Assembly: GCA_900498135.1 (NCBI GenBank)
Contig: LR026961.1
Coordinates: forward strand, 3,642,011 to 3,706,010
DNA: 64,000 nucleotides
From: an uncultured Desulfatiglans sp.
Lineage (GTDB): Bacteria; Desulfobacterota; DSM-4660; Desulfatiglandales; Desulfatiglandaceae
Direction: 5' to 3'
Shown: piece by piece, positions 1 through 64,000 of the stretch
Position numbering within the stretch: the first letter of the stretch is position 1
Layout of the letters: each line of letters opens with the position of its first letter
Made by a program: the position numbers and the translations under genes
The notes under the pieces: generated by a model
Told to the model about the DNA's origin: nothing
The model's input: only the letters and a program-made list of their open reading frames with translations
The model's database searches: none

Positions 1-100
1 GGAAATCAAGCGTTTGCGCGGAGGCGACCTGCAGGTCGCCGCACAAGCAAACGTGCAGATTGACGCCGAGATTGGCCAAAAAGACCATTTCCGGATGGAT
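1..100 (+). repeat. Palindromic repeat, copy A (cut by window edge)
   Basis: Right part of the dispersed palindromic repeat. The central palindrome GGCGACCTGCAGGTCGCC lies at about 24-41 and the right arm (GGCCAAAAAG then CATTTCCGGATGG) ends near 98. The left arm would lie before base 1. The forward frame that reads VAAQANVQIDAEIGQ is open from base 2 through the repeat to a TGA at 188-190, so this copy could be the tail or body of a translated ORF that starts outside the window. The bases after it (GGATCTAGATC) match, in reverse orientation, the outer left flank of the copy near 59.27 kb. Confidence 0.9.
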
Positions 101-183
101 CTAGATCACGCGATCCTGAAAGGGGCGAGTCACACCGAGTTCGACCATGCTCCAAATCTTCAGAGCTTGGCAGGAGGTGGACC

Positions 184-321
184 ATGCTGATCAAAGACTA
201 TTACGAGGAATACATCAATGAGAATGGTAAAGAGGTTTTTGCCTCATTCGGCACTAACCGCGTACCCCGAAGGCTCAAGATTTCAATCGAGCGGGCTGCT
301 GCAGGGCGGCCGTCTGTTTGA
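184..321 (+). CDS. Small ORF overlapping the glycosyltransferase 5' end
   Basis: A 45-codon frame starts at ATG 184 behind a strong AGGAGGT Shine-Dalgarno about six bases upstream. It begins MLIKDYYEEYINENGKEV and stops at TGA 319-321, four bases before ATG 326 of the glycosyltransferase. The good ribosome site and the close stop/start spacing suggest a small coupled gene or leader peptide. No family is recognised. The alternative is that this ribosome site serves the longer glycosyltransferase start at 218, which lies in another frame. Confidence 0.35.
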   Translation: MLIKDYYEEYINENGKEVFASFGTNRVPRRLKISIERAAAGRPSV

Positions 322-325
322 CAAG

Positions 326-1759
326 ATGGTCCATCCTCTGGCGGCGTATTTGGGTCTGCTGCTCATTCTGTCGAGCCTTGCAGTTGTGGCGGCCGCAGGC
401 CTTTATTATGCCGAAGAGATCACCCTCGCGAGGGACAAGCTCCGCCAGAATCCATGGGGCGAGGTATTTTTCCTTTCGGGGCTTTTTTTTGTGCTGATCA
501 ATGGGTCCATTTTGATCTGGCGTATCGTGCTGTTCCGCCGCTACCGGCCGGTCGAGGCGTGTGTGGATGAATCTCTGCCGCGCTGCACGGTGATCGTTCC
601 GGCTTACAACGAAGGCAGGCAGGTGATGGGGACGCTGCTGAGTCTGGCCCGCAGCGATTACCCCAGAGAGAAACTGCAGCTCATCGCGGTGGATGACGGA
701 AGCGTGGACGATACGTGGACCTGGATCATGCGGGCGAAGAGGGAGCTGAAGGGCCGGGTGCAGGCGATCCGGCTGCCGAAAAACCAGGGGAAGCGCCATG
801 CCCTCTACGCCGGCTTCAAGCGCAGCGAGGGGGATGTCCTGGTGACGGTGGACAGCGACTCGGAGGTCGAGGGAGACACCCTGCGAAAGCTGGTAAGCCC
901 GTTCGTGGTGAACGAGCAGGTCGGCGCCGTGGCGGGCAACGTACGGGTCCTGAATGGGAAGGAGGGGCTCATTCCGAGGATGCTGGATGTGACCTTCCTT
1001 TACAGCTTCGATTTCATCCGGGCGGGTCAGAGCATGGTCAACACGGTCATGTGCACGCCCGGGGCCCTGTCCGCCTACCGGCGGGGGATCGTCGAAGAGG
1101 TTATGGAAGAGTGGGTGAGGCAGACGTTTTTCGGACAGCCTGCCAATATCGGCGAGGACAGGGCCATGACCAACCTGATTCTCAGAGCGGGCTATCACGT
1201 TCATTTCCAGCAGGATGCTTATGTCTACACGCAGGTGCCCACCCGCTACAAGAATCTGTGCAAGATGTTCCTGCGCTGGGCTCGGAGCAATATCCGCGAA
1301 ACGCTCGTGATGAGCCGTTTCGCCTTCAGACGGTTCCGCAAGGGGCCCATGCTCGGAGCGCGTATCAACCTGCTGGCCGGGTGGATGTCGATGTGCCTCG
1401 GACCGGTCTTCTGGGCGGTGACCTTTGCGCATCTGCTCGCGGCTCCGTCCATTTACAGTTTTCAAATTCTCTCCGGGATTGTGATCAGCACCAGCCTGCC
1501 CGCAGGGCTTTACTGCTGGCGTCGTGGCAGCTTGGAGGGCCTTTGGGCTTACCTGTACGGGATCTTCTGGTTTTTGGCCCTTTCCTGGATCACGCCTTAT
1601 GCCCTTCTGACCCCGCATAAATCAGGCTGGCTGACGCGTCAGCTCAAACAGCGGACCCGGCCGGTACCGCAGCGGGTGGCGGCGCGTGCCGTCGATGCGA
1701 TTCGCCCCGCGCCTGCGGCCACCGCCCGATTCTCGCCGCACGCCCAGTCCCGGCTCTGA
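326..1759 (+). CDS. Membrane glycosyltransferase family 2 (hyaluronan/poly-GlcNAc synthase type)
   Basis: Processive-type GT2 enzyme that probably transfers a sugar from a nucleotide sugar to a growing or exported glycan at the inner membrane. Visible signs are two N-terminal membrane segments (starting MVHPLAAYLGLLLILSS), a GT-A domain with TVIVPAYNEG, the DDGS and DSDS aspartate motifs, a GED acidic motif and a FLRWARS segment in place of Q/RxxRW, followed by about four C-terminal membrane helices. The start at 326 is preferred because it puts the first membrane helix at the N-terminus and follows the stop of the small ORF; ATG 218 in the same frame gives 36 extra residues of non-membrane character. 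No neighbouring polysaccharide genes are seen, so the product is unknown. Confidence 0.85.
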   Translation: MVHPLAAYLGLLLILSSLAVVAAAGLYYAEEITLARDKLRQNPWGEVFFLSGLFFVLINGSILIWRIVLFRRYRPVEACVDESLPRCTVIVPAYNEGRQVMGTLLSLARSDYPREKLQLIAVDDGSVDDTWTWIMRAKRELKGRVQAIRLPKNQGKRHALYAGFKRSEGDVLVTVDSDSEVEGDTLRKLVSPFVVNEQVGAVAGNVRVLNGKEGLIPRMLDVTFLYSFDFIRAGQSMVNTVMCTPGALSAYRRGIVEEVMEEWVRQTFFGQPANIGEDRAMTNLILRAGYHVHFQQDAYVYTQVPTRYKNLCKMFLRWARSNIRETLVMSRFAFRRFRKGPMLGARINLLAGWMSMCLGPVFWAVTFAHLLAAPSIYSFQILSGIVISTSLPAGLYCWRRGSLEGLWAYLYGIFWFLALSWITPYALLTPHKSGWLTRQLKQRTRPVPQRVAARAVDAIRPAPAATARFSPHAQSRL

Positions 1760-1784
1760 AGCAGGGAAACGACGGATGGAGCGC

Positions 1785-1929
1785 GGCGGCCTGCGCCGCC
1801 CCGTCCGTTTACAGGATCCTTACGTTTGCCAAGGAACACAACGAGCCGCTTTACCCGGCCGGAGCCAGATTCGAAGCTTTCCCTTCCGTAAAACTGTCTG
1901 CAGACCGCCCGGCAGCGAAAGCCGGGCGG
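1785..1929. other. Hairpins between convergent genes
   Basis: Between the stop of the glycosyltransferase and the stop of aconitase on the opposite strand are two inverted repeats: GGCGGC/GCCGCC at 1785-1800 and CCGCCCGGC/GCCGGGCGG with a 7-base loop at 1905-1929. Neither is followed by a clear T-run, so they may be bidirectional terminators or transcript-end stabilisers. No gene is seen in 1760-1983. Confidence 0.4.
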
Positions 1930-1983
1930 CCCTGCGCATCGCCGGCTTGCGGCAGGCGTTTCGGAAGAAGGGTGAACGGCGGT

Positions 1984-4227
1984 TCAGGTCGCTGAACCGC
2001 GCAGCGCTGAACCGGCCTTGAACCACTCGATCTGCTTCTTGTCCAGGCTGTGGTCAAGCCGGATCTCAAAAGAATCGCCGTTTTTCGCCGACACCCTGGC
2101 GGTAACCGGTTTGCCGGGTGCGAGCCGGTCCAATCCCAGAATACTGATGCGATCGAACTCACCGATTCTGTCGTAGTCCGACGGATCGGAGAATACGAAG
2201 GGCAGAATGCCCTGCTTCTTGAGGTTCGCCTCATGGATGCGGGCGAAGGAGCGCGCAATGACGGCCTTTGCGCCGAGAAAGCGCGGAGTCATGGCTGCAT
2301 GCTCCCGGCTGGAGCCCTCGCCGTAATTCCAATCCCCGATGATGACGCATCCGCCCGCGTTCTCTTTGTAATACAGGGCGAGGTCGGGGAAGGGGACCCC
2401 GCGGGCGCCGGTCAAGACGTTGGTGCCGTGTCCGGTTTCCCGGGTGAAGGCATTGAGGGCGCCTTCCAGCAGATTCTTCGAGATATTGCTCAAGTGCCCC
2501 CGGTAGGCCAGCCATTTTCCGCCCGGGGAGATGTGGTCGGTGGTGGTCTTTCCCTCCGTCTTGACGAGGATCGGAAGGTCGATGAAGTCCTCGCCGTCCC
2601 AGGGATCGAACGGCTTCAACCGCTCAAGCCGGTCGGAATCAGGGGGGATGATCACCTCTGTGCCACTGCCGTCCTCGGTGGGGGGGCGGAAGCCCTCCTT
2701 GCTGGAGACAAGGCCGTCGGGGGGGAGGGCGGGCGGTTCGGGGGGGATCAGCTTGAAGAGTTCGCCGGAGGCGGAGACAAGGGGGTCCCGCTCCGGGTCG
2801 AAGCCCACCGTACCGGCGATCGCGAGCGCTGCCGCCATGGCGGGGGAGGTGAGAAACGCCCTTGTCTCCGGGTTGGCGTCGTTCCTTCCGCGGAAATTGC
2901 GATTGAAGGTGGTGAAGATGACGTTGGGCGTCCCCTTGGGAACGTCTGTCCGCTCCCATTGGCCTATGCATGGGCCGCAGGCGGAGGCCAGGATTGTCGC
3001 GCCTGCCTCGAGAAAAATGTCTAAAAGGTGGTTGCGGCGGATCGTCTCGAAGATTTGGCGCGAGCCTGGTGAAAGGAGAAAAGGCACCTTCGGTTTGAGG
3101 CCTCGGCGAGCGGCCTGCTCGAGGATGTCCGCCGCCGCATGGAGATCCGAATAGGATGAATTCGTGCAGGAGCCCAGAAGGACGGCGGAAACGGTTTTCG
3201 GCCACCCTTCCTCTTCGGCCTTGCGGGCGAACTCGGCGACGGCGGTGACGTTGTCAGGGCTGAAGGGACCGGCGTGGGCAGGTTTGATCGACGCGAGGTC
3301 CAATTCGACCACATCCGCAAAGACGCTTTGAGGATCGGCAGTGCAGGCGTCGTCCTGTGCGAGGACCCCGGACATGGCCCTGACTTCGTCGGCGTCACCG
3401 CTGCGTCCAACGTTGCGCAGGTAGGCGTCCATGCTTTCATCGTAGACGAACACGGAGGAGGTGGCGCCGAGTTCGGCTCCCATATTGGTGATGGTGGCCT
3501 TCTCGGTGGCTGAGAGAGACCGCGCGCCATCACCGAAGTATTCGAAGATCTTGCCCGTGCCGCCTTTGACGGTGAAGCGCCGGAGCATCTCCAGGACGAC
3601 GTCCTTGGCGGAGGCCCAACTACTCAGGCGGCCGGTGAGATGTACGCCGACGATGATTGGACAGGGTGTTTCCCACGGGAGGCCGAGCATGGCCTCGGCC
3701 GCATCCGCTCCCCCGACGCCGATCGCCAACATGCCTAGCCCCCCGGCATTGGGGGTGTGCGAATCGGTGCCCAGCATCAGGCCGCCGGGAAAAGCGTAGT
3801 TTTCGAAGACCACTTGGTGGATGATGCCCGATCCGGGTCCCCAGAAGCCGAGGCCGTAGCGTTCGGCCGCCGACGAAAGAAAATCATAGACCTCGCGGTT
3901 GGCCTCGCAGCCGGTGGCGAGGTCGATTTCCGCGCCTCGGGAGGCCCTCAAAAGATGGTCGCAGTGGATGGTGGCAGGGACCCGAGTCCTCTCGGCCTGG
4001 GACTGCATGAACTGGAGCATGGCCATCTGGGCCGTTGCATCCTGGAGCGCCACACGGTCCGGGTAGAGTTCCACGGGGTCTTGGCCGGGTGTCAGGCGCT
4101 TGGCGTAGGAGCCTTCACCTTCGTGGAGAAAAAGGATCTTTTCCGCATAGGAAAGGCCGCGCCCCAGCATACGCCGCTTCTTGTCGAGGATGGCTTGCGC
4201 CTCCTGCACGTCGAATCGAAAAAGCAT
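1984..4227 (-). CDS. Aconitate hydratase (mitochondrial-type, 747 aa)
   Basis: Interconverts citrate and isocitrate in the TCA cycle. The 747-residue length and sequence fit the mitochondrial-type aconitases rather than the about 890-residue AcnA or AcnB. Cluster-binding cysteines are visible in GSCTNSS and ACGPCIGQ. Substrate-site signatures include ATIHCDHLL, LGTDSHTPNAGGLG and, in the swivel domain, GSSREHAA. The gene is monocistronic and convergent with the glycosyltransferase. The upstream 600 bases carry a degenerate palindromic repeat copy but no other TCA genes. Confidence 0.95.
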   Translation of the reverse strand: MLFRFDVQEAQAILDKKRRMLGRGLSYAEKILFLHEGEGSYAKRLTPGQDPVELYPDRVALQDATAQMAMLQFMQSQAERTRVPATIHCDHLLRASRGAEIDLATGCEANREVYDFLSSAAERYGLGFWGPGSGIIHQVVFENYAFPGGLMLGTDSHTPNAGGLGMLAIGVGGADAAEAMLGLPWETPCPIIVGVHLTGRLSSWASAKDVVLEMLRRFTVKGGTGKIFEYFGDGARSLSATEKATITNMGAELGATSSVFVYDESMDAYLRNVGRSGDADEVRAMSGVLAQDDACTADPQSVFADVVELDLASIKPAHAGPFSPDNVTAVAEFARKAEEEGWPKTVSAVLLGSCTNSSYSDLHAAADILEQAARRGLKPKVPFLLSPGSRQIFETIRRNHLLDIFLEAGATILASACGPCIGQWERTDVPKGTPNVIFTTFNRNFRGRNDANPETRAFLTSPAMAAALAIAGTVGFDPERDPLVSASGELFKLIPPEPPALPPDGLVSSKEGFRPPTEDGSGTEVIIPPDSDRLERLKPFDPWDGEDFIDLPILVKTEGKTTTDHISPGGKWLAYRGHLSNISKNLLEGALNAFTRETGHGTNVLTGARGVPFPDLALYYKENAGGCVIIGDWNYGEGSSREHAAMTPRFLGAKAVIARSFARIHEANLKKQGILPFVFSDPSDYDRIGEFDRISILGLDRLAPGKPVTARVSAKNGDSFEIRLDHSLDKKQIEWFKAGSALRGSAT

Positions 4228-4846
4228 AGGTCAGATTCCTTGGGCGATGCCCGCCAGGGCATCGAAGAGAGTGAGGTCAAGGGGATTCTCCGGATCCCCG
4301 TTGCTTCCCGGAAACGGCCGCTTCAAGGGCGGCCGGCGAAACCGGATGAACCTCCGCAGGACAGAGATGCAGCTTCAGTGGGCGGAAAAGCCGTCTTCAG
4401 CCGCTAAGACCCCGGAGGGTTGCTTAGAAGTCCAGTGTCCTATAATAGAGGAAAACGGAGGGTTGGCAAGACCCCAGATCCGAGACTCTCGACATTTTCC
4501 GTGAATGGATCTGCAGGGGCGGGGAAGGTGCTCGTTTAAGAGTTGAAGATCCTCGCTCGTATGCGTATGCTGGCTTTCGACTGGAAAGTATGATTTTTCT
4601 TCTCAGCGGGGCGTGTTCCGGCTCCTCCCGCATCAGGGACGTCAGCCCGCATGCCGAAGCGGGCTGAAGGTCGCTGCGCAGGCCAATGTCGGAATCGATG
4701 CTGAGATGGACAAAAGGAAGCGTTTCCGGATGGGCAGCCGGGCATCATGGGATCGTTGTTTCCCGGCGGATGCCGGCTGATGCTGCCTGGCCGGGTCAAC
4801 GGAGCGGCAAAACCGCTCCCGGCGCGACCTGATCCGGCAAGATTGG
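4228..4846. other. Intergenic region, divergent promoters and degenerate repeat
   Basis: Non-coding stretch between the divergently read aconitase and phosphodiesterase genes. It holds a degenerate palindromic repeat (about 4575-4737) and a short hairpin GGAGCGG/CCGCTCC at 4800-4819. No convincing gene is seen; promoter elements for both flanking genes presumably lie here but no strong -35/-10 pair was recognised. Confidence 0.5.
4575..4737 (+). repeat. Palindromic repeat, diverged copy
   Basis: The right half (about 4663-4737) aligns without gaps to the repeat consensus and ends in the same TTTCCGGATGG. Over the 13-codon core (GTC..ATT of the consensus) ten codons differ only at the third base, nine of them synonymously: the frame reads LKVAAQANVGIDAEM against LQVAAQANVQIDAEI. 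The left half is poorly conserved and the central palindrome is replaced by AGCCCGC/GCGGGCT. This pattern of change is what a translated sequence would show. Confidence 0.65.
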
Positions 4847-5341
4847 TTGGTGTGGCGATCGATGCGGGATGAAAGACCATCGGCGATTGTAGGGGTTGTT
4901 TCCGACACCCATGGACTGCTGCGCCCCGAGGTTGAAGAACGTCTCGGGGGTGTCGACTTGATCGTGCACGCGGGGGACGTGGGCAATCCTGTGATTCTGG
5001 ACCGTCTTCGCCGTATTGCGCCGCTCAGGACCGTGCGGGGCAATACGGATCGCGGGCCTTGGGCCCGCGACCTGCCGCGATCGGATCTGTTCGAGTACGA
5101 GGGGCGAGGCTTTTACGTGATCCACGACATTCTGGAGATGGACATCGACCCGCGTGCGGCGCAGGTTGCAGTGGTCATCAGCGGCCACTCGCACAGGCCG
5201 TTGATCGAGAGCCGCGAAGGCATCTTGTATCTCAACCCGGGCAGCGCCGGCCCCCGCCGTTTCCTCCTGCCTGTGGCGATGGCGAAGCTGGCGATCCGTC
5301 CCGACGGTCTGGACCCGGAGATCATCCTCCTTCAAGGGTGA
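4847..5341 (+). CDS. YfcE/MJ0936-family metallophosphoesterase
   Basis: Small calcineurin-like phosphodiesterase, 159-164 residues, the usual size of the family. All metal-site blocks are present in order: SDTHG, GDVGN, GNTD and ISGHSHRP, expected to hold a di-metal centre that hydrolyses phosphodiesters. The physiological substrate of this family is mostly unknown. The start is either TTG 4847 or ATG 4862; the ATG gives a product starting five residues later and neither has a strong ribosome site. Monocistronic. Confidence 0.9.
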   Translation: MVWRSMRDERPSAIVGVVSDTHGLLRPEVEERLGGVDLIVHAGDVGNPVILDRLRRIAPLRTVRGNTDRGPWARDLPRSDLFEYEGRGFYVIHDILEMDIDPRAAQVAVVISGHSHRPLIESREGILYLNPGSAGPRRFLLPVAMAKLAIRPDGLDPEIILLQG

Positions 5342-5521
5342 GGCGGAATCGGCAAGGAGGCCTATCGAAGGTTCGAGAAGGATATTGCTATTTGGGAAAA
5401 GATGTATTATACAAAATAGTTAAATAATCGTCCGGCGCCTCACGCCGCCGGATCCTTCCTCTTCGAATCAGAACAGGCATAGGAAGACGGTTTGACGACA
5501 TCCTTTTCGGAGGTTCAACCC

Positions 5522-6391
5522 ATGGTGGATCGGTCGGCTCACTGGCTGGTGATGGTGCTTGTAACGGGGCTGTTCGCTGTATTTTGCACAAGCGCAGCGT
5601 GGGCAGGGGTCATTGAAGGAAGTGTCGAGGAGACGGACGGCGCGAGGGTCAAGGTCCGGTTCGCCGCTGCCGAGATGCCCGAGACAGGGGATTTCGTCGA
5701 TCTGGGGTTGGAGGACTCCGACGGAAGGACGACGTTGCTTGGTACCTGGAAGGTGACGGAGGTCGCTGACGGGTTTGTCTGGGCTGAGGCCCTGGATGAG
5801 GCTGCCGAGCCGACACCGCAGGCGAGGGCCTTTATTTACGCGGGGTCTGCGGACGCTTGTGCCGAAAAAAGGGCCGGTATGGCATCCGCAATCGGCCCTG
5901 AGAGACAGGCCGTTGGTCACGCCAAGACAGGCGCTTCGGGTGAGGCCGAGATCGGGCGTGAAGTCGTTGCGGCCTTCAGGGCCGCCCACAACCGGGTGAA
6001 CCCGCATGGCCTGCAGGGGAAAACAGGTTTGGAGGAGTCGGGGTGGCTGGGTGTCACCCTGAAGATGGTGACCCTTGACCTCGCAAAGTCCTTCGGGATG
6101 TCCGGACCCCAGGGGGTGCTCGTGGCCAGCATCTTTGCGGGAGGGCCGGCCGAAAAGGCGGGATTTCATCAGGATGATGTCATAGTGAATTTCGACGGCA
6201 CGCCGATATCCAATTGCCACGTGATGCCGGATCTCCTGGCCTGTGCGAGCCCGGGCAAGAAGGTGACCGTGGTCCTGTGGCGCGGGGGCAAACTGATTTC
6301 GAAAGAAGTCGTGATGGGAGCCCAGCCCTGGGCGGTGGGCGGCGAAGAGAAGAAGACCGTCGCGAAGACCGCCAGGAAGACAAACCCTTAA
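5522..6391 (+). CDS. Secreted or periplasmic PDZ-domain protein
   Basis: 289 residues. ATG 5522 is chosen because GGAGG lies eight bases upstream and it begins a clear signal peptide (hydrophobic LVMVLVTGLFAVF, cleavage after AAWA). The mature N-terminal region is a small beta-rich domain of unknown family. Residues from about 185 form a PDZ domain (WLGVTLKMVT, then GVLVASIFAGGPAEKAGF, then DDVIVNFDG) like those attached to HtrA or S41 proteases, but no protease domain or catalytic triad is present. It may be an adaptor or scaffold in the periplasm. It ends in a lysine-rich tail. No partner gene is adjacent. Confidence 0.8.
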   Translation: MVDRSAHWLVMVLVTGLFAVFCTSAAWAGVIEGSVEETDGARVKVRFAAAEMPETGDFVDLGLEDSDGRTTLLGTWKVTEVADGFVWAEALDEAAEPTPQARAFIYAGSADACAEKRAGMASAIGPERQAVGHAKTGASGEAEIGREVVAAFRAAHNRVNPHGLQGKTGLEESGWLGVTLKMVTLDLAKSFGMSGPQGVLVASIFAGGPAEKAGFHQDDVIVNFDGTPISNCHVMPDLLACASPGKKVTVVLWRGGKLISKEVVMGAQPWAVGGEEKKTVAKTARKTNP

Positions 6392-6401
6392 GAGAAAAGG
6401 T

Positions 6402-6758
6402 TTAAAGAAGATCCTTCAGAAGCCGGATCTCAAGCCCCAGGGCTGTGCCCCATTTCTGAAGCAGCCAGCCGTTTTCAAGGGTACGTTCCTCTCTTGCCTG
6501 CCGGTCTTTTCCGTGGTCGATTTTGTCGCCTTCGTAGGGAAGACAGCCAAAATAACGCCAACCGGAGTAGCCCCCGAAAGGGGTCCCGTCCTCGGGTGGA
6601 ATGCCTGCCCTGACGCTTCGCGCGATCTGCCGGTCGACCGGTACGATGATGTGGTAGCGCTCACCTTCCGGATCGATGCCGATATACCCTTCATTCCCCG
6701 TGTAGTCAGCGAGTGTGGCGCGCCACAGATCGCTCAACTTGATATGCATTTCCTTCAT
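6402..6758 (-). CDS. Hypothetical protein, 118 aa
   Basis: Not recognised. A soluble protein of 118 residues beginning MKEMHIKLSDLWRATLADYT, with a mixed charged composition and no signal peptide or membrane segment. It is convergent with the PDZ gene, whose stop lies ten bases away. The protein-like composition and absence of a competing frame support it being real, but no function can be given. Confidence 0.6.
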   Translation of the reverse strand: MKEMHIKLSDLWRATLADYTGNEGYIGIDPEGERYHIIVPVDRQIARSVRAGIPPEDGTPFGGYSGWRYFGCLPYEGDKIDHGKDRQAREERTLENGWLLQKWGTALGLEIRLLKDLL

Positions 6759-6967
6759 GATCTACCTTCTCCGGGCTCGATGGATCGTCGATGGTTCCCT
6801 AGCCGAAGCGGTGCCCGGCCGCTCGACGAAGAACGCTGGTCCGGGGTACATGTGCCGCCGCGCCGCGGCCGGCCCGAGCGGCCCCTGCATGCCAGCCTTT
6901 TTCCTGCTGGGGTGAAGGCGGCATTTCCCGGCCATTTAGGGCGGTGTCGTTTTACAGGCCGAGGCGC

Positions 6968-7390
6968 TCATTTTACCATCAGCACGGGGCATGGAGAAAG
7001 AATGCCCACTTTGTAGCTGATGGTGCCCAGACCCTGAGGGGCTTTTTCCGGATCGATCCTGTGGGAGCCGAGGACGATCAGATCCACCTGGTGTTCATCG
7101 ACGAAGTGAATGATTTCAGGCACCCGTTTGCCGAACACGATGGCGGTTTGTGCAGCGGCAGCCTCGGACCCCAAAGATTCGACCAGCTTCTGCATCTTCC
7201 TGACCGCGCGTTTGTGCAGCTTCTCGTAGAATTCAGCGAATTCGTCGTATTCCGCTCCTTCGATCGTTTCGATAATGTGGAGCAAGGTGACTTTGGCGCC
7301 CTGCTGCAGCTTGGCCAATTGCAGCGCAATCCTGGCCGCATGCAAGCTTTTCTCCGTAAAGTCGGACGGAACCAGGATATTTAGGAACAT
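6968..7390 (-). CDS. Universal stress protein UspA family
   Basis: A 140-residue single Usp domain. It starts MFLNILVPSDFTEKSLHAAR (the strand-1 ILVPSDFT motif) and ends with GSHRIDPEKAP..G..S.KV...CPVLMV, although the ATP-binding G-2x-G-9x-G(S/T) loop is atypical (GSHRIDPEKAPQGLGTISYKV). ATG at 7390 is chosen because AAGGAGG lies ten bases upstream; ten further codons upstream are open but have no ribosome site. Expected to be a cytosolic nucleotide-binding stress protein. Monocistronic. Confidence 0.9.
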   Translation of the reverse strand: MFLNILVPSDFTEKSLHAARIALQLAKLQQGAKVTLLHIIETIEGAEYDEFAEFYEKLHKRAVRKMQKLVESLGSEAAAAQTAIVFGKRVPEIIHFVDEHQVDLIVLGSHRIDPEKAPQGLGTISYKVGILSPCPVLMVK

Positions 7391-7877
7391 GGTGATCAAC
7401 CTCCTTTTTCGGTGTGACAAACGCCACAGGCCGACACGCGGATGAGGCCCTTCCCCTCACCGGGAACGGGGTTCGGGAGTGTGACGAGGCTGAGAGGCTG
7501 CTTCTCGGTATCCAGGCGTGTCAATGTTTCAAGGATCACCGCTTTCATGTCGGCCGCCTCTCAATTATCAGACACCCTGCACGAAATTTATACCCTTAAG
7601 GGCGCAAACATGGTTTGGGCCGAGCTCCATCCTGCGGGAGGGCGTTCAGCGGGGCAGAGACCCCCCGCAAGGGCCCGTTCGAACGAACCCAGCGTCCAGT
7701 TTCCATCCGGAAATGAGGATTTTTTGCCAATATCAAGGAAATCAAGCGTTTGCGCGGAGGCGACCTGCAGGTCGCCGCACAAGCAAACGTGCAGATTGAC
7801 GCAGAGATTGGCAAAAAAGACCATTTCCCGATTGGAAACTGGGTTCTACCGGGAAATCATTTCCTGATGGAAACTCT
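7391..7877. other. Intergenic region containing repeat copy B
   Basis: Besides the palindromic repeat at 7696-7875, no coding or RNA feature is seen between the start of uspA and the stop of the flavodoxin gene. The USP promoter presumably lies in 7391-7600. Confidence 0.5.
7696..7875 (+). repeat. Palindromic repeat, copy B (most complete inverted repeat)
   Basis: Left arm 7696-7734 (CCAGTTTCCATCCGGAAATG, then TTTTTTGCCAATATC) is matched by the reverse complement of 7804-7842 (CCAGTTTCCAATCGGGAAATG, then TTTTTTGCCAATCTC), giving terminal inverted repeats of about 40 bases. The centre is GGCGACCTGCAGGTCGCC flanked by GCGTTTGC/GCAAACG. On the right a further outer arm (7843-7875) corresponds to the outer left arm of the copies at 34.0 and 59.28 kb. 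It ends directly at the stop codon of the flavodoxin gene. The forward frame through VAAQANVQIDAEIG is open from a TGA at the left arm to a TAA at the right end. Confidence 0.9.
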
Positions 7878-8378
7878 CTAACGTGCGCGGGCCCGCATGA
7901 GCATCGTCTGCGCGAATGCCTTCACGTCGTCGATGTCCGCTTTGTCGGGATGACCGGCTGCGCTCTGCGCCTCTTCCGCCCATGCCTTGTTCTCGGGTTT
8001 CTGCATCAGGGCATCGATCAGCGCGGGTTTGACCTGACCACGTGATCCGAAGGTGCCGAGGATCTTGAGCTTCGAACCGATGGTCAGCGCATGGTAGAAG
8101 GCCGTGATGGCCAGTTCCCCTCCCCGCAGGGAGCCATGGGTGGCGAAAAAAGCGATTTTCTTCCCTTCGGGGATCGACTTGACAAAGGCTTCCACTTTGC
8201 CTGGGACACTATGTGCATGAACGGGAAAACCGCAGAAGATCAAGTCGTAATCGGCGGCGTTCTGTACCTCCGGAATGGGCAAAAGATCCTTCTCCGCTTC
8301 CGTTACCGCCTCGAAAATGCCGTTGGCCAACTTTGCCGTGTTCCCCGTTTCGGACAGAAATGCAACCAATACCTTCAT
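7878..8378 (-). CDS. Flavodoxin-family protein
   Basis: 166 residues. The N-terminus MKVLVAFLSETGNTAKLA carries the phosphate-binding loop of flavodoxins (S-x-T-G-N-T), followed by YDLIFCGFPVHAHSVPGK and FFATHGSLRGG, which would line the FMN pocket. It is a long, divergent member of the type often annotated as a flavodoxin-domain protein in anaerobes. ATG at 8378 is supported by AGGAGGG upstream. Its role is probably low-potential electron transfer; the partner is unknown. The stop codon touches repeat copy B. Confidence 0.8.
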   Translation of the reverse strand: MKVLVAFLSETGNTAKLANGIFEAVTEAEKDLLPIPEVQNAADYDLIFCGFPVHAHSVPGKVEAFVKSIPEGKKIAFFATHGSLRGGELAITAFYHALTIGSKLKILGTFGSRGQVKPALIDALMQKPENKAWAEEAQSAAGHPDKADIDDVKAFAQTMLMRARAR

Positions 8379-8757
8379 CTTTCCCTCCTGGTGGAATAAT
8401 GCTGTACGCCGGAAATATCGCGGATCAAGCCGGTGCGCCCGTGCCTGGTCCACGCGCCTCCAGTCTGGAAGCGCGCCGGCATCGAGCGCATAGGAACGAC
8501 CGGCGTTTGAGCGACTATTCGGAAACGCACCGTCTTGCAGCCTGTGTGTGCGCGAGGATTGGAACGGACGGATTTGGAGCAGACCGGACGCATCCCGCTG
8601 AGGAAGTTGCCGGCGCTCCAAGGGCATTTCCGAATGGATCTATGTATATAATTTCGGTGCGGATTGCAAGATCTTTGGCGCGGGGAGGCGGGTTCTGTGC
8701 TAGAATTGGTCATGTTTGGAAGGAAACAGCCTTCCTCTTTAGGAAAAGGAGTTGGTT
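8379..8757. other. Intergenic region with no recognised gene
   Basis: The first 20 bases hold the flavodoxin ribosome site. A motif CATTTCCGAATGGATCTA near 8625-8642 resembles one outer end of the palindromic repeat without the rest. TGTGCTAGAAT near 8696 could be an extended -10 element for the small ORF downstream. No conserved protein is seen. Confidence 0.4.
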
Positions 8758-8865
8758 TTGAACGAGGAAAAGGGGCTGAAAAAGAAGCAGAGTTGGTGGC
8801 GGCGCCTTCTGGCGCGGATAGCGGCGGCTCAGGCGAGCTATCCGCAGGGCGGATGCAGCGCTTGA
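8758..8865 (+). CDS. Small basic amphipathic protein with C-terminal Cys (35 aa)
   Basis: TTG 8758 follows AAAAGGAG with good spacing and opens a 35-codon frame to TGA 8863-8865. The product starts NEEKGLKKKQ, continues SWWRRLLARIAAAQ and ends GGCSA. The lysine/arginine-rich start, a Trp-Trp amphipathic helix and a terminal glycine-cysteine tail resemble very short metal-binding-type proteins of deltaproteobacteria, but the family was not firmly recognised. Too short for ordinary gene finders. Confidence 0.45.
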   Translation: MNEEKGLKKKQSWWRRLLARIAAAQASYPQGGCSA

Positions 8866-8905
8866 GTCCCCCGTGCTCCGGGTGCCGTCGGCACCTCGCG
8901 GAAGA

Positions 8906-9550
8906 TCACTTCAGACGATCGAGATCGGCGGAAGTAAGAAAACGGGCCTTTCCTCGAGCCAGGAGGTATGCGTGGGCGGCCTCTTCGACCTCTTCGGCGA
9001 CGTTGAAGGCCTCGTCGAAATCGCGGCCCGCCGTCACCAGACCGTGGTTTTGGAGGAGGACCGCCTGACGGCCGCCGTTCCCCAGAATGTTGGCGACGGC
9101 CGCCGACAGTTCGTTCGAACCGGGTGTAAAGTAGGGAATCACAGGGAGAGGGTGCGCGCAGAGCGCGAAGCCTGGTGTAATGGGGGGCAGGGATTCCGGC
9201 CCGGGGGGGAGCAGGCTTGCGGCTGCGATGATCGCTGCGCCGTGGGTGTGGCAGACCGCGTGGACATCAGGCCTCGCCCGCAGGACCGCCAGGTGCATTC
9301 CGGCTTCGCGCGTCGGCCGAAGGCCTTCGATGAGATGCCCGTCTCCGTCTGTCACTGCTACCTGAGCAGGCTGTAGCGCGCGCAGGGAATGGCCGGTCGG
9401 GGAAAGCAGGATGCAGGCGCTGTTGCGGAGCGCCAGATTGCCGCCGGATCCGCAGACGAGCCGCCGGTCATACATCAGGCGGCATTGACGGCAGAAGCTC
9501 TTTTTCGATGCGTTGGAAGGTGGTTTTGGCGGCGCCTTTTCTCTGCTCAT
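8906..9550 (-). CDS. Class II aldolase/adducin family protein
   Basis: 214 residues, the size of fuculose-phosphate aldolase relatives. GNLALRN resembles the phosphate-binding GN(I/L)S loop; HTHGAA holds the two zinc histidines and a later His in QNHGLV a third; the acidic catalytic residue is likely in LRPTREAGMHL (E before MH). Predicted to cleave or epimerise a phosphorylated hydroxy-carbonyl compound, substrate unknown. It stands alone and ends about 40 bases from the small ORF on the other strand. Confidence 0.85.
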   Translation of the reverse strand: MSREKAPPKPPSNASKKSFCRQCRLMYDRRLVCGSGGNLALRNSACILLSPTGHSLRALQPAQVAVTDGDGHLIEGLRPTREAGMHLAVLRARPDVHAVCHTHGAAIIAAASLLPPGPESLPPITPGFALCAHPLPVIPYFTPGSNELSAAVANILGNGGRQAVLLQNHGLVTAGRDFDEAFNVAEEVEEAAHAYLLARGKARFLTSADLDRLK

Positions 9551-10032
9551 GTCGCTCCCTCTGTCAGACGTTGTGGTTCAGCGGTTCGCGGCCGGTATCG
9601 ACCGGCGAACGATGAAGGGTTCCGGTGCAGACCCTGGACCGGATGGGTGCGCGGCGATTTCCGCCGGAGACCACACCGCTCGGCGAAATCGCTTCCTTTG
9701 AGCGGACGGAGGCCTTCCGGTTCCGCGCGGATGAGCATTTCGCCATGGCATCATAAGCCCGGCGAAGCCCGCAAGGCAAGGGCCTTTTCGTCCCAGGCGG
9801 GATATCAAGCAAGCTGGAGATTTGTCATGCCGGCGAAGCCCGCAAGGCAAGGGCCTTTTCGTCTTGACGGTCTGGGGGCCCTGTGAAATAGTGCCCTGCA
9901 AGAATGTCAGCCGGGGACGCGGACGCCTTCTCGGCCGACCCTTTTTACACCCGCCCAAGGGGCCGGTCCTGGCCGTCGACTTGGGCAAAGGCTTTTTGCG
10001 GTCTCCAGGAGCAAGAAGGGAGCAAGATCATC
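9551..10032. other. Intergenic region with a duplicated segment
   Basis: No gene is recognised. It contains two copies of a direct repeat (see the next entry) and probably the promoter of the downstream operon. Confidence 0.45.
9758..9866 (+). repeat. Pair of direct repeats of about 34 bp
   Basis: The block CCGGCGAAGCCCGCAAGGCA followed by AGGGCCTTTTCGTC occurs at about 9760-9793 and again at about 9833-9866, separated by about 39 bases. Within each copy GCCCGCAAGG and AGGGC give a small hairpin. Only two copies are seen, so it is not a CRISPR array. Confidence 0.75.
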
Positions 10033-10407
10033 GTGAATGACGACAAGCCGTTGACAGCAGCTGCAACGACGATTGCATCCATCGAGAACAAAAGGAAGCC
10101 CGGCCAGGTGGTCGATATCCGCTACGTGGCCGAGGAGGGGGCCTTTGTCACCGCAGGGATCGAGGCGCACTTCGCCGAAAAGGAAATCATGATCCCTTCG
10201 CGTCTGGTCCTGCAGGATTTTCAGCTGATGGGGACGATCCTCTCTGCGCTTCTCGAGAAGCTTTCCGAGGCCCAGGACGCTGAGGCGGCCTTTTCCTATG
10301 CCTCGCATTTCGAGGCAATGGGACGCTTTTATCTGCTGAAAGAAGGCGAGCGGTATATGCATTTGTCGCTGGCCGAGGAGGGCAAACCGCAAGAGAATCT
10401 CAACTGA
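10033..10407 (+). CDS. Hypothetical protein, 124 aa
   Basis: Soluble protein beginning (GTG start) VNDDKPLTAAATTIASI. No family was recognised. GTG 10033 is preferred over earlier in-frame starts because AAGGGAG lies upstream and the upstream translation is of low-complexity non-conserved character. The region IMIPSRLVLQDFQLMGTILS and the acidic, leucine-rich C-terminus look like a folded helical protein. It is 14 bases upstream of the FAH-family gene and probably cotranscribed. Confidence 0.6.
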   Translation: MNDDKPLTAAATTIASIENKRKPGQVVDIRYVAEEGAFVTAGIEAHFAEKEIMIPSRLVLQDFQLMGTILSALLEKLSEAQDAEAAFSYASHFEAMGRFYLLKEGERYMHLSLAEEGKPQENLN

Positions 10408-10421
10408 GAAGGGTTTTCGGG

Positions 10422-11240
10422 ATGAGGATCGCGCAGTACCGCCACGGGGATGAGATACGCATCGGTGTGATCGGGGAGGAGGGCCTTCAACCGGTTGATT
10501 TCCGCGGTGACCTGATCGATTACCTGAAACAGCGGGTGGAACTCCGCCCGGCGGGTGCACCGCTCCCGTTCGGCCAGGTCCTCTGGGCCCCGGCCGTATC
10601 CCGGCCCTCCAAGATTGTGGCCATCGGCCTGAACTACAGGGATCATGCCGATGAAAGCGGGGGGCGCGCGCCTGAACGGCCGCTTCTTTTTGCCAAATTT
10701 CCGAACAGCGTCGCGGCGCACGGCGAGGCGGTCACCTGGGACACGTCTTTGACCGACAAGGTGGATTACGAGGCGGAATTGGCCGTGGTCATCGGGCGGC
10801 GGAGCAGAAACCTCGGCGTCGGCGATGCGCTCGCGGCCGTCTTCGGCTACACGTGCGCGAACGATGTCAGCGCCAGGGATTTGCAGTTCGGGGATCGGCA
10901 GTGGGTGCGCGGGAAGTCCCTTGACAGCTTCTGTCCGCTTGGCCCGTGGATCGTGACAGCCGATGCCTTCACGGAGCCGCTCGATTTGGAGATCACCTGC
11001 CGGGTGAACGGCCGGCTGATGCAGTCCAGCCGAACGAGCCGGATGATCTTCAATGTCCCGGAGTTGGTTTCCTTCCTGTCGCGCAACTTCACGCTTCAGC
11101 CCGGCGATGTGATTCTGACCGGGACCCCGAGCGGGGTCGGCGCCTTTCGCGATCCGCCTTTCTACCTTCGGTCCGGCGATGAGGTCTCGGTGACCATCGA
11201 AGGCATAGGGACGCTCACCAACCCCTGCCGGACGGTGTGA
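10422..11240 (+). CDS. Fumarylacetoacetate hydrolase (FAH) family protein
   Basis: 272 residues with a short N-terminal domain and a C-terminal FAH fold. GLNYRDHADES, ELAVVIGRRSRN, GYTCANDVSARDLQ and LTGTPSGVGAF are the family's metal- and substrate-binding segments. Members hydrolyse or decarboxylate 2-keto-acid intermediates (acylpyruvases, 2-hydroxyhepta-2,4-diene-1,7-dioate isomerases, oxaloacetate decarboxylases). The exact substrate cannot be read. First of a same-strand run with an alpha/beta hydrolase and manA. Confidence 0.9.
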   Translation: MRIAQYRHGDEIRIGVIGEEGLQPVDFRGDLIDYLKQRVELRPAGAPLPFGQVLWAPAVSRPSKIVAIGLNYRDHADESGGRAPERPLLFAKFPNSVAAHGEAVTWDTSLTDKVDYEAELAVVIGRRSRNLGVGDALAAVFGYTCANDVSARDLQFGDRQWVRGKSLDSFCPLGPWIVTADAFTEPLDLEITCRVNGRLMQSSRTSRMIFNVPELVSFLSRNFTLQPGDVILTGTPSGVGAFRDPPFYLRSGDEVSVTIEGIGTLTNPCRTV

Positions 11241-11365
11241 GGCGTTGAGCCGGATCCCGGGCCTTCAGGAGAACGGGATCTGCGAGCCGAATGAGACAGC
11301 ACGGTCGAGGTGTGATGCAAGGAGGATGGAACCGGGGAGGCTGACGGGAAGGAGAAAAGAGCGGT

Positions 11366-12013
11366 TTGAGTGAGGAAAGGGTCTTTTTTGAAAGCGAAGG
11401 GCTGGCCCTCGAGGGCCTGATCAGCCGGCGGCCCGGGCTGCGCGGCGCGGTGATCACCCATCCGCATCCGCTTTACGGCGGGGATATGCACAACCCCGTC
11501 GTGGCTGCGCTTGTGCAGGCCTACGGCCGGGCCGAATTCACCACCTTGCGCTTTAATTTCAGGGGCGTCGGGTCCAGCCGCGGAACCCACGGCGGAGGGG
11601 TCGGCGAACAGGCTGATCTTAGGGCCGCCTGCGACCTCCTGGCGCGGGAGGGAAAGACGCAGGTGGACTTGGCGGGATATTCGTTCGGGGCCTGGGTGAT
11701 CGCCCATGCGCTGGCGCGGCTGCCGCAGGTGCGCGATGTGGTGATGGTGTCCCCCCCGGCCGCTTTCATGGATTTCAGCGGCCTGCAGATATTGGACCGG
11801 CTCAGCCTTGTGATCACGGGAAATGGAGATGACATCGCGCCCGCCGATCTTTTGGAGCGTCTGGTTCCGCAGTGGAACCCCGAGGCTGTTTTGAAGGTGA
11901 TCCCCGGCACGGATCATTTCTATTGGGGGAAGGTACGGGAGCTCGAGGCGGTTTTAGGGGAGCATCTGGCGGTGGAAAAAAAGCCCGGGACGGTTGCAGG
12001 AGAGGAGCGCTGA
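11366..12013 (+). CDS. Alpha/beta hydrolase
   Basis: 215 residues beginning with TTG. ITHPHPLYGGDMHN forms the oxyanion region, GYSFGA holds the nucleophile serine, TGNGDDIAP the acid and GTDHFY the catalytic histidine, so the triad is complete. The short cap-less form resembles the dienelactone-hydrolase-like YfbB/CC0477-type esterases widespread in proteobacteria. The stop lies two bases before manA, implying cotranscription, although a metabolic link is not obvious. Confidence 0.85.
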   Translation: MSEERVFFESEGLALEGLISRRPGLRGAVITHPHPLYGGDMHNPVVAALVQAYGRAEFTTLRFNFRGVGSSRGTHGGGVGEQADLRAACDLLAREGKTQVDLAGYSFGAWVIAHALARLPQVRDVVMVSPPAAFMDFSGLQILDRLSLVITGNGDDIAPADLLERLVPQWNPEAVLKVIPGTDHFYWGKVRELEAVLGEHLAVEKKPGTVAGEER

Positions 12014-12015
12014 GA

Positions 12016-13242
12016 ATGGAAAAGGAAACACCTTTTTCCGGCCTTGGCCTGTTGGAGAACCGTGTAATGCACTATGCCTGGGGGTCCCGGACCGCCATTC
12101 CCCGGCTGCTGGGCGCAGATGAGGCCGCCGCCGAGCCGTGGGCCGAGCTTTGGATGGGGGCGCACAAGAAGGCCCCTTCGTGTCTGGTTCGGAATGGTGA
12201 ACGGTTCCTGCTGGACCGGTGGATCGCGCAGCACCCCGAAGAGGTGCTTGGGACGTCCGCGGCGAGCCGATACGGGTCGGAGCTGCCATTCCTCTTCAAG
12301 ATCCTCGCGGCGGATGAGCCGCTGTCGATCCAGGTTCATCCGGACCGGCGGCAGGCTTGGGAAGGATTCGAGCGGGAGAACCGTGAGGGAGTCCCGCTCG
12401 ACGGCCTCGATAGAAATTTCAGGGACCCCAACCACAAACCCGAACTGCTGGTGGCTGTGACGCCCTTCGAGGCGTTGAAGGGGTTCCGGCCTGCGGCCGA
12501 GATAGGTGAACTCCTCGGGCGTGCCCGGGTGCCTATACAGCTGAGCGGATTGCAGGGGGCTGCGGACGGTGCGGATCCACAGGCCATCAGGGAGCTTTTT
12601 CGTGCGCTTTTTGAACTGCCGGCCGGCGCACGCGAACAGTGCCTCGAAAAGACGATGGGTTGCGCTCGTACCCTGGATGGAGCCCACCCGGCATTCGAGT
12701 GGGTGGCTCGTCTAGGGGAGCGATACCGGGCCGATATCGGTGTCCTCGCGCCGCTTTTCATGAACCTCGTTCGGCTCGACCCTGGTGAAGGATTCTTCGT
12801 CGCGCCGGGGGAACTGCACGCCTATCTCGGGGGAGTGGGACTCGAACTCATGGCGAACTCCGACAACGTCGTCAGGGCCGGATTGACCGGGAAGCGGATC
12901 GATCTTGAAGGCCTGCTTGGCATCGCACGCTTCGAGCCGCATCCGGTTGAGGTCCTCCAACCCAGGACCAGACACCCGCTCGAGTCCGTCTTCGAGGTAC
13001 CGGCGGAGGAGTTCGGGCTGTCGCGGATTGCGCTGAGGGAAGGGGACTGCTATGTGGCAGAGGCAGAGCACAGCGTCGAGATCCTTCTGTGTATCGAAGG
13101 CGAGGCCTTGATCAGGGATGCCGTTACGGGCGAGGTGCTCCGTCTCCGGGAGGGTTCCTCCGCCTTGGTGGCGGCCGCGGTCCGCTCCTACACCGTCCAG
13201 GGTCGCGCCGTTCTGTACAGGGCATATGTTCCGGAGGCCTGA
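12016..13242 (+). CDS. manA: Mannose-6-phosphate isomerase, class I
   Basis: Interconverts fructose-6-phosphate and mannose-6-phosphate for GDP-mannose synthesis. The 408-residue protein shows the type I zinc-site blocks IQVHPD, HKPELLVA and ELHAYLGG, plus NSDNVVRAGLT near the active-site arginine. ATG 12016 is chosen since it follows GGAGAGGAG and begins ENRVMHYAWGS-type family N-terminus; the longer open frame upstream lies inside the hydrolase gene. Not adjacent to other mannose genes. Confidence 0.93.
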   Translation: MEKETPFSGLGLLENRVMHYAWGSRTAIPRLLGADEAAAEPWAELWMGAHKKAPSCLVRNGERFLLDRWIAQHPEEVLGTSAASRYGSELPFLFKILAADEPLSIQVHPDRRQAWEGFERENREGVPLDGLDRNFRDPNHKPELLVAVTPFEALKGFRPAAEIGELLGRARVPIQLSGLQGAADGADPQAIRELFRALFELPAGAREQCLEKTMGCARTLDGAHPAFEWVARLGERYRADIGVLAPLFMNLVRLDPGEGFFVAPGELHAYLGGVGLELMANSDNVVRAGLTGKRIDLEGLLGIARFEPHPVEVLQPRTRHPLESVFEVPAEEFGLSRIALREGDCYVAEAEHSVEILLCIEGEALIRDAVTGEVLRLREGSSALVAAAVRSYTVQGRAVLYRAYVPEA

Positions 13243-13315
13243 AGGCCGCCTGTGAAGGGTTTTCTGCTGCTCCGTCCCGGTTTTTCGATGCCGAAGAGGG
13301 GCGCAGGCTGGCGTC

Positions 13316-14092
13316 TCAGGAGAGGAGGTCCAGGTACCAGCGTGTAATGAGCGGGCCGAAAAAGAGATAGATGACCGCTCCGAGCGAAAGGAAGGGGCCG
13401 AAAGGGATGCGGGTCCTTAGTCCCTGCCCGCTTGTGACGATGAATACGAGCCCGGTCAGGATCCCGCTCAGAGAGGCGATGAGGACGACCAGTGGCAGGG
13501 ACCAGGCGCTCAGCCACGCTCCGATCATCGCTAGCAGCTTGATATCTCCTCCACCCATCCCGGTGCGTCCGGTGAGCCGTTCATAGGAGAAGGCGATCAC
13601 GAGAAGGCTCCCCCCGCCGGCGATGGCCCCGATGAGGGAAGAGATGAAGCTGACATGGCCGAGCAGCAGGGCGGCCGCGAGACCGCAGAGGACCCCCGGC
13701 AAAGACAGGATGTCGGGGATGATGCGGTGGTGCAGATCGATCACGCTGATGACTTCCAGCGCCGCGCAGAAGAGAAAAAAGAGAAGATATTGTAATGTCG
13801 GACCGAATTTGATAAAGAGGGCGAGGCTCAAACCGGCCGTGAGGGCCTCGACGATCGGGTACTGCGGACTGATGAGGCGTCGGCAGGTGCGGCATTTGCC
13901 TCTCAGCATCAGGTAGCTCAGGATGGGGATGTTGTCGCAGATGCGAATCTGTGTGCCGCAATGAGGGCAGGAGGACCGCGGCGTCACAATGGACCTTCCG
14001 AGCGGAATGCGATGGATGAGGACGTTTAGAAAACTCCCGATGGCCAGGCCGAAGAGGACTGCGAAAACCAGGGCGATAGCATATCCATCCAT
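13316..14092 (-). CDS. pilD: Type IV prepilin peptidase / N-methyltransferase
   Basis: Cleaves and N-methylates type IV prepilins or type II secretion pseudopilins at the inner membrane. The 258-residue protein has the N-terminal cytoplasmic zinc domain with two CxxC pairs (CPHCGT and CRTCRR), the first catalytic aspartate in VIDLHHRIIPD and the second in GMGGGDIKLL, and about seven further membrane helices. No pilus genes are adjacent, as is common for pilD. Confidence 0.92.
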   Translation of the reverse strand: MDGYAIALVFAVLFGLAIGSFLNVLIHRIPLGRSIVTPRSSCPHCGTQIRICDNIPILSYLMLRGKCRTCRRLISPQYPIVEALTAGLSLALFIKFGPTLQYLLFFLFCAALEVISVIDLHHRIIPDILSLPGVLCGLAAALLLGHVSFISSLIGAIAGGGSLLVIAFSYERLTGRTGMGGGDIKLLAMIGAWLSAWSLPLVVLIASLSGILTGLVFIVTSGQGLRTRIPFGPFLSLGAVIYLFFGPLITRWYLDLLS

Positions 14093-14317
14093 CGAGACGG
14101 CTCCATAAAGAGGATGTGCCCTTCAAAAGGGCGTTTTCGAGAATCTCGCAGCGGCTGCAGGAGCAGGCGCCGTACAAGGTGCTTATGATAACGTTTCGGC
14201 CTCGGCAAGGGCAACCCTTGAAACCGCGGCCGATCGATGGTTCAGGCGAAAACCCTCTGGCGCGGTCCACGGAAGGGAGCGCGGCAAGATCCGAGAACAC
14301 AGACGGAGGATTTTTCC

Positions 14318-14941
14318 ATGACGGGAGGAGCGGGCTCCGGCAAAAAGGCACAGATTTTCGCCATCAACCCTGAAAACCCGCAACAGAGGCTGATTCACCG
14401 TGTGGCCGAGATCCTGGAGGGGGGCGGCGTGATCGCCTATCCCACGGACACCTTCTACGGCATAGGCTGCGATCTTTACAACAAGAAAGGCATTCAGCTG
14501 ATTTACCGCCTCAAGAACAGACCCCTCAAAAAGCCTTTTTCTTTCGTCTGCGATGGGTTGACGGAGATCAGCCGGTATGCGGTCGTTTCCAATTATGCTT
14601 ACAAGACGATGAAGCGTCTTTTGCCCGGCCCCTACACCTTCATCCTCGAGGGGACCCGGCTCGTCCCGAAGATCATGCTGACAAAACGCAAGACGGTCGG
14701 AATCCGGGTGCCCGACAACCATATCTGTCAGGCGCTCGTCCATGCCTTGGGAAAGCCCATTATCAGCACGAGCGCGGGGTTCGACGATCCGCTTTCCATC
14801 CAGGAGGCCTTCGGCCACCAGCTGGATGCGATTATCGACGGAGGGTTGGTTTCGCAGAGCCCGTCGAGCGTCGTCTCGCTGATCGATGACATTCCGGAGG
14901 TCATCCGGGTGGGGAAGGGGGATGTCAGTCTGTTTGAGTGA
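14318..14941 (+). CDS. L-threonylcarbamoyladenylate synthase family (Sua5/YciO/YrdC)
   Basis: 207 residues. YPTDTFYGIGCDLYNKKG, IYRLKNRPLKKPFSF and VGIRVPDN are signatures of the YrdC fold that makes threonylcarbamoyl-AMP for tRNA t6A modification; the IIDGG and SSVVSLIDD blocks are at the C-terminus. The sequence is closer to the YciO branch than to Sua5, and function in t6A synthesis is less certain for that branch. ATG 14318 has GGAGG eight bases upstream. Its 3' end overlaps the convergent sppA by 17 bases. Confidence 0.85.
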   Translation: MTGGAGSGKKAQIFAINPENPQQRLIHRVAEILEGGGVIAYPTDTFYGIGCDLYNKKGIQLIYRLKNRPLKKPFSFVCDGLTEISRYAVVSNYAYKTMKRLLPGPYTFILEGTRLVPKIMLTKRKTVGIRVPDNHICQALVHALGKPIISTSAGFDDPLSIQEAFGHQLDAIIDGGLVSQSPSSVVSLIDDIPEVIRVGKGDVSLFE

Positions 14942-15842
14942 AGCCTGCTTCAGGGAGCCCTTGCCACCTGTAGTGGATCCGCGATGATGAGCCTTCCAGC
15001 GAGCGGATGACGGTCTGGACCGCCGATTCGGTCAGAAGTTTGAGAAAATCGATCTCCCGCCGCTTGGGGAGGACAAGCTCTGCCTCGCCTGAGATGCCGG
15101 CAAGTTCTTTGGAGAGGATCACGGCGTCCTGAAAGTTGCCGAGCTCATCCACAAGCCCCAGTTCCTTCGCCTTTGCCCCCGAGAAAACGCGTCCATCCGC
15201 GATTTCCAGCACCTTCTCGAGCTCGAGCCCTCTTCCAGCGGCGACATCCGTCACGAACTGCTCCTGAATATCGCCGATCAGGTGCCCGATGATCTCACGG
15301 TCACGTTCCGTCAAATCGCGGTGCGGCGAGCCGATGTCCTTGAACTCCCCGGTCTTGAGCACCTCGAGTTCGACGCCGATCTTCTCGAGGAGGCTCTTGA
15401 AGCGGAAGAACTCCATGATAACGCCAATGCTCCCGGTGATAGTGCCCGGGTTCGCTACAATGCGCGTGGCCCCAGCCGATGCGTAGTAACCGCCGGAGGC
15501 GGCGACGCTTCCGAAGGAGGCCACGACGGGCTTGCTTCTGCTGATCCTGTTGACCTCACGGTAGATCTCCTGGCTGGGTCCGACGGAGCCCCCCGGGGAG
15601 TCCACCCTGAGGATGATGGCCTTGATGGATCTGTCGCGGTTGAACCCGTCAAGGTCGGCGAGCACCTCGCGACTGTCCATGATCGGGCCGCTCAGGGTGA
15701 CGACGCCGATCTTTTGACCGAACGCGATCCGAGGGGCAGGCCCTGCGAAGTGCATGACCAGCACGAGCAGCCCTCCGAAAAGGACGGCCGCGGAGAACAG
15801 GACCAGGAAAACAGCCAACAGGGAACGTTTTTTCGAGGACAT
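14925..15842 (-). CDS. sppA: Signal peptide peptidase SppA (single-domain form)
   Basis: Membrane-anchored serine-lysine protease that degrades cleaved signal peptides. 305 residues from ATG 15842, starting with a signal anchor (SLLAVFLVLFSAAVLFGG). The catalytic serine is in FGSVAASGGYYAS and the lysine in KTGEFKDIG; VDSPGGS is the oxyanion-forming segment. This is the about 300-residue SppA36-like form, not the double-length E. coli SppA. A TTG at 15890 in frame would add 16 residues. It is 120 bases downstream of rpsA, on the same strand. Confidence 0.92.
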   Translation of the reverse strand: MSSKKRSLLAVFLVLFSAAVLFGGLLVLVMHFAGPAPRIAFGQKIGVVTLSGPIMDSREVLADLDGFNRDRSIKAIILRVDSPGGSVGPSQEIYREVNRISRSKPVVASFGSVAASGGYYASAGATRIVANPGTITGSIGVIMEFFRFKSLLEKIGVELEVLKTGEFKDIGSPHRDLTERDREIIGHLIGDIQEQFVTDVAAGRGLELEKVLEIADGRVFSGAKAKELGLVDELGNFQDAVILSKELAGISGEAELVLPKRREIDFLKLLTESAVQTVIRSLEGSSSRIHYRWQGLPEAGFTQTD

Positions 15843-15962
15843 GGAGGCCTGTGGTCGAAAAGCGCCGTCTGCAGCCGGCTGGTGCTCCAACGATGATGAA
15901 CGGCTGCCGACGGCGCGGATCTTTCTTGGATGCAGGGGATGCGCAATCGATGTGGCTTCGAG

Positions 15963-17861
15963 TTACTCTTCCTTGGGAGCGTCGGTGTCGGCCTCTTCCT
16001 CGCCGAAATCGCCGTCTCCCGGGTCTTCGTCGTCATCGGCCGCAGCGGCGCTCTGACGCTGAAGGTTCATCATCTCTTCCTTGAGCAGTTCACCCAGGTT
16101 GGACGTCGCTTCTGTACGGTTGTTCAGATAGCTCGTGTAATTCTCCTTCTCTGAACCTTCCTCGAGTTTGCGGATCGAGAGGCCGATCTTCTTCTGCTCG
16201 GGGGAGACATTCAGCACCTTCGCCTGGATCACGTCATCCACCTGAAACCGTGAAAGAGGATTGCCCCTCTTGTCCTTGGCGATCTCGGAGACGTGGACCA
16301 GCCCCTCGATCCCTTCCTCCAGTTCGACGAACAAACCGAAGTCGGTGACGTTTGTGACCGTCCCCGTTACACGGGTGCCGGGTTTGTAGCGGATGGGGAT
16401 CTCGTCCCACGGATCTCGAGCCAGTTGCTTGATCCCGAGCGAGAAACGCTCGTTTTCTTTGTCGATGTTCAGGACGACGGCCTGCACCTCCTGGCCTTTC
16501 TTGTAGATCTCGGAGGGGTGCTTGATCCGCTTGGTCCATGAGATGTCCGAGATGTGGACGAGGCCGTCGATACCCTCGTCGATGCCGATGAAGATCCCGA
16601 AATCGGTGATGTTCTTGATCCTGCCTTCGATCGTGGTCCCCACCGGATACTTTTCTTCGATGACATCCCACGGGTTGGGTTCCACCTGCTTCAAGCCGAG
16701 GGATATCCGCTTCTTGTCGATGTCGAGGTTGAGCACCAATGCCTCGACCTCGTCGCCGATGTTCAGGATCTGGGAAGGATGTCTGATCTTGCGGGTCCAA
16801 GACATCTCGGAGACGTGGATAAGCCCCTCGACGCCCTGTTCGACCTCGACGAAGGCGCCGTAGTCCGTCAGGCTGACCACCTTACCCTTGATCTTGGTGC
16901 CGGGCGGATAGAGCACGGCGGCGTTGGTCCAGGGATCGGGCGTAAGCTGTTTGATCCCGAGGGAGACCCGCTCCTTGTCAGGATCGAAGCTGAGGACCTT
17001 GACACGGATCGTGTCGCCGACCTGGTGCATTTCAGATGGGTGCCCGACGCGCCCCCAGGACATGTCGGTGATGTGGACGAGGCCGTCGATCCCGCCGAGG
17101 TCGATGAACAGACCGTAATCCGTAATGTTTTTGACCGCGCCTTCGAGGATGGCACCCTCTTCGAGGAGGGCCAGGGTCTTCTCGCGCTGAGAGGCGCGCT
17201 CGGCTTCGAGGATCGCCCGTCGCGACAGGACGATGTTCCCCCGGCGCTTGTTGTACTTGACGATCTTGAACTCGTGCTCGGTGCCGACCAGGGAATCCAT
17301 GTCGCGCACCGGCCGGAGATCCACCTGCGATCCAGGCAGAAAGGCCTGGAGACCGATGTCGACGGAGAGCCCGCCTTTGACACGCGAGAGGATCTTTCCC
17401 TTGATGGTTCCATTGCCCTCGTAAATGTCCTTGATCTCATCCCAGATCTTGATCTTGGCGGCCTTCTCCTTGGAAAGGATGATGGTACCGTCCTCGTTTT
17501 CACGCCTTTCCAGGAGGACATCCACCTTGTCGCCGACCTTGGCGGTCATGTTGCCGTCCGGCTCGATGAATTCCTGGATCCGGATCTGCCCTTCGGACTT
17601 GTAACCGATATCGACCAAAACATATTCTTTGTCGATCTGGACGATTTCCCCTTTGACCACTTCGCCTTCCTGGATGCTCTTGAGGCTTTCCTCATAGAGT
17701 TCCATGAAGTTTTCCGTGTCCTGCAGGTCGTCCATGGATCCGATGTCGTCATCCGAGGCCGAGGCCTGCGTCATGCCTTCTTCCCGGTCGTTGGGGAATG
17801 CTTCCGTGTTTTCGGTTTCGTACGTGTCGTTATTGGTTAAGCCGGTTGTTGATTTTTCCAT
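15963..17861 (-). CDS. rpsA: 30S ribosomal protein S1
   Basis: 632 residues with six S1 OB-fold repeats, seen as recurring DIG/ITDYGLFIDLGG, ITDFGIFIGIDEG and VTDFGLFVELEEG blocks with VHISDISW-type strands. It binds mRNA leaders at the 30S platform. The N-terminal 40 residues are acidic and poorly conserved; the C-terminus ends in an acidic tail. Preceded by its own promoter and positioned after cmk, as in many proteobacteria. Confidence 0.96.
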   Translation of the reverse strand: MEKSTTGLTNNDTYETENTEAFPNDREEGMTQASASDDDIGSMDDLQDTENFMELYEESLKSIQEGEVVKGEIVQIDKEYVLVDIGYKSEGQIRIQEFIEPDGNMTAKVGDKVDVLLERRENEDGTIILSKEKAAKIKIWDEIKDIYEGNGTIKGKILSRVKGGLSVDIGLQAFLPGSQVDLRPVRDMDSLVGTEHEFKIVKYNKRRGNIVLSRRAILEAERASQREKTLALLEEGAILEGAVKNITDYGLFIDLGGIDGLVHITDMSWGRVGHPSEMHQVGDTIRVKVLSFDPDKERVSLGIKQLTPDPWTNAAVLYPPGTKIKGKVVSLTDYGAFVEVEQGVEGLIHVSEMSWTRKIRHPSQILNIGDEVEALVLNLDIDKKRISLGLKQVEPNPWDVIEEKYPVGTTIEGRIKNITDFGIFIGIDEGIDGLVHISDISWTKRIKHPSEIYKKGQEVQAVVLNIDKENERFSLGIKQLARDPWDEIPIRYKPGTRVTGTVTNVTDFGLFVELEEGIEGLVHVSEIAKDKRGNPLSRFQVDDVIQAKVLNVSPEQKKIGLSIRKLEEGSEKENYTSYLNNRTEATSNLGELLKEEMMNLQRQSAAAADDDEDPGDGDFGEEEADTDAPKEE

Positions 17862-17916
17862 TAAAGTTGGTACCCCCCTGCATCATTTTGGCCCTGCGTG
17901 CTGGCTTAAATGTTTA

Positions 17917-17945
17917 TTACTAACAAACCCGGGAAAGAATATCAA
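17917..17945 (-). promoter_or_regulatory. Predicted sigma-70 promoter of rpsA
   Basis: On the minus strand TTGATA (17940-17945), a 17-base spacer and TAGTAA (17917-17922) lie about 55 bases upstream of the rpsA start in an AT-rich patch between cmk and rpsA. It suggests rpsA can be transcribed independently of hisC-cmk. Confidence 0.55.
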
Positions 17946-17973
17946 CCGTCTATTTCATCAAGTCCGCCGATAT

Positions 17974-18639
17974 TCAATAATTTTTGATGATTTTCAGCAG
18001 AGCTTCGAGCACCGCATCGATTTCCATGCCGTCTGTGTCGATCAACCTCGCATCCGGGGCGGGACGCAGCGGAGCGACCGGACGGTTTTCATCCTGACGG
18101 TCCCTCTGTTTGAGCTCGATCAGCACGGTCTCGAACACGGCGTCTTCCCCCCGGTCTAACCGTTCCTGCCAGCGCCTGCGTGCACGGGTTTCAGGGGAGG
18201 CCGTCAGGAAGAACTTGTGTGGCGCCTGGGGAAAGACGACCGTCCCCATGTCCCGGCCTTCGGCAACGAGGTCGGCCGTGGCGGCGATTCCGCGTTGAAG
18301 AGAGACCATGGCCCGTCTGACATCCGGTACGGCGGATAGATTCGAGGACAGGATATCCATCTCGGGTGTGCGGATGGCTGTCGAGACGTCTTCATCGCCG
18401 AGGAAGAGACGGGGAGGGTCGGTCTCGTTCGAAAAGTGCAAATCGAGGCTGCGGCAGAATGCTCCAAGCCGTTCTTCGCCGGGAAGCCGTCTGCCGAAGC
18501 GGCGCTGGGCCGCGAGAGCGGCGGCCCGGTACATGGCGCCCGTATCGAGGTAAAGGAAGCCGAGTTCACGGGCCAGGCGGCGGCTGACGGTGCTCTTGCC
18601 CGAGCCGGCAGGACCGTCTATGGCGACGATGTTTCCCAG
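17974..18639 (-). CDS. cmk: Cytidylate kinase, apparent CTG start
   Basis: Phosphorylates CMP/dCMP. The full P-loop DGPAGSGKST lies upstream of the first ATG in this frame (which is at 18534, inside LDTGAMYRA). Reading back from the P-loop, the only plausible start before an in-frame stop is CTG at 18637-18639, giving about 221 residues beginning (M)GNIVAIDGPAG, the normal family length. GAAGGGCGG lies upstream and the hisC stop is only four bases away, so translation may be coupled. Other signs: DMGTVVFP and RARRRWQER. A sequencing error hiding an ATG is the alternative. Confidence 0.88.
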   Translation of the reverse strand: MGNIVAIDGPAGSGKSTVSRRLARELGFLYLDTGAMYRAAALAAQRRFGRRLPGEERLGAFCRSLDLHFSNETDPPRLFLGDEDVSTAIRTPEMDILSSNLSAVPDVRRAMVSLQRGIAATADLVAEGRDMGTVVFPQAPHKFFLTASPETRARRRWQERLDRGEDAVFETVLIELKQRDRQDENRPVAPLRPAPDARLIDTDGMEIDAVLEALLKIIKNY

Positions 18640-18643
18640 TGCG

Positions 18644-19744
18644 CTACCGCCCTTCGCTTTCGAGCACCTTTTTCAGGGCCTTGAGAAACCGTTCGTTTTC
18701 CTCGGGGAGTCCTACATTGATGCGGATAAACTCCGGCAGACCGTAGCTGTCCATGGCACGGACGATCACGCCTTCATGCAGCATCCGTTCGAAAACCCGT
18801 TTCCCGGGGATGGGGACCCGGATCAGGAAATAGTTGGTCTGGGTGGGCAGGGCCTCGAGCCCCATCTCACGAAGCCCTGCGTGGAGAAAAGCAAGCCCGG
18901 TGCGGGTGGTATCGAGGGTGCGGGCGACGAAATCGCGGTCATCCAAAGCGGCGGTCGCGCCGGCCTGCGCCAGGGCGTTCGCGTTGAAGGGCTGGCGGAC
19001 CCGGTTCATGTAATCGATCAGTTCGGGCTGTGCGAATCCATAACCGATACGGAGGCCTGCCAGGCCGTATAGCTTCGAGAAGGTCCTCAGCACGATCAGG
19101 CGCGGGCACACGGCGAGTAGATCTTCTCCGCGGGCGACGTTTGGATCGGTGGTGAATTCGATGTAGGCCTCGTCGAGGACGACCACGATGTCGCGGGGGA
19201 TGTCCTCCAGGAACCGGAGCATCTCGTCTTTCGAAAGGATTGTTCCGGTCGGGTTGTTGGGGTTGTTGATGAAGATGATCTTGGTCCGGGGTGTGACCGC
19301 GGCATGGACATCGCCGAGATCGATCCGGAAATCCTTCAGCGGGACCGATATCATGAGTCCGCCGGCGCCGAGCACCATCTTTTCGTAGACCAGGAATGTC
19401 GGAAAGGCCTGAACGGCCTCATCTCCCGGAGCGAGGAAGGTCCTGATGATCAATTCGATGATTTCGTTGGAGCCGTTGCCGAGGATGATCTGTTCCATCG
19501 GCAGGTCGAGAAGCCGCCCGAGCCTGCGCTTCAAATAATAGCCGCTCCCATCGGGATAGCGGTGGAGATTCGGGATCTTCTCTACGATCGCCTTGACGGC
19601 CATGGGGGAAGGGCCAAGCGGGTTTTCGTTCGAGGCGAGTTTGATCGAACCGAAGATGCCGAGTTCCCGTTCCAGTTCTTCGATGGGTTTTCCGGGGGGG
19701 TAGGGCACCAGGGTTTCGACGCCTTTGTGGGTCAGAGGTTTCAT
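18644..19744 (-). CDS. hisC: Histidinol-phosphate aminotransferase
   Basis: PLP enzyme of histidine biosynthesis, 366 residues. KLASNENPLGPSP, YPDGSGYYLK, INNPNNPTG, VVLDEAYIEF and the PLP lysine in TFSKLYGLAGLRIGYG are all present. ATG 19744 is chosen because AAGGA lies upstream and PYPPGKPIEELERE is the usual start of the family; the much longer open frame upstream is arginine-rich and not conserved. First gene of hisC-cmk. Broad-specificity relatives acting on phenylalanine cannot be excluded. Confidence 0.92.
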   Translation of the reverse strand: MKPLTHKGVETLVPYPPGKPIEELERELGIFGSIKLASNENPLGPSPMAVKAIVEKIPNLHRYPDGSGYYLKRRLGRLLDLPMEQIILGNGSNEIIELIIRTFLAPGDEAVQAFPTFLVYEKMVLGAGGLMISVPLKDFRIDLGDVHAAVTPRTKIIFINNPNNPTGTILSKDEMLRFLEDIPRDIVVVLDEAYIEFTTDPNVARGEDLLAVCPRLIVLRTFSKLYGLAGLRIGYGFAQPELIDYMNRVRQPFNANALAQAGATAALDDRDFVARTLDTTRTGLAFLHAGLREMGLEALPTQTNYFLIRVPIPGKRVFERMLHEGVIVRAMDSYGLPEFIRINVGLPEENERFLKALKKVLESEGR

Positions 19745-20405
19745 GCACGATCCTTCTTTCCCCGGACAGGACGCCCGGTCTGTGACCCGCTGTGGGGTCC
19801 CTGAACAGGCGTGCGCCCGGCTGCAGGTCCGCCGGGCTGCCCGGCGGCGTTTTGCGGGCCCCCTTTGGAATGCGGCGGGAGTCCACGGAAAAGGGTGTTT
19901 TACATCGGATGTCGACGCATGATAGTCTGCGGTTCCGGACTCCGGTTCCCGGGCGGAAAGCGCGGGCGGCGAACGGGCAGGTGCTTCAGTACGTTTCGGT
20001 CTGCGCATTTATAGCGCAACGCGGTGGGAATGTAAATCGTGTCTGCCGGAAATGATGACGGGTCGCGGCTGGTTCCCCCCCAACCCCCGGAAACGGCGAT
20101 CTTTGCGCCCATCGCGGCGTTGATTTGCAGGATGGGTTCTGGACCCGGCGCCGAATGCTTGCGCACAAACGTTTTTTATTCGGGCGTGGGCCAGGAATCG
20201 GCCGTTGTTTCGGAAAGATGGGTCGGGCCTCGGGACCGCCTCTGCCAGGTCCCGAGCCTTTCCGGGGCGGGATCGGTCGCTTTGGGCTGAAGGGGAGTGG
20301 GGAATCCATTTTCTGGCTTGACTTCATGCGGCCGATCCATTAGGTTTACCCAATCTACTCGGTAACCGCTCATAATCGTTCCCTTATTTTCACCAGAGGA
20401 GTGCT
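19745..20405. other. Divergent intergenic region
   Basis: About 660 bases between divergent hisC and the HU-type gene. A HU promoter is seen near 20318-20346; no gene, RNA or repeat was recognised in the rest. Confidence 0.45.
20318..20346 (+). promoter_or_regulatory. Predicted promoter of the HU/IHF gene
   Basis: TTGACT (20318-20323), 17-base spacer and TAGGTT (20341-20346). A ribosome site AGAGGAG precedes ATG 20406. Confidence 0.45.
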
Positions 20406-20684
20406 ATGAACAAGTCGCAGCTGATCGAAGCGCTTGCCAAAGAAGAGAATCTGCCGCTCAAGAAGGCCGAAGAGGTGGTCAATACGATTTTCGCCGAAAT
20501 GGAGACCGCCCTTGTCAAGGGAGAGCGGGTCGAGATTCGTGGACTGGGCAGTTTCAAGGTGAAGAACTACGACGGCTATAAGGGAAGAAACCCGAAGACG
20601 GGGGAGGTTATCGAGGTGGCCCCCAAGAAACTGCCCTTTTTCAAGGTGGGTAAAGAGCTCAAGGAACGCGTTGATCTCTTTTGA
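20406..20684 (+). CDS. HU/IHF-family DNA-binding protein
   Basis: 92 residues, the standard length. MNKSQLIEALAKEENL starts the helical dimer domain; VEIRGLGSFKVKNYDGYKGRNPKTGEVIEV is the beta arm, with the conserved RNPKTGE tip and the PFFKVGKELKERV C-terminus. The pattern is closer to HU or IHF-beta; which cannot be decided. It bends DNA in the nucleoid. The 3' end overlaps the predicted -35 of the SRP RNA gene. Confidence 0.92.
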   Translation: MNKSQLIEALAKEENLPLKKAEEVVNTIFAEMETALVKGERVEIRGLGSFKVKNYDGYKGRNPKTGEVIEVAPKKLPFFKVGKELKERVDLF

Positions 20685-20710
20685 TAAGTTATTGATTCAG
20701 GACGCTATAT
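20681..20710 (+). promoter_or_regulatory. Predicted promoter of the SRP RNA gene
   Basis: TTGATA at 20681-20686 overlaps the HU stop codon; an 18-base spacer leads to CTATAT at 20705-20710, which would place the RNA start at about 20717. Confidence 0.45.
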
Positions 20711-20716
20711 CAGGCC

Positions 20717-20940
20717 TTGGCCGTGCTAGACGGGGAGTTAGCGGTGCCCTGTAGCCCGAAATCCGCTCATGCGGGGTCGAAGATCTCCACTGAGGGGGCG
20801 CGCGAAACCGCCCCAGGGCGTTCTGGAGACGAGGTGGACCTCACGTAACTGGCGCTTATGAACCCCGTCAGGTCCGGAAGGAAGCAGCGGTAAGTAAGAT
20901 AGCCTGTGTCGTGATGGAATCTACCTCCTATCTCCCGGAT
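20717..20940 (+). ncRNA. ffs: Signal recognition particle RNA, large bacterial type
   Basis: The universally conserved helix-8 segment GTCAGGTCCGGAAGGAAGCA with following GCGGTAAG is at 20869-20896, binding the Ffh M domain. The 5' part (GTGCTAGACGGGGAGTTAGC, then GGTGCCCTGTAGCC) is the Alu-domain consensus found in large SRP RNAs of Gram-positive and Thermus-type bacteria. GAGGTGGACCTCACG near 20832 pairs with CGTGATGGAATCTACCTC near the 3' end to form helix 5. Ends are approximate. A large SRP RNA instead of the about 114-nt 4.5S form agrees with a Desulfobacterota host. Confidence 0.9.
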
Positions 20941-20966
20941 CCCGAGGCGCTTCGTCGCGTTTTCGA

Positions 20967-21764
20967 ATGGGGATGCACGGCCAAGGACTCCAATCCTCTT
21001 TCCACATGATCCCCCAAAGTCCTCTATGTTTGCGGTTTCCCGGCCTGTCCCGGCAGCCCGGTCTTTCGCACGCCGTTTTCACCAGGCGCGGCGGGGAGAG
21101 CCCTCCGCCGTTCGACAGCCTCAATGTCAGCGAAAGCGTAGGGGACGCTGGAGGGTGCGTGCGGAGGAACCTCGAGGGGATCCGCCGACGTCTGGGGGCC
21201 GAGAGGCTCTTCTGGATGAACCAGTGCCACGGGGATACGGTGGCGGTGATCGGGTCGGAGGACGCGACGTTCGCAGAGGGCGTTCCGGACGCGGATGCCC
21301 TGGTGACCGATGCCCCCGGTCTGGCCCTCATGGTCAAGCAGGCGGACTGCCAGGGGGTCGTTCTCTTCGACCCGGAAAGGCGGGTGACGGCGGTCGCGCA
21401 CAGCGGGTGGCGCGGCAGCGTGCGCAACATTTTGGGCCGTACGGTGTCGGTGATGGAGGAGGCCTTCGGGTGCATCCCGCGGGACATCCGCGCCGGGGTC
21501 GGACCATCGCTCGGCCCGTGCTGTGCGGAGTTCAAATCCTTCCGGGAGATATTTCCCCGTTCCTTCAACGCCTTCAGGGTGGGGGATGCGCATTTCGACC
21601 TGTGGGGGCTCAGCATCCATCAGTTGATGGCCGCCGGCCTGCGGCGGGAACGGATCGAGACGGCCGGGATCTGCACCCGCTGCCGGAAGGATCTGTTCTT
21701 TTCCTACAGGGGGGAGGGCGCCACCGGGCGCTTTGCAACGGTAGCCATGCTGAAGCGCCCCTGA
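20967..21764 (+). CDS. pgeF: PgeF/YfiH (LACC1) family protein
   Basis: Laccase-domain protein, now associated with removal of misincorporated peptidoglycan precursor or purine nucleoside cleavage. FDSLNVSESVGD, NQCHGDTV, KQADCQGVVLFD, VAHSGWRGSV and GPCCAEF contain the conserved His and Cys zinc ligands. The start may be ATG 20967, 20973 or 21006; the later one gives MIPQSPLCLRF, closest to family length. It begins directly after the SRP RNA. Confidence 0.88.
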   Translation: MGMHGQGLQSSFHMIPQSPLCLRFPGLSRQPGLSHAVFTRRGGESPPPFDSLNVSESVGDAGGCVRRNLEGIRRRLGAERLFWMNQCHGDTVAVIGSEDATFAEGVPDADALVTDAPGLALMVKQADCQGVVLFDPERRVTAVAHSGWRGSVRNILGRTVSVMEEAFGCIPRDIRAGVGPSLGPCCAEFKSFREIFPRSFNAFRVGDAHFDLWGLSIHQLMAAGLRRERIETAGICTRCRKDLFFSYRGEGATGRFATVAMLKRP

Positions 21765-21769
21765 GGGTG

Positions 21770-22510
21770 TCAGCCCCGCTGATACATCTCCATCCAGTGT
21801 CTGCGCGCAGACGAATACCAGGTCACGGGGTACCCTTCTTCTTCCCCGATCTTCACCAGCTTTTCTTCCTCCAGAGCCGCCCCGCGATAGCGGAGGCCGG
21901 CAACGAAGGAGTCTTCACCGATCCCGATCGAGGTCAGGTCCGCCATGTCCAATGTCAGGGCATGAGGGTCGATGATCTCCGTCGGCGGCAGGGAGTAGGC
22001 CGCCGTGCCTTTGGCCCAGGTGCCTGCGCTCACGGCGGTTTGATCCGGCGGATGAGGGGGAACGCCGGGAGGCTCCAGCCAGTGGAGCGGCAGCGTCCGG
22101 AGATGAAGGGCGGGCGGATCGACATCAGGGGGAGGGTCGTAGGGGACGAACTCGAAGACACAACGCTCTCCTTCATAGAATCCGATCTCGAAAAGGCCGG
22201 GCCCCTCCCTGCCTCCGCCGAAGCCGCGCAGGTGAAAGAGGTTGTCGAGTTCCCGGAAATCGCGCCATGGCAGTCCGGCTGTCTGCATGATGCGCCGCAT
22301 TGCGTCCAGGTCTTTGTACCAGAGGCGCTTGATCTCCTCGGCGCCGACATAGTTTGGAAAACGATGGAGGATCATGGCTGGAACGGCCGTGGCGTCGCGG
22401 TTTTGGACAAGATGCGCCGCGACGGCCTCCCTGGCCGCCAGAGGCAGGAGGCCGCAGACGATTTCTGCGGCGTATCCGCTGACGCGGATGCTTTTGGGGG
22501 CGTCGAGCAT
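21770..22510 (-). CDS. Hypothetical protein, 246 aa (proline-rich middle)
   Basis: Not recognised with confidence. A soluble protein starting MLDAPKSIRVSGYAAEIVCG. Features: a helical N-terminal third, LFHLRGFGGGREGPGLFEIGFY, a proline-rich stretch around residues 125-160 and HALTLDMADLTSIGIGEDSF near the C-terminus. It lies 40 bases downstream of the RND permease on the same strand and may be cotranscribed with it. No signal peptide or membrane segment. Confidence 0.65.
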   Translation of the reverse strand: MLDAPKSIRVSGYAAEIVCGLLPLAAREAVAAHLVQNRDATAVPAMILHRFPNYVGAEEIKRLWYKDLDAMRRIMQTAGLPWRDFRELDNLFHLRGFGGGREGPGLFEIGFYEGERCVFEFVPYDPPPDVDPPALHLRTLPLHWLEPPGVPPHPPDQTAVSAGTWAKGTAAYSLPPTEIIDPHALTLDMADLTSIGIGEDSFVAGLRYRGAALEEEKLVKIGEEEGYPVTWYSSARRHWMEMYQRG

Positions 22511-22549
22511 CGGACCTCCTGTTGAGGTTTAGGGTCAGGTGGCTGTCTT

Positions 22550-25500
22550 CTAGCCGTTGCCGCGGCTCCCGCGCCCCTCGAACCATGCCCGCCCCCTTTC
22601 CACGATGAAGCAGAGCACCGGGACGAGCACCAGCGTCAGGAGGGTTGCGACGCTCAGTCCGAAGATGACCGCGACCGCCATCGGGCCCCACCATTGGCTC
22701 GATTCCCCGCCGATATCGAAGGCCAGCCGTCTGAAGTCGAGGCTGATGCCGGTCGCCATGGGGAGGAGCCCGAGAATGGTGGTGATAGCCGTGAGCATAA
22801 CGGGCCGGAACCGCACCATCCCCGCCTGCACCAGGGCATCCCTGAATGGCATCCCGCGGCTTTTCAACTGGTTGTAATAGTCGATCAGCACGATGGCGTT
22901 GTTCACGACCACTCCCGCCAGACTGATGACGCCGATCCCCGTCATGATGACGCCGAAGGGGGTGCCCGTGATCAGGAGGCCCAGAAAGACCCCGATCAGG
23001 GAGAGGAGGACGGAGGTCAGGATGATGCAGGGAGTGAAAAAGGAGTTGAACTGGGTCATCAGGACCAGGAAGATCAGGAAAAGGGTGGCTGTAAAGGCCT
23101 TCGAGAGAAAGGCCGATGCCTTTTCCTGCTCCTGCTGTTCTCCGGTGAAGCGGTGGTTGTAGCCGCGAGGCCAATCGAATCCGGCCCCGATCCGGGCCTC
23201 GATATCCCGGATGACGTCATTGGCGAGCCTCCCGGAGACATCCGCGGAGATGGTGACGACGCGCTTCTGGTCGAGGCGCATGATGGCGCCGAGGCCGCTT
23301 GAGATGCTGATCTCGGCGACCGTGGACAAAGGGATCGGCTCTCCGCTCGGGCCGGAGACGGTGAGACGCTCGAGGTTCTCGATGCTGTGCCGGTCGCGCT
23401 CGGGGAGTCTGGCCAGGATATCGTATTCGTCCTTCCCGTCTCGGAAAACACCGACCTTGACGCCGTTGATGGCGGCCTTGATGGTGTAGGCTATGTAATA
23501 GGTGTCGAGCCCCAGGAGGGCAGCCTTTTCCTTGTCGACCCGGATGCGGATCTCCGGCTTTCCCTTGACGAAGTTGTCTTTCAGGTCCACGAGGCCGGGG
23601 ATGTCGCTGATCGCCTTGCGGACCCGGGCGGCGAGTTCGCCGAGGACATGGATGTCATCGCCGCTGATCTCGAGATTGATGGGTGGCCCGGTGGGCGGGC
23701 CTTCCTCTTCTTTTTCCACCTGCACCTCCGCCCCGATGATCCGCTCCAGCAGTTGGCTGCGGATTTCCTTGACGATCACGGACGAGGGGCGCGTCCGATC
23801 GTGGAATTCCCGGAAATCGAGAGCTACGCGGCTCAGGTGGGTGCCGGTGCCGCCTTGTGAAAAGGGGTCGCCGCCGACCAGGCCGACGTCGGAGATGACA
23901 TAGCGGATGTCCTCGTATGGGAAAACCACGGCCTCCACCTCCTTGACGAGGCGGTCGGAGGCGTCGAGGCTCGCCCCCTCGGGCGCCTTGATGTGGACAT
24001 AGGCGCGCCGCGGTTCGGTTTCAGGGAAGAACTCGAAGCCCTTGCCGAGGAGTCCGAAGGCCGCCGCCGAACCGATGAGAAGCATGAAGGCCAGGAAAAC
24101 CAGCAGGATCGGATGCCTCAGAGACGCATCGAGGAGGCGGGCGTAGACCCGCTTGACGAGCGGTTCACGGCCCGGCTGCGCGCCGTTGGCGGGGGCCGCC
24201 GGTTTGGCGGTCTGGTAGCGTGCGGAAAGGACGGGGTTAATCACCAGGGCCACGAAGAGGGAGGCCGAAAGGGCCATGATGATGGTCTGCGGGAGGAACT
24301 TCATGAATTCCCCCATGATGCCGGGCCAGAAGAGCATTGGGAAAAAGGCACCGAGGGTGGTGAGTGTGGATGTGATCACCGGCCAGGCGACCTGATCGGT
24401 GCCGACCGCGGCCGCCTCCCCGCGCGTCATTCCCTGCTGCATGTGGCGGTAGATGTTCTCGACGATGACGATGCCGTTGTCCACGAGCATGCCTAGCGCG
24501 AGGATCAGCGAGAAGAGGACCACCATGTTCAACGTGATGCCGAAGGCCGCAAGAAGCGCGAAGGTGATGAGCATCGAGTAGGGGATGGCCAACGCCACGA
24601 AGAAGGCTGAGCGGCCGCCGATGAAGATGAAGATGACCGCCAGGACGAGGACGAGGCCCGTGAGGATGTTGTTCTCCAGATCCGCGATCATGAGCCGCAC
24701 GTCGTCGGACATGTCGGAGGTCAGGTCGATGGTGAGCGCGGGCGGGAGGAGCGGTTTCATTTCCGCGACGACCCGTTTGACCTCGTCTGTGACCTGGACG
24801 ATATTTTCGCCGGTGCGCTTTTTGACGGCGAGGGTCACGCTCTGCTCGCCGTTGATGCGGCTTCGGGTGAGGGGGTCTTTATGGGTGTCGAGGATGGTGG
24901 CGATGTCGCGGAGGTAGACGGGTTTCCCGTCGCGTACGAAGGCGACGATCGAGAAGATCTCCGCCGGCTGCTTGAAATCTTCGGGGACGCGCACGAGATA
25001 CTTCCCCTCGCCGATGTCCATGCTGCCGCCCGGCATGTTGACGTTGCTTCTTGCGACGGCGTCCACGATGCTCGAAAAGGGCACGTTGTAGGCGGCCACC
25101 CGGTCGAGATCGAAGGCGACATGGATCTCCCGTTCGAGGCCGCCGCTCAGCTCGGCGTCGAGCACCCCCGGGATGGCCTCGATGCGGTCCTCCAGATCCT
25201 CGGCGAAATTCTGCAGGCGGCGCAGATTGAAGGGGCCCGAGAGGACCACACGGATCACGGGCAGGTCGGAGAAGTTCACTTCGAGGATGACCGGTTCGTC
25301 CGGCAGGTCGTTGGGCAGGTCGGGTTTGGCCTGATCCACCTTGTCGCGGACCTTCTGCACGGCATCGTCGATATCGATGTCGGGAAGGAATTTGATGGCC
25401 ACGGTGGAGATCCCTTCGGCCGATGTCGAACGGATCTCTTCAACGTCGGAAAGGCCCTTGAGCTTGCGCTCGATGGGGACGGTGATCAACTCCTCCATGT

Positions 25501-25672
25501 CTTCCGGCGCCACGCCTTCGTAGGTCGTGTTGACGAACACATAGGGGATGGTGATGTCCGGAAAGGATTCCCGCGGGATGGTCAGGTAGCAGTAAAGACC
25601 GGTGACGACGATCAGGACGAGCAGGGCGAAGACCGTTACCTGCCGCTTGAGGGCGGTTTGGTTGATGATCAT
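22550..25672 (-). CDS. RND multidrug efflux permease (AcrB/HAE1 family)
   Basis: Inner-membrane proton antiporter, 1040 residues with the duplicated RND layout of 12 helices and two large periplasmic loops. The N-terminus has TVFALLVLIVVTGLYCYL and the first loop SFPDITIPYVFV. LGMLVDNGIVIVENIYRHMQ is the helix-4 to helix-5 region. The second half repeats with VISLAGVVVNNAIVLIDY. Its ATG overlaps the TGA of the adaptor gene, so the two are translationally coupled. No outer membrane TolC-like gene is adjacent. Substrate unknown. Confidence 0.95.
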   Translation of the reverse strand: MIINQTALKRQVTVFALLVLIVVTGLYCYLTIPRESFPDITIPYVFVNTTYEGVAPEDMEELITVPIERKLKGLSDVEEIRSTSAEGISTVAIKFLPDIDIDDAVQKVRDKVDQAKPDLPNDLPDEPVILEVNFSDLPVIRVVLSGPFNLRRLQNFAEDLEDRIEAIPGVLDAELSGGLEREIHVAFDLDRVAAYNVPFSSIVDAVARSNVNMPGGSMDIGEGKYLVRVPEDFKQPAEIFSIVAFVRDGKPVYLRDIATILDTHKDPLTRSRINGEQSVTLAVKKRTGENIVQVTDEVKRVVAEMKPLLPPALTIDLTSDMSDDVRLMIADLENNILTGLVLVLAVIFIFIGGRSAFFVALAIPYSMLITFALLAAFGITLNMVVLFSLILALGMLVDNGIVIVENIYRHMQQGMTRGEAAAVGTDQVAWPVITSTLTTLGAFFPMLFWPGIMGEFMKFLPQTIIMALSASLFVALVINPVLSARYQTAKPAAPANGAQPGREPLVKRVYARLLDASLRHPILLVFLAFMLLIGSAAAFGLLGKGFEFFPETEPRRAYVHIKAPEGASLDASDRLVKEVEAVVFPYEDIRYVISDVGLVGGDPFSQGGTGTHLSRVALDFREFHDRTRPSSVIVKEIRSQLLERIIGAEVQVEKEEEGPPTGPPINLEISGDDIHVLGELAARVRKAISDIPGLVDLKDNFVKGKPEIRIRVDKEKAALLGLDTYYIAYTIKAAINGVKVGVFRDGKDEYDILARLPERDRHSIENLERLTVSGPSGEPIPLSTVAEISISSGLGAIMRLDQKRVVTISADVSGRLANDVIRDIEARIGAGFDWPRGYNHRFTGEQQEQEKASAFLSKAFTATLFLIFLVLMTQFNSFFTPCIILTSVLLSLIGVFLGLLITGTPFGVIMTGIGVISLAGVVVNNAIVLIDYYNQLKSRGMPFRDALVQAGMVRFRPVMLTAITTILGLLPMATGISLDFRRLAFDIGGESSQWWGPMAVAVIFGLSVATLLTLVLVPVLCFIVERGRAWFEGRGSRGNG

Positions 25673-26787
25673 TGGATCCGGACCCTCGTTCCCTCTTCGA
25701 CGTTGCGCTGCCCTTTGACGATCAGCTGATCTCCCGGCTCGAGACCCCTGACGATCTGGACGCGGTCCCCTTCGATGACACCGATCTCCGTGCTGCGCGC
25801 GTGGGCGACACCGTCCTCGACGACGAAAACCAGCCGTTCGCCGCTCCGGTCAACGACGGCGAAAAGGGGGACGGAGAGCGCATCGGGAATGACGCGGCGC
25901 AGGAAGTCGAGCCTTGCGATCATGCCGGGCCGAATCTCGAGGGTCGGGTTGTCCATCAGGATTTTCGCCCGAAAAGTCTTGGTGGCGGGATCGGCCTTGA
26001 AGGCGATGAAATCGATGCGGCCGAGGAACTCCTTTCCCGGCAGGGCATCGATGCGAACCTTTACGGTCTGGCCGACCCGGAGATAACGGACATCGCTCTC
26101 GGGCACACTGGCGATGATCTCGATCTGCTCGATGTTGACGATGTCCAGCAGCGGGTCGCCCCGGTTGATGAATTCACCCTGGTCGACGTGCAGATGGTTG
26201 ACGCGTCCGCTGATCGGCGCGTGCACGAAACCGTCCTGGTATTCCACCCGGGCCTGATCGAGATCCGCCTCGGCACGGGTCCGCTCGGCGATGCTGTAAT
26301 CGAGCTCCTCCTGCGTGATGATCCGCCGGTCGAAGAGTTTGCGGCGCCTGTCGTAAACGCTTTCCGCCAGTTGATAGGCCGCCATGGCCCGGTCCAGAGC
26401 CGCCTTGCGGGCCGCGACATCGATCCTGGCCAGGAGTTCCCCCTCCGCAACGGCGTCTCCTTCGCGGAAAAGGAGCGCCTCCACACGCCCGGCTGCATCG
26501 GAGGCGACCCGCACGTCCAGGTGCGGTTCGGTTTCGCCCGGCAGATTCAGGATGTCGCGGAGAGGGGCGGGGTGTATCGGAACGACGGAAACCGCAACCT
26601 CCGGCGCTTCGCGGCCGCCGGCTTCATCGGTGGTTTTCTGGTCGCGGCATCCCAGGAGAAAAACAGACCCCACAAGGAGGGTGCAGAACAACAGCAGCAG
26701 GGGTGCGGCCCCGGATGGTTTCGATCCGGAATCGATTTGATGGATGCAATCGGATCTCCTATTCGAAAATGAGGATTTTCTGCCCAT
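25669..26787 (-). CDS. RND efflux periplasmic adaptor lipoprotein (HlyD/AcrA family)
   Basis: Links the permease to an outer membrane channel. After a hydrophobic signal (PLLLLFCTLLVGSVFLLGC) the lipobox LLGC gives a lipidated cysteine. Then come lipoyl-half motifs (GRVEALLFREGDAVAEGELL and APISGRVNHLHVDQGE), a coiled-coil hairpin (residues rich in A/E/R between them) and a beta-barrel domain. The start is unclear: the only in-frame ATG near the signal is at 26787, inside palindromic repeat copy C and without a good Shine-Dalgarno, while AGGAG just outside the repeat precedes no standard start. The repeat may have replaced the original first codons. Confidence 0.85.
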   Translation of the reverse strand: MGRKSSFSNRRSDCIHQIDSGSKPSGAAPLLLLFCTLLVGSVFLLGCRDQKTTDEAGGREAPEVAVSVVPIHPAPLRDILNLPGETEPHLDVRVASDAAGRVEALLFREGDAVAEGELLARIDVAARKAALDRAMAAYQLAESVYDRRRKLFDRRIITQEELDYSIAERTRAEADLDQARVEYQDGFVHAPISGRVNHLHVDQGEFINRGDPLLDIVNIEQIEIIASVPESDVRYLRVGQTVKVRIDALPGKEFLGRIDFIAFKADPATKTFRAKILMDNPTLEIRPGMIARLDFLRRVIPDALSVPLFAVVDRSGERLVFVVEDGVAHARSTEIGVIEGDRVQIVRGLEPGDQLIVKGQRNVEEGTRVRIQ

Positions 26788-26898
26788 ATCGGGGGCACCA
26801 TGTGTTTGCGCGGGGACGGCCTGCCGGTCGCCGCATAAGCCAATCTGCAGGTTGACACACAGATGGGGGAAAAAGACCATTTCCGGATGGAGACTGGA
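26761..26898 (+). repeat. Palindromic repeat, copy C
   Basis: Left arm AAAATGAGGATTTTCTGCCC (26766-26785), centre CGGCCTGCCGGTCGCCG, right arm GGGGAAAAAGACCATTTCCGG (ends near 26890). It aligns with copy A without indels and the VAAQANVQIDAEI frame is readable but broken by one CAA-to-TAA change. It lies between the DapA-like gene and the efflux adaptor, overlapping the adaptor's apparent start. Confidence 0.85.
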
Positions 26899-26909
26899 TT
26901 GAATGGGTA

Positions 26910-27860
26910 TCACAGTGGGCGGTCTTTCATCATCGCTGCGATCTCCCCGGCCAGCGCCTCGGCCGAAGGGCAGGGAACGTGCGAAAAGGGGGACTCGATG
27001 ACGCCCTCCTTCGCCAGGACCGCTTTGATCACGGCGGCCGGGGAAGCATCGTAGCGCTTCTTGACGAGGCGCAGGAAATTGCCGAGATCCCAGATCTGTC
27101 TCAGGAAGTCAGGGTAGTTTTTCGAAGATCCCTCGAGGTGCAGCGACGATTGCATGATCGTCTGCCAGCCGCTGGACAAGAGGTTCGCGCCGCAGGAAAC
27201 CACGCCGCTCATGCTCGGAAAATCCAGAAAATGCTCCTCGTCGCCGTCGTAGATCCGGAAATCGGAGTGTGCCCGCACCGCCTTCTGATAATCTCCGGCG
27301 CGGTCGAGGGAGCCGTGGAAGATCAGGCCCGCAAGATGCGGCAGCGAGCTGAGCTCTTTCAGGATGGCGGTGCGGATGTTGCTCCGTTTAAGCCGCTTTG
27401 CGGTCGAACCGACAAGAACCGGGTCGTTGTAGAGCAGAAACATCCCATCGCCGGTCAGCTCCCGGTATTCCTGATAGAGGGAGGCGAGCCCGCGGTTGCT
27501 GTGGTAGTATAGGGGCGCATCGACGAAGAAAACGGCGTGCTCCGCGGCGTGACGCTTCCGCAGGCGGTTCAGGATCACCAGGGTCTGCCGGGTGCGGTCT
27601 TCATCTTCGTTGGTGAACCAGATGAGGACGGGCTTTCGGCCGCGAAGTACCAGCAGGGCGTCTTCGAGGAGTCTGGCCCGGGCGTCCGGATCGAGGAAAC
27701 CGCCCTCGCCCGCCCGCGGGCTTGCGAGGAGCACCGCCTGGCAGTTGCCTGCGACACGGTCGAGCAGACGTCCCAGGCCTCGGCTGTCAAGCGATCCGTC
27801 GTCCTGCATCGGGGTGACGAGATCGGTCAGGAGCCCTTTAGGGGAGTGGATGTTTTCCAT
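26910..27860 (-). CDS. DapA/DHDPS-like TIM-barrel protein lacking the Schiff-base lysine
   Basis: 316 residues aligning end to end with the dihydrodipicolinate synthase / N-acetylneuraminate lyase family (KGLLTDLVTPMQDDGSLD, YNDP, GVVSCGANLL). Two active-site elements are lost: the GTTGE loop reads SPRAGEGG and the segment that should carry the lysine (GIKES) reads GLIFHGS. The YND tyrosine remains. It is therefore unlikely to be a classical aldolase and may be a regulatory or binding homolog. ATG 27860 has GGGAGGAG upstream and overlaps the 3' end of kdsD by 23 bases, so it belongs to that operon. Confidence 0.75.
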   Translation of the reverse strand: MENIHSPKGLLTDLVTPMQDDGSLDSRGLGRLLDRVAGNCQAVLLASPRAGEGGFLDPDARARLLEDALLVLRGRKPVLIWFTNEDEDRTRQTLVILNRLRKRHAAEHAVFFVDAPLYYHSNRGLASLYQEYRELTGDGMFLLYNDPVLVGSTAKRLKRSNIRTAILKELSSLPHLAGLIFHGSLDRAGDYQKAVRAHSDFRIYDGDEEHFLDFPSMSGVVSCGANLLSSGWQTIMQSSLHLEGSSKNYPDFLRQIWDLGNFLRLVKKRYDASPAAVIKAVLAKEGVIESPFSHVPCPSAEALAGEIAAMMKDRPL

Positions 27861-28851
27861 TGATTTTGAACTCCTCCCGCCCAAGCAGGTCGTGGAGATG
27901 GACGATGCCGACCACGTGGTGGCGCCGGTCGACGACGGCCAGGTGCGTGATCTCGTAAAGCTCCATCAGCCCCAGGGCTTCAAGGGTCGTCTGGTCTTCG
28001 TCGACGGTCTTGGGGGAAGGGGTCATGACGGAGCTGATCGGGCGGGCAAGATCGGGGTGGTCGTTGAGCAGGATGCGCCGTATGTCACCGTCGGTGAAAA
28101 TGCCCTCGAGGGTGCGGTCCTCCCTGACGACGAGCGTTGCGCCCAGGTCCTTGACGTTCATTTCACGAATGGCTTCGGCGATGGGCGTGTCGAGCGTTAC
28201 AATGGGGATGCGGTCGCCCGTCAGCATGATCTCGCGCAGCTTTACCGACAACCGCTCACCGAGGCTGCCGCCTGGGTGGAAGCGCCGAAAGTCGTCCTGG
28301 CTGAACCGATGCTGGTTGATGAGGACGACAGCCAGGGCGTCTCCCATGGCGAGGGCGGCGGTTGTACTGGCGGTCGGGGCCAAGCCCATTGGGCAGGCCT
28401 CCCGGTCGACGCCGACGTCGATCACCTCGTCGCAGAGGGCGGCCATCGAAGAGTCGAGCCGTCCGGTGAATCCGATCACCCCTGTACCCATCTGTTTCAA
28501 AATGGGGAGTATCATATTGATTTCATTCGTTTGCCCGCTATTGGAGATGGCCAGGACAATGTCATCGTGCGTTACCATGCCGAGATCACCGTGGATGGCC
28601 TCCGCGGGATGCAGGAAAAGGGCGGGTGTGCCGGTGCTGTTCAAGGTGGCGGCTATCTTGCGGGCGATCAGGCCGGACTTGCCCATGCCCGTCAGGATGA
28701 CACGTCCCTTGGATTTGAGGATCATTTCGATGGCCCTTACAAAGGAAGGGCCGACTTTGTCCACGAGGGCGAGGATGCTTTCCGCCTCGATCGTCAGAAC
28801 CTGTCTGGCCTGACCGAGGATCTCCCGACCCGAACGTTTTGGTTTCGCCAT
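27838..28851 (-). CDS. kdsD: Arabinose-5-phosphate isomerase (KdsD/KpsF)
   Basis: Converts ribulose-5-phosphate to arabinose-5-phosphate for Kdo and lipopolysaccharide. 337 residues: SIS domain (VILTGMGKSGLIARK, AISNSGQTNEI, GLAPTASTTAALAMGDALA) followed by two CBS domains (residues about 210-330, GIFTDGDIRR and GIVHLHDLL). No Kdo synthase or LPS genes follow; instead its last bases overlap the DapA-like gene. Confidence 0.93.
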   Translation of the reverse strand: MAKPKRSGREILGQARQVLTIEAESILALVDKVGPSFVRAIEMILKSKGRVILTGMGKSGLIARKIAATLNSTGTPALFLHPAEAIHGDLGMVTHDDIVLAISNSGQTNEINMILPILKQMGTGVIGFTGRLDSSMAALCDEVIDVGVDREACPMGLAPTASTTAALAMGDALAVVLINQHRFSQDDFRRFHPGGSLGERLSVKLREIMLTGDRIPIVTLDTPIAEAIREMNVKDLGATLVVREDRTLEGIFTDGDIRRILLNDHPDLARPISSVMTPSPKTVDEDQTTLEALGLMELYEITHLAVVDRRHHVVGIVHLHDLLGREEFKINGKHPLP

Positions 28852-29416
28852 GTCTTTAGGGTCCTACCGTACATTGCCCTGTTTCAAAAGAAAGATTCGA
28901 AAAAATACATGTTTAACACCGGCCAGGACGGAGCTCAAGACTTTATTGTTCTGGAGGTCGGAGAGCCGAAGCGCATCTAAAAAATCTTTTTCAGAAAAAA
29001 TGATGCAATAACAAATAATTGTAGTCTTATTTTGATTGTTTGCATTAGTTTTCAGACAATTTTGGATCCACCTTTCGAGAAACGGAACTCGATGCCCCAA
29101 CCTCCGGTCTGCTGAGAGTGGTCTGGACAGCGGGTTGAAAATAGGCGAGAATCGGTGTCGTTCTGCGGCCAAGACAATGACTGCGGGGGGATGACGTCTC
29201 GTCATTGCCGTCCATCCGGATATGGTCTTCCGGTACGGCGCCCCGTTTTGAAAAATCCCTTGTGTATTGGCCGTCGAAAAAACGGCCTGATGGAAGGTTT
29301 GTGGAATCCCGTGGGTGAAGGGCTGCGCATGACAAGGCCGGCGAGAAACGGGATGCGTGTGACGCGGTAGATGGACTCTTTGGAAGAGTTGATAAGAGGT
29401 ACAGGAGGGTTCTACG
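28852..29416. other. Divergent intergenic region
   Basis: About 565 bases without a recognised gene. The part 28960-29060 is markedly AT-rich (AAAAAATCTTTTTCAGAAAA and similar) and probably contains the kdsD promoter; a GAGAGG-type site at 29400-29410 serves the next gene. Confidence 0.4.
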
Positions 29417-30157
29417 ATGGGTGAGAAAGATAAACGAAACGGAGAGCCGCTTGATTTCTGCAGGACTGCGCCGTCCGCTGAACAGGCGAGGGCGTCTGAC
29501 GCCGATGAACCTTGCGACGACTACAGGGCGGCGACAGGCATTGGCGATTCTGAGGGCGAGGGAGATGCCGCCGGTTCCCCGCGACCTGGAAAAGGCGACG
29601 CCCTGGTCCTCATCGATATCCAGAACGACTTCTTGCGCGGCGGTGCGCTGGAGGTGCAGGGCGGGGAGGAGGTGGTCCCGGTCTTGAACCGTTACATGAA
29701 GGTTTTCGAGGAAAAGGGTTTGCCGATTATCGCAACGCGTGACTGGCACCCCCCGGACCATCGTTCCTTCAGACAGCAGGGCGGCCCTTGGCCGCCGCAC
29801 TGTGTCCAAGAGACGCCCGGCGCGGCTTTTGCTCCGGGACTGCACTTGCCGGGATCCGTCGTCATCGTCTCGACGGGTGCGGAAGCGGAAAAAGAAGGAT
29901 ATTCGGGCTTCGAGGAGGAAACCCTCGAGCATCACCTCAAGCGGACAGAAGCCAAACGACTCTGGGTGGGCGGGCTTGCCACCGATTACTGCGTCCGCCA
30001 CACGGTTCTCGATGCCCTGCGAAGGGGCTACGAGGTTCTCCTCCTCGAAGATGCGGTCCGGGCGGTTGATGTGACCGCGGGAGACGGAGAGAGGGCGATC
30101 CAAGAAATGCAATCGGAAGGGGCGAAGCTCGTGCGATTGGAGTCTCTCTTGGATTGA
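29417..30157 (+). CDS. Isochorismatase/nicotinamidase-family hydrolase
   Basis: 246 residues. After an about 55-residue acidic, low-complexity N-terminal extension the catalytic fold starts at ALVLIDIQNDFLRGG (Asp of the triad). ATRDWHPPDHRSF and WPPHCVQETPGA hold the metal-binding Asp/His of nicotinamidases, GAEAEKEGYSGFE the Lys region and LATDYCVRHT the nucleophile Cys. This matches PncA, which deamidates nicotinamide for NAD recycling. The long extension is unusual; an internal start near residue 55 is possible but no good ribosome site was seen there. Confidence 0.85.
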   Translation: MGEKDKRNGEPLDFCRTAPSAEQARASDADEPCDDYRAATGIGDSEGEGDAAGSPRPGKGDALVLIDIQNDFLRGGALEVQGGEEVVPVLNRYMKVFEEKGLPIIATRDWHPPDHRSFRQQGGPWPPHCVQETPGAAFAPGLHLPGSVVIVSTGAEAEKEGYSGFEEETLEHHLKRTEAKRLWVGGLATDYCVRHTVLDALRRGYEVLLLEDAVRAVDVTAGDGERAIQEMQSEGAKLVRLESLLD

Positions 30158-30525
30158 GAGAGGGGTCTTGCGGGTGCGTGTTGTCCTGCGCTGCGATTCT
30201 CCTGCACACAGGTGGAATCGCAGCGCCTGCCCCGGGGCCTTGATACACGGGGGAGGGAATGGCAGGGAAGGGGGGGCAGATGCGTCCTCGATTCTTCGAC
30301 CTGTTTATGGCGCAGGGGCTGGTTGTCCGTGGAGGGAGGATTCTGGTCAGCGAAGCATTTAGCAAAGCACTTTAAACTGTACAAATCATCAGATCAACAG
30401 TCTTGTATTTCATCCTTTCAATTTATACAGACATCTTTATCTGTTGACTTTTTCTTGCCTATCTGTCAAAGTCCCTTCAAATAGTCTAAAGACGCAGACA
30501 ATTCAGCCTCACGGTTAATTTCGCA
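30158..30525. other. Intergenic region, AT-rich right half
   Basis: No gene recognised. From about 30350 the base composition drops sharply in GC compared with the upstream gene, the start of a low-GC patch that extends on and off to about 34 kb. The promoter of the next gene presumably lies here. Confidence 0.4.
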
Positions 30526-31368
30526 ATGGCCGGACATCCATCTCAAAAATGGGTCTCGAGCAAAGAAATTATTGCAATCACGGGTATTTCTAGGGCAACA
30601 CTCAATAATTACATCCGCTTGGGCCTTTTGCCCCGGCCGGTTCTGGCGAATCCCCGGGCCACGGCCGGCGGGCCGAAGCGGTTGGGCTATTTCCCTCCGT
30701 CCGTATTGGACCGTATTGAAGAAATTAGACAATTAAAAAGAAGCGGCAAGACAATCGAAGCCATCAGTGCGATGCTTCACGAGGTCCCGACAGAGAGATC
30801 CGCTCTTGCATCTTTTGGCGAAAAAAGCCTTTCAGCGTATGCCGAGGAGAGAAGAGACGAGGACAGCCGTTCTTCCCGCAGCGCCGGCGGCACAGACGAC
30901 GGACTGCGCCTTACGTTCGATACGGAGCGGGTTCCCTCCTATTTCATCGATAGCTCGCTTCGTGTGACCTGGATGAATCGCGCCGCGGGAAAAGGATTTT
31001 TCAGGCAGGAAATGCCTGGCGGAACCACCCGGACAGGCCTGAACATCTTCAAGCTCCTTTTCCATTGGAAGATGCATGAAAGTATATTGAACTGGAAGGA
31101 TCTGGTTCGATTTCATATGTCCTATGCCAAGCGCTTCATGGCCCGCGAGGAGATCGATTTCCTGTATACGGGCATTACCAGAAGCGAGGCCGATCTGCTG
31201 CGGGAGATTTGGGAGGGGACGGCGGAATTTCCGGAAACGGTGTTTCGGGTCGTGCGCATCCCTGTGCTGGGCAGGGATGGTTTGTCGGAATCGGTGCTGA
31301 TGCACAGTCTGTCGTTTCGGGAGGGGGTTCTTTTTGTGGTTGGAGCGGATGCCCCGTGTCTGGATTGA
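30526..31368 (+). CDS. MerR-like HTH regulator with PAS-type sensor region
   Basis: 280 residues. Residues about 10-80 look like a MerR/Xis winged helix (WVSSKEIIAITGISRATLNNYIRLGLLP, then RLGYFPPSVLDRIEEIRQLK). After a charged linker, VPSYFIDSSLRVTWMNRAAG and the following 130 residues resemble a PAS-type ligand or signal domain. It has no kinase, so it is likely a one-component transcription factor. The next gene encodes a PilZ protein on the same strand and may be its target. Confidence 0.7.
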   Translation: MAGHPSQKWVSSKEIIAITGISRATLNNYIRLGLLPRPVLANPRATAGGPKRLGYFPPSVLDRIEEIRQLKRSGKTIEAISAMLHEVPTERSALASFGEKSLSAYAEERRDEDSRSSRSAGGTDDGLRLTFDTERVPSYFIDSSLRVTWMNRAAGKGFFRQEMPGGTTRTGLNIFKLLFHWKMHESILNWKDLVRFHMSYAKRFMAREEIDFLYTGITRSEADLLREIWEGTAEFPETVFRVVRIPVLGRDGLSESVLMHSLSFREGVLFVVGADAPCLD

Positions 31369-31628
31369 TGGCAGTTCCCTTGCGGAAAATCGCTTTTGTC
31401 GAGAACGGACGGTGCCGCTTTGTTTCTGTCGCAACCCGTGTTTGACGGCACGGGAGGCTTCGGTTTCCGGCTGGAAAAAGTTGATCCGGAGGTTTTTCTT
31501 CGTCTAACCAGGGCAGTCCCCGGAGAGGGTTTTTCATTTTCATTTAGAGGGTGGCTTGTTTTGAACAAGCCGTTTCGGACGGACAGGTGTAAAGCTCGAA
31601 CTGGTCGAAAATGGGGAGACGGGAGAAG

Positions 31629-33791
31629 ATGGAGAACGGCAAGGCAGTTGAGATGGTTTCAGGGGCTGGTAAACCGAGGGGAGAGATTGTCCTGCTCGAC
31701 AATCAGTTTCCTCCCTCGCTCTTTCGGCACAGCGATCTGATCGATGGCGGAGATCGTTCTTCGGTAGATGAAAAATATGTTATAAATATTTTGAATTACA
31801 TGAATTTTACCGGAAATGGAATCTTGCTTCGCCTTCAGCACTCGAGGTTTGAAGAGAGTATTTTGATTCGGGTGTATCCGAATGTATGCGCCGGGGAGGG
31901 ATTGAGCTGCCGGTGGGAGGGTGAGCCGCCGGCCGGATTTCTCGATGATGCCGTGAATGGAGGCCACTTGCTGATTGACCGAGGTGCTTCTGTGCTCGTT
32001 GTTCCGATCAGTTTCGGGATGGGAGGCGGGGGGGAGCCTGTGGTGCGGTTCACGGAAGGGGCCTATTCGGTGGCTAGGCGTGAGATGAGGCGGTATGTTT
32101 GCCAGAAGCGTCTGAACGTCGAGGTTTTCCAGAGTGGTTTTCTTGCTTCGGGCAGCCTGGTGGATTTCAATGCGCGAGCCTTCAAGGTCTGTGTGCGTCC
32201 CCTGTCTAGCGGGGCATTCCAGTGGCTCAACACGGACGAGCCGATCGGTCTGCAAATTAGGACTGATCAGGATGTCATATATTCGGGCCTTTGCCGGTTC
32301 GTGCGTGGACAGCGGCTCCCGCTTGGTGCGACGGAGGACAGGCAGCTCGTCCTCGAGCCGGCCCAGAAAGAAATCAGCCGCTTTCAGCGGAGGCGCATCC
32401 GAAGTCCCAGACAGCGTCTGACGCCGCCGCCCACGGTCAACTTCCTGCATCCTCTCCTCGATGCCTCCGTGACGCTTGATGTTTGCGATCTTTCGACCTC
32501 CGGATTTTCTGTCTATGAACATGGCGATGAAGGCCTGTTGGTCCAGGGTTTGATCATTCCCGAACTGGAGATCGAATTTGCGGGCGGCGCCTGCGCGGTT
32601 TGTTCAGCGCAAGTCATTTACAGAAGAGAAGAAATAGCTACAGGAAGCGTCCGATGCGGATTGGCCATACTCGATATGAGTCTGAGAGATTTCAACAAAT
32701 TAGCGAATGTCATCAACAAGGTCCAGGATCCTCGAGCTCATGTTTCTCCACACATCAACCCGGATGCCCTCTGGGAGTTTTTTTTCGAGACGGGATTCAT
32801 TTATCCGGGGAAGTACGCCTTGATCGATGCCGAAAAGAGCGAGTTCAAGCGAACTATCAAGAAACTCTATGAGGAATGCCCTGATATTGCATGTCATTTC
32901 ACATACCAGCAGAACTCCAGGATCTTCGCCCACGTTTCGATGGTGCGAGCGTACGAAAAAGCATGGTTAATTCAACATCATGCTGCAAAAGCTTTGGAAA
33001 GCAAATCGACCGGATTCAACGTCCTTAAGCAAATCATGTATTATCTTTATGATATGTGCCGTCTTCCATCTGCGAATATGGATTATTTGTTCTGTTATTA
33101 CAGACCTGACAACAAATTTCCGGATCGGGTTTTCGGTGGTTTCGCGAGACAATTGAAGGATAATAAAAAATGCTCCATGGATGTATTTGCGTATTTTACA
33201 ATTTGCAAAAGAATACAGAGAGATATAAGTTTATCAAACTTTGAGATCAAAGCAACAAGCAAAATGGATTTGTTTCAATTGAATTTATTCTACAATCATA
33301 TTTCAGGTGGTTTGATGCTGAATATATATTCAATGCTGCCGGAAAACATGCAGAATAACAAAACGATTGAAAATATTTATAAAGATATTAATTTTACAAG
33401 GAAAATGAGATTGTATTCTTTAACCTACAACAGGAAATTATGTGCAATTTTTATTCTTGACCAATCTGATTTTGGATTCAATTTTTCGGAGTTAATCAAT
33501 GGTATCAAGGCGATTATCCTTGAACCCAAGTTTTTACCTTGGCCTGTCTTTTACGAGGCTGTCAATCAATTGGCGCCGGATTATAAAACGGATAATGTTC
33601 CCATAATGATTTTTCCCGGGGAATATGTTTCCTGTGCGAATAAGTCTCCGAAAGATCTGAAACAGTATGTGCTCTGGGCGTATGATGTGGCTATCATTTC
33701 GGAATTCATGGAATTCCTCAAGAAAAAATTCCGTATCCGCTATTGGGAGGAGCCTGTAAGAGAAGAAGCTTCTCCAGAAAAAGCTTCTTGA
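31629..33791 (+). CDS. PilZ-domain protein with a large C-terminal domain of unknown type
   Basis: 720 residues. The first about 330 residues contain a YcgR-like N-terminal part and a PilZ domain with the cyclic-di-GMP motifs RRRIRSPRQR (RxxxR) and DLSTSGF (D/NxSxxG). The remaining about 390 residues are predicted soluble, rich in Tyr/Phe/Lys/Asn and not assigned; MENMQNNKTIENIY-like helices and IMIFPGEYV suggest an acyltransferase-like or effector fold, which is inference. Bases from about 32.95 kb onward are AT-rich with A/T-ending codons, unlike the GC-rich first half, so the gene may be a fusion involving transferred DNA. ATG 31629 follows GGGAGACGGGAG. Confidence 0.7.
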   Translation: MENGKAVEMVSGAGKPRGEIVLLDNQFPPSLFRHSDLIDGGDRSSVDEKYVINILNYMNFTGNGILLRLQHSRFEESILIRVYPNVCAGEGLSCRWEGEPPAGFLDDAVNGGHLLIDRGASVLVVPISFGMGGGGEPVVRFTEGAYSVARREMRRYVCQKRLNVEVFQSGFLASGSLVDFNARAFKVCVRPLSSGAFQWLNTDEPIGLQIRTDQDVIYSGLCRFVRGQRLPLGATEDRQLVLEPAQKEISRFQRRRIRSPRQRLTPPPTVNFLHPLLDASVTLDVCDLSTSGFSVYEHGDEGLLVQGLIIPELEIEFAGGACAVCSAQVIYRREEIATGSVRCGLAILDMSLRDFNKLANVINKVQDPRAHVSPHINPDALWEFFFETGFIYPGKYALIDAEKSEFKRTIKKLYEECPDIACHFTYQQNSRIFAHVSMVRAYEKAWLIQHHAAKALESKSTGFNVLKQIMYYLYDMCRLPSANMDYLFCYYRPDNKFPDRVFGGFARQLKDNKKCSMDVFAYFTICKRIQRDISLSNFEIKATSKMDLFQLNLFYNHISGGLMLNIYSMLPENMQNNKTIENIYKDINFTRKMRLYSLTYNRKLCAIFILDQSDFGFNFSELINGIKAIILEPKFLPWPVFYEAVNQLAPDYKTDNVPIMIFPGEYVSCANKSPKDLKQYVLWAYDVAIISEFMEFLKKKFRIRYWEEPVREEASPEKAS

Positions 33792-33849
33792 TATTTTTTC
33801 CTTCCTTAATTATAAGTCCTGATAATCCTGATATTTTTTCTACCTTCCT

Positions 33850-33990
33850 TTTTTGCGTTTGCTTGCGCGGGGCGGCCTGACGACCGCCGAATCTGCAAAC
33901 GAGGGATTTCCTCGATAACGGAGAGTGCGCCGCACAAACTGGCGCACACATTGATGCCGAAATTGGGCAGGAACAGCATTTCCGGGCGAA
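33850..33990 (+). repeat. Palindromic repeat, degenerate copy D
   Basis: Begins near GCGTTTGCTTGCGCGG and ends GAAATTGGGCAGGAACAGCA then TTTCCGGG. About 45 bases are inserted in the middle compared with copy A. The right part reads AAQTGAHIDAEIGQEQHFR in the same frame as AAQANVQIDAEIGQKDHFR of the other copies, again with third-base changes in the identical residues. Confidence 0.7.
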
Positions 33991-34010
33991 AATAACTCGT
34001 ATCCATCCGG

Positions 34011-34180
34011 AAATGATTTCGCGTTAGGACTCAGTCTCCAATCAGGAAATGAGGATTTTTGGCCAATATCAAGGCGATCGAGCGTTTGCGCGGAGGCGAC
34101 CTGGATGTCGCCGCACAAGCAGACATGCAGATCATCGCCGGGATTGGCCTAAAAGACCATTTCCGTATGGAGACCAGACG
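34011..34180 (+). repeat. Palindromic repeat, copy E
   Basis: Complete copy including the outer left arm (CATCCGGAAATGATTTCGCG, 34014-34033), inner left arm AGGAAATGAGGATTTTTGGCC, a centre with GGCGACCTGGATGTCGCC and right arm GGCCTAAAAGACCATTTCCG. Directly follows copy D and ends about 27 bases before the histidine kinase start. Confidence 0.88.
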
Positions 34181-34206
34181 CATGAGGAGGTCGGGGACTA
34201 GCGGTC

Positions 34207-37110
34207 ATGACGGAAGACGCAGCGATTTACAATAGCAGAATCACCAAAGGCTACATAGAATTTCTCAAGAGAGAATATCCCGAAATCGAGTTGGAAACGC
34301 TGCTCCACTATGCCGAGATGCCGGTCTATGCGGTGGACGACGAGGCCCACTGGTTTACGCAACGCCAGGTCGACCGCTTTCATGACATCCTGGTCGAGAA
34401 GACCGGTAATCCCCATATTGCACGGGATGTTGGAAGATTTGCAGCCTCATCCGACGCGATGGGCGTAGCGAAAAAATATACCCTTGGGCTTGTTCGTTTG
34501 AGCACCGCGTACCTTCTCATGGCCCGTCTCTATCCCATGATCAGCCGCGGGGCCGACATTACCTCGAGGAAGCTGGCTTCCAATAAAATCGAATTGGTCG
34601 TGACGCCCAGGCCGGGCGTCCAGGAAAAGCTGTACCAGTGTGAAAACCGCATGGGAACGTTCGAGGCCCTGGCGCGGTTTTTCACGGACAAGTTCGCGAC
34701 TATCGAGCATCCCGAGTGTTTTCACAGCGGGGCGAAGGCCTGCCGCTACATTGTCAGCTGGGAAAAGACGCCTTCCAGCCTATGGAAGATGGCGCGTAAC
34801 TATGCCATTTTGTGCGGGGTGCTTTTGACGGGTGCCTCTCTCTTTTTCTGGCATGTCGAGGTGAGCATCGCGATTGCGGAAATCTTCGCATTTACGGTTC
34901 TTGCGCTATCCGTGTACGCCGATAATCTCGAAAAACAGGAGCTTGCCAAGACTCTGGAACAGCAGGGAGATACGGCCAAGAAGCTTCTGGATGAAATGAA
35001 TATCCGCTACAACAATGCCTTGCTGGTGGAGGAGATCGGTCGCGCGACGTCCGAAGTGCTCGAGGTTGACCAGCTTCTGGAAGATGTGATGGCGGTCATT
35101 TCGAAGCGGCTCGATTTCGATAGAGGGGTTATCTGGCTCGCGAATCAAGAAAATGAGAAATTGATTTATAAGGCCGGCTATGGGTATAGCGCAGAAGAGG
35201 AAAAGGTTTTGAAGAAGGCAGAGTTCCACCTGGACAACCCGGATTCGAAAGGATTCGCCGTCCAGGCGTTTAAGCAGCAAAAGGGATTTCTCCTGGATGA
35301 CGTGGAGATTATGAAAGATGATCTTTCAATAAAAAGTTTTGAGCTGATTTCTCAATTCAATGCCACATCGATCATTTGCGTCCCATTGGTTTACAAGGGA
35401 AGGTCATTAGGGGTTCTGGTCGTCGACAATGTTGAAACCAAGAGATCACTGACTCAGAGCGACATGAATCTTTTGATGGGTGTGGCATCGCAAACATCTG
35501 TAAGTATTGTGAACGCACGCTCTTTTCAGGAAGTGCAGAACAGTGAAAGAAAATACCGGGAGCTCGTTGAAAACGCCAATAGCATTATCATGCGGGTCGA
35601 TCCTGAATTTCGAGTGACTTTTTTCAATGAATTCGCCCAGAATTTCTTTGGGTACAAGGAAGGGGATATTATCGGCAGGAACGTGCATGAAACGCTTTTC
35701 TCCTCGAAGGCGCGTGCCGGTTTAAATCTGTATCGTTTATTCAAGAACATGAGGGAAAAACCCCAATCGCTTCTGGTTGCGGAAGGTGAGTGCACAAGGC
35801 ATGACGGGCGACAAGTGATTGTGGCTTGGACATTCAAACCAGTTTTTAAAAATACAGATCAGGAAATTCAACAGATTCTTTGCATTGGCAATGACGTGAC
35901 TGAATTGAAGAAGGCGGCCGATGCCAACAGGGCCTTGGAGATCAAGTTGCAGCAGGCCCAGAAAATGGAGGCGATTGGAACCCTGGCCGGCGGGATCGCG
36001 CATGATTTCAACAACATTCTGACGGCCATCATCGGGTACGCCGAGATAGCGAAGCTGCGGCTGCCGGGTGAGAGCCGGGCGAGAGAAAGCCTGGAAGAGG
36101 TCCTGCGGGCCAGCGATCGTGCGAAGGATCTGGTCGGGCAAATCCTTTCGTTCAGCCGGCAGGGCCAGCAGCAACTCCTGCCGGCGCAGATCGGGCCGAT
36201 CGTTAAGGAGGCACTGAAGCTCTTGCGTGCATCCTTGCCTTCCACCATACAAATCAACCAGGATATCGATCCGGACGCGGGGGTGGTCAAGGCGGATCCT
36301 ACCCAGATCCATCAAGTCCTGATGAATCTTTGCACCAACGCACTCCACGCCATGCAGGAGAGGGGGGGGATCCTCACGGTGAGCCTTCGCAACTGGAGTG
36401 TCGATGAAGCTTTCGCGTTCCGGTATCCCGGACTCGAACCTGGAAAGTATGTGAGGCTGCAGGTCCAGGATACGGGATACGGGATTGCGCCGGAGGTCTT
36501 GGACCGCATTTTCGAACCGTATTTCACGACGAAGAAGACGGGAGAAGGGACCGGACTCGGGCTTGCGGTGGTGCATGGGATCGTAAAAAGCCATGGAGGC
36601 GTCATAACCGTCTCGAGTAACCGGGAAGACGGGACGGCTTTCGATGTGTTTCTGCCGGCCATCGAGGGGGATGAGTTGCCGGTATTGGAGCCGTCAGAGG
36701 ATTTGCCGCGGGGAGACGAGAGGATCCTTTTCGTGGATGACGAGCAGGCACTGGTGCATCTGGGCAAAGAAATGCTGGAATTCCTCGGGTACACGGTAAA
36801 TGGCTGCAGCAGCAGCTTGGAGGCGCTCCAGTTGTTCCGGTCCAGGCCGAACGACTTCGATCTTGTGATAACAGATCTGACGATGCCGCACCTGACAGGA
36901 GAGGGGCTGGCGCAAGAGGTCCTGTCGATGAGAGAGGATATCCCGATCATCCTTTGCACAGGATTCAAGCAGAAGATGACGGAACGCTATGCGGCGGAAA
37001 TCGGCCTTCAGGCCTTGCTCATAAAGCCGTTGAGAATAAAAGAGATGGCCGACACAGTCAGACGTGTGCTAGACAACGCTAGATTGCTGGATGCTCATCC
37101 CAAGGCTTGA
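34207..37110 (+). CDS. Hybrid sensor histidine kinase (V4R-like sensor, TM, GAF, PAS, HisKA, HATPase, REC)
   Basis: 967 residues. N-terminal about 200 residues end in IEHPECFHSGAKACRYIVSW, resembling V4R-type small-molecule sensor domains. Two membrane helices follow (about residues 200-235), a coiled coil, a GAF domain (about 270-430), a PAS domain (about 445-560), HisKA with the phospho-His in GGIAHDFNNILT, HATPase with NLCTNALHAM, DTGYGIA and GTGLGLA, and a receiver with FVDDE, VITDLTMPHLTGEG and LIKPL. It probably passes phosphate to an unlinked response regulator. Its 3' end overlaps the convergent methyltransferase by 32 bases. Confidence 0.93.
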   Translation: MTEDAAIYNSRITKGYIEFLKREYPEIELETLLHYAEMPVYAVDDEAHWFTQRQVDRFHDILVEKTGNPHIARDVGRFAASSDAMGVAKKYTLGLVRLSTAYLLMARLYPMISRGADITSRKLASNKIELVVTPRPGVQEKLYQCENRMGTFEALARFFTDKFATIEHPECFHSGAKACRYIVSWEKTPSSLWKMARNYAILCGVLLTGASLFFWHVEVSIAIAEIFAFTVLALSVYADNLEKQELAKTLEQQGDTAKKLLDEMNIRYNNALLVEEIGRATSEVLEVDQLLEDVMAVISKRLDFDRGVIWLANQENEKLIYKAGYGYSAEEEKVLKKAEFHLDNPDSKGFAVQAFKQQKGFLLDDVEIMKDDLSIKSFELISQFNATSIICVPLVYKGRSLGVLVVDNVETKRSLTQSDMNLLMGVASQTSVSIVNARSFQEVQNSERKYRELVENANSIIMRVDPEFRVTFFNEFAQNFFGYKEGDIIGRNVHETLFSSKARAGLNLYRLFKNMREKPQSLLVAEGECTRHDGRQVIVAWTFKPVFKNTDQEIQQILCIGNDVTELKKAADANRALEIKLQQAQKMEAIGTLAGGIAHDFNNILTAIIGYAEIAKLRLPGESRARESLEEVLRASDRAKDLVGQILSFSRQGQQQLLPAQIGPIVKEALKLLRASLPSTIQINQDIDPDAGVVKADPTQIHQVLMNLCTNALHAMQERGGILTVSLRNWSVDEAFAFRYPGLEPGKYVRLQVQDTGYGIAPEVLDRIFEPYFTTKKTGEGTGLGLAVVHGIVKSHGGVITVSSNREDGTAFDVFLPAIEGDELPVLEPSEDLPRGDERILFVDDEQALVHLGKEMLEFLGYTVNGCSSSLEALQLFRSRPNDFDLVITDLTMPHLTGEGLAQEVLSMREDIPIILCTGFKQKMTERYAAEIGLQALLIKPLRIKEMADTVRRVLDNARLLDAHPKA

Positions 37111-37909
37111 TCCCCTTGCACAGAATGACAGGCGTGTAGGTGAAACGCGCCGGATTTCTGAAAAAGTTTAGGAAATCTTCGAAAAATCCAGTGTGTCCGC
37201 CCGGATATCCTGTAAACAGGAATTGTGCCTTCCGTGTGGCCATTTCAGCCTTCTTCAACCAATTGAAGAAATCGTGCTCTTTCACCTCCCCGTAGATGAG
37301 ATGGTGAGCCTGCAAATCCACCGTGATGTCCCGATAGCCGCTTTCGTACAGGTAGCTGTATAGTTTTCTTCCGGCGTACGGGTCGAAATTGTATTTTTCT
37401 TCCAGCAGCTTCATGAGGTCGATTAGGATCTTCCCTATCTCTTCAGGCATGGGGAAATGGCTGAGGCAGTTGTAGTCAAGATCGATCAGGCAGAGAATTC
37501 CCCGGCTTTTCAGTAGACGTGTCAGGTTTTCCACGATTTGCATGGCTTCAGCCAAGTTGTATTCCAGGACGAAACGGACCAGGATGCAGTCGAATTGACC
37601 CGATATTTGAATCGGTTTTCTGATATCGTGAACCTCGAATCGAATGGCGGAATCCCTCCCGTATTTGAGAGCCGCGTGCTCGATGCGCTTAGGGGAATAA
37701 TCGATGCCCCATACTTCCCCTCCAGGGTGAACCAGACGCTGAAGGATCGAAGAAGTCAAGCCTGGGCCGCAGCCTGCATCCAGGACTCGCATCCCCGGAC
37801 GGATGCCGCTCCACTTCGCCTGGGTCTCGAAGGTCTTTGAGTCGGTCTTGGTTTCGAGGCGGAAACTCTCCTCGTCACTCTCCATAAGGTAGCTCGGTCC
37901 GGTGTTCAT
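37079..37909 (-). CDS. Class I SAM-dependent methyltransferase
   Basis: 276 residues with motif I VLDAGCGPGLTSSIL, motif II GIDYSP, DIRKPI and motif post-I features of the UbiE/Methyltransf_25 type. Substrate unknown. It lies convergent to the histidine kinase; codons in the C-terminal part are slightly AT-richer than the surroundings. Confidence 0.88.
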   Translation of the reverse strand: MNTGPSYLMESDEESFRLETKTDSKTFETQAKWSGIRPGMRVLDAGCGPGLTSSILQRLVHPGGEVWGIDYSPKRIEHAALKYGRDSAIRFEVHDIRKPIQISGQFDCILVRFVLEYNLAEAMQIVENLTRLLKSRGILCLIDLDYNCLSHFPMPEEIGKILIDLMKLLEEKYNFDPYAGRKLYSYLYESGYRDITVDLQAHHLIYGEVKEHDFFNWLKKAEMATRKAQFLFTGYPGGHTGFFEDFLNFFRNPARFTYTPVILCKGIKPWDEHPAI

Positions 37910-38475
37910 GGGGTGCCTCTGAAAGGGGTCTCTCGATGCTTTTCCAGGGATGACAGGGCTCCTTTCGGCCTTCTTCGCATTGCGGTTGGCCGCTGAGCAG
38001 CCTGAATTCGGCTGATGGCTTCCGGTTCCATCCGATGAAACCGATCATATCGTGTCCTGATGAATTTTGCCATCGTGAATGGGTGCGAAGCCGGCAGGGC
38101 ATGAGCGGTTGGCAGCGTTCGGCTCGAAGGAGGAATACCCCCGCTGAACGGTCGCAGGCTGATGGCCTTGATTGAGGTTGATATATTCCAAGGTGTCTGT
38201 CATATTAAAAAGCTGGTTTTCGGCAGGAGGAGGCCTTTTCGAGTCGCCTTCGATATAGAACGTAAACGGGCTGGGTGTTGGTGCGCGAGGACCGGAAACG
38301 AAAGTGTCCCAGGACCAAATTTCGATCCTGAACGGGCCTTCGTGCCGAATTCAGGGTGGATTTTCAGGATCGTGGTTCGCATGCACAGGTCGGTGCACTG
38401 TGACCGTTCGGTGCTGCTCGCATGGGCTAAGGCCCATTTCCATATCGTCATTGAATGAAGGAGCGGTTTATCGTC
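37910..38475. other. Intergenic region, no recognised gene
   Basis: About 565 bases between divergent methyltransferase and radical SAM genes. Open frames here lack ribosome sites and conserved content. The AAGGAG near 38458 serves the next gene. Confidence 0.4.
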
Positions 38476-39630
38476 ATGACTCGCAAGACATTCGAGCAAG
38501 GCCCCATTCGGCCTCCGAATGAGGCGCGCAGCTTGCTGTTGCGGTTTACGCGGAATTGCCCGTGGAATCAGTGCCGTTTTTGCCCGGTATACAAGAATCG
38601 GAAGTTTTCGCTGCGGACGGTCGAGGAAATCAAGGAAGACATCCGCACAGCGCGGGAGATCGCCGACGAAATCAAGGCCCTTTCCTGGAAGCTTGGTGAA
38701 TCCGGCAAGGTCAGCGACAAGGTCGTGAGCGACATCTTCGGCGGGGGAGGGTACACTGACGCCTACCACAGCGTGGCAGGCTGGCTTTACTACGGGACGG
38801 GCGCCTGTTTTCTTCAGGATGCCGACAATCTGGTCATGCCGACCGAGGATCTGGTAGCCTGTCTGAGCTTTCTGCGGGAGACCTTCCCGGAGATCACCCG
38901 CGTCACGACCTACTCGCGGTCCCGGACGATCGTCCGAAAGAGCCTGGAGGCGATGAAGGCGATCCATGAGGCCGGGCTCGATCGGGTCCACATCGGCCTC
39001 GAGAGCGGCTATGATCCCGTTCTCAAGCTCATGAAAAAGGGTGTGACGGCCGCCCAGCACATCCAGGCAGGGCGGCTGGTGGTGGATGCGGGGATGGAGC
39101 TTTCCGAATACGTCATGCCAGGGCTGGGGGGGCAGAAGATGTGGCGGGAACACGCGGTCGAGACCGCCAGGGTGCTGAACGCCATCAACCCCCATTTCAT
39201 CCGGTTGAGAAGTCTCCGCATCCCGAAGCGTGTACCCCTCTATGAACTTCTCGAGAAGGGCGAGTTCATCATGCAGACCGACGACATGCTCGCCGAAGAA
39301 CTCCGGGTGTTCATCGAACATCTCGATGGCATTACGAGCACGGTCACGAGCGATCACATCATGAACCTGATGGAGGACATCGAGGGGAGGCTTCCGGAGG
39401 ACAAGGAGAAGATGCTCGAGGCGATCGAGCGCTACCAGGAGCTTCCGGATGAGGACAGGCTGGTCTACCGTGTCGGCAGGCGCGGCGGTGCCTACCGCTC
39501 CCCGCTCGATTTGAAACGGGATCCGTCGACTTACCAGAAGATCCAGCGGTTGATCCAGGATGTGGAAGCCAAGGAAGGCCGGGACGGGGTGGAGCAGTTC
39601 ATCAAGGAACTCGCGGACCGTTATGTGTGA
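38476..39630 (+). CDS. Radical SAM protein
   Basis: 384 residues. The [4Fe-4S] ligands are in CPWNQCRFC (CxxxxCxxC spacing as read), with GGGGYTDAYHS, a HIGLESGYDP motif and VMPGLGG in the barrel. It has the shape of the B12-independent radical SAM proteins of anaerobes that act on unknown substrates. The start at ATG 38476 follows AAGGAG by 12 bases; ATG 38455 in frame has no ribosome site. Followed at 117 bases by the precorrin-2 dehydrogenase gene, so it may belong to the tetrapyrrole cluster. Confidence 0.85.
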   Translation: MTRKTFEQGPIRPPNEARSLLLRFTRNCPWNQCRFCPVYKNRKFSLRTVEEIKEDIRTAREIADEIKALSWKLGESGKVSDKVVSDIFGGGGYTDAYHSVAGWLYYGTGACFLQDADNLVMPTEDLVACLSFLRETFPEITRVTTYSRSRTIVRKSLEAMKAIHEAGLDRVHIGLESGYDPVLKLMKKGVTAAQHIQAGRLVVDAGMELSEYVMPGLGGQKMWREHAVETARVLNAINPHFIRLRSLRIPKRVPLYELLEKGEFIMQTDDMLAEELRVFIEHLDGITSTVTSDHIMNLMEDIEGRLPEDKEKMLEAIERYQELPDEDRLVYRVGRRGGAYRSPLDLKRDPSTYQKIQRLIQDVEAKEGRDGVEQFIKELADRYV

Positions 39631-39700
39631 GGATGAGAGCCGGGGGCAAATTGTCATCGGGGCCGCTGCTGGCGCGGACCCTTATGTGCGAGGATGAGAG
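39614..39700 (+). repeat. Tandemly repeated gene-end sequence
   Basis: GCGGACCGTTATGTGTGAGG then ATGAGAG (39614-39640), containing the radical SAM stop codon, is repeated at 39674-39700 as GCGGACCCTTATGTGCGAGG then ATGAGAG. The duplication spans about 60 bases and lies between the stop and the next gene. Confidence 0.7.
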
Positions 39701-39746
39701 TGAAAATCTTTTTTGAACGGGACGGGTCGGGCCCGGGGAAACGCCT

Positions 39747-40433
39747 GTGAAATATTTTCCGGTCATGCTCGCCGTCGAAGGCCGCCGTGTGCTGGTCGTC
39801 GGCGGCGGGAAGGTTGCCGAAAGGAAGGTTGAGACGCTGCTCGAGTACGGAGCGGAGGTCCTGCTCGTTTCGAAGGAGGTGACGCCGGCGCTGCAGGCGC
39901 TGGCTGAAAGCGGGCGGATCCACTACCTTGGGCAGGCCTACGAACCTTCGTGTCTTTCCGGCGCTTTTCTGGCGGTTGCGGCCACGGATGACGCAGAGCT
40001 CAATCACGTTGTCAGCGAGGATGCCCAGGCGCGTGGAATCCTCATCAATGCTGTGGATCAGCCGGCCGACTGCACGTTCATCCTCCCCTCCATCGTCAAG
40101 CGAGGCGATCTCGTCCTGGCCGTTTCGACTTCGGGCCGGAGTCCGGCGACCGCCAAGCGGATCCGGCGCAGTCTCGAAACACTGTTCGGCCCCGAGTATG
40201 CCCTTTTCCTGAGGATGATGGGATGCATCAGGGAGGCCGTCATGGCGCTGGGCCTGACGCAGGAGGAAAACAGCCGGGTTTTCCATGAACTCGCGGGTTC
40301 GAAGGCGCTCGAAGCTATCGGTCGGGGCGCGTGGCCCGAGGTCGAAGCCATTCTTGCCGGGATCCTGCCTGGAGGGCTCGATCCGCAGGGGATTTGTCGA
40401 GCGGCGCAAAGAGGCGCCGAGGCGGAGGAGTAA
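39747..40433 (+). CDS. Precorrin-2 dehydrogenase / sirohydrochlorin ferrochelatase (CysG-N, Met8 type)
   Basis: 228 residues, starting GTG. Rossmann motif VLVVGGGKVAERKVETLLEYGA binds NAD; ILINAVDQPADCTFILPSIVKRGDL and VSTSGRSPATAKRIR are family blocks. It oxidises precorrin-2 to sirohydrochlorin for siroheme, heme d1/heme (alternative route) or cobalamin. First gene of a tight run with the CcsA-like and hemA genes. Confidence 0.92.
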   Translation: MKYFPVMLAVEGRRVLVVGGGKVAERKVETLLEYGAEVLLVSKEVTPALQALAESGRIHYLGQAYEPSCLSGAFLAVAATDDAELNHVVSEDAQARGILINAVDQPADCTFILPSIVKRGDLVLAVSTSGRSPATAKRIRRSLETLFGPEYALFLRMMGCIREAVMALGLTQEENSRVFHELAGSKALEAIGRGAWPEVEAILAGILPGGLDPQGICRAAQRGAEAEE

Positions 40434-40438
40434 GTCTC

Positions 40439-41272
40439 TTGCTCTGGTTTTATCTCGCCCTGATTCTCGAATGGATGGCCACCGCCGGTTTCCTGGCCTA
40501 CATCATCACGCGGCGGAAAGGGTTCTTTCGATACGGGTACGGCTTCCTGCTGGCCGGGTTCATTGCCCACACGATCTTCCTGGGTTATCGTTATCATCTC
40601 CTGGAGGCGGCGCCCGTTTTGAATTTCAAGGCGGCGCTCGGATTCTTCGCCTGGAGCATCGTCCTGGCCTACCTGATCTTCGAGATCCGATTCAGGCTGA
40701 AGGTCCTCGGTTCCTTTGTCGCACCTTTCGCCGCCTTCCTGATGGCCTTGTCTTTTACGTTGACAGGTATCGATGAGCCGGTCAAGCCGATCTTCAAGAG
40801 CTTGTGGCTGCCGGTGCATGTGGTGACGGTCTTCGCCGGGAACGGCCTCTTCACCATCACCTTCGTGGCCTCCGGGATGTATCTGCTCCAGGAGCGGTTC
40901 ATCAAGCGGAAACGGCTTGGTGCGCTGTACACCAGGCTGCCGTCTCTGGCCACCCTCGATGCGATCGCCCATTATGCCTTGATCTATGGTTTTTCCTTTA
41001 TGACCGTAGGGATGATCACGGGCTCCATTTATGCCCAGGTGGCCTTGGGGAGCTACTGGCAGTGGGATCCCAAGGAGGTCTGGTCGTTGATTACATGGCT
41101 CCTTTACGCCGTGTTGCTGCACCAGCGGCTGACAGTGGGGTGGCGCGGCCGGCGCGCGGCGATTATGGCGATGGTCTGTTTCGCGATGCTGATCTTCACA
41201 TTTGCAGGGGCGAGTTTCTGGCTCGGCGGATACCACAGTTTCGAGAATCTCGGCGCCCGGAATGGATTGTGA
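40439..41272 (+). CDS. CcsA/HemX-type cytochrome c biogenesis membrane protein
   Basis: 277 residues from TTG 40439 (GGAGGAG eight bases upstream), eight membrane helices. The tryptophan-rich heme-handling loop reads GSYWQWDPKEVWSLITW. In this position, next to hemA, it corresponds to HemX-like proteins which are proposed to modulate glutamyl-tRNA reductase or heme export. Its TGA overlaps the ATG of hemA (TGATG). Confidence 0.9.
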   Translation: MLWFYLALILEWMATAGFLAYIITRRKGFFRYGYGFLLAGFIAHTIFLGYRYHLLEAAPVLNFKAALGFFAWSIVLAYLIFEIRFRLKVLGSFVAPFAAFLMALSFTLTGIDEPVKPIFKSLWLPVHVVTVFAGNGLFTITFVASGMYLLQERFIKRKRLGALYTRLPSLATLDAIAHYALIYGFSFMTVGMITGSIYAQVALGSYWQWDPKEVWSLITWLLYAVLLHQRLTVGWRGRRAAIMAMVCFAMLIFTFAGASFWLGGYHSFENLGARNGL

Positions 41273-42612
41273 TGAAGATCATCAGCATCGGAATGAACCA
41301 TGAGACCGCGCCTGTGGAACTGCGGGAATGCCTGGCCGGCGAGGCGGACAGCGCGGGGCAGGCGCTGAGGGCCATGCGCGGGATCGGCTCTCTTCAGGAA
41401 AGTTTCTTCCTTTCGACCTGCAACCGGGTGGAGGCCCTGTTCACGACGGAGAATCCCGGGCCGGCGGCCGAAGCGGTCGTCGAGTTTCTGGCTCGTATGG
41501 GGCGGGTCGAAGAAAGCGTCCTGCGAGCGCACCTTTATGTGCTCGAGGACAGGGAGGCTGTCGGGCATGTGTTCAGCGTCGCCTCGAGCCTCGATTCCAT
41601 GGTCGTGGGCGAGCCGCAGATCCTGGGCCAGATCAAGGAGGCCTACTTCCTGGCCACCCGCGAGAAGACCTCAGGGGTGATCCTGAACCGGTTGATGCAC
41701 CGCGCTTTCCATGTCGCCAAACGCGTCCGGACCGAGACGGGCATCTGCGAAGCGGCTGTCTCCATCAGCTACGCCGCGGTGGAACTGGCGAAGAAAATCT
41801 TCCACGAACTGGAGGGGAAGAAGGTCCTGCTTATCGGGGCGGGCGAGATGGCGGAACTGGCGGCCAAGCACCTTTACCGCCAGGGGGCCCAGGAGATCTT
41901 TGTGGCCAACCGGACCCTCGAGCGCGCACAGCAGGTTGCCGCCCCGTTGGGGGCGAAGGCGGTCACGCTCGAGGAGATCGATGCGCGGCTGCAGGATGTC
42001 GATATCGTCGTGGCATCGACCGCCGCCGCCGGCTATGTCATCACCCATGCGCAGGTGAAGGCCTGCCTCAGGAAGCGGCGAAACCGGCCGCTTTTCTTCA
42101 TCGACATTGCGGTTCCGCGGGACGTCGAGCCGCGGGTCAACACACTCGACAACGTTTACGTGTATGATATCGACGATCTGAAAGGGGTCATTCAGTTCAA
42201 CATGGCCCAGAGGCGGCAGGAAGCGCTCAAGGCCAGGGCGATCGTCGAGGAGGAGGTGTGCAAGTTCGAGAAGTGGCTGAAGACCCTTTCCGTGGTTCCT
42301 ACGATCGTGTCCCTGCAGCGCAAGGCCGAAACGATCGTACAGACCGAACTCAGGAAGAGCCATTCGGCGCTCGAGCAGCTGCCTGAATGGCAGCAGGAGG
42401 CTGTTGCAACGCTTGCCCGCTCGATTGCGGAGAAAATGCTGAACGATCCCATCCTCTTCCTGAAAGGGCGGGCGGACCGTAAGACGGTCAACGATTACCT
42501 TGATGTGACTCGCAGGCTGTTCAACCTGGATGAAGAGCGCCGGGAATTCTCGGCGCACAGTGCAGACAAAGGAGACGACGATGGACCTGAACGCGATGAT
42601 ACAGACGCTTAA
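41272..42612 (+). CDS. hemA: Glutamyl-tRNA reductase
   Basis: First committed step of C5-pathway tetrapyrrole synthesis. 446 residues; the catalytic cysteine is in LSTCNRVE, SSLDSMVVGEPQILGQ is a family signature, VLLIGAGEMAELAAKHL the NADPH Rossmann fold and the C-terminal helices form the dimer domain. ATG overlaps the upstream stop and its own 3' end overlaps moaE by 32 bases. Confidence 0.96.
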   Translation: MKIISIGMNHETAPVELRECLAGEADSAGQALRAMRGIGSLQESFFLSTCNRVEALFTTENPGPAAEAVVEFLARMGRVEESVLRAHLYVLEDREAVGHVFSVASSLDSMVVGEPQILGQIKEAYFLATREKTSGVILNRLMHRAFHVAKRVRTETGICEAAVSISYAAVELAKKIFHELEGKKVLLIGAGEMAELAAKHLYRQGAQEIFVANRTLERAQQVAAPLGAKAVTLEEIDARLQDVDIVVASTAAAGYVITHAQVKACLRKRRNRPLFFIDIAVPRDVEPRVNTLDNVYVYDIDDLKGVIQFNMAQRRQEALKARAIVEEEVCKFEKWLKTLSVVPTIVSLQRKAETIVQTELRKSHSALEQLPEWQQEAVATLARSIAEKMLNDPILFLKGRADRKTVNDYLDVTRRLFNLDEERREFSAHSADKGDDDGPERDDTDA

Positions 42613-42940
42613 ACGCCACCCTCGATTCGATGCGATGGGCATGATTGCGAGCCACCTGGGGATTGTCAGAGGCCACTCCTTGAAAGGGGGGCAGGTTTCG
42701 GCCATCGAGGTGGCCTTCGATCCAGGTGTCATAGAGCGTATTGTCAATGAAACCAAAGCAATGGACGGCATTGTCGATGTGTTGGTGGAGGTCAATCCGG
42801 GCCGTCTTTCGGTGGGGGATGAGGTGATGGCTGTAGCGGTCGGCGGGGATACCCGTGAGCACGTCTTCCCGGCCCTCGAACAGACGGTGAACCGGATCAA
42901 GGCCGAGGGGAGCCGCAAGCGGGAGATCTTCAAAGAGTAG
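42581..42940 (+). CDS. Molybdopterin synthase catalytic subunit family (MoaE-like, short)
   Basis: 119 residues. ATG 42581 follows AAAGGAG and starts inside hemA. FDAMGMIASHLGIVRGHS and the following VAFDPGVIERIVNE segments, DVLVEVNPGRLSVGDEVMAVAVGG and HVFPALEQTVNRIK match the MoaE-like core, which transfers sulfur to precursor Z. It is shorter than E. coli MoaE (150). Next gene is moaC, in keeping with a molybdenum or tungsten cofactor role for the AOR and other enzymes of the host. Confidence 0.85.
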   Translation: MDLNAMIQTLKRHPRFDAMGMIASHLGIVRGHSLKGGQVSAIEVAFDPGVIERIVNETKAMDGIVDVLVEVNPGRLSVGDEVMAVAVGGDTREHVFPALEQTVNRIKAEGSRKREIFKE

Positions 42941-42955
42941 GGGAGGGGATTGACG

Positions 42956-43387
42956 ATGGGGATGATCGATGTAGGCGCCAAACCGGTGATCAAGCGGGAA
43001 GCCGAGGCGGGCGGGGTCATTCATCTGAGGGCGGAGACCGTTGGGGCTATCCTGCGCGGCGAGATCCGGAAGGGAGACCCTCTCCCCGTGGCGGAGGTCG
43101 CCGGGATGACGGCCGCCAAGCAAACGCACCTGTTGGTTCCGCACTGTCACCAGATTTTGCTCGAAACGGTGAGCGTGCGCTTCGATGTGAAGGACCGCAG
43201 CGTCGAGGCCCGCTGCCTCGTGCGCGCCGAGGCCAAGACCGGCGTCGAGATGGAGGCGTTGATCGGGGTGGCGATGGCGCTCAACACCATCTGGGATATG
43301 GTGAAATATCTCGAGAAAGATCCGCAGGGGCAATACCCCGAAACGCGAATCGACGATATCCGGGTGCTTTGGAAGAAAAAAGGATAG
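42956..43387 (+). CDS. moaC: Cyclic pyranopterin monophosphate synthase
   Basis: MoaC makes cyclic pyranopterin monophosphate in molybdopterin synthesis. 143 residues from ATG 42956 (GGGGAGGGG upstream; TTG 42950 is also open). MIDVGAKPVIKREAEAGG, AKQTHLLVPHCHQ and GVEMEALIGVAMALNTIWDM are diagnostic. Lies 16 bases after moaE. Confidence 0.94.
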   Translation: MGMIDVGAKPVIKREAEAGGVIHLRAETVGAILRGEIRKGDPLPVAEVAGMTAAKQTHLLVPHCHQILLETVSVRFDVKDRSVEARCLVRAEAKTGVEMEALIGVAMALNTIWDMVKYLEKDPQGQYPETRIDDIRVLWKKKG

Positions 43388-43406
43388 GTTGAGAGGAGTG
43401 ACACGC

Positions 43407-44084
43407 ATGCGCATTTACGGCCTGGCTCTGGGATGTTTTGTGCTGCTGATGATATGCGGCTCCGCCTGGGCGGAGCGGGCTTATGTGACGGATTCCTTCC
43501 AAGTGACGGTTCGAACGGGCCCGAGCACGGGGCACAAGATCATCGCTTTCCTCGATTCCGGGGCGTCTGTGGAGGTTCTGGGGGAGGACCAAGGCTGGAA
43601 TAGGGTGCGCCTGAGGGATGAAGAAGGAAAATCGGTCGAGGGCTGGGTATTGGCGCGCTACCTCATGACGCGCGAACCATGGGAGGCGAAGGCCAGATCC
43701 TTCGAGGAGAAATACGAGCGGTTGAAGGCTCTCTCATCGAAAACAAAAGGCGAATGGGAATCTGTCTACGAGGAAAACCAGCATTTGACGAGTCAATTGG
43801 CGGAGAAGACCAGCGCGTTGCAAACGCTCGAGCAGGAGCATGAAAGGCTGAAAAAGGACTCTGCGGATGTTTTGGCTGTGAAGGAGGCCCACCGCCAGTG
43901 TTCGGAAACCTTGGCGGGGCTTGAAAAGACGGTGGGGGAATTGCGCAAGGAGAATGACGCGCTCCGCTCGAATGAGCGGAACAAGTGGTTTGCGACCGGC
44001 GCGTTGGTGCTTTTCGTCGGACTGATCATCGGGCTCGCCCTGGGCCGCTCACAGAAAAAAAGGAAATCTCTCCTGATGGATTGA
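43407..44084 (+). CDS. SH3-domain and membrane-anchored protein (YgiM/TIGR04211 type)
   Basis: 225 residues: signal peptide (LALGCFVLLMICGSAWA), a bacterial SH3 domain (VTVRTGPSTGHKIIAFLDSG, then GWVLARYL), a long coiled coil (about residues 85-195) and a C-terminal anchor helix (FATGALVLFVGLIIGLALG) followed by a basic tail. It matches the periplasmic SH3-plus-anchor proteins of many Gram-negatives, function unknown. ATG 43407 follows GAGGAG. Confidence 0.88.
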   Translation: MRIYGLALGCFVLLMICGSAWAERAYVTDSFQVTVRTGPSTGHKIIAFLDSGASVEVLGEDQGWNRVRLRDEEGKSVEGWVLARYLMTREPWEAKARSFEEKYERLKALSSKTKGEWESVYEENQHLTSQLAEKTSALQTLEQEHERLKKDSADVLAVKEAHRQCSETLAGLEKTVGELRKENDALRSNERNKWFATGALVLFVGLIIGLALGRSQKKRKSLLMD

Positions 44085-44166
44085 TGTCGTCCCTGAGGGT
44101 ATCGGGGTCTAGGGAATCCTGGATGGGCATGAAGACCCTTCCTGGTCCATTCAGAGCGACAGCAGG

Positions 44167-44406
44167 GTGAGCGCGGCGCCTTTCACCCGTAGATTCCACT
44201 TCCTCATGGATCGTATCGGACCGGACGCAGACCACTGGCTGCGAGGCAGTCGGAGCGAAGGGTTCTTGGTTCGACTTTTCTGGAAAGGGCCCGATCTGTC
44301 TCGTTTCGGGCTGCATCGGGCGGCTGTCGAATGCGGTTTTTCCGTGGTGGAATGTCTTGAGCATGAGGAGATAGTGGGTGTCTGCAGCAGTGGAAAAAGA
44401 CCCTGA
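44167..44406 (+). CDS. Possible small protein overlapping the cinA start
   Basis: A GTG-started 79-codon frame (SAAPFTRRFHFLMDRIGPDA at the start) with codon use like its neighbours, ending 29 bases inside cinA. It has no recognised family; the charged and aromatic composition is protein-like, but the ribosome site is only moderate (AGCAGG). It may be spurious. Confidence 0.3.
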   Translation: MSAAPFTRRFHFLMDRIGPDADHWLRGSRSEGFLVRLFWKGPDLSRFGLHRAAVECGFSVVECLEHEEIVGVCSSGKRP

Positions 44407-45694
44407 CGCGGGATCGAGCGGCGGGCTGAAGGATTGCGCGGTCGTCACCATTGGGACGGAGCTCCTGCTCGGGCAGATCGTGGATACGAATGCCTGCTAC
44501 CTCGCGGAGGCGCTGTCGGAGGCCGGCCTGCGGATCCGGCTGCGGATTGCGGTCGGGGACGAGATCGGCGATATCGTCGACGCCTTGAGAGTGGCGCTTG
44601 ACCGATGCGCTCTGGTGATCACCACCGGAGGCCTCGGGCCGACGCTGGATGACCTGACCCGGGAGGCCGTGGCGGCGGTTGCGGGTGTGGCGCTGGAGTT
44701 CCGGGAGCCGTTGATGGCGGACATCGAGGCGATCTTCAAGCGCTACGGCTACCACATGGCGGAGAACAACCGCCGCCAGGCGTTCGTTCCTCAGGGGGCG
44801 GAGGCGGTGCGAAACCCGGTTGGAACCGCGCCGGGCTTCATTTGCCGGATCGGGGAGAAGGCCATCGCCTGCCTTCCCGGGGTTCCCCGCGAACTGAAGG
44901 TCCTGTTCCCTCGCACGGTGCTGCCCTGGATACGGCGGTTTTTCCGCTTGCCGGAGCAGGTGCTCTGTTATCGGACCTTGAAGACCGTGGGGATCGGCGA
45001 GAGCCAGGTGGATCAATCGATCGGAGATTTGATCAAACCGGGCGGCGATCCGGAGATCGGCCTCCTGGCTTCAGAGGGGGAAATCAAGATCCGGATCGCC
45101 GTCCGCGCCGGAGATCGGGAAGGTGCGCTGCAGCGGATCGCACCGGTCGAAGAGGAGATCCGGGCGCGGCTCGGCAGGCGGATCTTCGGTTCAGACGAAG
45201 AAACCCTGGAATCCGTGATCGCGGCCCTGCTTGCGTCGCGCGGCCTGTCTCTCTCGATCCTCGAATCCTTTACCAGCGGCACGGCCGCCTGCCTCGTCTC
45301 GCGCGTGGATGACTTCCCGTTGGGGGAGGCGCAGGTGATCCGGAGCAAAACATCCCTCATGGCCTGGGACCAGTGCCATGAACAAAATCCAGGGGATGAT
45401 CGGACCTCCCGCTCTCGACCATGGGAAGAAGCGGATCTCAGGCGCTTTGCGGCGGCCTTCCTTTCGCGAAGCAACGCCGATATCGCACTTTTGATCCTGG
45501 GATACCCCGAGGAAGACGCCGATGGCTGGCAGGTCGACGCCCATGCGGTCGTTGCCGACAGGACGGATCTCTTGAAGGCCTTTTCATGGCACATGGGCGG
45601 GACCAGCGCGACCCTCCGTTCCCGGGGCGCGGTCACCGGACTGAACACCCTGAGGCTCGCCCTGCTCGAAAGGACCGATCCCGCGGCCCGATGA
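44378..45694 (+). CDS. cinA: CinA-like protein (MogA/CinA domain with divergent C-terminus)
   Basis: 438 residues. The N-terminal MoaB/MogA-like domain (VTIGTELLLGQIVDTNACYL, TGGLGPTLDD, FVPQGAEAVRNPVGTAPGF) matches CinA. The C-terminal part should carry the pyrazinamidase-like PncC domain with AESCTGG; here it reads LESFTSGTAACLVS and lacks the usual family blocks, so NMN deamidase activity may be lost or changed. GTG 44378 follows GAGGAG. Confidence 0.85.
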   Translation: MSAAVEKDPDAGSSGGLKDCAVVTIGTELLLGQIVDTNACYLAEALSEAGLRIRLRIAVGDEIGDIVDALRVALDRCALVITTGGLGPTLDDLTREAVAAVAGVALEFREPLMADIEAIFKRYGYHMAENNRRQAFVPQGAEAVRNPVGTAPGFICRIGEKAIACLPGVPRELKVLFPRTVLPWIRRFFRLPEQVLCYRTLKTVGIGESQVDQSIGDLIKPGGDPEIGLLASEGEIKIRIAVRAGDREGALQRIAPVEEEIRARLGRRIFGSDEETLESVIAALLASRGLSLSILESFTSGTAACLVSRVDDFPLGEAQVIRSKTSLMAWDQCHEQNPGDDRTSRSRPWEEADLRRFAAAFLSRSNADIALLILGYPEEDADGWQVDAHAVVADRTDLLKAFSWHMGGTSATLRSRGAVTGLNTLRLALLERTDPAAR

Positions 45695-45762
45695 AGCTTC
45701 TCGCGATTTTTTTGCTGCGGATCAAAGCCATTTGCGGTATAAAATCATGTTGTGTTATCCAA

Positions 45763-45839
45763 GCGCCTGTAGCTCAGCTGGATAGAGCAGCGGACTTCTA
45801 ATCCGCAGGTCGGGGGTCCGAGTCCTCCCAGGCGCGCCA
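45763..45839 (+). tRNA. tRNA-Arg (anticodon TCT)
   Basis: Cloverleaf visible: acceptor GCGCCTG paired with CAGGCGC (45829-45835), discriminator G and encoded CCA to 45839; D-loop AGCTCAGCTGGATAGAGC, anticodon loop CTTCTAA with TCT, T-stem/loop GGGGGTCCGAGTCCTCCC (loop GTCCGAG is unusual compared with TTCGAAT). Followed by a terminator hairpin. Confidence 0.96.
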
Positions 45840-45849
45840 GGAAAAACAG

Positions 45850-45881
45850 GGACTTAAGCAACTTGCTTGAGTCCTTTTTTT
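45850..45881 (+). terminator. Rho-independent terminator after tRNA-Arg
   Basis: GGACTTAAGCAA...TTGCTTGAGTCC (45850-45874) with one mismatch, followed by seven T residues. Confidence 0.8.
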
Positions 45882-46395
45882 GTTTAACCGGCTTTTTGTC
45901 CAACCATTGTCCAACCGGATAATCTCGCGCCTATACTGCAACCATGCCGGTTTGCGGGGAATTAAAGGGTTCAATGCTGTACGCAAAAAAATCGATATCC
46001 CCGGCCTGGTCTAGCGGGTCCTCGATGACCGGCGGTGAGTCCGCAACCCTGTTGTAAGAATCGTCCAACTTTTGTCCAACCAGGATCTGCCTCGAAGACG
46101 GTAGGCGCTTTAGCTCCGGCAATGGCAGCGCTTAGACTGCCCCCTTACGCGTGCTCTTAGGCTACCATCTTACGCATGATCTGCGCTGCTTGGCGTCTTC
46201 GATCCGATGATCTATATAGGAAACATGAATTCGAACAATTTGCTGTTCTAGTAAAAAACACATAGAGGTATTGAACTACCGTTGAATTTTATAATGAAAT
46301 TCCATTATAAGGTTATTACACACTTTTTTGGCGAACTGTATTTACATATAGCATTTATATATGCAAAATCACTACGTTACAGATTAGCCGTGGAG
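45882..46395. other. Accessory DNA downstream of tRNA, no recognised gene
   Basis: Contains TTGTCCAACC repeated at about 45896, 45906 and 46072, and becomes strongly AT-rich from about 46240 to 46390. Location right after a tRNA with an IS200 element next suggests an integration site, but no integrase gene or duplicated tRNA 3' end was seen in the window. Confidence 0.5.
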
Positions 46396-46480
46396 TCATG
46401 ACCTCCGGCAAAGCCGGAGGCTTGAATTTGTGAACCGCTCAAGGCGGTCAATGAAATCAGGGGCCACCTGAAGGTGGCTG

Positions 46481-46912
46481 CTATTTGAACAAACCTAGCT
46501 GGTCGAGTTTTTTGTCGATTTCTTCGTGTCTTTTGATGTATTGGCGGATTACCTCTTCATCGTGACCGGCTGTAGAGACGTAGTAGCCTCTTGCCCAAAA
46601 GTGAAGACCGGTGAAATTCTTCTGCCTTCCCATATATTGGCGAGCAACGTGAATTGCGCTTTTCCCCTTCAGGTAACCGATGATTTGGGAGACAGCATAT
46701 TTTGGCGGAATTGATATCAGCATGTGAACATGGTCGCCTCGCAGATGTCCTTCATGGATTTTGCTTTCTTTGTGCGATGCCAATTCACGCAGCACATCTC
46801 CCAAATATTTCCGCAACTCCCTGTAAAGAATCTTTTTTCGGTACTTCGGAATCCAAACCAGGTGATACTTGCAACCCCATGCCGTATGGTTTAAGCTTTG
46901 AACGTTGTTCAT
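46481..46912 (-). CDS. tnpA: IS200/IS605-family transposase TnpA (Y1 HUH)
   Basis: 143 residues, the full length of the family. The HUH motif is GDHVHML and the catalytic tyrosine is in IRQYIKRHEE near the C-terminus; AWGCKYHLVWIPKYRKKIL is the typical N-terminus. No frame damage is visible, so it may be active. The Shine-Dalgarno AAGGAGG is inside a hairpin. Confidence 0.93.
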   Translation of the reverse strand: MNNVQSLNHTAWGCKYHLVWIPKYRKKILYRELRKYLGDVLRELASHKESKIHEGHLRGDHVHMLISIPPKYAVSQIIGYLKGKSAIHVARQYMGRQKNFTGLHFWARGYYVSTAGHDEEVIRQYIKRHEEIDKKLDQLGLFK

Positions 46913-46966
46913 CGAAAGCCTCCTTGAAAGTGATCTTTGACCGGTTCACAATCTTGGAGGCTTTCG
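46913..46966 (-). promoter_or_regulatory. Ribosome-site-sequestering hairpin of tnpA
   Basis: CGAAAGCCTCC (46913-46923) and GGAGGCTTTCG (46956-46966) are perfect 11-base inverted repeats; in the tnpA leader RNA the strand containing GGAGG just before the ATG is locked in the stem. IS200 elements are known to suppress transposase translation this way. Confidence 0.75.
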
Positions 46967-47037
46967 TATATTCCCGGAATTGTCAAACTTTGTGTGTCTC
47001 CCCGGCAAAGCCGGGAGTTTACTCGTATTAATTAAAC

Positions 47038-47094
47038 TTTAGAACAAAGTAGAAACGCCCACCCTTGGGGTGGAGGTTTCTACTTTGTTCTAAA
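47038..47094. repeat. Long near-perfect hairpin
   Basis: Arms 47038-47064 (TTTAGAACAAAGTAGAAACG + CCCACCC) and 47068-47094 are inverted with about two mismatches and a three-base loop. The 27-bp stem is followed by AAAAAAGGA. It lies between the IS200 left end and the radical SAM gene and could be a terminator or a separate mobile or regulatory element. Confidence 0.8.
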
Positions 47095-47217
47095 AAAGGA
47101 ATATATGGAATCAGAGCTGGATTGAGATAAAAATCCGTGATATCGACAGAGAACTAGACACTGCAGGCGACGCTTGTACCTTGCGCACCTGAGCATTCGG
47201 TTCGATACAGGAAGAAT

Positions 47218-48504
47218 GTGATCACTGGCAAAAGCATATGGAAGCCACTTTTACAATGGATGGTTACCGGAGAGGCGGGCCGACTTAGGATGTCGAGACG
47301 GTTACCGAAATGGCCGGGACGGCTTACGGTGCCCGGACTTTACCTCCATGTCCCCTTCTGCAAGAACCCCTGTCCCTATTGCCCATACAACCGTATTAAA
47401 TATGACGAAAGTCTCTTCATGGCATACGAGAAGGCTGTTAAAGAGGAGATCGATTTATATGGTCCGCACTTAGATGGGCAGGCGTTTTGCTCACTTTACA
47501 TAGGCGGGGGAACGCCGACCGTAAACTGGCGTGGACTTGTTTCCATTGTTTGCCACCTGCAAGAGCGGTTTCAAAAAATCGGAGATATCTGTGTTGAGCT
47601 GCACCCCGGAAGTATGGAAGTGGACTGTCTTTCCGCGCTGAAGGATATAGGCGTTACTATGCTCTCCATTGGGGTTGAGTCCACCTCTGATGTCATGCTG
47701 AAGCGCATCAAGAGAAGTCATGATGCCCGCGTAGCGCTTGAGGCGGTGAAACGATCCATGAGAATGGGATTTAAATCAGTCAACGTCGACTTGATGTTTG
47801 CCCTTCCCGGCCAGACCCTTTCGGAATGGGAGCACGATGTTAAAACGGTTGTGGGACTTGGTGTCGATCAGCTGAGCACTTACCCGATGTTCTCATTTCC
47901 ATACTCTGATCTTGGCAAGAGTAATAGCCTTCAGCAAGTGGAACGTCCATCTCATTGCCGCGTCAAATCTATGTTGGAATTCAGTGACAAGCATTGCGAA
48001 GAGAATGGATTGCAGCAGTGTACTGTGTGGAGCTGGGTTAAACCCTGGAAAGGGAAGTTCAGTTCAATCACCCGCCATCACTTTATTGGTTTTGGGCCAA
48101 GCGCGGCCTCCATGACAGGCGCAGATTTTTACGTCAATACTTTCGATGTCAAGGCCTACGCAACCAGACTGCCATCAGCGCGACCCGTTGCGGTATCTAT
48201 GCCGATACAGCGTCGACTTGAGATGGCGTATTGGCTTTATTGGCGCATCTATGAACTGGAAGCGTCTAGTGAAGAATTTCGTAGAGTTTTTGGCTCAAAT
48301 GCCTGCCTGGATGCCGAGTTTGGACATTTGTTGCGCCCTCTGATACCGATGGGGCTGGTCGATCGCACGAACGACACCTACCGCATCACGAAATCGGGAG
48401 CATATTGGATTCACCGATTGCAGAATGAGTATAGCCTAAGCTATATTAACCACTTGTGGGGTAGATGCCGAAAAGAACCATGGCCAGAAGAAGTAAAACT
48501 ATGA
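47218..48504 (+). CDS. HemN/HemW-like radical SAM protein
   Basis: 428 residues from GTG 47218 (AGGAAG upstream). LHVPFCKNPCPYCPYN carries the CxxxCxxC cluster motif of the coproporphyrinogen-oxidase-like branch (HemN, HemW, HutW). LYIGGGTPT and MLSIGVESTSD are SAM-binding motifs, LMFALPGQTLSEWEHD is typical of HemW, and a winged helix-like C-terminus follows. Composition is less GC-rich than the surroundings and the gene is isolated between the IS element and an IS-like remnant, so it is probably acquired. Substrate unknown; heme trafficking or a methyltransferase activity are possible in the family. Confidence 0.85.
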   Translation: MITGKSIWKPLLQWMVTGEAGRLRMSRRLPKWPGRLTVPGLYLHVPFCKNPCPYCPYNRIKYDESLFMAYEKAVKEEIDLYGPHLDGQAFCSLYIGGGTPTVNWRGLVSIVCHLQERFQKIGDICVELHPGSMEVDCLSALKDIGVTMLSIGVESTSDVMLKRIKRSHDARVALEAVKRSMRMGFKSVNVDLMFALPGQTLSEWEHDVKTVVGLGVDQLSTYPMFSFPYSDLGKSNSLQQVERPSHCRVKSMLEFSDKHCEENGLQQCTVWSWVKPWKGKFSSITRHHFIGFGPSAASMTGADFYVNTFDVKAYATRLPSARPVAVSMPIQRRLEMAYWLYWRIYELEASSEEFRRVFGSNACLDAEFGHLLRPLIPMGLVDRTNDTYRITKSGAYWIHRLQNEYSLSYINHLWGRCRKEPWPEEVKL

Positions 48505-49096
48505 TCCAATAGCTCGTGTTAACGCCGGTCAAAAAATGGACAAGTATGGCCGGTAGAAAAGTGGCCAAACTTGGCGGCTAAAAAACCTGGATTGTATGTT
48601 CTTCCTTTTTCTTGCTCTGTAAACCCTGCCTTTTCTTTCTGGATCTGCTTCTTTCTCTTTTTAATTTGTCTTTTCGTGCTATCTAAAAAGATTAGACTTA
48701 TAAGTGTTATGGTTGTCATCCACGGCGAGGGCAACCATGAACCAAACTGTCCGATGCGTCCATTTTGGATCTGTTTTCGAGCGTAATCCGCGCATCAAGA
48801 TCCTACAGCTTCAGGCCAGATTACCAACTGGAAAGCGTTTCCCTTGTTTTCGGATACCGGCCGGCATCCTCGAAGCTCTTCTCGAAGTCAGCGTGTCGGC
48901 GATGATCTGCGGCGATGGGCGATGGCGGGCCGTCAGGCGGATCCCGCCGAAGGCTTTCCTTTACGAGCCCTCGGGAAGTTGGGGTATCCATAGACAAAAA
49001 GACCACCAAGAAGAAGGTCCCACTCACCTGCAAACGTTCACTACAGGGCGGAAAACATCACGTAGGGTGGGTGGCGAGCCGGCCTTTTCCCATTGG
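48505..49096. other. Accessory intergenic region, possible IS end remnant
   Basis: At 48531-48581 two imperfect repeats, AAAATGGACAAGTATGGCCGG and AAAAGTGGCCAAACTTGGCGG, stand in tandem, resembling multiple transposase-binding sites at an IS21-type end. No transposase gene remains. The rest contains no recognised gene. 48600-48720 is pyrimidine-rich. Confidence 0.35.
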
Positions 49097-50869
49097 CTAT
49101 TGCGGCGGAGGTTCGCCGGCCTCATTCCAGCCGCGCGCCCGGTAATACTCGGCCAGCATCGTGGCCATTTGAGCCTCGGTGATCCCCTTGCCCTCCTCGG
49201 GAAGGACTTCCTGGTGGAAACGGGGAGGGAGATTGTCGTCCAGCCTGGTCCAGCCCTCGCGGATGTTGAATCGGCGGGTGTCGTCTTTGACCCTGGCGGC
49301 GATGGCGCGCATGGAATCCCGCTCCAATTCGAGCCCGGTCACGGCTTTCAGAATGGTGGCGAGCTGTTCCCACTGGTAGAGGTCCCGGTAAAAGCGGCAT
49401 AGGATCAGCGTGTCGAACACGGTCAGACGGTCTTCCCACTCGGCGAAGACGGCCGCTTTACCTTCGATGGTTTCCGAATCGACGATACCGGCCAGTTCCG
49501 GCTTGTAGAACGTGGCCCGGAGGTGGCAGGCGCCGCGTTCCGATGCGCCGTAAGCGAGTCCCATGCCCTTGAGGACACGCGGGTCGTAGCCGGCCGGTTC
49601 GAGCCCTTTGACATGGACGGCCTGGTCGGACATTCCCCAGGCCTGCGCGGTGTTTCGGATGCCTTGGGCCAGAAGGTCGCCTATCCCACGCCGCGCGGCG
49701 ATGTCTTTCAACAGCCGTGCGATGGCGTCCACGTCGCCGTAGTCGATGTGATACTCGATCCGCTTCTGCCGGGCGGCTTCGATCGTCAGCCCGGCCAGGT
49801 TCCCGGCGGTGATCGTGTCCAGGCCGAGGCGGTCGCACAGATCGTTGAGATAGAGGATTTCCTCGATGCTGTCGATTTCGCACAGCCCGCCGAACGCGTA
49901 GATGGTTTCATACTCCGGCCCCTCGAGGCGCAGGCCTTTGTGGCGACCTGATTTGACCGTCGATAGCCGCCCGCAGGCCATGAAGCATTTCAGACAGGAC
50001 CGGGGCTGGACTTCACAGCGCTGATGCAGCGCATCGGCGTTGATTCCGGATGCTCCTTCGAAACGCCCCTTCTGCCAGTAACGCGTCGGGAACCCGCCGG
50101 CCTTGTTCATGATGTCCACCAGCATGGGCGTTCCTTTGGTTTTGTAGGCGATGACGCCCGGATTGTCCTTCGACTCGGCGGCGATCTCGCGGATGAACTG
50201 CCTGAGCAGTCTGTCATCGGCGAACGACTTCTTGCGCCGGCCGTGGAAGGCGATGGCCTTGATCTTCTTGGACCCCATGACGGCCCCGACGCCGGTGCGG
50301 CCGGCGCTCCGCCAGTGATCGTTTTCGATCACCGCGAAGGCGACCAGGTTCTCGCCTGCCGGTCCGATGCAGACCGTGCCGCAGCCGCCGCCGGCCGGGC
50401 GGTTTCTTTTGATCCAGTCGTTGACCCGGTCTTCGGTTTCATAGGTTTCCAGACCCCACAGGTCCGAGGCGGGATGGAAATAGACGGTTTCCTCGTTGAT
50501 TTCGAGCCAGACAGGGGCATCGGCGGCTCCGTGGACCATGAGGGCGTCGAATCCGCAGGCAGCCATCTGTTCGGCCAGTTTGCCGCCGGAGTAGGATTCG
50601 GAGTAAAACCCGGTCTGGGGGGATTTGGTGAACACCCCGTGGCGGCACGATCCCCATATGCCGCTGCCGGATACCGGGCCGATGGCGAAAATGAGGCGGT
50701 TCTCCGCTCCCAGGGGGTCTACGCCTCCCGGGTTGTTCTCCAGCAGCAGACGGGTCGCCAGACCCTTCCCGCCCAGCGTTTCTTTGAGGAGGTCATCGGA
50801 AATCGACCTGGATCCAAAGGTTTTCCGCGACACATCGACATTGAGAACCGTGTTGTAAAAGCCGAACAT
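49097..50869 (-). CDS. aor: Aldehyde:ferredoxin oxidoreductase (tungsten-type)
   Basis: Oxidises aldehydes to acids with ferredoxin. 590 residues. GGKGLATRLLLENNPGGVDPLG and GPVSGSG..G are N-terminal pterin-binding blocks; the cluster ligands are in CLKCFMACG with a fourth Cys later (TLILCRFYRD). The N-terminal GFYNTVLNVDVS is the family start. Last gene of the minus-strand operon livJHMGF-adh-aor. Needs a W- or Mo-bispyranopterin, for which moaC/moaE in this window could contribute. Confidence 0.94.
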   Translation of the reverse strand: MFGFYNTVLNVDVSRKTFGSRSISDDLLKETLGGKGLATRLLLENNPGGVDPLGAENRLIFAIGPVSGSGIWGSCRHGVFTKSPQTGFYSESYSGGKLAEQMAACGFDALMVHGAADAPVWLEINEETVYFHPASDLWGLETYETEDRVNDWIKRNRPAGGGCGTVCIGPAGENLVAFAVIENDHWRSAGRTGVGAVMGSKKIKAIAFHGRRKKSFADDRLLRQFIREIAAESKDNPGVIAYKTKGTPMLVDIMNKAGGFPTRYWQKGRFEGASGINADALHQRCEVQPRSCLKCFMACGRLSTVKSGRHKGLRLEGPEYETIYAFGGLCEIDSIEEILYLNDLCDRLGLDTITAGNLAGLTIEAARQKRIEYHIDYGDVDAIARLLKDIAARRGIGDLLAQGIRNTAQAWGMSDQAVHVKGLEPAGYDPRVLKGMGLAYGASERGACHLRATFYKPELAGIVDSETIEGKAAVFAEWEDRLTVFDTLILCRFYRDLYQWEQLATILKAVTGLELERDSMRAIAARVKDDTRRFNIREGWTRLDDNLPPRFHQEVLPEEGKGITEAQMATMLAEYYRARGWNEAGEPPPQ

Positions 50870-50959
50870 GGGGTCTCTCCTGCAGGTGCATCGATGCCTA
50901 AAGAGGCTTCCCTGCGTTCAGGGCCTGTCGATCGGCGGCGGTGCGCTCAGCACCGGCCG

Positions 50960-52117
50960 TTACAGAACGCTCAGATAGATCCTCTCGGCGTCCTCCTGGG
51001 TCATGGTTCGGGGGTTGTTGGCCAAGAGCCGGGTGACCTTCATGACCCCCTGAGCCAGGTTCGGGATGTCCGATTCCTGGATGCCGAAAAGGCTCAGATG
51101 GGCCGGGATGCGGAGATCCGCAGCTAGGGTGCGCATGGCATCCACGGCCGCCAGGGCCATGTCGCGAAGGCTCATGCCCTCGATCTCCTCGCCCAGGAGT
51201 TCAGCCATTTCGGCGAATTTGGGCAGGTTGCCGAGCATGTTGAATTCCATGACCGGGGCCAGCATGATGCTGTTGGCCACCCCGTGGGGGATATGAAACT
51301 CGGCGCCGATGGGGTAGGCGAAGGCATGCACGGCGGTCACGCCGGCGTTGGCGAAGGCCATCCCGGCAAGAAGGCTGCCTTCCAGCATGCAGGTGCGGGC
51401 CTCCAGATCCTGGCCGTTCGCAAAGGCGGTGCGGATATTGTCGGCAAGGAGGCTGATCGCCTCGCGGGCGAGCATGTCCGTCATAGGGTAGGCGTTTTTG
51501 GAGGTAAAGGCTTCCACCGCGTGGATCAGGGCATCCATGCCAGTAGCGGCGGTGACCTGCGGCGGCAGATCGAGGGTCAGCTCCGGGTCCAGAAGGGCTA
51601 CCGAAGGAAACAGATAGGGGCTGACCACCCCTTTTTTCAGCTTCTCCGCTTCGTCTGACAGGATGACGATCGGGGTCACTTCGCTGCCGGTGCCCGCAGT
51701 AGTGGGGACAATCAGGGTCTTGCGGCCGGGTCTGGGAACCAGGTCGACCCCGAAATAATCGGCCAGATCGCCGTCGTTTTCAACCATCAAGGCGGCTATT
51801 TTGGCGATGTCGATGGAGGAGCCGCCTCCGAGCCCGATCACGACATCCGCGCCGGAAGCGCGCAAGGCGTCTGCGGCATCCCTGGCGATCTCCAGCCTTG
51901 GATCGGGTTCGACCTTGTCATAGCATGAGAAGGCCAGGCCGTCATCCCGCAGCACCCGCTCGAGCCGTTCGGCGATTCCCGTCTTCACCAGGCCCGGGTC
52001 GGTGACGATCAGGACCTTGCCGCCGCCGAGCCGCTTGACTTCGGCGGGGATCTGGGCAAGACAGCCGGCGCCCATGACGATGCGCGGCGTGGTCTGAAAC
52101 AAGAGAGTCTTTTGCAT
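50960..52117 (-). CDS. Iron-containing alcohol dehydrogenase (group III)
   Basis: About 385 residues. GGGSSIDIAKIAAL and PTTAGTGSEVTPI are the NAD- and metal-adjacent signatures; the metal histidines fall in TGMDALIHAVEAF, AVHAFAYPIGAEFHIPHGVANS. ATG 52117 (AGGAAA upstream) is preferred over ATG 52138. Coupled with the AOR gene 90 bases downstream, it suggests an alcohol-aldehyde-acid oxidation pathway, with the substrate possibly delivered by the Liv transporter. Confidence 0.93.
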   Translation of the reverse strand: MQKTLLFQTTPRIVMGAGCLAQIPAEVKRLGGGKVLIVTDPGLVKTGIAERLERVLRDDGLAFSCYDKVEPDPRLEIARDAADALRASGADVVIGLGGGSSIDIAKIAALMVENDGDLADYFGVDLVPRPGRKTLIVPTTAGTGSEVTPIVILSDEAEKLKKGVVSPYLFPSVALLDPELTLDLPPQVTAATGMDALIHAVEAFTSKNAYPMTDMLAREAISLLADNIRTAFANGQDLEARTCMLEGSLLAGMAFANAGVTAVHAFAYPIGAEFHIPHGVANSIMLAPVMEFNMLGNLPKFAEMAELLGEEIEGMSLRDMALAAVDAMRTLAADLRIPAHLSLFGIQESDIPNLAQGVMKVTRLLANNPRTMTQEDAERIYLSVL

Positions 52118-52170
52118 GATTGGCATTTTCCTGTCCATTGAGTGTTTGCGGACGAGTGGTGCCTGGAGCG

Positions 52171-52875
52171 TTAAACCGCCAGATAGGTCTTCTGGATGTC
52201 TTCCGCCTGACGAAACGCCTCGACCGTTCCACCATACACCACGTGACCCTTGTCGAGCAATACCACGCGATCCGAAACGGCCATGGCGAAGCGCATGTTC
52301 TGCTCGGAGAGCAGGATGGTCGTTTTGGCCTCTTTCAGATCGAGGATCAGGCCCCTGAGCGTTCCTACGATGACCGGGGACAGCCCCTCGGAAGGTTCAT
52401 CGAGCAGCAGCAGGTCCGGGTTGCCCATCAGAGCCCGGGCAATGGTGAGCATTTGCTGCTCCCCGCCCGACAGCGTTCCGCCTGTCCGGCCGGCCATGAC
52501 TGCCAGAACTGGAAACTGCTCGAAAACGGATTCGAGGTTCCAGCGGCCCGAACGACCTGGAATACGCCCCAGCTCGAGGTTTTCACGGACGGTGAACGGT
52601 CCCAGAATGCGGCGGTCTTCAGGGACGAACCCCAGGCCCATCCGGGCCATCTTGTAAGCCGCCAGGCCGGTGCATTCGTTGTCTTTAAAAAAGACCCGGC
52701 CTTCCCTGGGGGGGGTCAATCCGACCAGCGAGCGGAAGGTGGTGGATTTTCCCACGCCGTTTCGCCCCATCAGGCAGACCGTTTCACCCGTGTCCACATC
52801 CAGGCTGACATTGAAGAGAATATGGCTTCGGCCGTAATAGGTGTTGAGATCGACGGCCCTGAGGATCCTTTCCAT
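52171..52875 (-). CDS. livF: Branched-chain amino acid-type ABC transporter ATP-binding protein LivF
   Basis: 234 residues: Walker A GRNGVGKST, signature LSGGEQQML, Walker B LLLDEPSEGLSP, H-loop in SEQNMRFAM. The start overlaps the stop of livG. Energises uptake with LivG. Confidence 0.94.
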   Translation of the reverse strand: MERILRAVDLNTYYGRSHILFNVSLDVDTGETVCLMGRNGVGKSTTFRSLVGLTPPREGRVFFKDNECTGLAAYKMARMGLGFVPEDRRILGPFTVRENLELGRIPGRSGRWNLESVFEQFPVLAVMAGRTGGTLSGGEQQMLTIARALMGNPDLLLLDEPSEGLSPVIVGTLRGLILDLKEAKTTILLSEQNMRFAMAVSDRVVLLDKGHVVYGGTVEAFRQAEDIQKTYLAV

Positions 52876-53627
52876 CAGAACTCTTCTCCCAGGTATGCAG
52901 TGATGACCTGTTTGTTGGCGCGGATCTTTTCGGGGGTGTCATCCGCCAGGAGCGTTCCCTGCTGGAGCACCCTTACGGTCTGGGCGATGCCGAAGACCAT
53001 GTCCATGTCGTGTTCGATGAAGACGAGGCTCAGATCGAAATCTTTCCAGAGCTTGAGGATCAGTTCCTTGGTGTGGAGGCGCTCTTCAGGGGACATCCCG
53101 GCGGTTGGTTCGTCCAGCAGCAGCAATCTGGGCCGGAGAGCCAGAGCTATTCCGATGTCGAGCAGTTTCTGGTCTCCGTGCGCCAGCTCGAACGCCATAC
53201 GGTGGGCTTGCTGGTCGAGTCCGAGGCTTTCCAGAACCGCATGTGCATCCTCGGTGGCCTGCTGGAAATGTTCGACCGGGTGCAGGTATTTCCGGGTTTG
53301 GCTCAGCTTGGACAAACAAGCCACGCGAATGTTGTTCAGGACGGTTTCATCCGGAAAAATGGAGGCGATCTGAAACGCGCGGCCGATTCCCAGGGCAACG
53401 ATCTGTTGGGGGGATTTCCCGATGATCTCGTGCCCATCGAACATAATGCTGCCCCCGTCCGGTCTAAAGCGCCCGGTGATCTGATTGAAGAGTGTGGTCT
53501 TGCCTGCCCCGTTGGGTCCGATGATGGCGGAAATCTCCCCCGGCATCACGGCGAAACTCACATCGCTGGTGACGTGGAGGCCGCCGAAGGACTTGTTCAG
53601 GGATGTTATTTGAAGGATGGGCGTCAT
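52875..53627 (-). CDS. livG: Branched-chain amino acid-type ABC transporter ATP-binding protein LivG
   Basis: 250 residues: Walker A GPNGAGKTT, signature region ELAHGDQKLLDIG (replacing LSGGQ in this family), Walker B LLLDEPTAGMSPEE, H-loop EHDMDMV. Starts three bases before the livM stop region. Confidence 0.94.
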   Translation of the reverse strand: MTPILQITSLNKSFGGLHVTSDVSFAVMPGEISAIIGPNGAGKTTLFNQITGRFRPDGGSIMFDGHEIIGKSPQQIVALGIGRAFQIASIFPDETVLNNIRVACLSKLSQTRKYLHPVEHFQQATEDAHAVLESLGLDQQAHRMAFELAHGDQKLLDIGIALALRPRLLLLDEPTAGMSPEERLHTKELILKLWKDFDLSLVFIEHDMDMVFGIAQTVRVLQQGTLLADDTPEKIRANKQVITAYLGEEF

Positions 53628-53629
53628 CT

Positions 53630-54598
53630 TCAGCTTGACCTCCCCGTGTCGGTTTTACCGAACCGCACCTTGAGGCTCAACGCCTCGCCGACGATCCCCT
53701 TGGGAAAGATGATCACCATGAAGAGCATGACCGATCCGATGATCAAGGGCCAGTACTCAGTAACGGCCCCGATATTGTCTTCCAGGAGGATGAAAACGGC
53801 GGCGCCGAAAAAAGGCCCGAAGAACTGGCTGATGCCCCCGAGCACCGACATGAGGATGGCCTCGCCGGAAGTGGTCCACAGAAGCATATCGGTGTGAATC
53901 GAGCTGTCGACACCGGCCATTATACCTCCGGCCAATGCCGCGAAGAAAGATGAGATCATGTAAATGCGCAGTTGGTTGCGGCGCACCCGGCGCCCCAAAA
54001 ACCGGATGCGCTCCGGGTTCTGCTGAATACAGCGCAGAATCATGCCGAACGGACTGTAGGCCATTCGCTTGAGGGTCCAGATGGAAAGGAACACCAGTAG
54101 CAGCACGAAATAATAATACACGATCCGGTTCTGGAGAATTCCAGGGGGGATGATTCCCTGGATGCCGTCATCGCCGCCCGTGAAATCGTACCATTTGAAG
54201 GTGATCTGCCAGGCAAGCTGAGCGAAGGCAAGGGTGAGCATGGTGAAGTAAACGCCTCCGACACGAATGACCAGAAGCCCCAGCAAAAATGAGAGCAAGA
54301 AGGCCATCAGCAGCCCTGCCGCCAAAGCAGGCAGAAACCAGGCGCTGCCCAGGTAGTCTACCATGAGGCCGACGCTGTAGGCGCCCAGCCCATAATACAA
54401 CGCCTGCCCAAAGGAGAGCATGCCTGTGATGCCCCAGAGCATGTTGAATGAGACGGCGAACAAACCCCAGACGAGGATGTGGCTTGCCACATTGAGCTTG
54501 TAGGGGGAATTCGTGATGACAGGTACCATGGCAAAAATCAGGACCAGAAGCCCAAGCGGGGAAGCCGGTATCAAACGGCGAGTGATCTTCTCTAACAT
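53630..54598 (-). CDS. livM: Branched-chain amino acid-type ABC transporter permease LivM
   Basis: 322 residues, about nine membrane helices; GALGAYSVGL-like and LRCIQQNPERIRFLG (the EAA-type loop variant) present. The start MLEKITRRLIP at 54598 lies four bases after the livH stop. Confidence 0.92.
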   Translation of the reverse strand: MLEKITRRLIPASPLGLLVLIFAMVPVITNSPYKLNVASHILVWGLFAVSFNMLWGITGMLSFGQALYYGLGAYSVGLMVDYLGSAWFLPALAAGLLMAFLLSFLLGLLVIRVGGVYFTMLTLAFAQLAWQITFKWYDFTGGDDGIQGIIPPGILQNRIVYYYFVLLLVFLSIWTLKRMAYSPFGMILRCIQQNPERIRFLGRRVRRNQLRIYMISSFFAALAGGIMAGVDSSIHTDMLLWTTSGEAILMSVLGGISQFFGPFFGAAVFILLEDNIGAVTEYWPLIIGSVMLFMVIIFPKGIVGEALSLKVRFGKTDTGRSS

Positions 54599-54602
54599 AG
54601 GC

Positions 54603-55484
54603 CTACCTTGTCCGACGTGCGGAGAACAGTCCCTCCGGCTTGAAAACCAAGACAATCACCAAAATGAGAAAGCTGAAAAGGGTTGCCCATTTGGGTACGA
54701 AAGCCACACCGAAGGCCACAACTTCCCCTATTAGAATGGCTCCGAGCCAGGCTCCCCAGAAGTTGCCCATGCCCCCGATCACAACCACGATCAAAGAGTC
54801 GATGATTACCTCGATGCCGGCCCCGGGGGTGACCGTGCGCATCGGGGCGGCCAGTGTTCCGGCCATGCCGCCGAGCGCCGTAGCGATGCCGAAGACCATA
54901 GTCATGGTCATGGGGACGTTGACCCCCAGAACGCCGACGATCTCACGATCCACTGCGGCGGCTCTCGCTACGCGGCCGGCCCGTGTCCTTGATAGGATCA
55001 GCCATGCCAGGATCACCGCCATCAGGCCGACGCCGATAATGAGAAGGTTGTAGGCCGGAATGAAGATGTCGCCCAACTGGACTGCGCCATCAAATCCCGC
55101 CGGGCGCGCGAGGGATTTATACTCCGCTCCCCAGATCAGCTTGACTAGGTCGTCTATGATCAAAATCAGACAGTAGGTCAGCAGAATCTGGAAGCCGCCC
55201 TCATTGGCCCTGCCATAGATGCGCCTCAGAAACAAGCACTCGACCACCATGCCGATTAACCCGGCGCAGATCCCGGTCATGACGAGGGTGAGGAAAAAGT
55301 TGGATCCCCAAACCGCTGAAAACTGATAGCCGAAGTAAGCCCCGAGCATGTAGAAGGAGCCATGGGCAAAGTTGAAGACGTTGCCGACCCCGAAGATCAA
55401 GGTCAGGCCGCTGGCCACTAAAAAGAGGAGCGTGGCTATGGTCAGACCACTGATCAACTGTGTGAAGAAAAAAGACGTGTCCAT
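54603..55484 (-). CDS. livH: Branched-chain amino acid-type ABC transporter permease LivH
   Basis: 293 residues. ATG 55484 (AAGGA upstream) gives MDTSFFFTQLISGLTIATLL; GLTLIFGVGNVFNFAHGSFYMLGAY is the LivH signature. Eight membrane helices. The longer open frame upstream has no ribosome site. Confidence 0.93.
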   Translation of the reverse strand: MDTSFFFTQLISGLTIATLLFLVASGLTLIFGVGNVFNFAHGSFYMLGAYFGYQFSAVWGSNFFLTLVMTGICAGLIGMVVECLFLRRIYGRANEGGFQILLTYCLILIIDDLVKLIWGAEYKSLARPAGFDGAVQLGDIFIPAYNLLIIGVGLMAVILAWLILSRTRAGRVARAAAVDREIVGVLGVNVPMTMTMVFGIATALGGMAGTLAAPMRTVTPGAGIEVIIDSLIVVVIGGMGNFWGAWLGAILIGEVVAFGVAFVPKWATLFSFLILVIVLVFKPEGLFSARRTR

Positions 55485-55796
55485 GGAGTTTTCCTTGCCG
55501 GAAAGGAGGACGGGACGATTGGACACCGCCCAGGTTCCACAGTTGCGTTGCCTGAAATTCCCTCCATGCACAGGAAGGCCGGGCATACGGAGGGACGGTA
55601 TTCCAGTCGCGGGTCGCTATTCGGCCTGGTGGAAATCCTTGCCTGCATGTCGGCCGGGCGGCCATCCGAACATGGACGACCAAAATGCGGCACCTTTGCG
55701 AGGCTGCCCGAGGCGAAAAGAGGCGACTATCCCTATGAGGTTTTATGGCCGAAAAGGAGATTGGGGCGGCGCGTGGCCGCCCCTTTTACAAACGGA

Positions 55797-57047
55797 TTAC
55801 TTACGCTTTTCCTTGATATAATCGGCTGGCGGCATGACATCTTCTGGAGAATAGATTTTCCAGTCGCCGAGCATCATTTTGGCTGGCGGGAAATCATTGT
55901 TAGGCATCGTTACGCCTATGGCCTGCATCTTTTTCAGCTGGTGGGTTTCAGGACGCATATAGGAGGTGAAACCTTCAGGATCCCATGGGGCCTTGAGCTT
56001 CAAGTTTTCCAAAGCCTTGACCAGCGCCTCGGTGTCATCCGGATTGCCGACCGTTTCGACGGCCTTCGCGATCGCGTAAACACCTACATAGGCGCCGGAA
56101 GCCGCATAGGTTGGATAGCGGCCGGTACGTTTGTGGAATTCCTGGACGAACTTTCGGTTGAGCTCCGTATCCGGCCAGTTGTTATAATGGCGCGCGCCCA
56201 GCACGAGGCCCGCCGGCAGATCCGCCCCCATCGCGCTCATCAGTTCATAGTTGCCACCGGCATCCGGATGGAAGTAAAGCGATTTCTTGAGCAGGCCATA
56301 CGGCATGGCCTGCTTGAGAAAAGCGACGGTGTCCCCGCCCCAGAAACCTGCTACGAGGATATCCGGATTGTCACGGCTCAGGGAAGTGATGTAGGCCGTG
56401 TAATCGGGTTCAAACAGTTTCGGCCAGTATTCTCCCACGACTTCGTATTGGATGCCGAGGCGATCCAGATTGTATTTGAGTTCGTTCCACTGATCGTGGC
56501 CATAGGCGTAATCCGGGCCGATGTAAGCGATGGTCTTCCAATCCTTGGTTTCCCTGAGTTCCTTCAGATAGAGCGCACCTGCAGCCATGGACATGAAGGT
56601 GTTGTTGGAAACCCGGAAGTAATACGGCTGCAATTTGTCAACGGTGAGCTGCGTGGATGCATGGTCGGTGCCGATGAAAATGGTTTTGTACTGCTGTGAT
56701 ATTTCGGTGATGGCCAGACCGACACCGGAGCTGACTACCCCGAAGAGGAAATGGACCTTGTCTTCGGTGATGTAGCGGGTGGCCACCCTCACAGCGTAAG
56801 CTGGCCTGGCCTTGCTGTCCGTAAAGGTAATGTCCAGCGTATAGCCGTTGACCCCGCCCTTGCCATTGATTTCGTCGATGGCCATTTCGGCGGCGGCGAC
56901 AGAGTCGATCCCGTACAGGCCGGCCCGTCCGGTCATTGGATACATGGCCCCGATCCGGATGACCTTGTCTTGTGCCTGGACGGCGAGGGGAACTGCAACA
57001 ACCGCAAGAAACAAGGCCACAAAAAAGACGCAGGTAATCTTTTTCAT
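55797..57047 (-). CDS. ABC transporter substrate-binding protein (LivJ type)
   Basis: 416 residues with signal peptide (MKKITCVFFVALFLAVV...VQA) and the type I periplasmic binding fold: IRIGAMYPMTGRAGLYG and AEMAIDEINGKGG at the start. AGGAGGGTGGG precedes ATG. A first gene 310 bases upstream of livH. Substrate unknown; relatives bind branched-chain or aromatic compounds, and the downstream adh-aor genes suggest uptake of an oxidisable carbon source. Confidence 0.92.
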   Translation of the reverse strand: MKKITCVFFVALFLAVVAVPLAVQAQDKVIRIGAMYPMTGRAGLYGIDSVAAAEMAIDEINGKGGVNGYTLDITFTDSKARPAYAVRVATRYITEDKVHFLFGVVSSGVGLAITEISQQYKTIFIGTDHASTQLTVDKLQPYYFRVSNNTFMSMAAGALYLKELRETKDWKTIAYIGPDYAYGHDQWNELKYNLDRLGIQYEVVGEYWPKLFEPDYTAYITSLSRDNPDILVAGFWGGDTVAFLKQAMPYGLLKKSLYFHPDAGGNYELMSAMGADLPAGLVLGARHYNNWPDTELNRKFVQEFHKRTGRYPTYAASGAYVGVYAIAKAVETVGNPDDTEALVKALENLKLKAPWDPEGFTSYMRPETHQLKKMQAIGVTMPNNDFPPAKMMLGDWKIYSPEDVMPPADYIKEKRK

Positions 57048-57633
57048 CCCACCCTCCTCTCATTAACTCTATGTGTTATGATTGTTTTCCCTCAATTCGA
57101 CCCTGTCCGCCAACCGGCAGGTCAAAGAGGTGCTGGCGAGTGAAATGGTGAAAAGCGGCTATTACAACGCATGTACCATAGGGGAAACAGACTTGGCTGT
57201 CAAGCTAAACACTGGTGTGATCTAGGCTGTAAAGCGTGGATCTGCGAATTTGCCCAATCGATCTTCTCAAGAGGCGCTGGCACGCAGATATGAGCATATA
57301 GCACGGAAGTTTTCGGCTGGATCCGTTCCTCGACCTTCAAGCTGGTTGTGCAGAGCGCAAGGGTCGATTGATTGCGATAGGCAAGGACGCTTTGCAAGAT
57401 GGGACCGCGAAGCTTGGAAGTGAACGCGAAAACCCATCCTGGCCAAAATTCTGCGGAGGAAGCGGACCTGACCACGTGAGGGCAAGAGTCACTTCAAACG
57501 ATGTCTTTCTTCGCAATGATGGGGCTGGAGGTCTTTGAAGGGCGCCTTAGGGGTTGCATTTTGAGGTCAAAAAAGTGCTTCTAAGCTCCTGGAAGCAACC
57601 CTTTTCCCTATGTTTTGTTTGTTTTTCAGTCAT
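57048..57633. other. Intergenic region without recognised gene
   Basis: Contains the livJ leader. At 57553-57600 GGGGTTGC and GCAACCC form an inverted repeat, possibly a terminator for the hemerythrin gene. Open frames on the minus strand at 57200-57480 have no conserved content. Confidence 0.4.
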
Positions 57634-58203
57634 TTATCTTGGTCCGACCCCGACAACGAAAGTTGCTTGCAACCGATGCAAAAGAGCATGAAACTCAGAG
57701 TGTTTGCCTTCGCCGATACGTTCCCGTTCGAGCTGCTCGAATGCTTCAAAAAGTTCTTTGTCTTTATCCGGGTCCAATTTCGCCTCCGCCATGGGGAAAA
57801 GAACCGTGTTTTCCTTGGTGATATGTTCATCGAGGAGAGCCACGTATTCTTTAATGATTGTCTGTGCTTGTTCCTTACGCAAGACGAGCCCGGACTCATG
57901 GCCGGCCAGGGCATCTTTGAGCATGGCAACCAGTCTGCGGCCCTGTTCATGTTCCAGCAGCATAACCCCGATAGGACCTCCTTCACGCAGCACACCGACA
58001 TTCTCCAAGGCTGGAAAAAGGAATTCTTCTTCCTTGGCATGATGGCATTTGTCGACGAAGACCGACAGGAACTCGAGGATGTTGGAGAGATCCTTCCCGT
58101 CCACTTCTTGACCGCGTCCGAACCTGTCCGCAACGGCCTGCAGGATTCGAAGCATGATTTCAATGCCGTGGTGTTCGTTCTTAAGTTCCTCAATCGCCTT
58201 CAT
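57634..58203 (-). CDS. Hemerythrin HHE-domain protein
   Basis: 189 residues, four-helix bundle with the iron-binding pattern LKNEHHGIE, DKCHHAKEEEFLFP, LLEHEQGRR and LDEHITKENTVLFP. Expected to bind a di-iron site for oxygen or NO sensing or iron storage. AAGGAGG eight bases upstream of ATG 58203. Confidence 0.9.
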   Translation of the reverse strand: MKAIEELKNEHHGIEIMLRILQAVADRFGRGQEVDGKDLSNILEFLSVFVDKCHHAKEEEFLFPALENVGVLREGGPIGVMLLEHEQGRRLVAMLKDALAGHESGLVLRKEQAQTIIKEYVALLDEHITKENTVLFPMAEAKLDPDKDKELFEAFEQLERERIGEGKHSEFHALLHRLQATFVVGVGPR

Positions 58204-58387
58204 CCTGGCACCTCCTTGGAACTAAGCGCGATGCGCAGCGAGACTGCGTCACGCATTTTTGGATGTTTTCAGGTTGTGCAGTTCAAGGAAAAACGCGTTT
58301 GCGCTTTTCAAGGGTTCTTGGGAAGAATACCGCCTCGGTGATCGGGCCTATTTTTTCTGAACGGAATTTATTCTCCATGAAAAAATC

Positions 58388-59087
58388 ATGCAAAGTCCAG
58401 GGCTTTTTTTCTCCGGTGCGCAGGTGAAAGAGGAGGATACCGATCAACCTTGGGTGCCGGGACCACCGCTCTCAAGGCGCCATGTTTGCACAATTTCCAC
58501 AGCGGGGCTTCAGCGGCGAGGCGATCGGCCCTTCGAGGGGATGACCGGGGACTACCGGGTGATCCCTGGAGACATTAAAGCCGGGGATTTGGTGATGAGT
58601 CACATCTCCACCAATTATGACCGCACCGGTTTTCAGCAGGATTGGAATCTCGTTTTTCCCCTGGATCGCCTCCGTGAGCTTGATGCCGAGGGGATTATAG
58701 GCGCTGTGGCCGATTACCATTATTCTTTTATGGGAGCTGCCGATCCGGCAGAGATGGAACAGGCTGCCCGAAACTTGGCCGCACTCCTCAAAGGAGACGA
58801 TGTAGATGCAGCCCTTTTGGTGCCGGTCTGACCGTTCTGTGCGCGCTGTGGGCGCGTTGGGCCATTATCTGGAAAGCGAATTGATCCCCACCACTCAGAT
58901 CAGTCTGATCCGGGAGCACACCGAGGTCATTCGGCCGCCAAGGGCGCTCTGGGTCCCATTTTAACTTGGTCGCCCCCTGGGAGTCCCTGAAAATCCTGCC
59001 TTCCAGCGACGGGTGCTCCTCAGGACACTCGAACTAGCGAGTTCAGCCGGTGGTTTTGGCAGGAAACAGCCGCGGCCCGAATGCTGA
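58388..59087 (+). pseudogene. Selenoprotein B-like (glycine/sarcosine/betaine reductase B family), decayed
   Basis: The frame reads WVPGPPLSRRHVCTISTAGL, GDYRVIPGDIKAGDLVMSHI, FPLDRLRELDAEGIIG and DYHYSFMGAADPAEMEQAAR, the family N-terminal half, to LLVPV. Then TGA (58829-58831) sits where the family has selenocysteine before P-x-C. The homologous sequence continues (AVGALGHYLESELIPTT, ISLIREHTEVIRPPRALWVP) but two bases are missing in a GC-run near 58841-58848, so the frame changes, and TAA at 58962-58964 replaces a glutamate codon before LGRPLGVPENPAFQRR. At least the last two lesions mean it is broken, unless the sequence has errors. Confidence 0.82.
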
Positions 59088-59271
59088 GGTTGATTAAAGA
59101 AAGATGCCTGAAGAGTGGGGACCCATCCCTGAAAATGACCGGGGCCGTGTTTGTAATCCCTGTGGATCAGGGTTAAAGGAGAAAAATGGATTTTTGCTCT
59201 GTCAATACAGCCTGAAGCATTTCTCCGGCGCAGCCATCATGATGGCTGCCGAAACACATCGTGAAACCATC

Positions 59272-59497
59272 TAGATCCATCCGGAAATGATTTCGCGGTA
59301 GGACTAAGTTTCCAATCCGGAAATGAGGATTTTTCTTTACACGCTGCGCGTGCTCAGTCCCACCCCTGCGGGGCGGGTCCCGGTTTGGCCAATATCAAGG
59401 AAATTAAGCGCTTGCGCGGAGGTGACCTGCAGGTCGCCGCACAAGCAAACGTGCAGATTGACGCCGAGATTGGCCAAAAAGACCCTGTCCGGATGGA
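59272..59497 (+). repeat. Palindromic repeat, copy F, interrupted and inserted in a DUF547 gene
   Basis: Outer left arm GATCCATCCGGAAATG (59274-59289), TTTCGCGGTAGGACTAAGTT, inner left arm CCGGAAATGAGGATTTTT (59317-59334), then about 50 foreign bases, then GGCCAATATCAAGG, GGTGACCTGCAGGTCGCC and right arm GGCCAAAAAGACC..CCGGATGG ending at 59497. The foreign segment (TCTTTACACGCTGCGCGTGC..CGGTTT) is a GC-rich spacer not present in other copies. The last bases of the repeat run directly into DUF547 coding sequence. Confidence 0.88.
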
Positions 59498-59660
59498 ACT
59501 AAGCAGCATTTTCAGGTGGTATTCCGAGGACTTCAAGGATGGCATCGTCGGTTTTTTCAAACAGTATGCTGAAGGCGATCTCAGGAGCAGGCTACAAAAG
59601 CGGGGTGGAGAAATAGAGGTCGAATATCTCGACTACGACTGGTCTCTTAACGGAAAATAG
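59493..59660 (+). pseudogene. DUF547 C-terminal fragment fused to the repeat
   Basis: The frame starting in the repeat (ATG 59385, through VAAQANVQIDAEIGQKD) continues without break into ELSSIFRWYSEDFKDGIVGF, then EVEYLDYDWSLNGK, the last about 55 residues of DUF547 proteins. The N-terminal about 150 residues of that family are missing, so the gene was cut, apparently by repeat insertion. The fused 91-residue ORF (59385-59660) may still be translated. Confidence 0.75.
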
Positions 59661-59683
59661 TCCGGAAAGGATGAAGAAGCAAC

Positions 59684-61147
59684 ATGGCAACCTATGATTA
59701 CGACATCGGCATTATCGGCGGCGGGGCGGCGGGCCTGACTGTGGCTTCCGGGGCGGCCCAGTTGGGGGCCAGGACCCTCCTGATCGAAAAGGAAAAGGAG
59801 CTCGGCGGCGACTGTCTTCACTTCGGATGCGTCCCGAGCAAGACGCTGATCCGGACTGCTCAGGTTTATCATACCATGAAAAACGCCCAGGCCTTCGGAC
59901 TTCCGGCCATAGAAATGCCCCCGGTGGACTTCGTCAAGGTGAAAGAGAGAATCCAGTCCGTGATCGCGACCATTCAGGAACATGACTCGGAAGAGCGATT
60001 CTGCAGCCTTGGCGCCAGGGTGGAATTGGGTGAACCGGCTTTTGTGGACGAGCATAGCATTCACCTGAACGGGCAGCGCATCTCCTCAAAAAACTGGGTG
60101 ATTGCCAGCGGCTCGTCCCCGCAAATCCCTCCCATCGAGGGTTTACACAAAACGCACCATATCACCAACAAAGACATTTTCTCCCTGGATCATCTTCCGG
60201 CATCCATGATCATACTGGGCGCCGGCCCCATTGCCGCAGAGATGGCCCAGGCCTTCTGCCGACTTGGGACAAAGGTGCATGTTGTACAGCGAAGTGGTCA
60301 GATCCTAAGCAAAGAGGACAGGGACATGGCCGATGCGGTCACTCAGGTCCTGGCCGCTGAGGGAGTCATTTTTCACTTGAATGTGGCGGTTCTTGAGGTA
60401 AGAGATGCAGGTGATGGGAAAGAAGTCCGCATCCAAAATAAGGATGAAGAGGTGAGTACGCTGAAAGCTGAACAGATCCTGGTTGCCATGGGACGCTCTC
60501 CCAATCTGGAGGGGCTTCACCTGGAAGAGATCGGCATTGAATTCGACGGCAAGGGCATCAAGGTGGATAAGCGCATGCGCACCACCCAGAAACATATCTA
60601 TGCAGCGGGGGATATCACCGGGGCCTATCAGTTCACCCATGCTGCGGGTTACGAAGGCGGCATTGTGGTGAGCAACGCGATCTTTCATCTTCCCCGAAAG
60701 GCCGACTACACCTTCCTTCCCTGGTGCACCTATACCGATCCGGAACTGGCCGGCATCGGAATGAACGAAAAGGCCGCCAAAGATGCTGGCATTGAATATA
60801 CGGTGTTCACCGAAACCTTCAAGGACAACGATAGGAGCCTTGCAGAAGAAAATAAGACAGGAAAGATCAAGATGCTCCTCGATAAGAATGAAAACCCGAT
60901 CGGGGTTCAGATCCTGGGGCCTCAAGCAGGTGAGTTGCTGGGCGAGTGGGTTGCCGTCTTGAATGGCAAGGTCAAACTCTCCACCCTGGCCGCGGCGGTT
61001 CATCCCTATCCGACCCTTGGCGAAATCAACAAGCGGGTCGCAGGCGCCTACCTCTCTCCCAAGATCTTTTCCGACACGGTCAAGAAGGGACTCAAGTTCT
61101 TCTTTCATCTGAAAGGCAGGGCCTGCGGATCGGGGGAGGGGAGATGA
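59684..61147 (+). CDS. FAD/NAD(P) disulfide oxidoreductase (dihydrolipoamide dehydrogenase/mercuric reductase-like)
   Basis: 487 residues. GIIGGGAAGLTVASGAAQLG binds FAD; GGDCLHFGCVPSKTL holds the redox-active disulfide pair; MGRSPNLEG, YAAGDITGAYQFTHAAG and the C-terminal HPYPTLGE (catalytic His-Glu) complete the family. Family-typical neighbours are TVP38/TMEM64 and DUF547 genes, which are here on both sides, as fragments or intact. Not linked to pyruvate dehydrogenase genes. Function in thiol or metal redox is likely but unproven. Confidence 0.92.
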   Translation: MATYDYDIGIIGGGAAGLTVASGAAQLGARTLLIEKEKELGGDCLHFGCVPSKTLIRTAQVYHTMKNAQAFGLPAIEMPPVDFVKVKERIQSVIATIQEHDSEERFCSLGARVELGEPAFVDEHSIHLNGQRISSKNWVIASGSSPQIPPIEGLHKTHHITNKDIFSLDHLPASMIILGAGPIAAEMAQAFCRLGTKVHVVQRSGQILSKEDRDMADAVTQVLAAEGVIFHLNVAVLEVRDAGDGKEVRIQNKDEEVSTLKAEQILVAMGRSPNLEGLHLEEIGIEFDGKGIKVDKRMRTTQKHIYAAGDITGAYQFTHAAGYEGGIVVSNAIFHLPRKADYTFLPWCTYTDPELAGIGMNEKAAKDAGIEYTVFTETFKDNDRSLAEENKTGKIKMLLDKNENPIGVQILGPQAGELLGEWVAVLNGKVKLSTLAAAVHPYPTLGEINKRVAGAYLSPKIFSDTVKKGLKFFFHLKGRACGSGEGR

Positions 61148-61354
61148 TGAAAAACGGACGGGTTACAAGGGAGGCGTTCGGACGCCCCGGTACCGCCCCG
61201 GAGTGGGCATCAAGCACCAAAAAGGCGGTGGGTACCGCCTGTTCCAGATCAAGCCGCATCTGGTTTAGCGTGTCCCATGGGATCGTGAACGAAATCTAGT
61301 ATCCGACCATCGATCATCCCCAGACAAGGGATCTGGAGTTGCTCATCATGGTCC

Positions 61355-61639
61355 TGTGCTCCCATCCGCTTTTACGACGCGGAAAAGATCAGCGAGCAGC
61401 TGAATATGGCGGCAAAAAACTTTGTAAATAGCTCAGAAGTCATTGTGTTGCCTGAAAAAAACAAAATTTTCTTGTCTCAGATTTTTGATTGGTACGAAAG
61501 GGACTTCGGGGGGAAGGAGGGAATCCGGCGTTTTTTGCTTCGATACCTGGATAAGAACGACAAATGGGCCTTCATAGACCGGAACTGGTCCACCATCAAA
61601 GTGGAATACCTCTTCTATGATTGGAATTTAAATCATTGA
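61355..61639 (+). pseudogene. Second DUF547 C-terminal fragment
   Basis: From about 61355 the frame reads FYDAEKISEQLNMAAKNFVN, IFLSQIFDWYERDFGGKEG and VEYLFYDWNLNH, ending at TGA 61639. This is the DUF547 C-terminus; the upstream part is frame-shifted and lacks the N-terminal domain. A start at ATG 61406 would give a 77-residue ORF, likely remnant only. Confidence 0.65.
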
Positions 61640-61650
61640 GCGAAGCCTTT

Positions 61651-62016
61651 GAAACGATTAACTGATCAGCGATTCGAACCTTGCACCTTGGTCGCCATTG
61701 GAGGCTTCGGGGGAGTTGACTGCTGGAAAACGGTTGCCCGCGCTTTTCAACCTTTACCTCAGTGAGGAGCTACCCGCCCTTGACGCTTAGGAAAAGGTGC
61801 TGCTCGATATGATGGCAGGAGATCATATGCTCCTCTGGGGACAGGATGGGGTGGAGGTTTGCCGGTCCTTTCTGAGCCCCGTCTTGGAGGGGTTTGAGGC
61901 ATGCGGCAACCGTGCGCAAAGGCTTCCTGCCCTAGAAAGCAGGAAACTGGGGTCCTGATGCGGCTAGGGAGCTTCTGAAAAGGAATGGTAGGGACGTCTC
62001 TGTGGACCATTTCTGA
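61651..62016 (+). pseudogene. zwf: Glucose-6-phosphate dehydrogenase remnant (middle deleted)
   Basis: N-terminal piece (61665-61778): RFEPCTLVAIGGFGGV then, after a frameshift, [17 protein letters not shown], matching the G6PD start [29 protein letters not shown]. From 61782 it jumps to the C-terminus: LLDMMAGDHMLLWGQDGVEV, SFLSPVLEGFEACGN and, after another frameshift, AGNWGPDAARELLKRNGRDV. About 1.2 kb of a normal gene is missing, with TAG at 61788-61790. Certain as a remnant, from the motif order. Confidence 0.8.
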
Positions 62017-62040
62017 GTTCAGTTGGAGAGGAGAAACAAA

Positions 62041-62766
62041 GTGGATGAAATACCCAGTAAAAGAACCCCGGAAAATAAAAGGCGAGCCGTTCTCAAGGCC
62101 CTTGTATTCGCAGCCTTCATCGTCGCGGCTGTTTATGTGTTGAGGTTCACACCGGTAAAAAATTTCCTCACCGCCGAAATACTTGGCCGGTTCCTGGATA
62201 GCGCGGGCATATGGGCGCCCATCGCGTACATGGCCGTCTATGCCGTCGGCGTGTGTCTGTTCCTGCCCGGCACCCTTCTCACCGGGTTGGGGGCGGCGAT
62301 CTTCGGACCCTACTGGGGCTTTCTGTATGTGTGGGTCGGGGCCATGCTGGGGGCGAGCGCGGCCTTTCTCATCGGCCGAACCCTGGGGAGGGAGTTTGCC
62401 GCATCCCTCATCGGAGACCGGTTAAAGAAATACGATGACGCCATTGAGCGGAACGGCTTTGCAACGGTACTCTACCTGCGCCTCGTCTATTTTCCATTCA
62501 CCCCCATGAATTTCGGGATGGGACTGACAAAAGTGCGTTTCTGGGACTACATCGTCGGCACGGGCCTGGGCATCATCGTCGGAACCTTTATTTTCACGTT
62601 TTTCATCGGCACATTGAAACAGGTATGGGCCTCGGGAAACTGGGGGAAACTCGTCTCCTTCAAGGTGTTCTTCTCAATCGGCCTGTTCATCTTCTCTTTC
62701 TTCATTCCGAAGATCATTAAGAAGATCAAAGGTGAAGGAAAGCATGATAAAGGATCTCCAGCATGA
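62041..62766 (+). CDS. TVP38/TMEM64 (DedA-like, SNARE-associated Golgi) membrane protein
   Basis: 241 residues from GTG 62041 (GAGAGGAG seven bases upstream). VCLFLPGTLLTGLGAAIFGPYWG and LGRTLGREFA-like, then FPFTPMNFGMGLTKVRFWDY are family signatures; about six membrane segments and a basic tail. Likely a membrane lipid-transport or permeability protein. The only intact gene between the zwf and glk remnants. Confidence 0.9.
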   Translation: MDEIPSKRTPENKRRAVLKALVFAAFIVAAVYVLRFTPVKNFLTAEILGRFLDSAGIWAPIAYMAVYAVGVCLFLPGTLLTGLGAAIFGPYWGFLYVWVGAMLGASAAFLIGRTLGREFAASLIGDRLKKYDDAIERNGFATVLYLRLVYFPFTPMNFGMGLTKVRFWDYIVGTGLGIIVGTFIFTFFIGTLKQVWASGNWGKLVSFKVFFSIGLFIFSFFIPKIIKKIKGEGKHDKGSPA

Positions 62767-62813
62767 GGCTGACGCTGGGAATCTGAGAAACCCGTAAGGA
62801 TCGGTTTGCAAAG

Positions 62814-63862
62814 ATGACAGAAGAAAAGACAAAGATAGTTCTGGCCGGCGATATCGGGGGAACCAAGGCCAACCTGGCCGTTTTAGCACTGACTCCGGTC
62901 TTCGTGCCCCCTTGGCAGAAGCGATCCTCCCAAGCGCAGATTATCCAAGCCTGGAAGTTCTTGTATAGGAATTTCTTTGCTGGTATCGAGTAAAAGTTGA
63001 ACGAGCGAGCTTTGGTGCAGCCGGCCCTGTTGTGAACGGGAAGTCAAAGATCACCCATTTGCCATGGATGATGCATGAAACCCATATCGGGAATGCTCTG
63101 GGCGTTGCTTCCGTGCGCTTGCTCAACGATCTGCTCGCTCTCGCCTATGCGGTTCCGTTTTTGACGAGAGAGGATCTGCACGTGTTGAACAAAAGGCGGA
63201 CGGTATCAGGCGGCCCGATGGCCGTAGTCGCTCCGGCCACCGGTCTTGGCGAAGCGTATCTGAGGTGGGATGGAACGACATATCGAGCCTATGCCTCGGA
63301 GGGCGGACACACTGATTTTGCACCGTCGAATGCCCTGGAGACGGGTTTGCGCCAATATCTCCTGAAGCGGTTCGAACATGTCACCTACGAACGTGTCTGC
63401 TCCGGCAGCGGCCTGGTGAACATCTATGATTGTCTGAAAGACAGCGGTTATGCTGACGAGCCCGACTAGTTGCCCAATCAGATGATTTTGGGATATGATC
63501 GCACGCCCGTTATCGTCCAGGCGGCCTTCGATAAAGAGCGGCCGTGCAGACTCTGCCAGGGCAGCCTCGAGATGTTCATATCCATTCTTGGTGCGGAGGC
63601 GGAGAACATGGCTCTAGAGGTGATAGCATCAGGCGGAGTCTACTTGGGCGGCGGGATTCCGCCTCAGATTCTATGGGCTATTGAGGACGGACCTTTTCTG
63701 GAATCCTTCGGGTGCAAGGGCCGGATGTCGGGCCACAGGGAAGATATGCCGCTCCACGTAATCCTGAATCCTAAAGCGGCACTGATGGGAGCGGCCTGCC
63801 ACGCAATGGCCAAACACCATTTTACTGAAAACAGCGAGTGGGGTCTGAAGAGGAAATTGAAG
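62814..63862 (+). pseudogene. glk: Glucokinase remnant
   Basis: Starts well (MTEEKTKIVLAGDIGGTKAN, ATG 62814, the ATP-binding loop) then shifts frame near 62890. The second frame carries LPSADYPSLE, a TAG (62966-62968), then ERASFGAAGPVVNGKSKITH, LPWMM, ALGVASVRLLNDLLALAYAV, a second TAG (63467-63469), then VYLGGGIPPQILWAIEDGPF and PLHVILNPKAALMGAA. This is a whole glucokinase-family gene with at least one frameshift and two stops. No stop separates its end from the next ORF, which is in the same frame. Confidence 0.82.
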
Positions 63863-64000
63863 ATGGGATGGAAAATATCACCACAGGTCAGCGACATACT
63901 GGATAAGGCCCAAGAATTTGTGGGAATCAGCAGGGAGGATGCAGGGTTACTGTTAAGGCTTGACCTCGAATCCAAAGAGACCTACGCGGTTATGGAAACG
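63863..64000 (+). CDS. 5' part of a gene, possibly radical SAM (BioB/HydE-like)
   Basis: ATG 63863 (GAGGAAATTGAAG upstream) begins MGWKISPQVSDILDKAQEFV, GISREDAGLLLRLDLESKET and runs to the window end. The pattern of a helical EILDKAL..ISREEALxLL..DL lead resembles the N-terminus of biotin-synthase-like radical SAM proteins, before their CxxxCxxC motif. The C-terminus is outside the window, so this is tentative. Confidence 0.45.
   Translation, partial: MGWKISPQVSDILDKAQEFVGISREDAGLLLRLDLESKETYAVMET

Follow-up and report, generated by a model that had tools for sequence, protein, structure and literature searches.

A TGA codon in an otherwise recognisable GrdB-like reading frame raises the question of whether a selenoprotein gene is still at work here, is being lost as its lineage abandons selenocysteine, or has already died for other reasons. 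The frame lies in a 64,000-nucleotide window of the genome of an uncultured Desulfatiglans sp., in which an earlier note described a decayed short selenoprotein at 58388–59087. Comparison with intact relatives makes it very probable that positions 58439–59176 of the forward strand are the pseudogene of a stand-alone GrdB/PrdB-like (PF07355) selenoprotein of ~405 residues that died recently. As a rule, bacterial selenoprotein loss is inferred because the gene is missing; in the window the dead gene remains legible, along with its TGA, its hairpin, its lesions and its ancestral gene block.

The pseudogene matches PF07355 (GRDB) with an E value of 3e-10, and its frame before the TGA scores 40.3 bits against a Pfam gathering cut-off of 22. 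It is the sole PF07355 match in the source genome, a single 4.80-Mb contig. Intact relatives score 34.9 and 40.4 bits against the same cut-off, which places them in the GRDB superfamily. Among NCBIfam models, the closest to the pseudogene is TIGR04483 (PrdB; residues 27–154), at 69–74 bits and far under its cut-off of 300. Thirteen intact relatives were taken from a genome collection, mostly from Dehalococcoidia/Chloroflexi MAGs with additional Deltaproteobacteria, and a search of 85 genomes of the window's order yielded five full-length copies, three in the same family (G011, G056 and G064) and two in another (G025 and G084). G011 and G025 duplicate records already among the collection loci, so that 16 distinct intact genes remain overall. 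These relatives run to ~405–418 residues, a length at odds with the short protein proposed earlier. The nearest orthologues, G056 and G064, belong to two other genera of the window's own family and are collinear with the pseudogene by blastn at ~77–78% DNA identity. Since most of the relatives come from metagenome assemblies, their taxon labels may in some cases be mistaken; one copy labelled 'Dehalococcoidales' clusters with the deltaproteobacterial copies on the tree. One Chloroflexi MAG carries the selenoprotein in two tandem copies (L042:6001–8609).

The relatives bear likenesses to two known systems. With the substrate-binding selenoprotein B of glycine/sarcosine/betaine reductase (GrdB/GrdF/GrdH; PF07355, TIGR01917/TIGR01918) they share the C-terminal PF07355 part and its UxxC motif, but the 405-residue proteins lack the N-terminal half of GrdB (~430 aa) and have a C-terminal extension of ~180 residues of their own. 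An intact relative reaches 40.8 bits against the GrdB equivalog TIGR01917 and 48.4 bits against the subfamily model TIGR01918, below the respective cut-offs of 602 and 65.45. The 26-kDa selenoprotein of D-proline reductase, PrdB (TIGR04483), is the best-matching model: all 13 tested relatives match it, and in L031 residues 33–225 cover PrdB residues 26–218 of 238 (E 3e-33), a stretch that includes the Sec. An intact 407-residue relative nevertheless scores 115 bits against the equivalog cut-off of 300 for this 238-residue model and differs from PrdB in its long C-terminal extension, and the relatives score under every curated NCBIfam cut-off. A PDB sequence search found no relative, and Foldseek, run with an AlphaFold model of an intact relative that was too weak to use (mean pLDDT 65), returned no match at E ≤ 0.001. 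At the 13 collection loci, clustering of neighbours, as distinct from a profile search of each, recognised no conserved partners of the GrdA/GrdC/GrdE or PrdA/PrdC type; the only conserved neighbours were an MFS transporter and an Lrp-type regulator, each in a few loci. Because the PrdB match lies well under the curated cut-off and the unannotated C-terminal ~180 residues of the intact relatives match nothing in Pfam or NCBIfam, the selenoprotein is named GrdB/PrdB-like and assigned, on its sequence, to neither enzyme. The 405-residue subfamily, with its unannotated C-terminal domain, is somewhat new, as is its decay seen at the level of the operon.

The TGA at 58829–58831, within PV-U-PFC, falls in the same alignment column as a TGA in the 13 collection relatives and in G056, G064 and G084. 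All 16 intact full-length genes thus have it at one same residue, within PV-U-x-x-C or a similar motif, and none has a further internal stop. A single in-frame TGA flanked by conserved sequence on both sides, the pattern taken as the ancestral state of a bacterial selenoprotein gene, is therefore found in 16/16 relatives. A second TGA in G056 and G064 was considered as a second Sec and rejected, being the natural stop. Since the TGA keeps its place throughout, the hairpin that follows it fits the bSECIS constraints and the genome encodes selenocysteine machinery, the data support the view that this lineage formerly encoded selenocysteine in a GrdB/PrdB-like enzyme, as the earlier note proposed. 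PrdB-like UxxC selenoproteins in marine surveys, filed as pfam07355, are among the most abundant selenoprotein families and include 110 Cys homologues (PMC2398784). In contrast to that set, no Cys version was found at the Sec column in the sample of 16 intact relatives.

Downstream of the TGA, where the earlier note suggested that a GCGC/GCGC pairing could form a SECIS-like stem, a SECIS-like hairpin at 58841–58857 (+ strand) has a 7-bp stem and a GUG loop at a spacing of 16 nt from the UGA. It folds at −12.9 kcal/mol, and because shuffled sequences fold equally well (z −0.27), the window hairpin alone proves nothing. The relatives are more informative. Across 45 bases counted from the TGA, the 13 collection relatives share a consensus of a 7-bp stem (columns 15–21 with 25–31) that closes, at a spacing of 18 nt from the UGA, a loop of sequence GUN (in one relative, GGU). 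The stem is paired in 89% of cells, with both-sided changes at one pair, and whole-structure pairing is 79%, falling to 32–46% in a control in which the partners were slid. Covariation is modest, and Ala-Val-Gly codons could account for part of the stem conservation. The bSECIS model calls for a loop of 3–9 nt, an upper stem of 4–16 bp, a G in the first two loop positions, a spacing of 16–37 nt and an MFE at or below −7.5 (PMC13188914); the consensus of the relatives satisfies these constraints, and the window hairpin, with its 16-nt spacing, fits them too. In the living gene, to judge from the family and the machinery, SelB and tRNA-Sec would have read the UGA, followed by its bSECIS hairpin, as the selenocysteine of a U-x-x-C redox motif.

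Several lesions separate this gene from its orthologues. The blastn alignment with G056 spans 58445–59017 at 77% identity over 575 nt, with a 2-nt gap as its sole indel. This frameshifting deletion lies within 58840–58848 and is best placed at 58840/58841, within a Thr codon found without exception in the 13 relatives compared. The two-base deletion described earlier is thus real, but it falls slightly before the GC-run to which it had been assigned, the exact base being ambiguous. A premature TAA at 58962–58964 stands where every relative has E or Q; the earlier note had it in place of a glutamate codon. At 59020–59039 the alignment with G056 and G064 leaps from reference position ~653 to 1081, marking the junction of a ~410-nt internal deletion and a second frame change. 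The tail then continues to a stop at 59174–59176, well past the end assigned before at 59087, where the internal deletion had been missed.

The other end was also misplaced. Family homology begins at ~58439, and the start codon and the native first ~24–25 codons are absent. A synteny breakpoint lies at 58434/58435: to its left, 7.5 kb are collinear with the same-genus genome G001 at 96% identity, and to its right lies the pseudogene. G001 has no selenoprotein gene, and since the sequence up to 58434 matches it, the ATG at 58388, previously taken as the start, is part of the flank. Elsewhere in the source genome, a search for part of the 14.7-kb sister-species segment gave weak paralogous and short hits only. 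Left of the breakpoint, a ~105-bp short dispersed repeat at 57547–57651 occurs twice in G001 (C39:7977–8081 and 22161–22257). Measured against intact orthologues, the gene thus carries several independent disabling lesions of the kind that define a pseudogene, namely the 5′ loss, the frameshift, the TAA and the ~410-nt deletion. By alignment, a rearrangement removed the 5′ end with the promoter region, and the other three lesions, in whatever order they came, wrecked the remainder. The earlier picture of an enzyme swapping out selenocysteine gives way to that of a finished pseudogene.

The surviving stretches still look like protein-coding sequence. Differences from G056 fall at the three codon positions as 30/25/110, with dN 0.13 and dS 1.26, the signature of long purifying selection on the protein. 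Of ~72 remaining family-invariant positions, 67 are unchanged. The window has the second-longest end branch of the tree, 0.89 where the median is 0.3, and the final piece of the pseudogene is the most diverged. The substitution pattern, the invariant positions and the branch length fit selection until fairly recently, and with constraint still visible a residual role for a fragment is conceivable.

This constraint could also be taken as a sign that the gene works and only appears broken through sequencing or assembly errors. Errors typically take such forms as a 2-nt indel next to a GC-run or a lone nonsense codon, and these two lesions, taken alone, could be errors. Base-calling error does not, however, replace a native 5′ end with a flank 96% conserved in a same-genus genome that lacks the gene, with the adjoining 7.5 kb collinear, nor does it remove ~410 nt or reduce the neighbouring HTH-MEDS, DUF547 and G6PD genes to fragments. 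These large lesions rule out sequencing error as the cause, and a working gene behind the apparent damage is scarcely credible. Nor is the 147-aa ORF at 58388–58831 at all likely to be a functional short protein terminating at the TGA. The frame is open and has an ATG, but flank sequence common to G001 and unrelated to the family makes up its first 17 codons, and it ends just before the catalytic Sec, without the remaining conserved columns of the family. For annotation, both this ORF and any 'readthrough' call at 58388–59176 would be wrong.

Dead as it appears to be, the gene sits among other casualties. Informative gene context came only from genomes of the same family. In G056, an HTH_17-MEDS regulator comes after the intact selenoprotein gene, and in G021, a genome from G056's genus, a selenoprotein remnant precedes, in this order, HTH-MEDS, DUF547, FAD oxidoreductase, a 6-phosphogluconate dehydrogenase-like gene, G6PD and VTT. 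The window keeps this order as debris, all on the + strand. The last part of the regulator, the next gene of the operon, persists at 59182–59271 (residues 195–224 of 243, 83% identical), and a DUF547 relic at 59493–59660 retains residues 243–297 of 297 (65% identical) with its stop. The FAD/NAD oxidoreductase is intact at 59684–61147 (88% to G021), as is the block's VTT-domain membrane protein at 62023–62766; between them, glucose-6-phosphate dehydrogenase survives as two small relics within 61704–61925 (residues 47–71 and 452–504 of 525). Further on, a glucokinase gene at 62826–63808 is disrupted by changes of frame and by a stop in frame at 63467–63469. Its last piece reads on, in the same frame, into the radical-SAM gene downstream; G001, the sister species, has that radical-SAM gene but no glucokinase at this place. 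Gene order and neighbour relics that match the relatives show the pseudogene to occupy its ancestral place, decayed alongside genes unrelated to selenium. In G021, the block from HTH-MEDS to VTT (L125:192–7017) is a possible redox module.

A different account is that the loss was driven by selenium, with the lineage abandoning selenocysteine and this enzyme an early casualty. The gene is dead in the window and fragmentary in two further genomes of the family, with only an N-terminal scrap in G002 and only a C-terminal scrap in G021, and the HTH-MEDS, DUF547, FAD, G6PD and VTT genes beside the G021 remnant are intact. The source genome, however, encodes SelA (625 bits), full-length SelB (387 bits), a tRNA-Sec (71.7 bits, with which ARAGORN agrees) and a SelD with its own in-frame TGA near the N-terminus (SGSG-U-ASKLPP), which together make up the host complement taken to mark a bacterial selenoprotein gene. 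SelA is above cut-off in 8/8 relatives compared, with or without the GrdB/PrdB-like gene. A lack of such machinery, which the earlier note had named as evidence against its reading, is thus not what these genomes present. With SelA, SelB, tRNA-Sec and a Sec-containing SelD in place, the Sec trait is, as far as gene content indicates, retained, and one gene is lost rather than the whole trait; of the earlier claim that the lineage used selenocysteine here and is losing it, the past use stands and the ongoing loss of Sec use does not. Since HTH-MEDS, DUF547, G6PD and glucokinase are also relics or broken, the decay is block-wise and not specific to selenium, and a selenium-driven loss is quite improbable. 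The evidence strongly favours, as a single joint reading, a recently dead gene for a ~405-residue selenoprotein that was lost through block-wise gene decay in an organism which, by its genes and presumably in activity, still makes selenocysteine. Because the G002 and G021 fragments differ, the decay was at least partly independent in the lineages concerned, although a first lesion shared by these two losses and that of the window is possible.

The locus offers a legible example of a known process, the loss of GrdB-family selenoproteins in Deltaproteobacteria. For the sisters of both Syntrophus aciditrophicus and Desulfuromonas acetoxidans, loss of GrdB has already been inferred (PMC1794560). 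Those inferences rested on a missing gene, whereas in the window the dead gene itself can be read, lesions and surroundings included. Sister genera have intact copies and the host still encodes selenocysteine, and the case shows that selenoprotein loss can be ordinary block-wise decay and not the abandonment of selenium. It is conceivable, if on the whole doubtful, that the PrdB-like subfamily follows a rule of 'selenocysteine or nothing' across Desulfobacterota and Dehalococcoidia, never converted to Cys and repeatedly lost outright where the Sec machinery stays.

A further sequence lies within the debris. Between the regulator and DUF547 relics, a dispersed element of ~223 bp (59276–59498) with terminal inverted repeats has 61 matches in the genome, ~40 of them long, from which a consensus and ends were obtained. 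It looks like a non-autonomous MITE-like family, and it has no match in Rfam. A 91-aa ORF at 59385–59660 is repeat sequence joined to the DUF547 relic. The element was considered as the cause of the break in the selenoprotein gene and dropped, as it sits 100 bp downstream between two other relics and accounts for no lesion in the gene. One end has TCCATCCGGAAATGA, mirrored at the opposite end, and the element contains strong internal hairpins. The sister species has many copies, and elsewhere in the order a core of ~105 bp recurs in further genera and families. Tandem sub-units ~142 bp apart are present in some copies.
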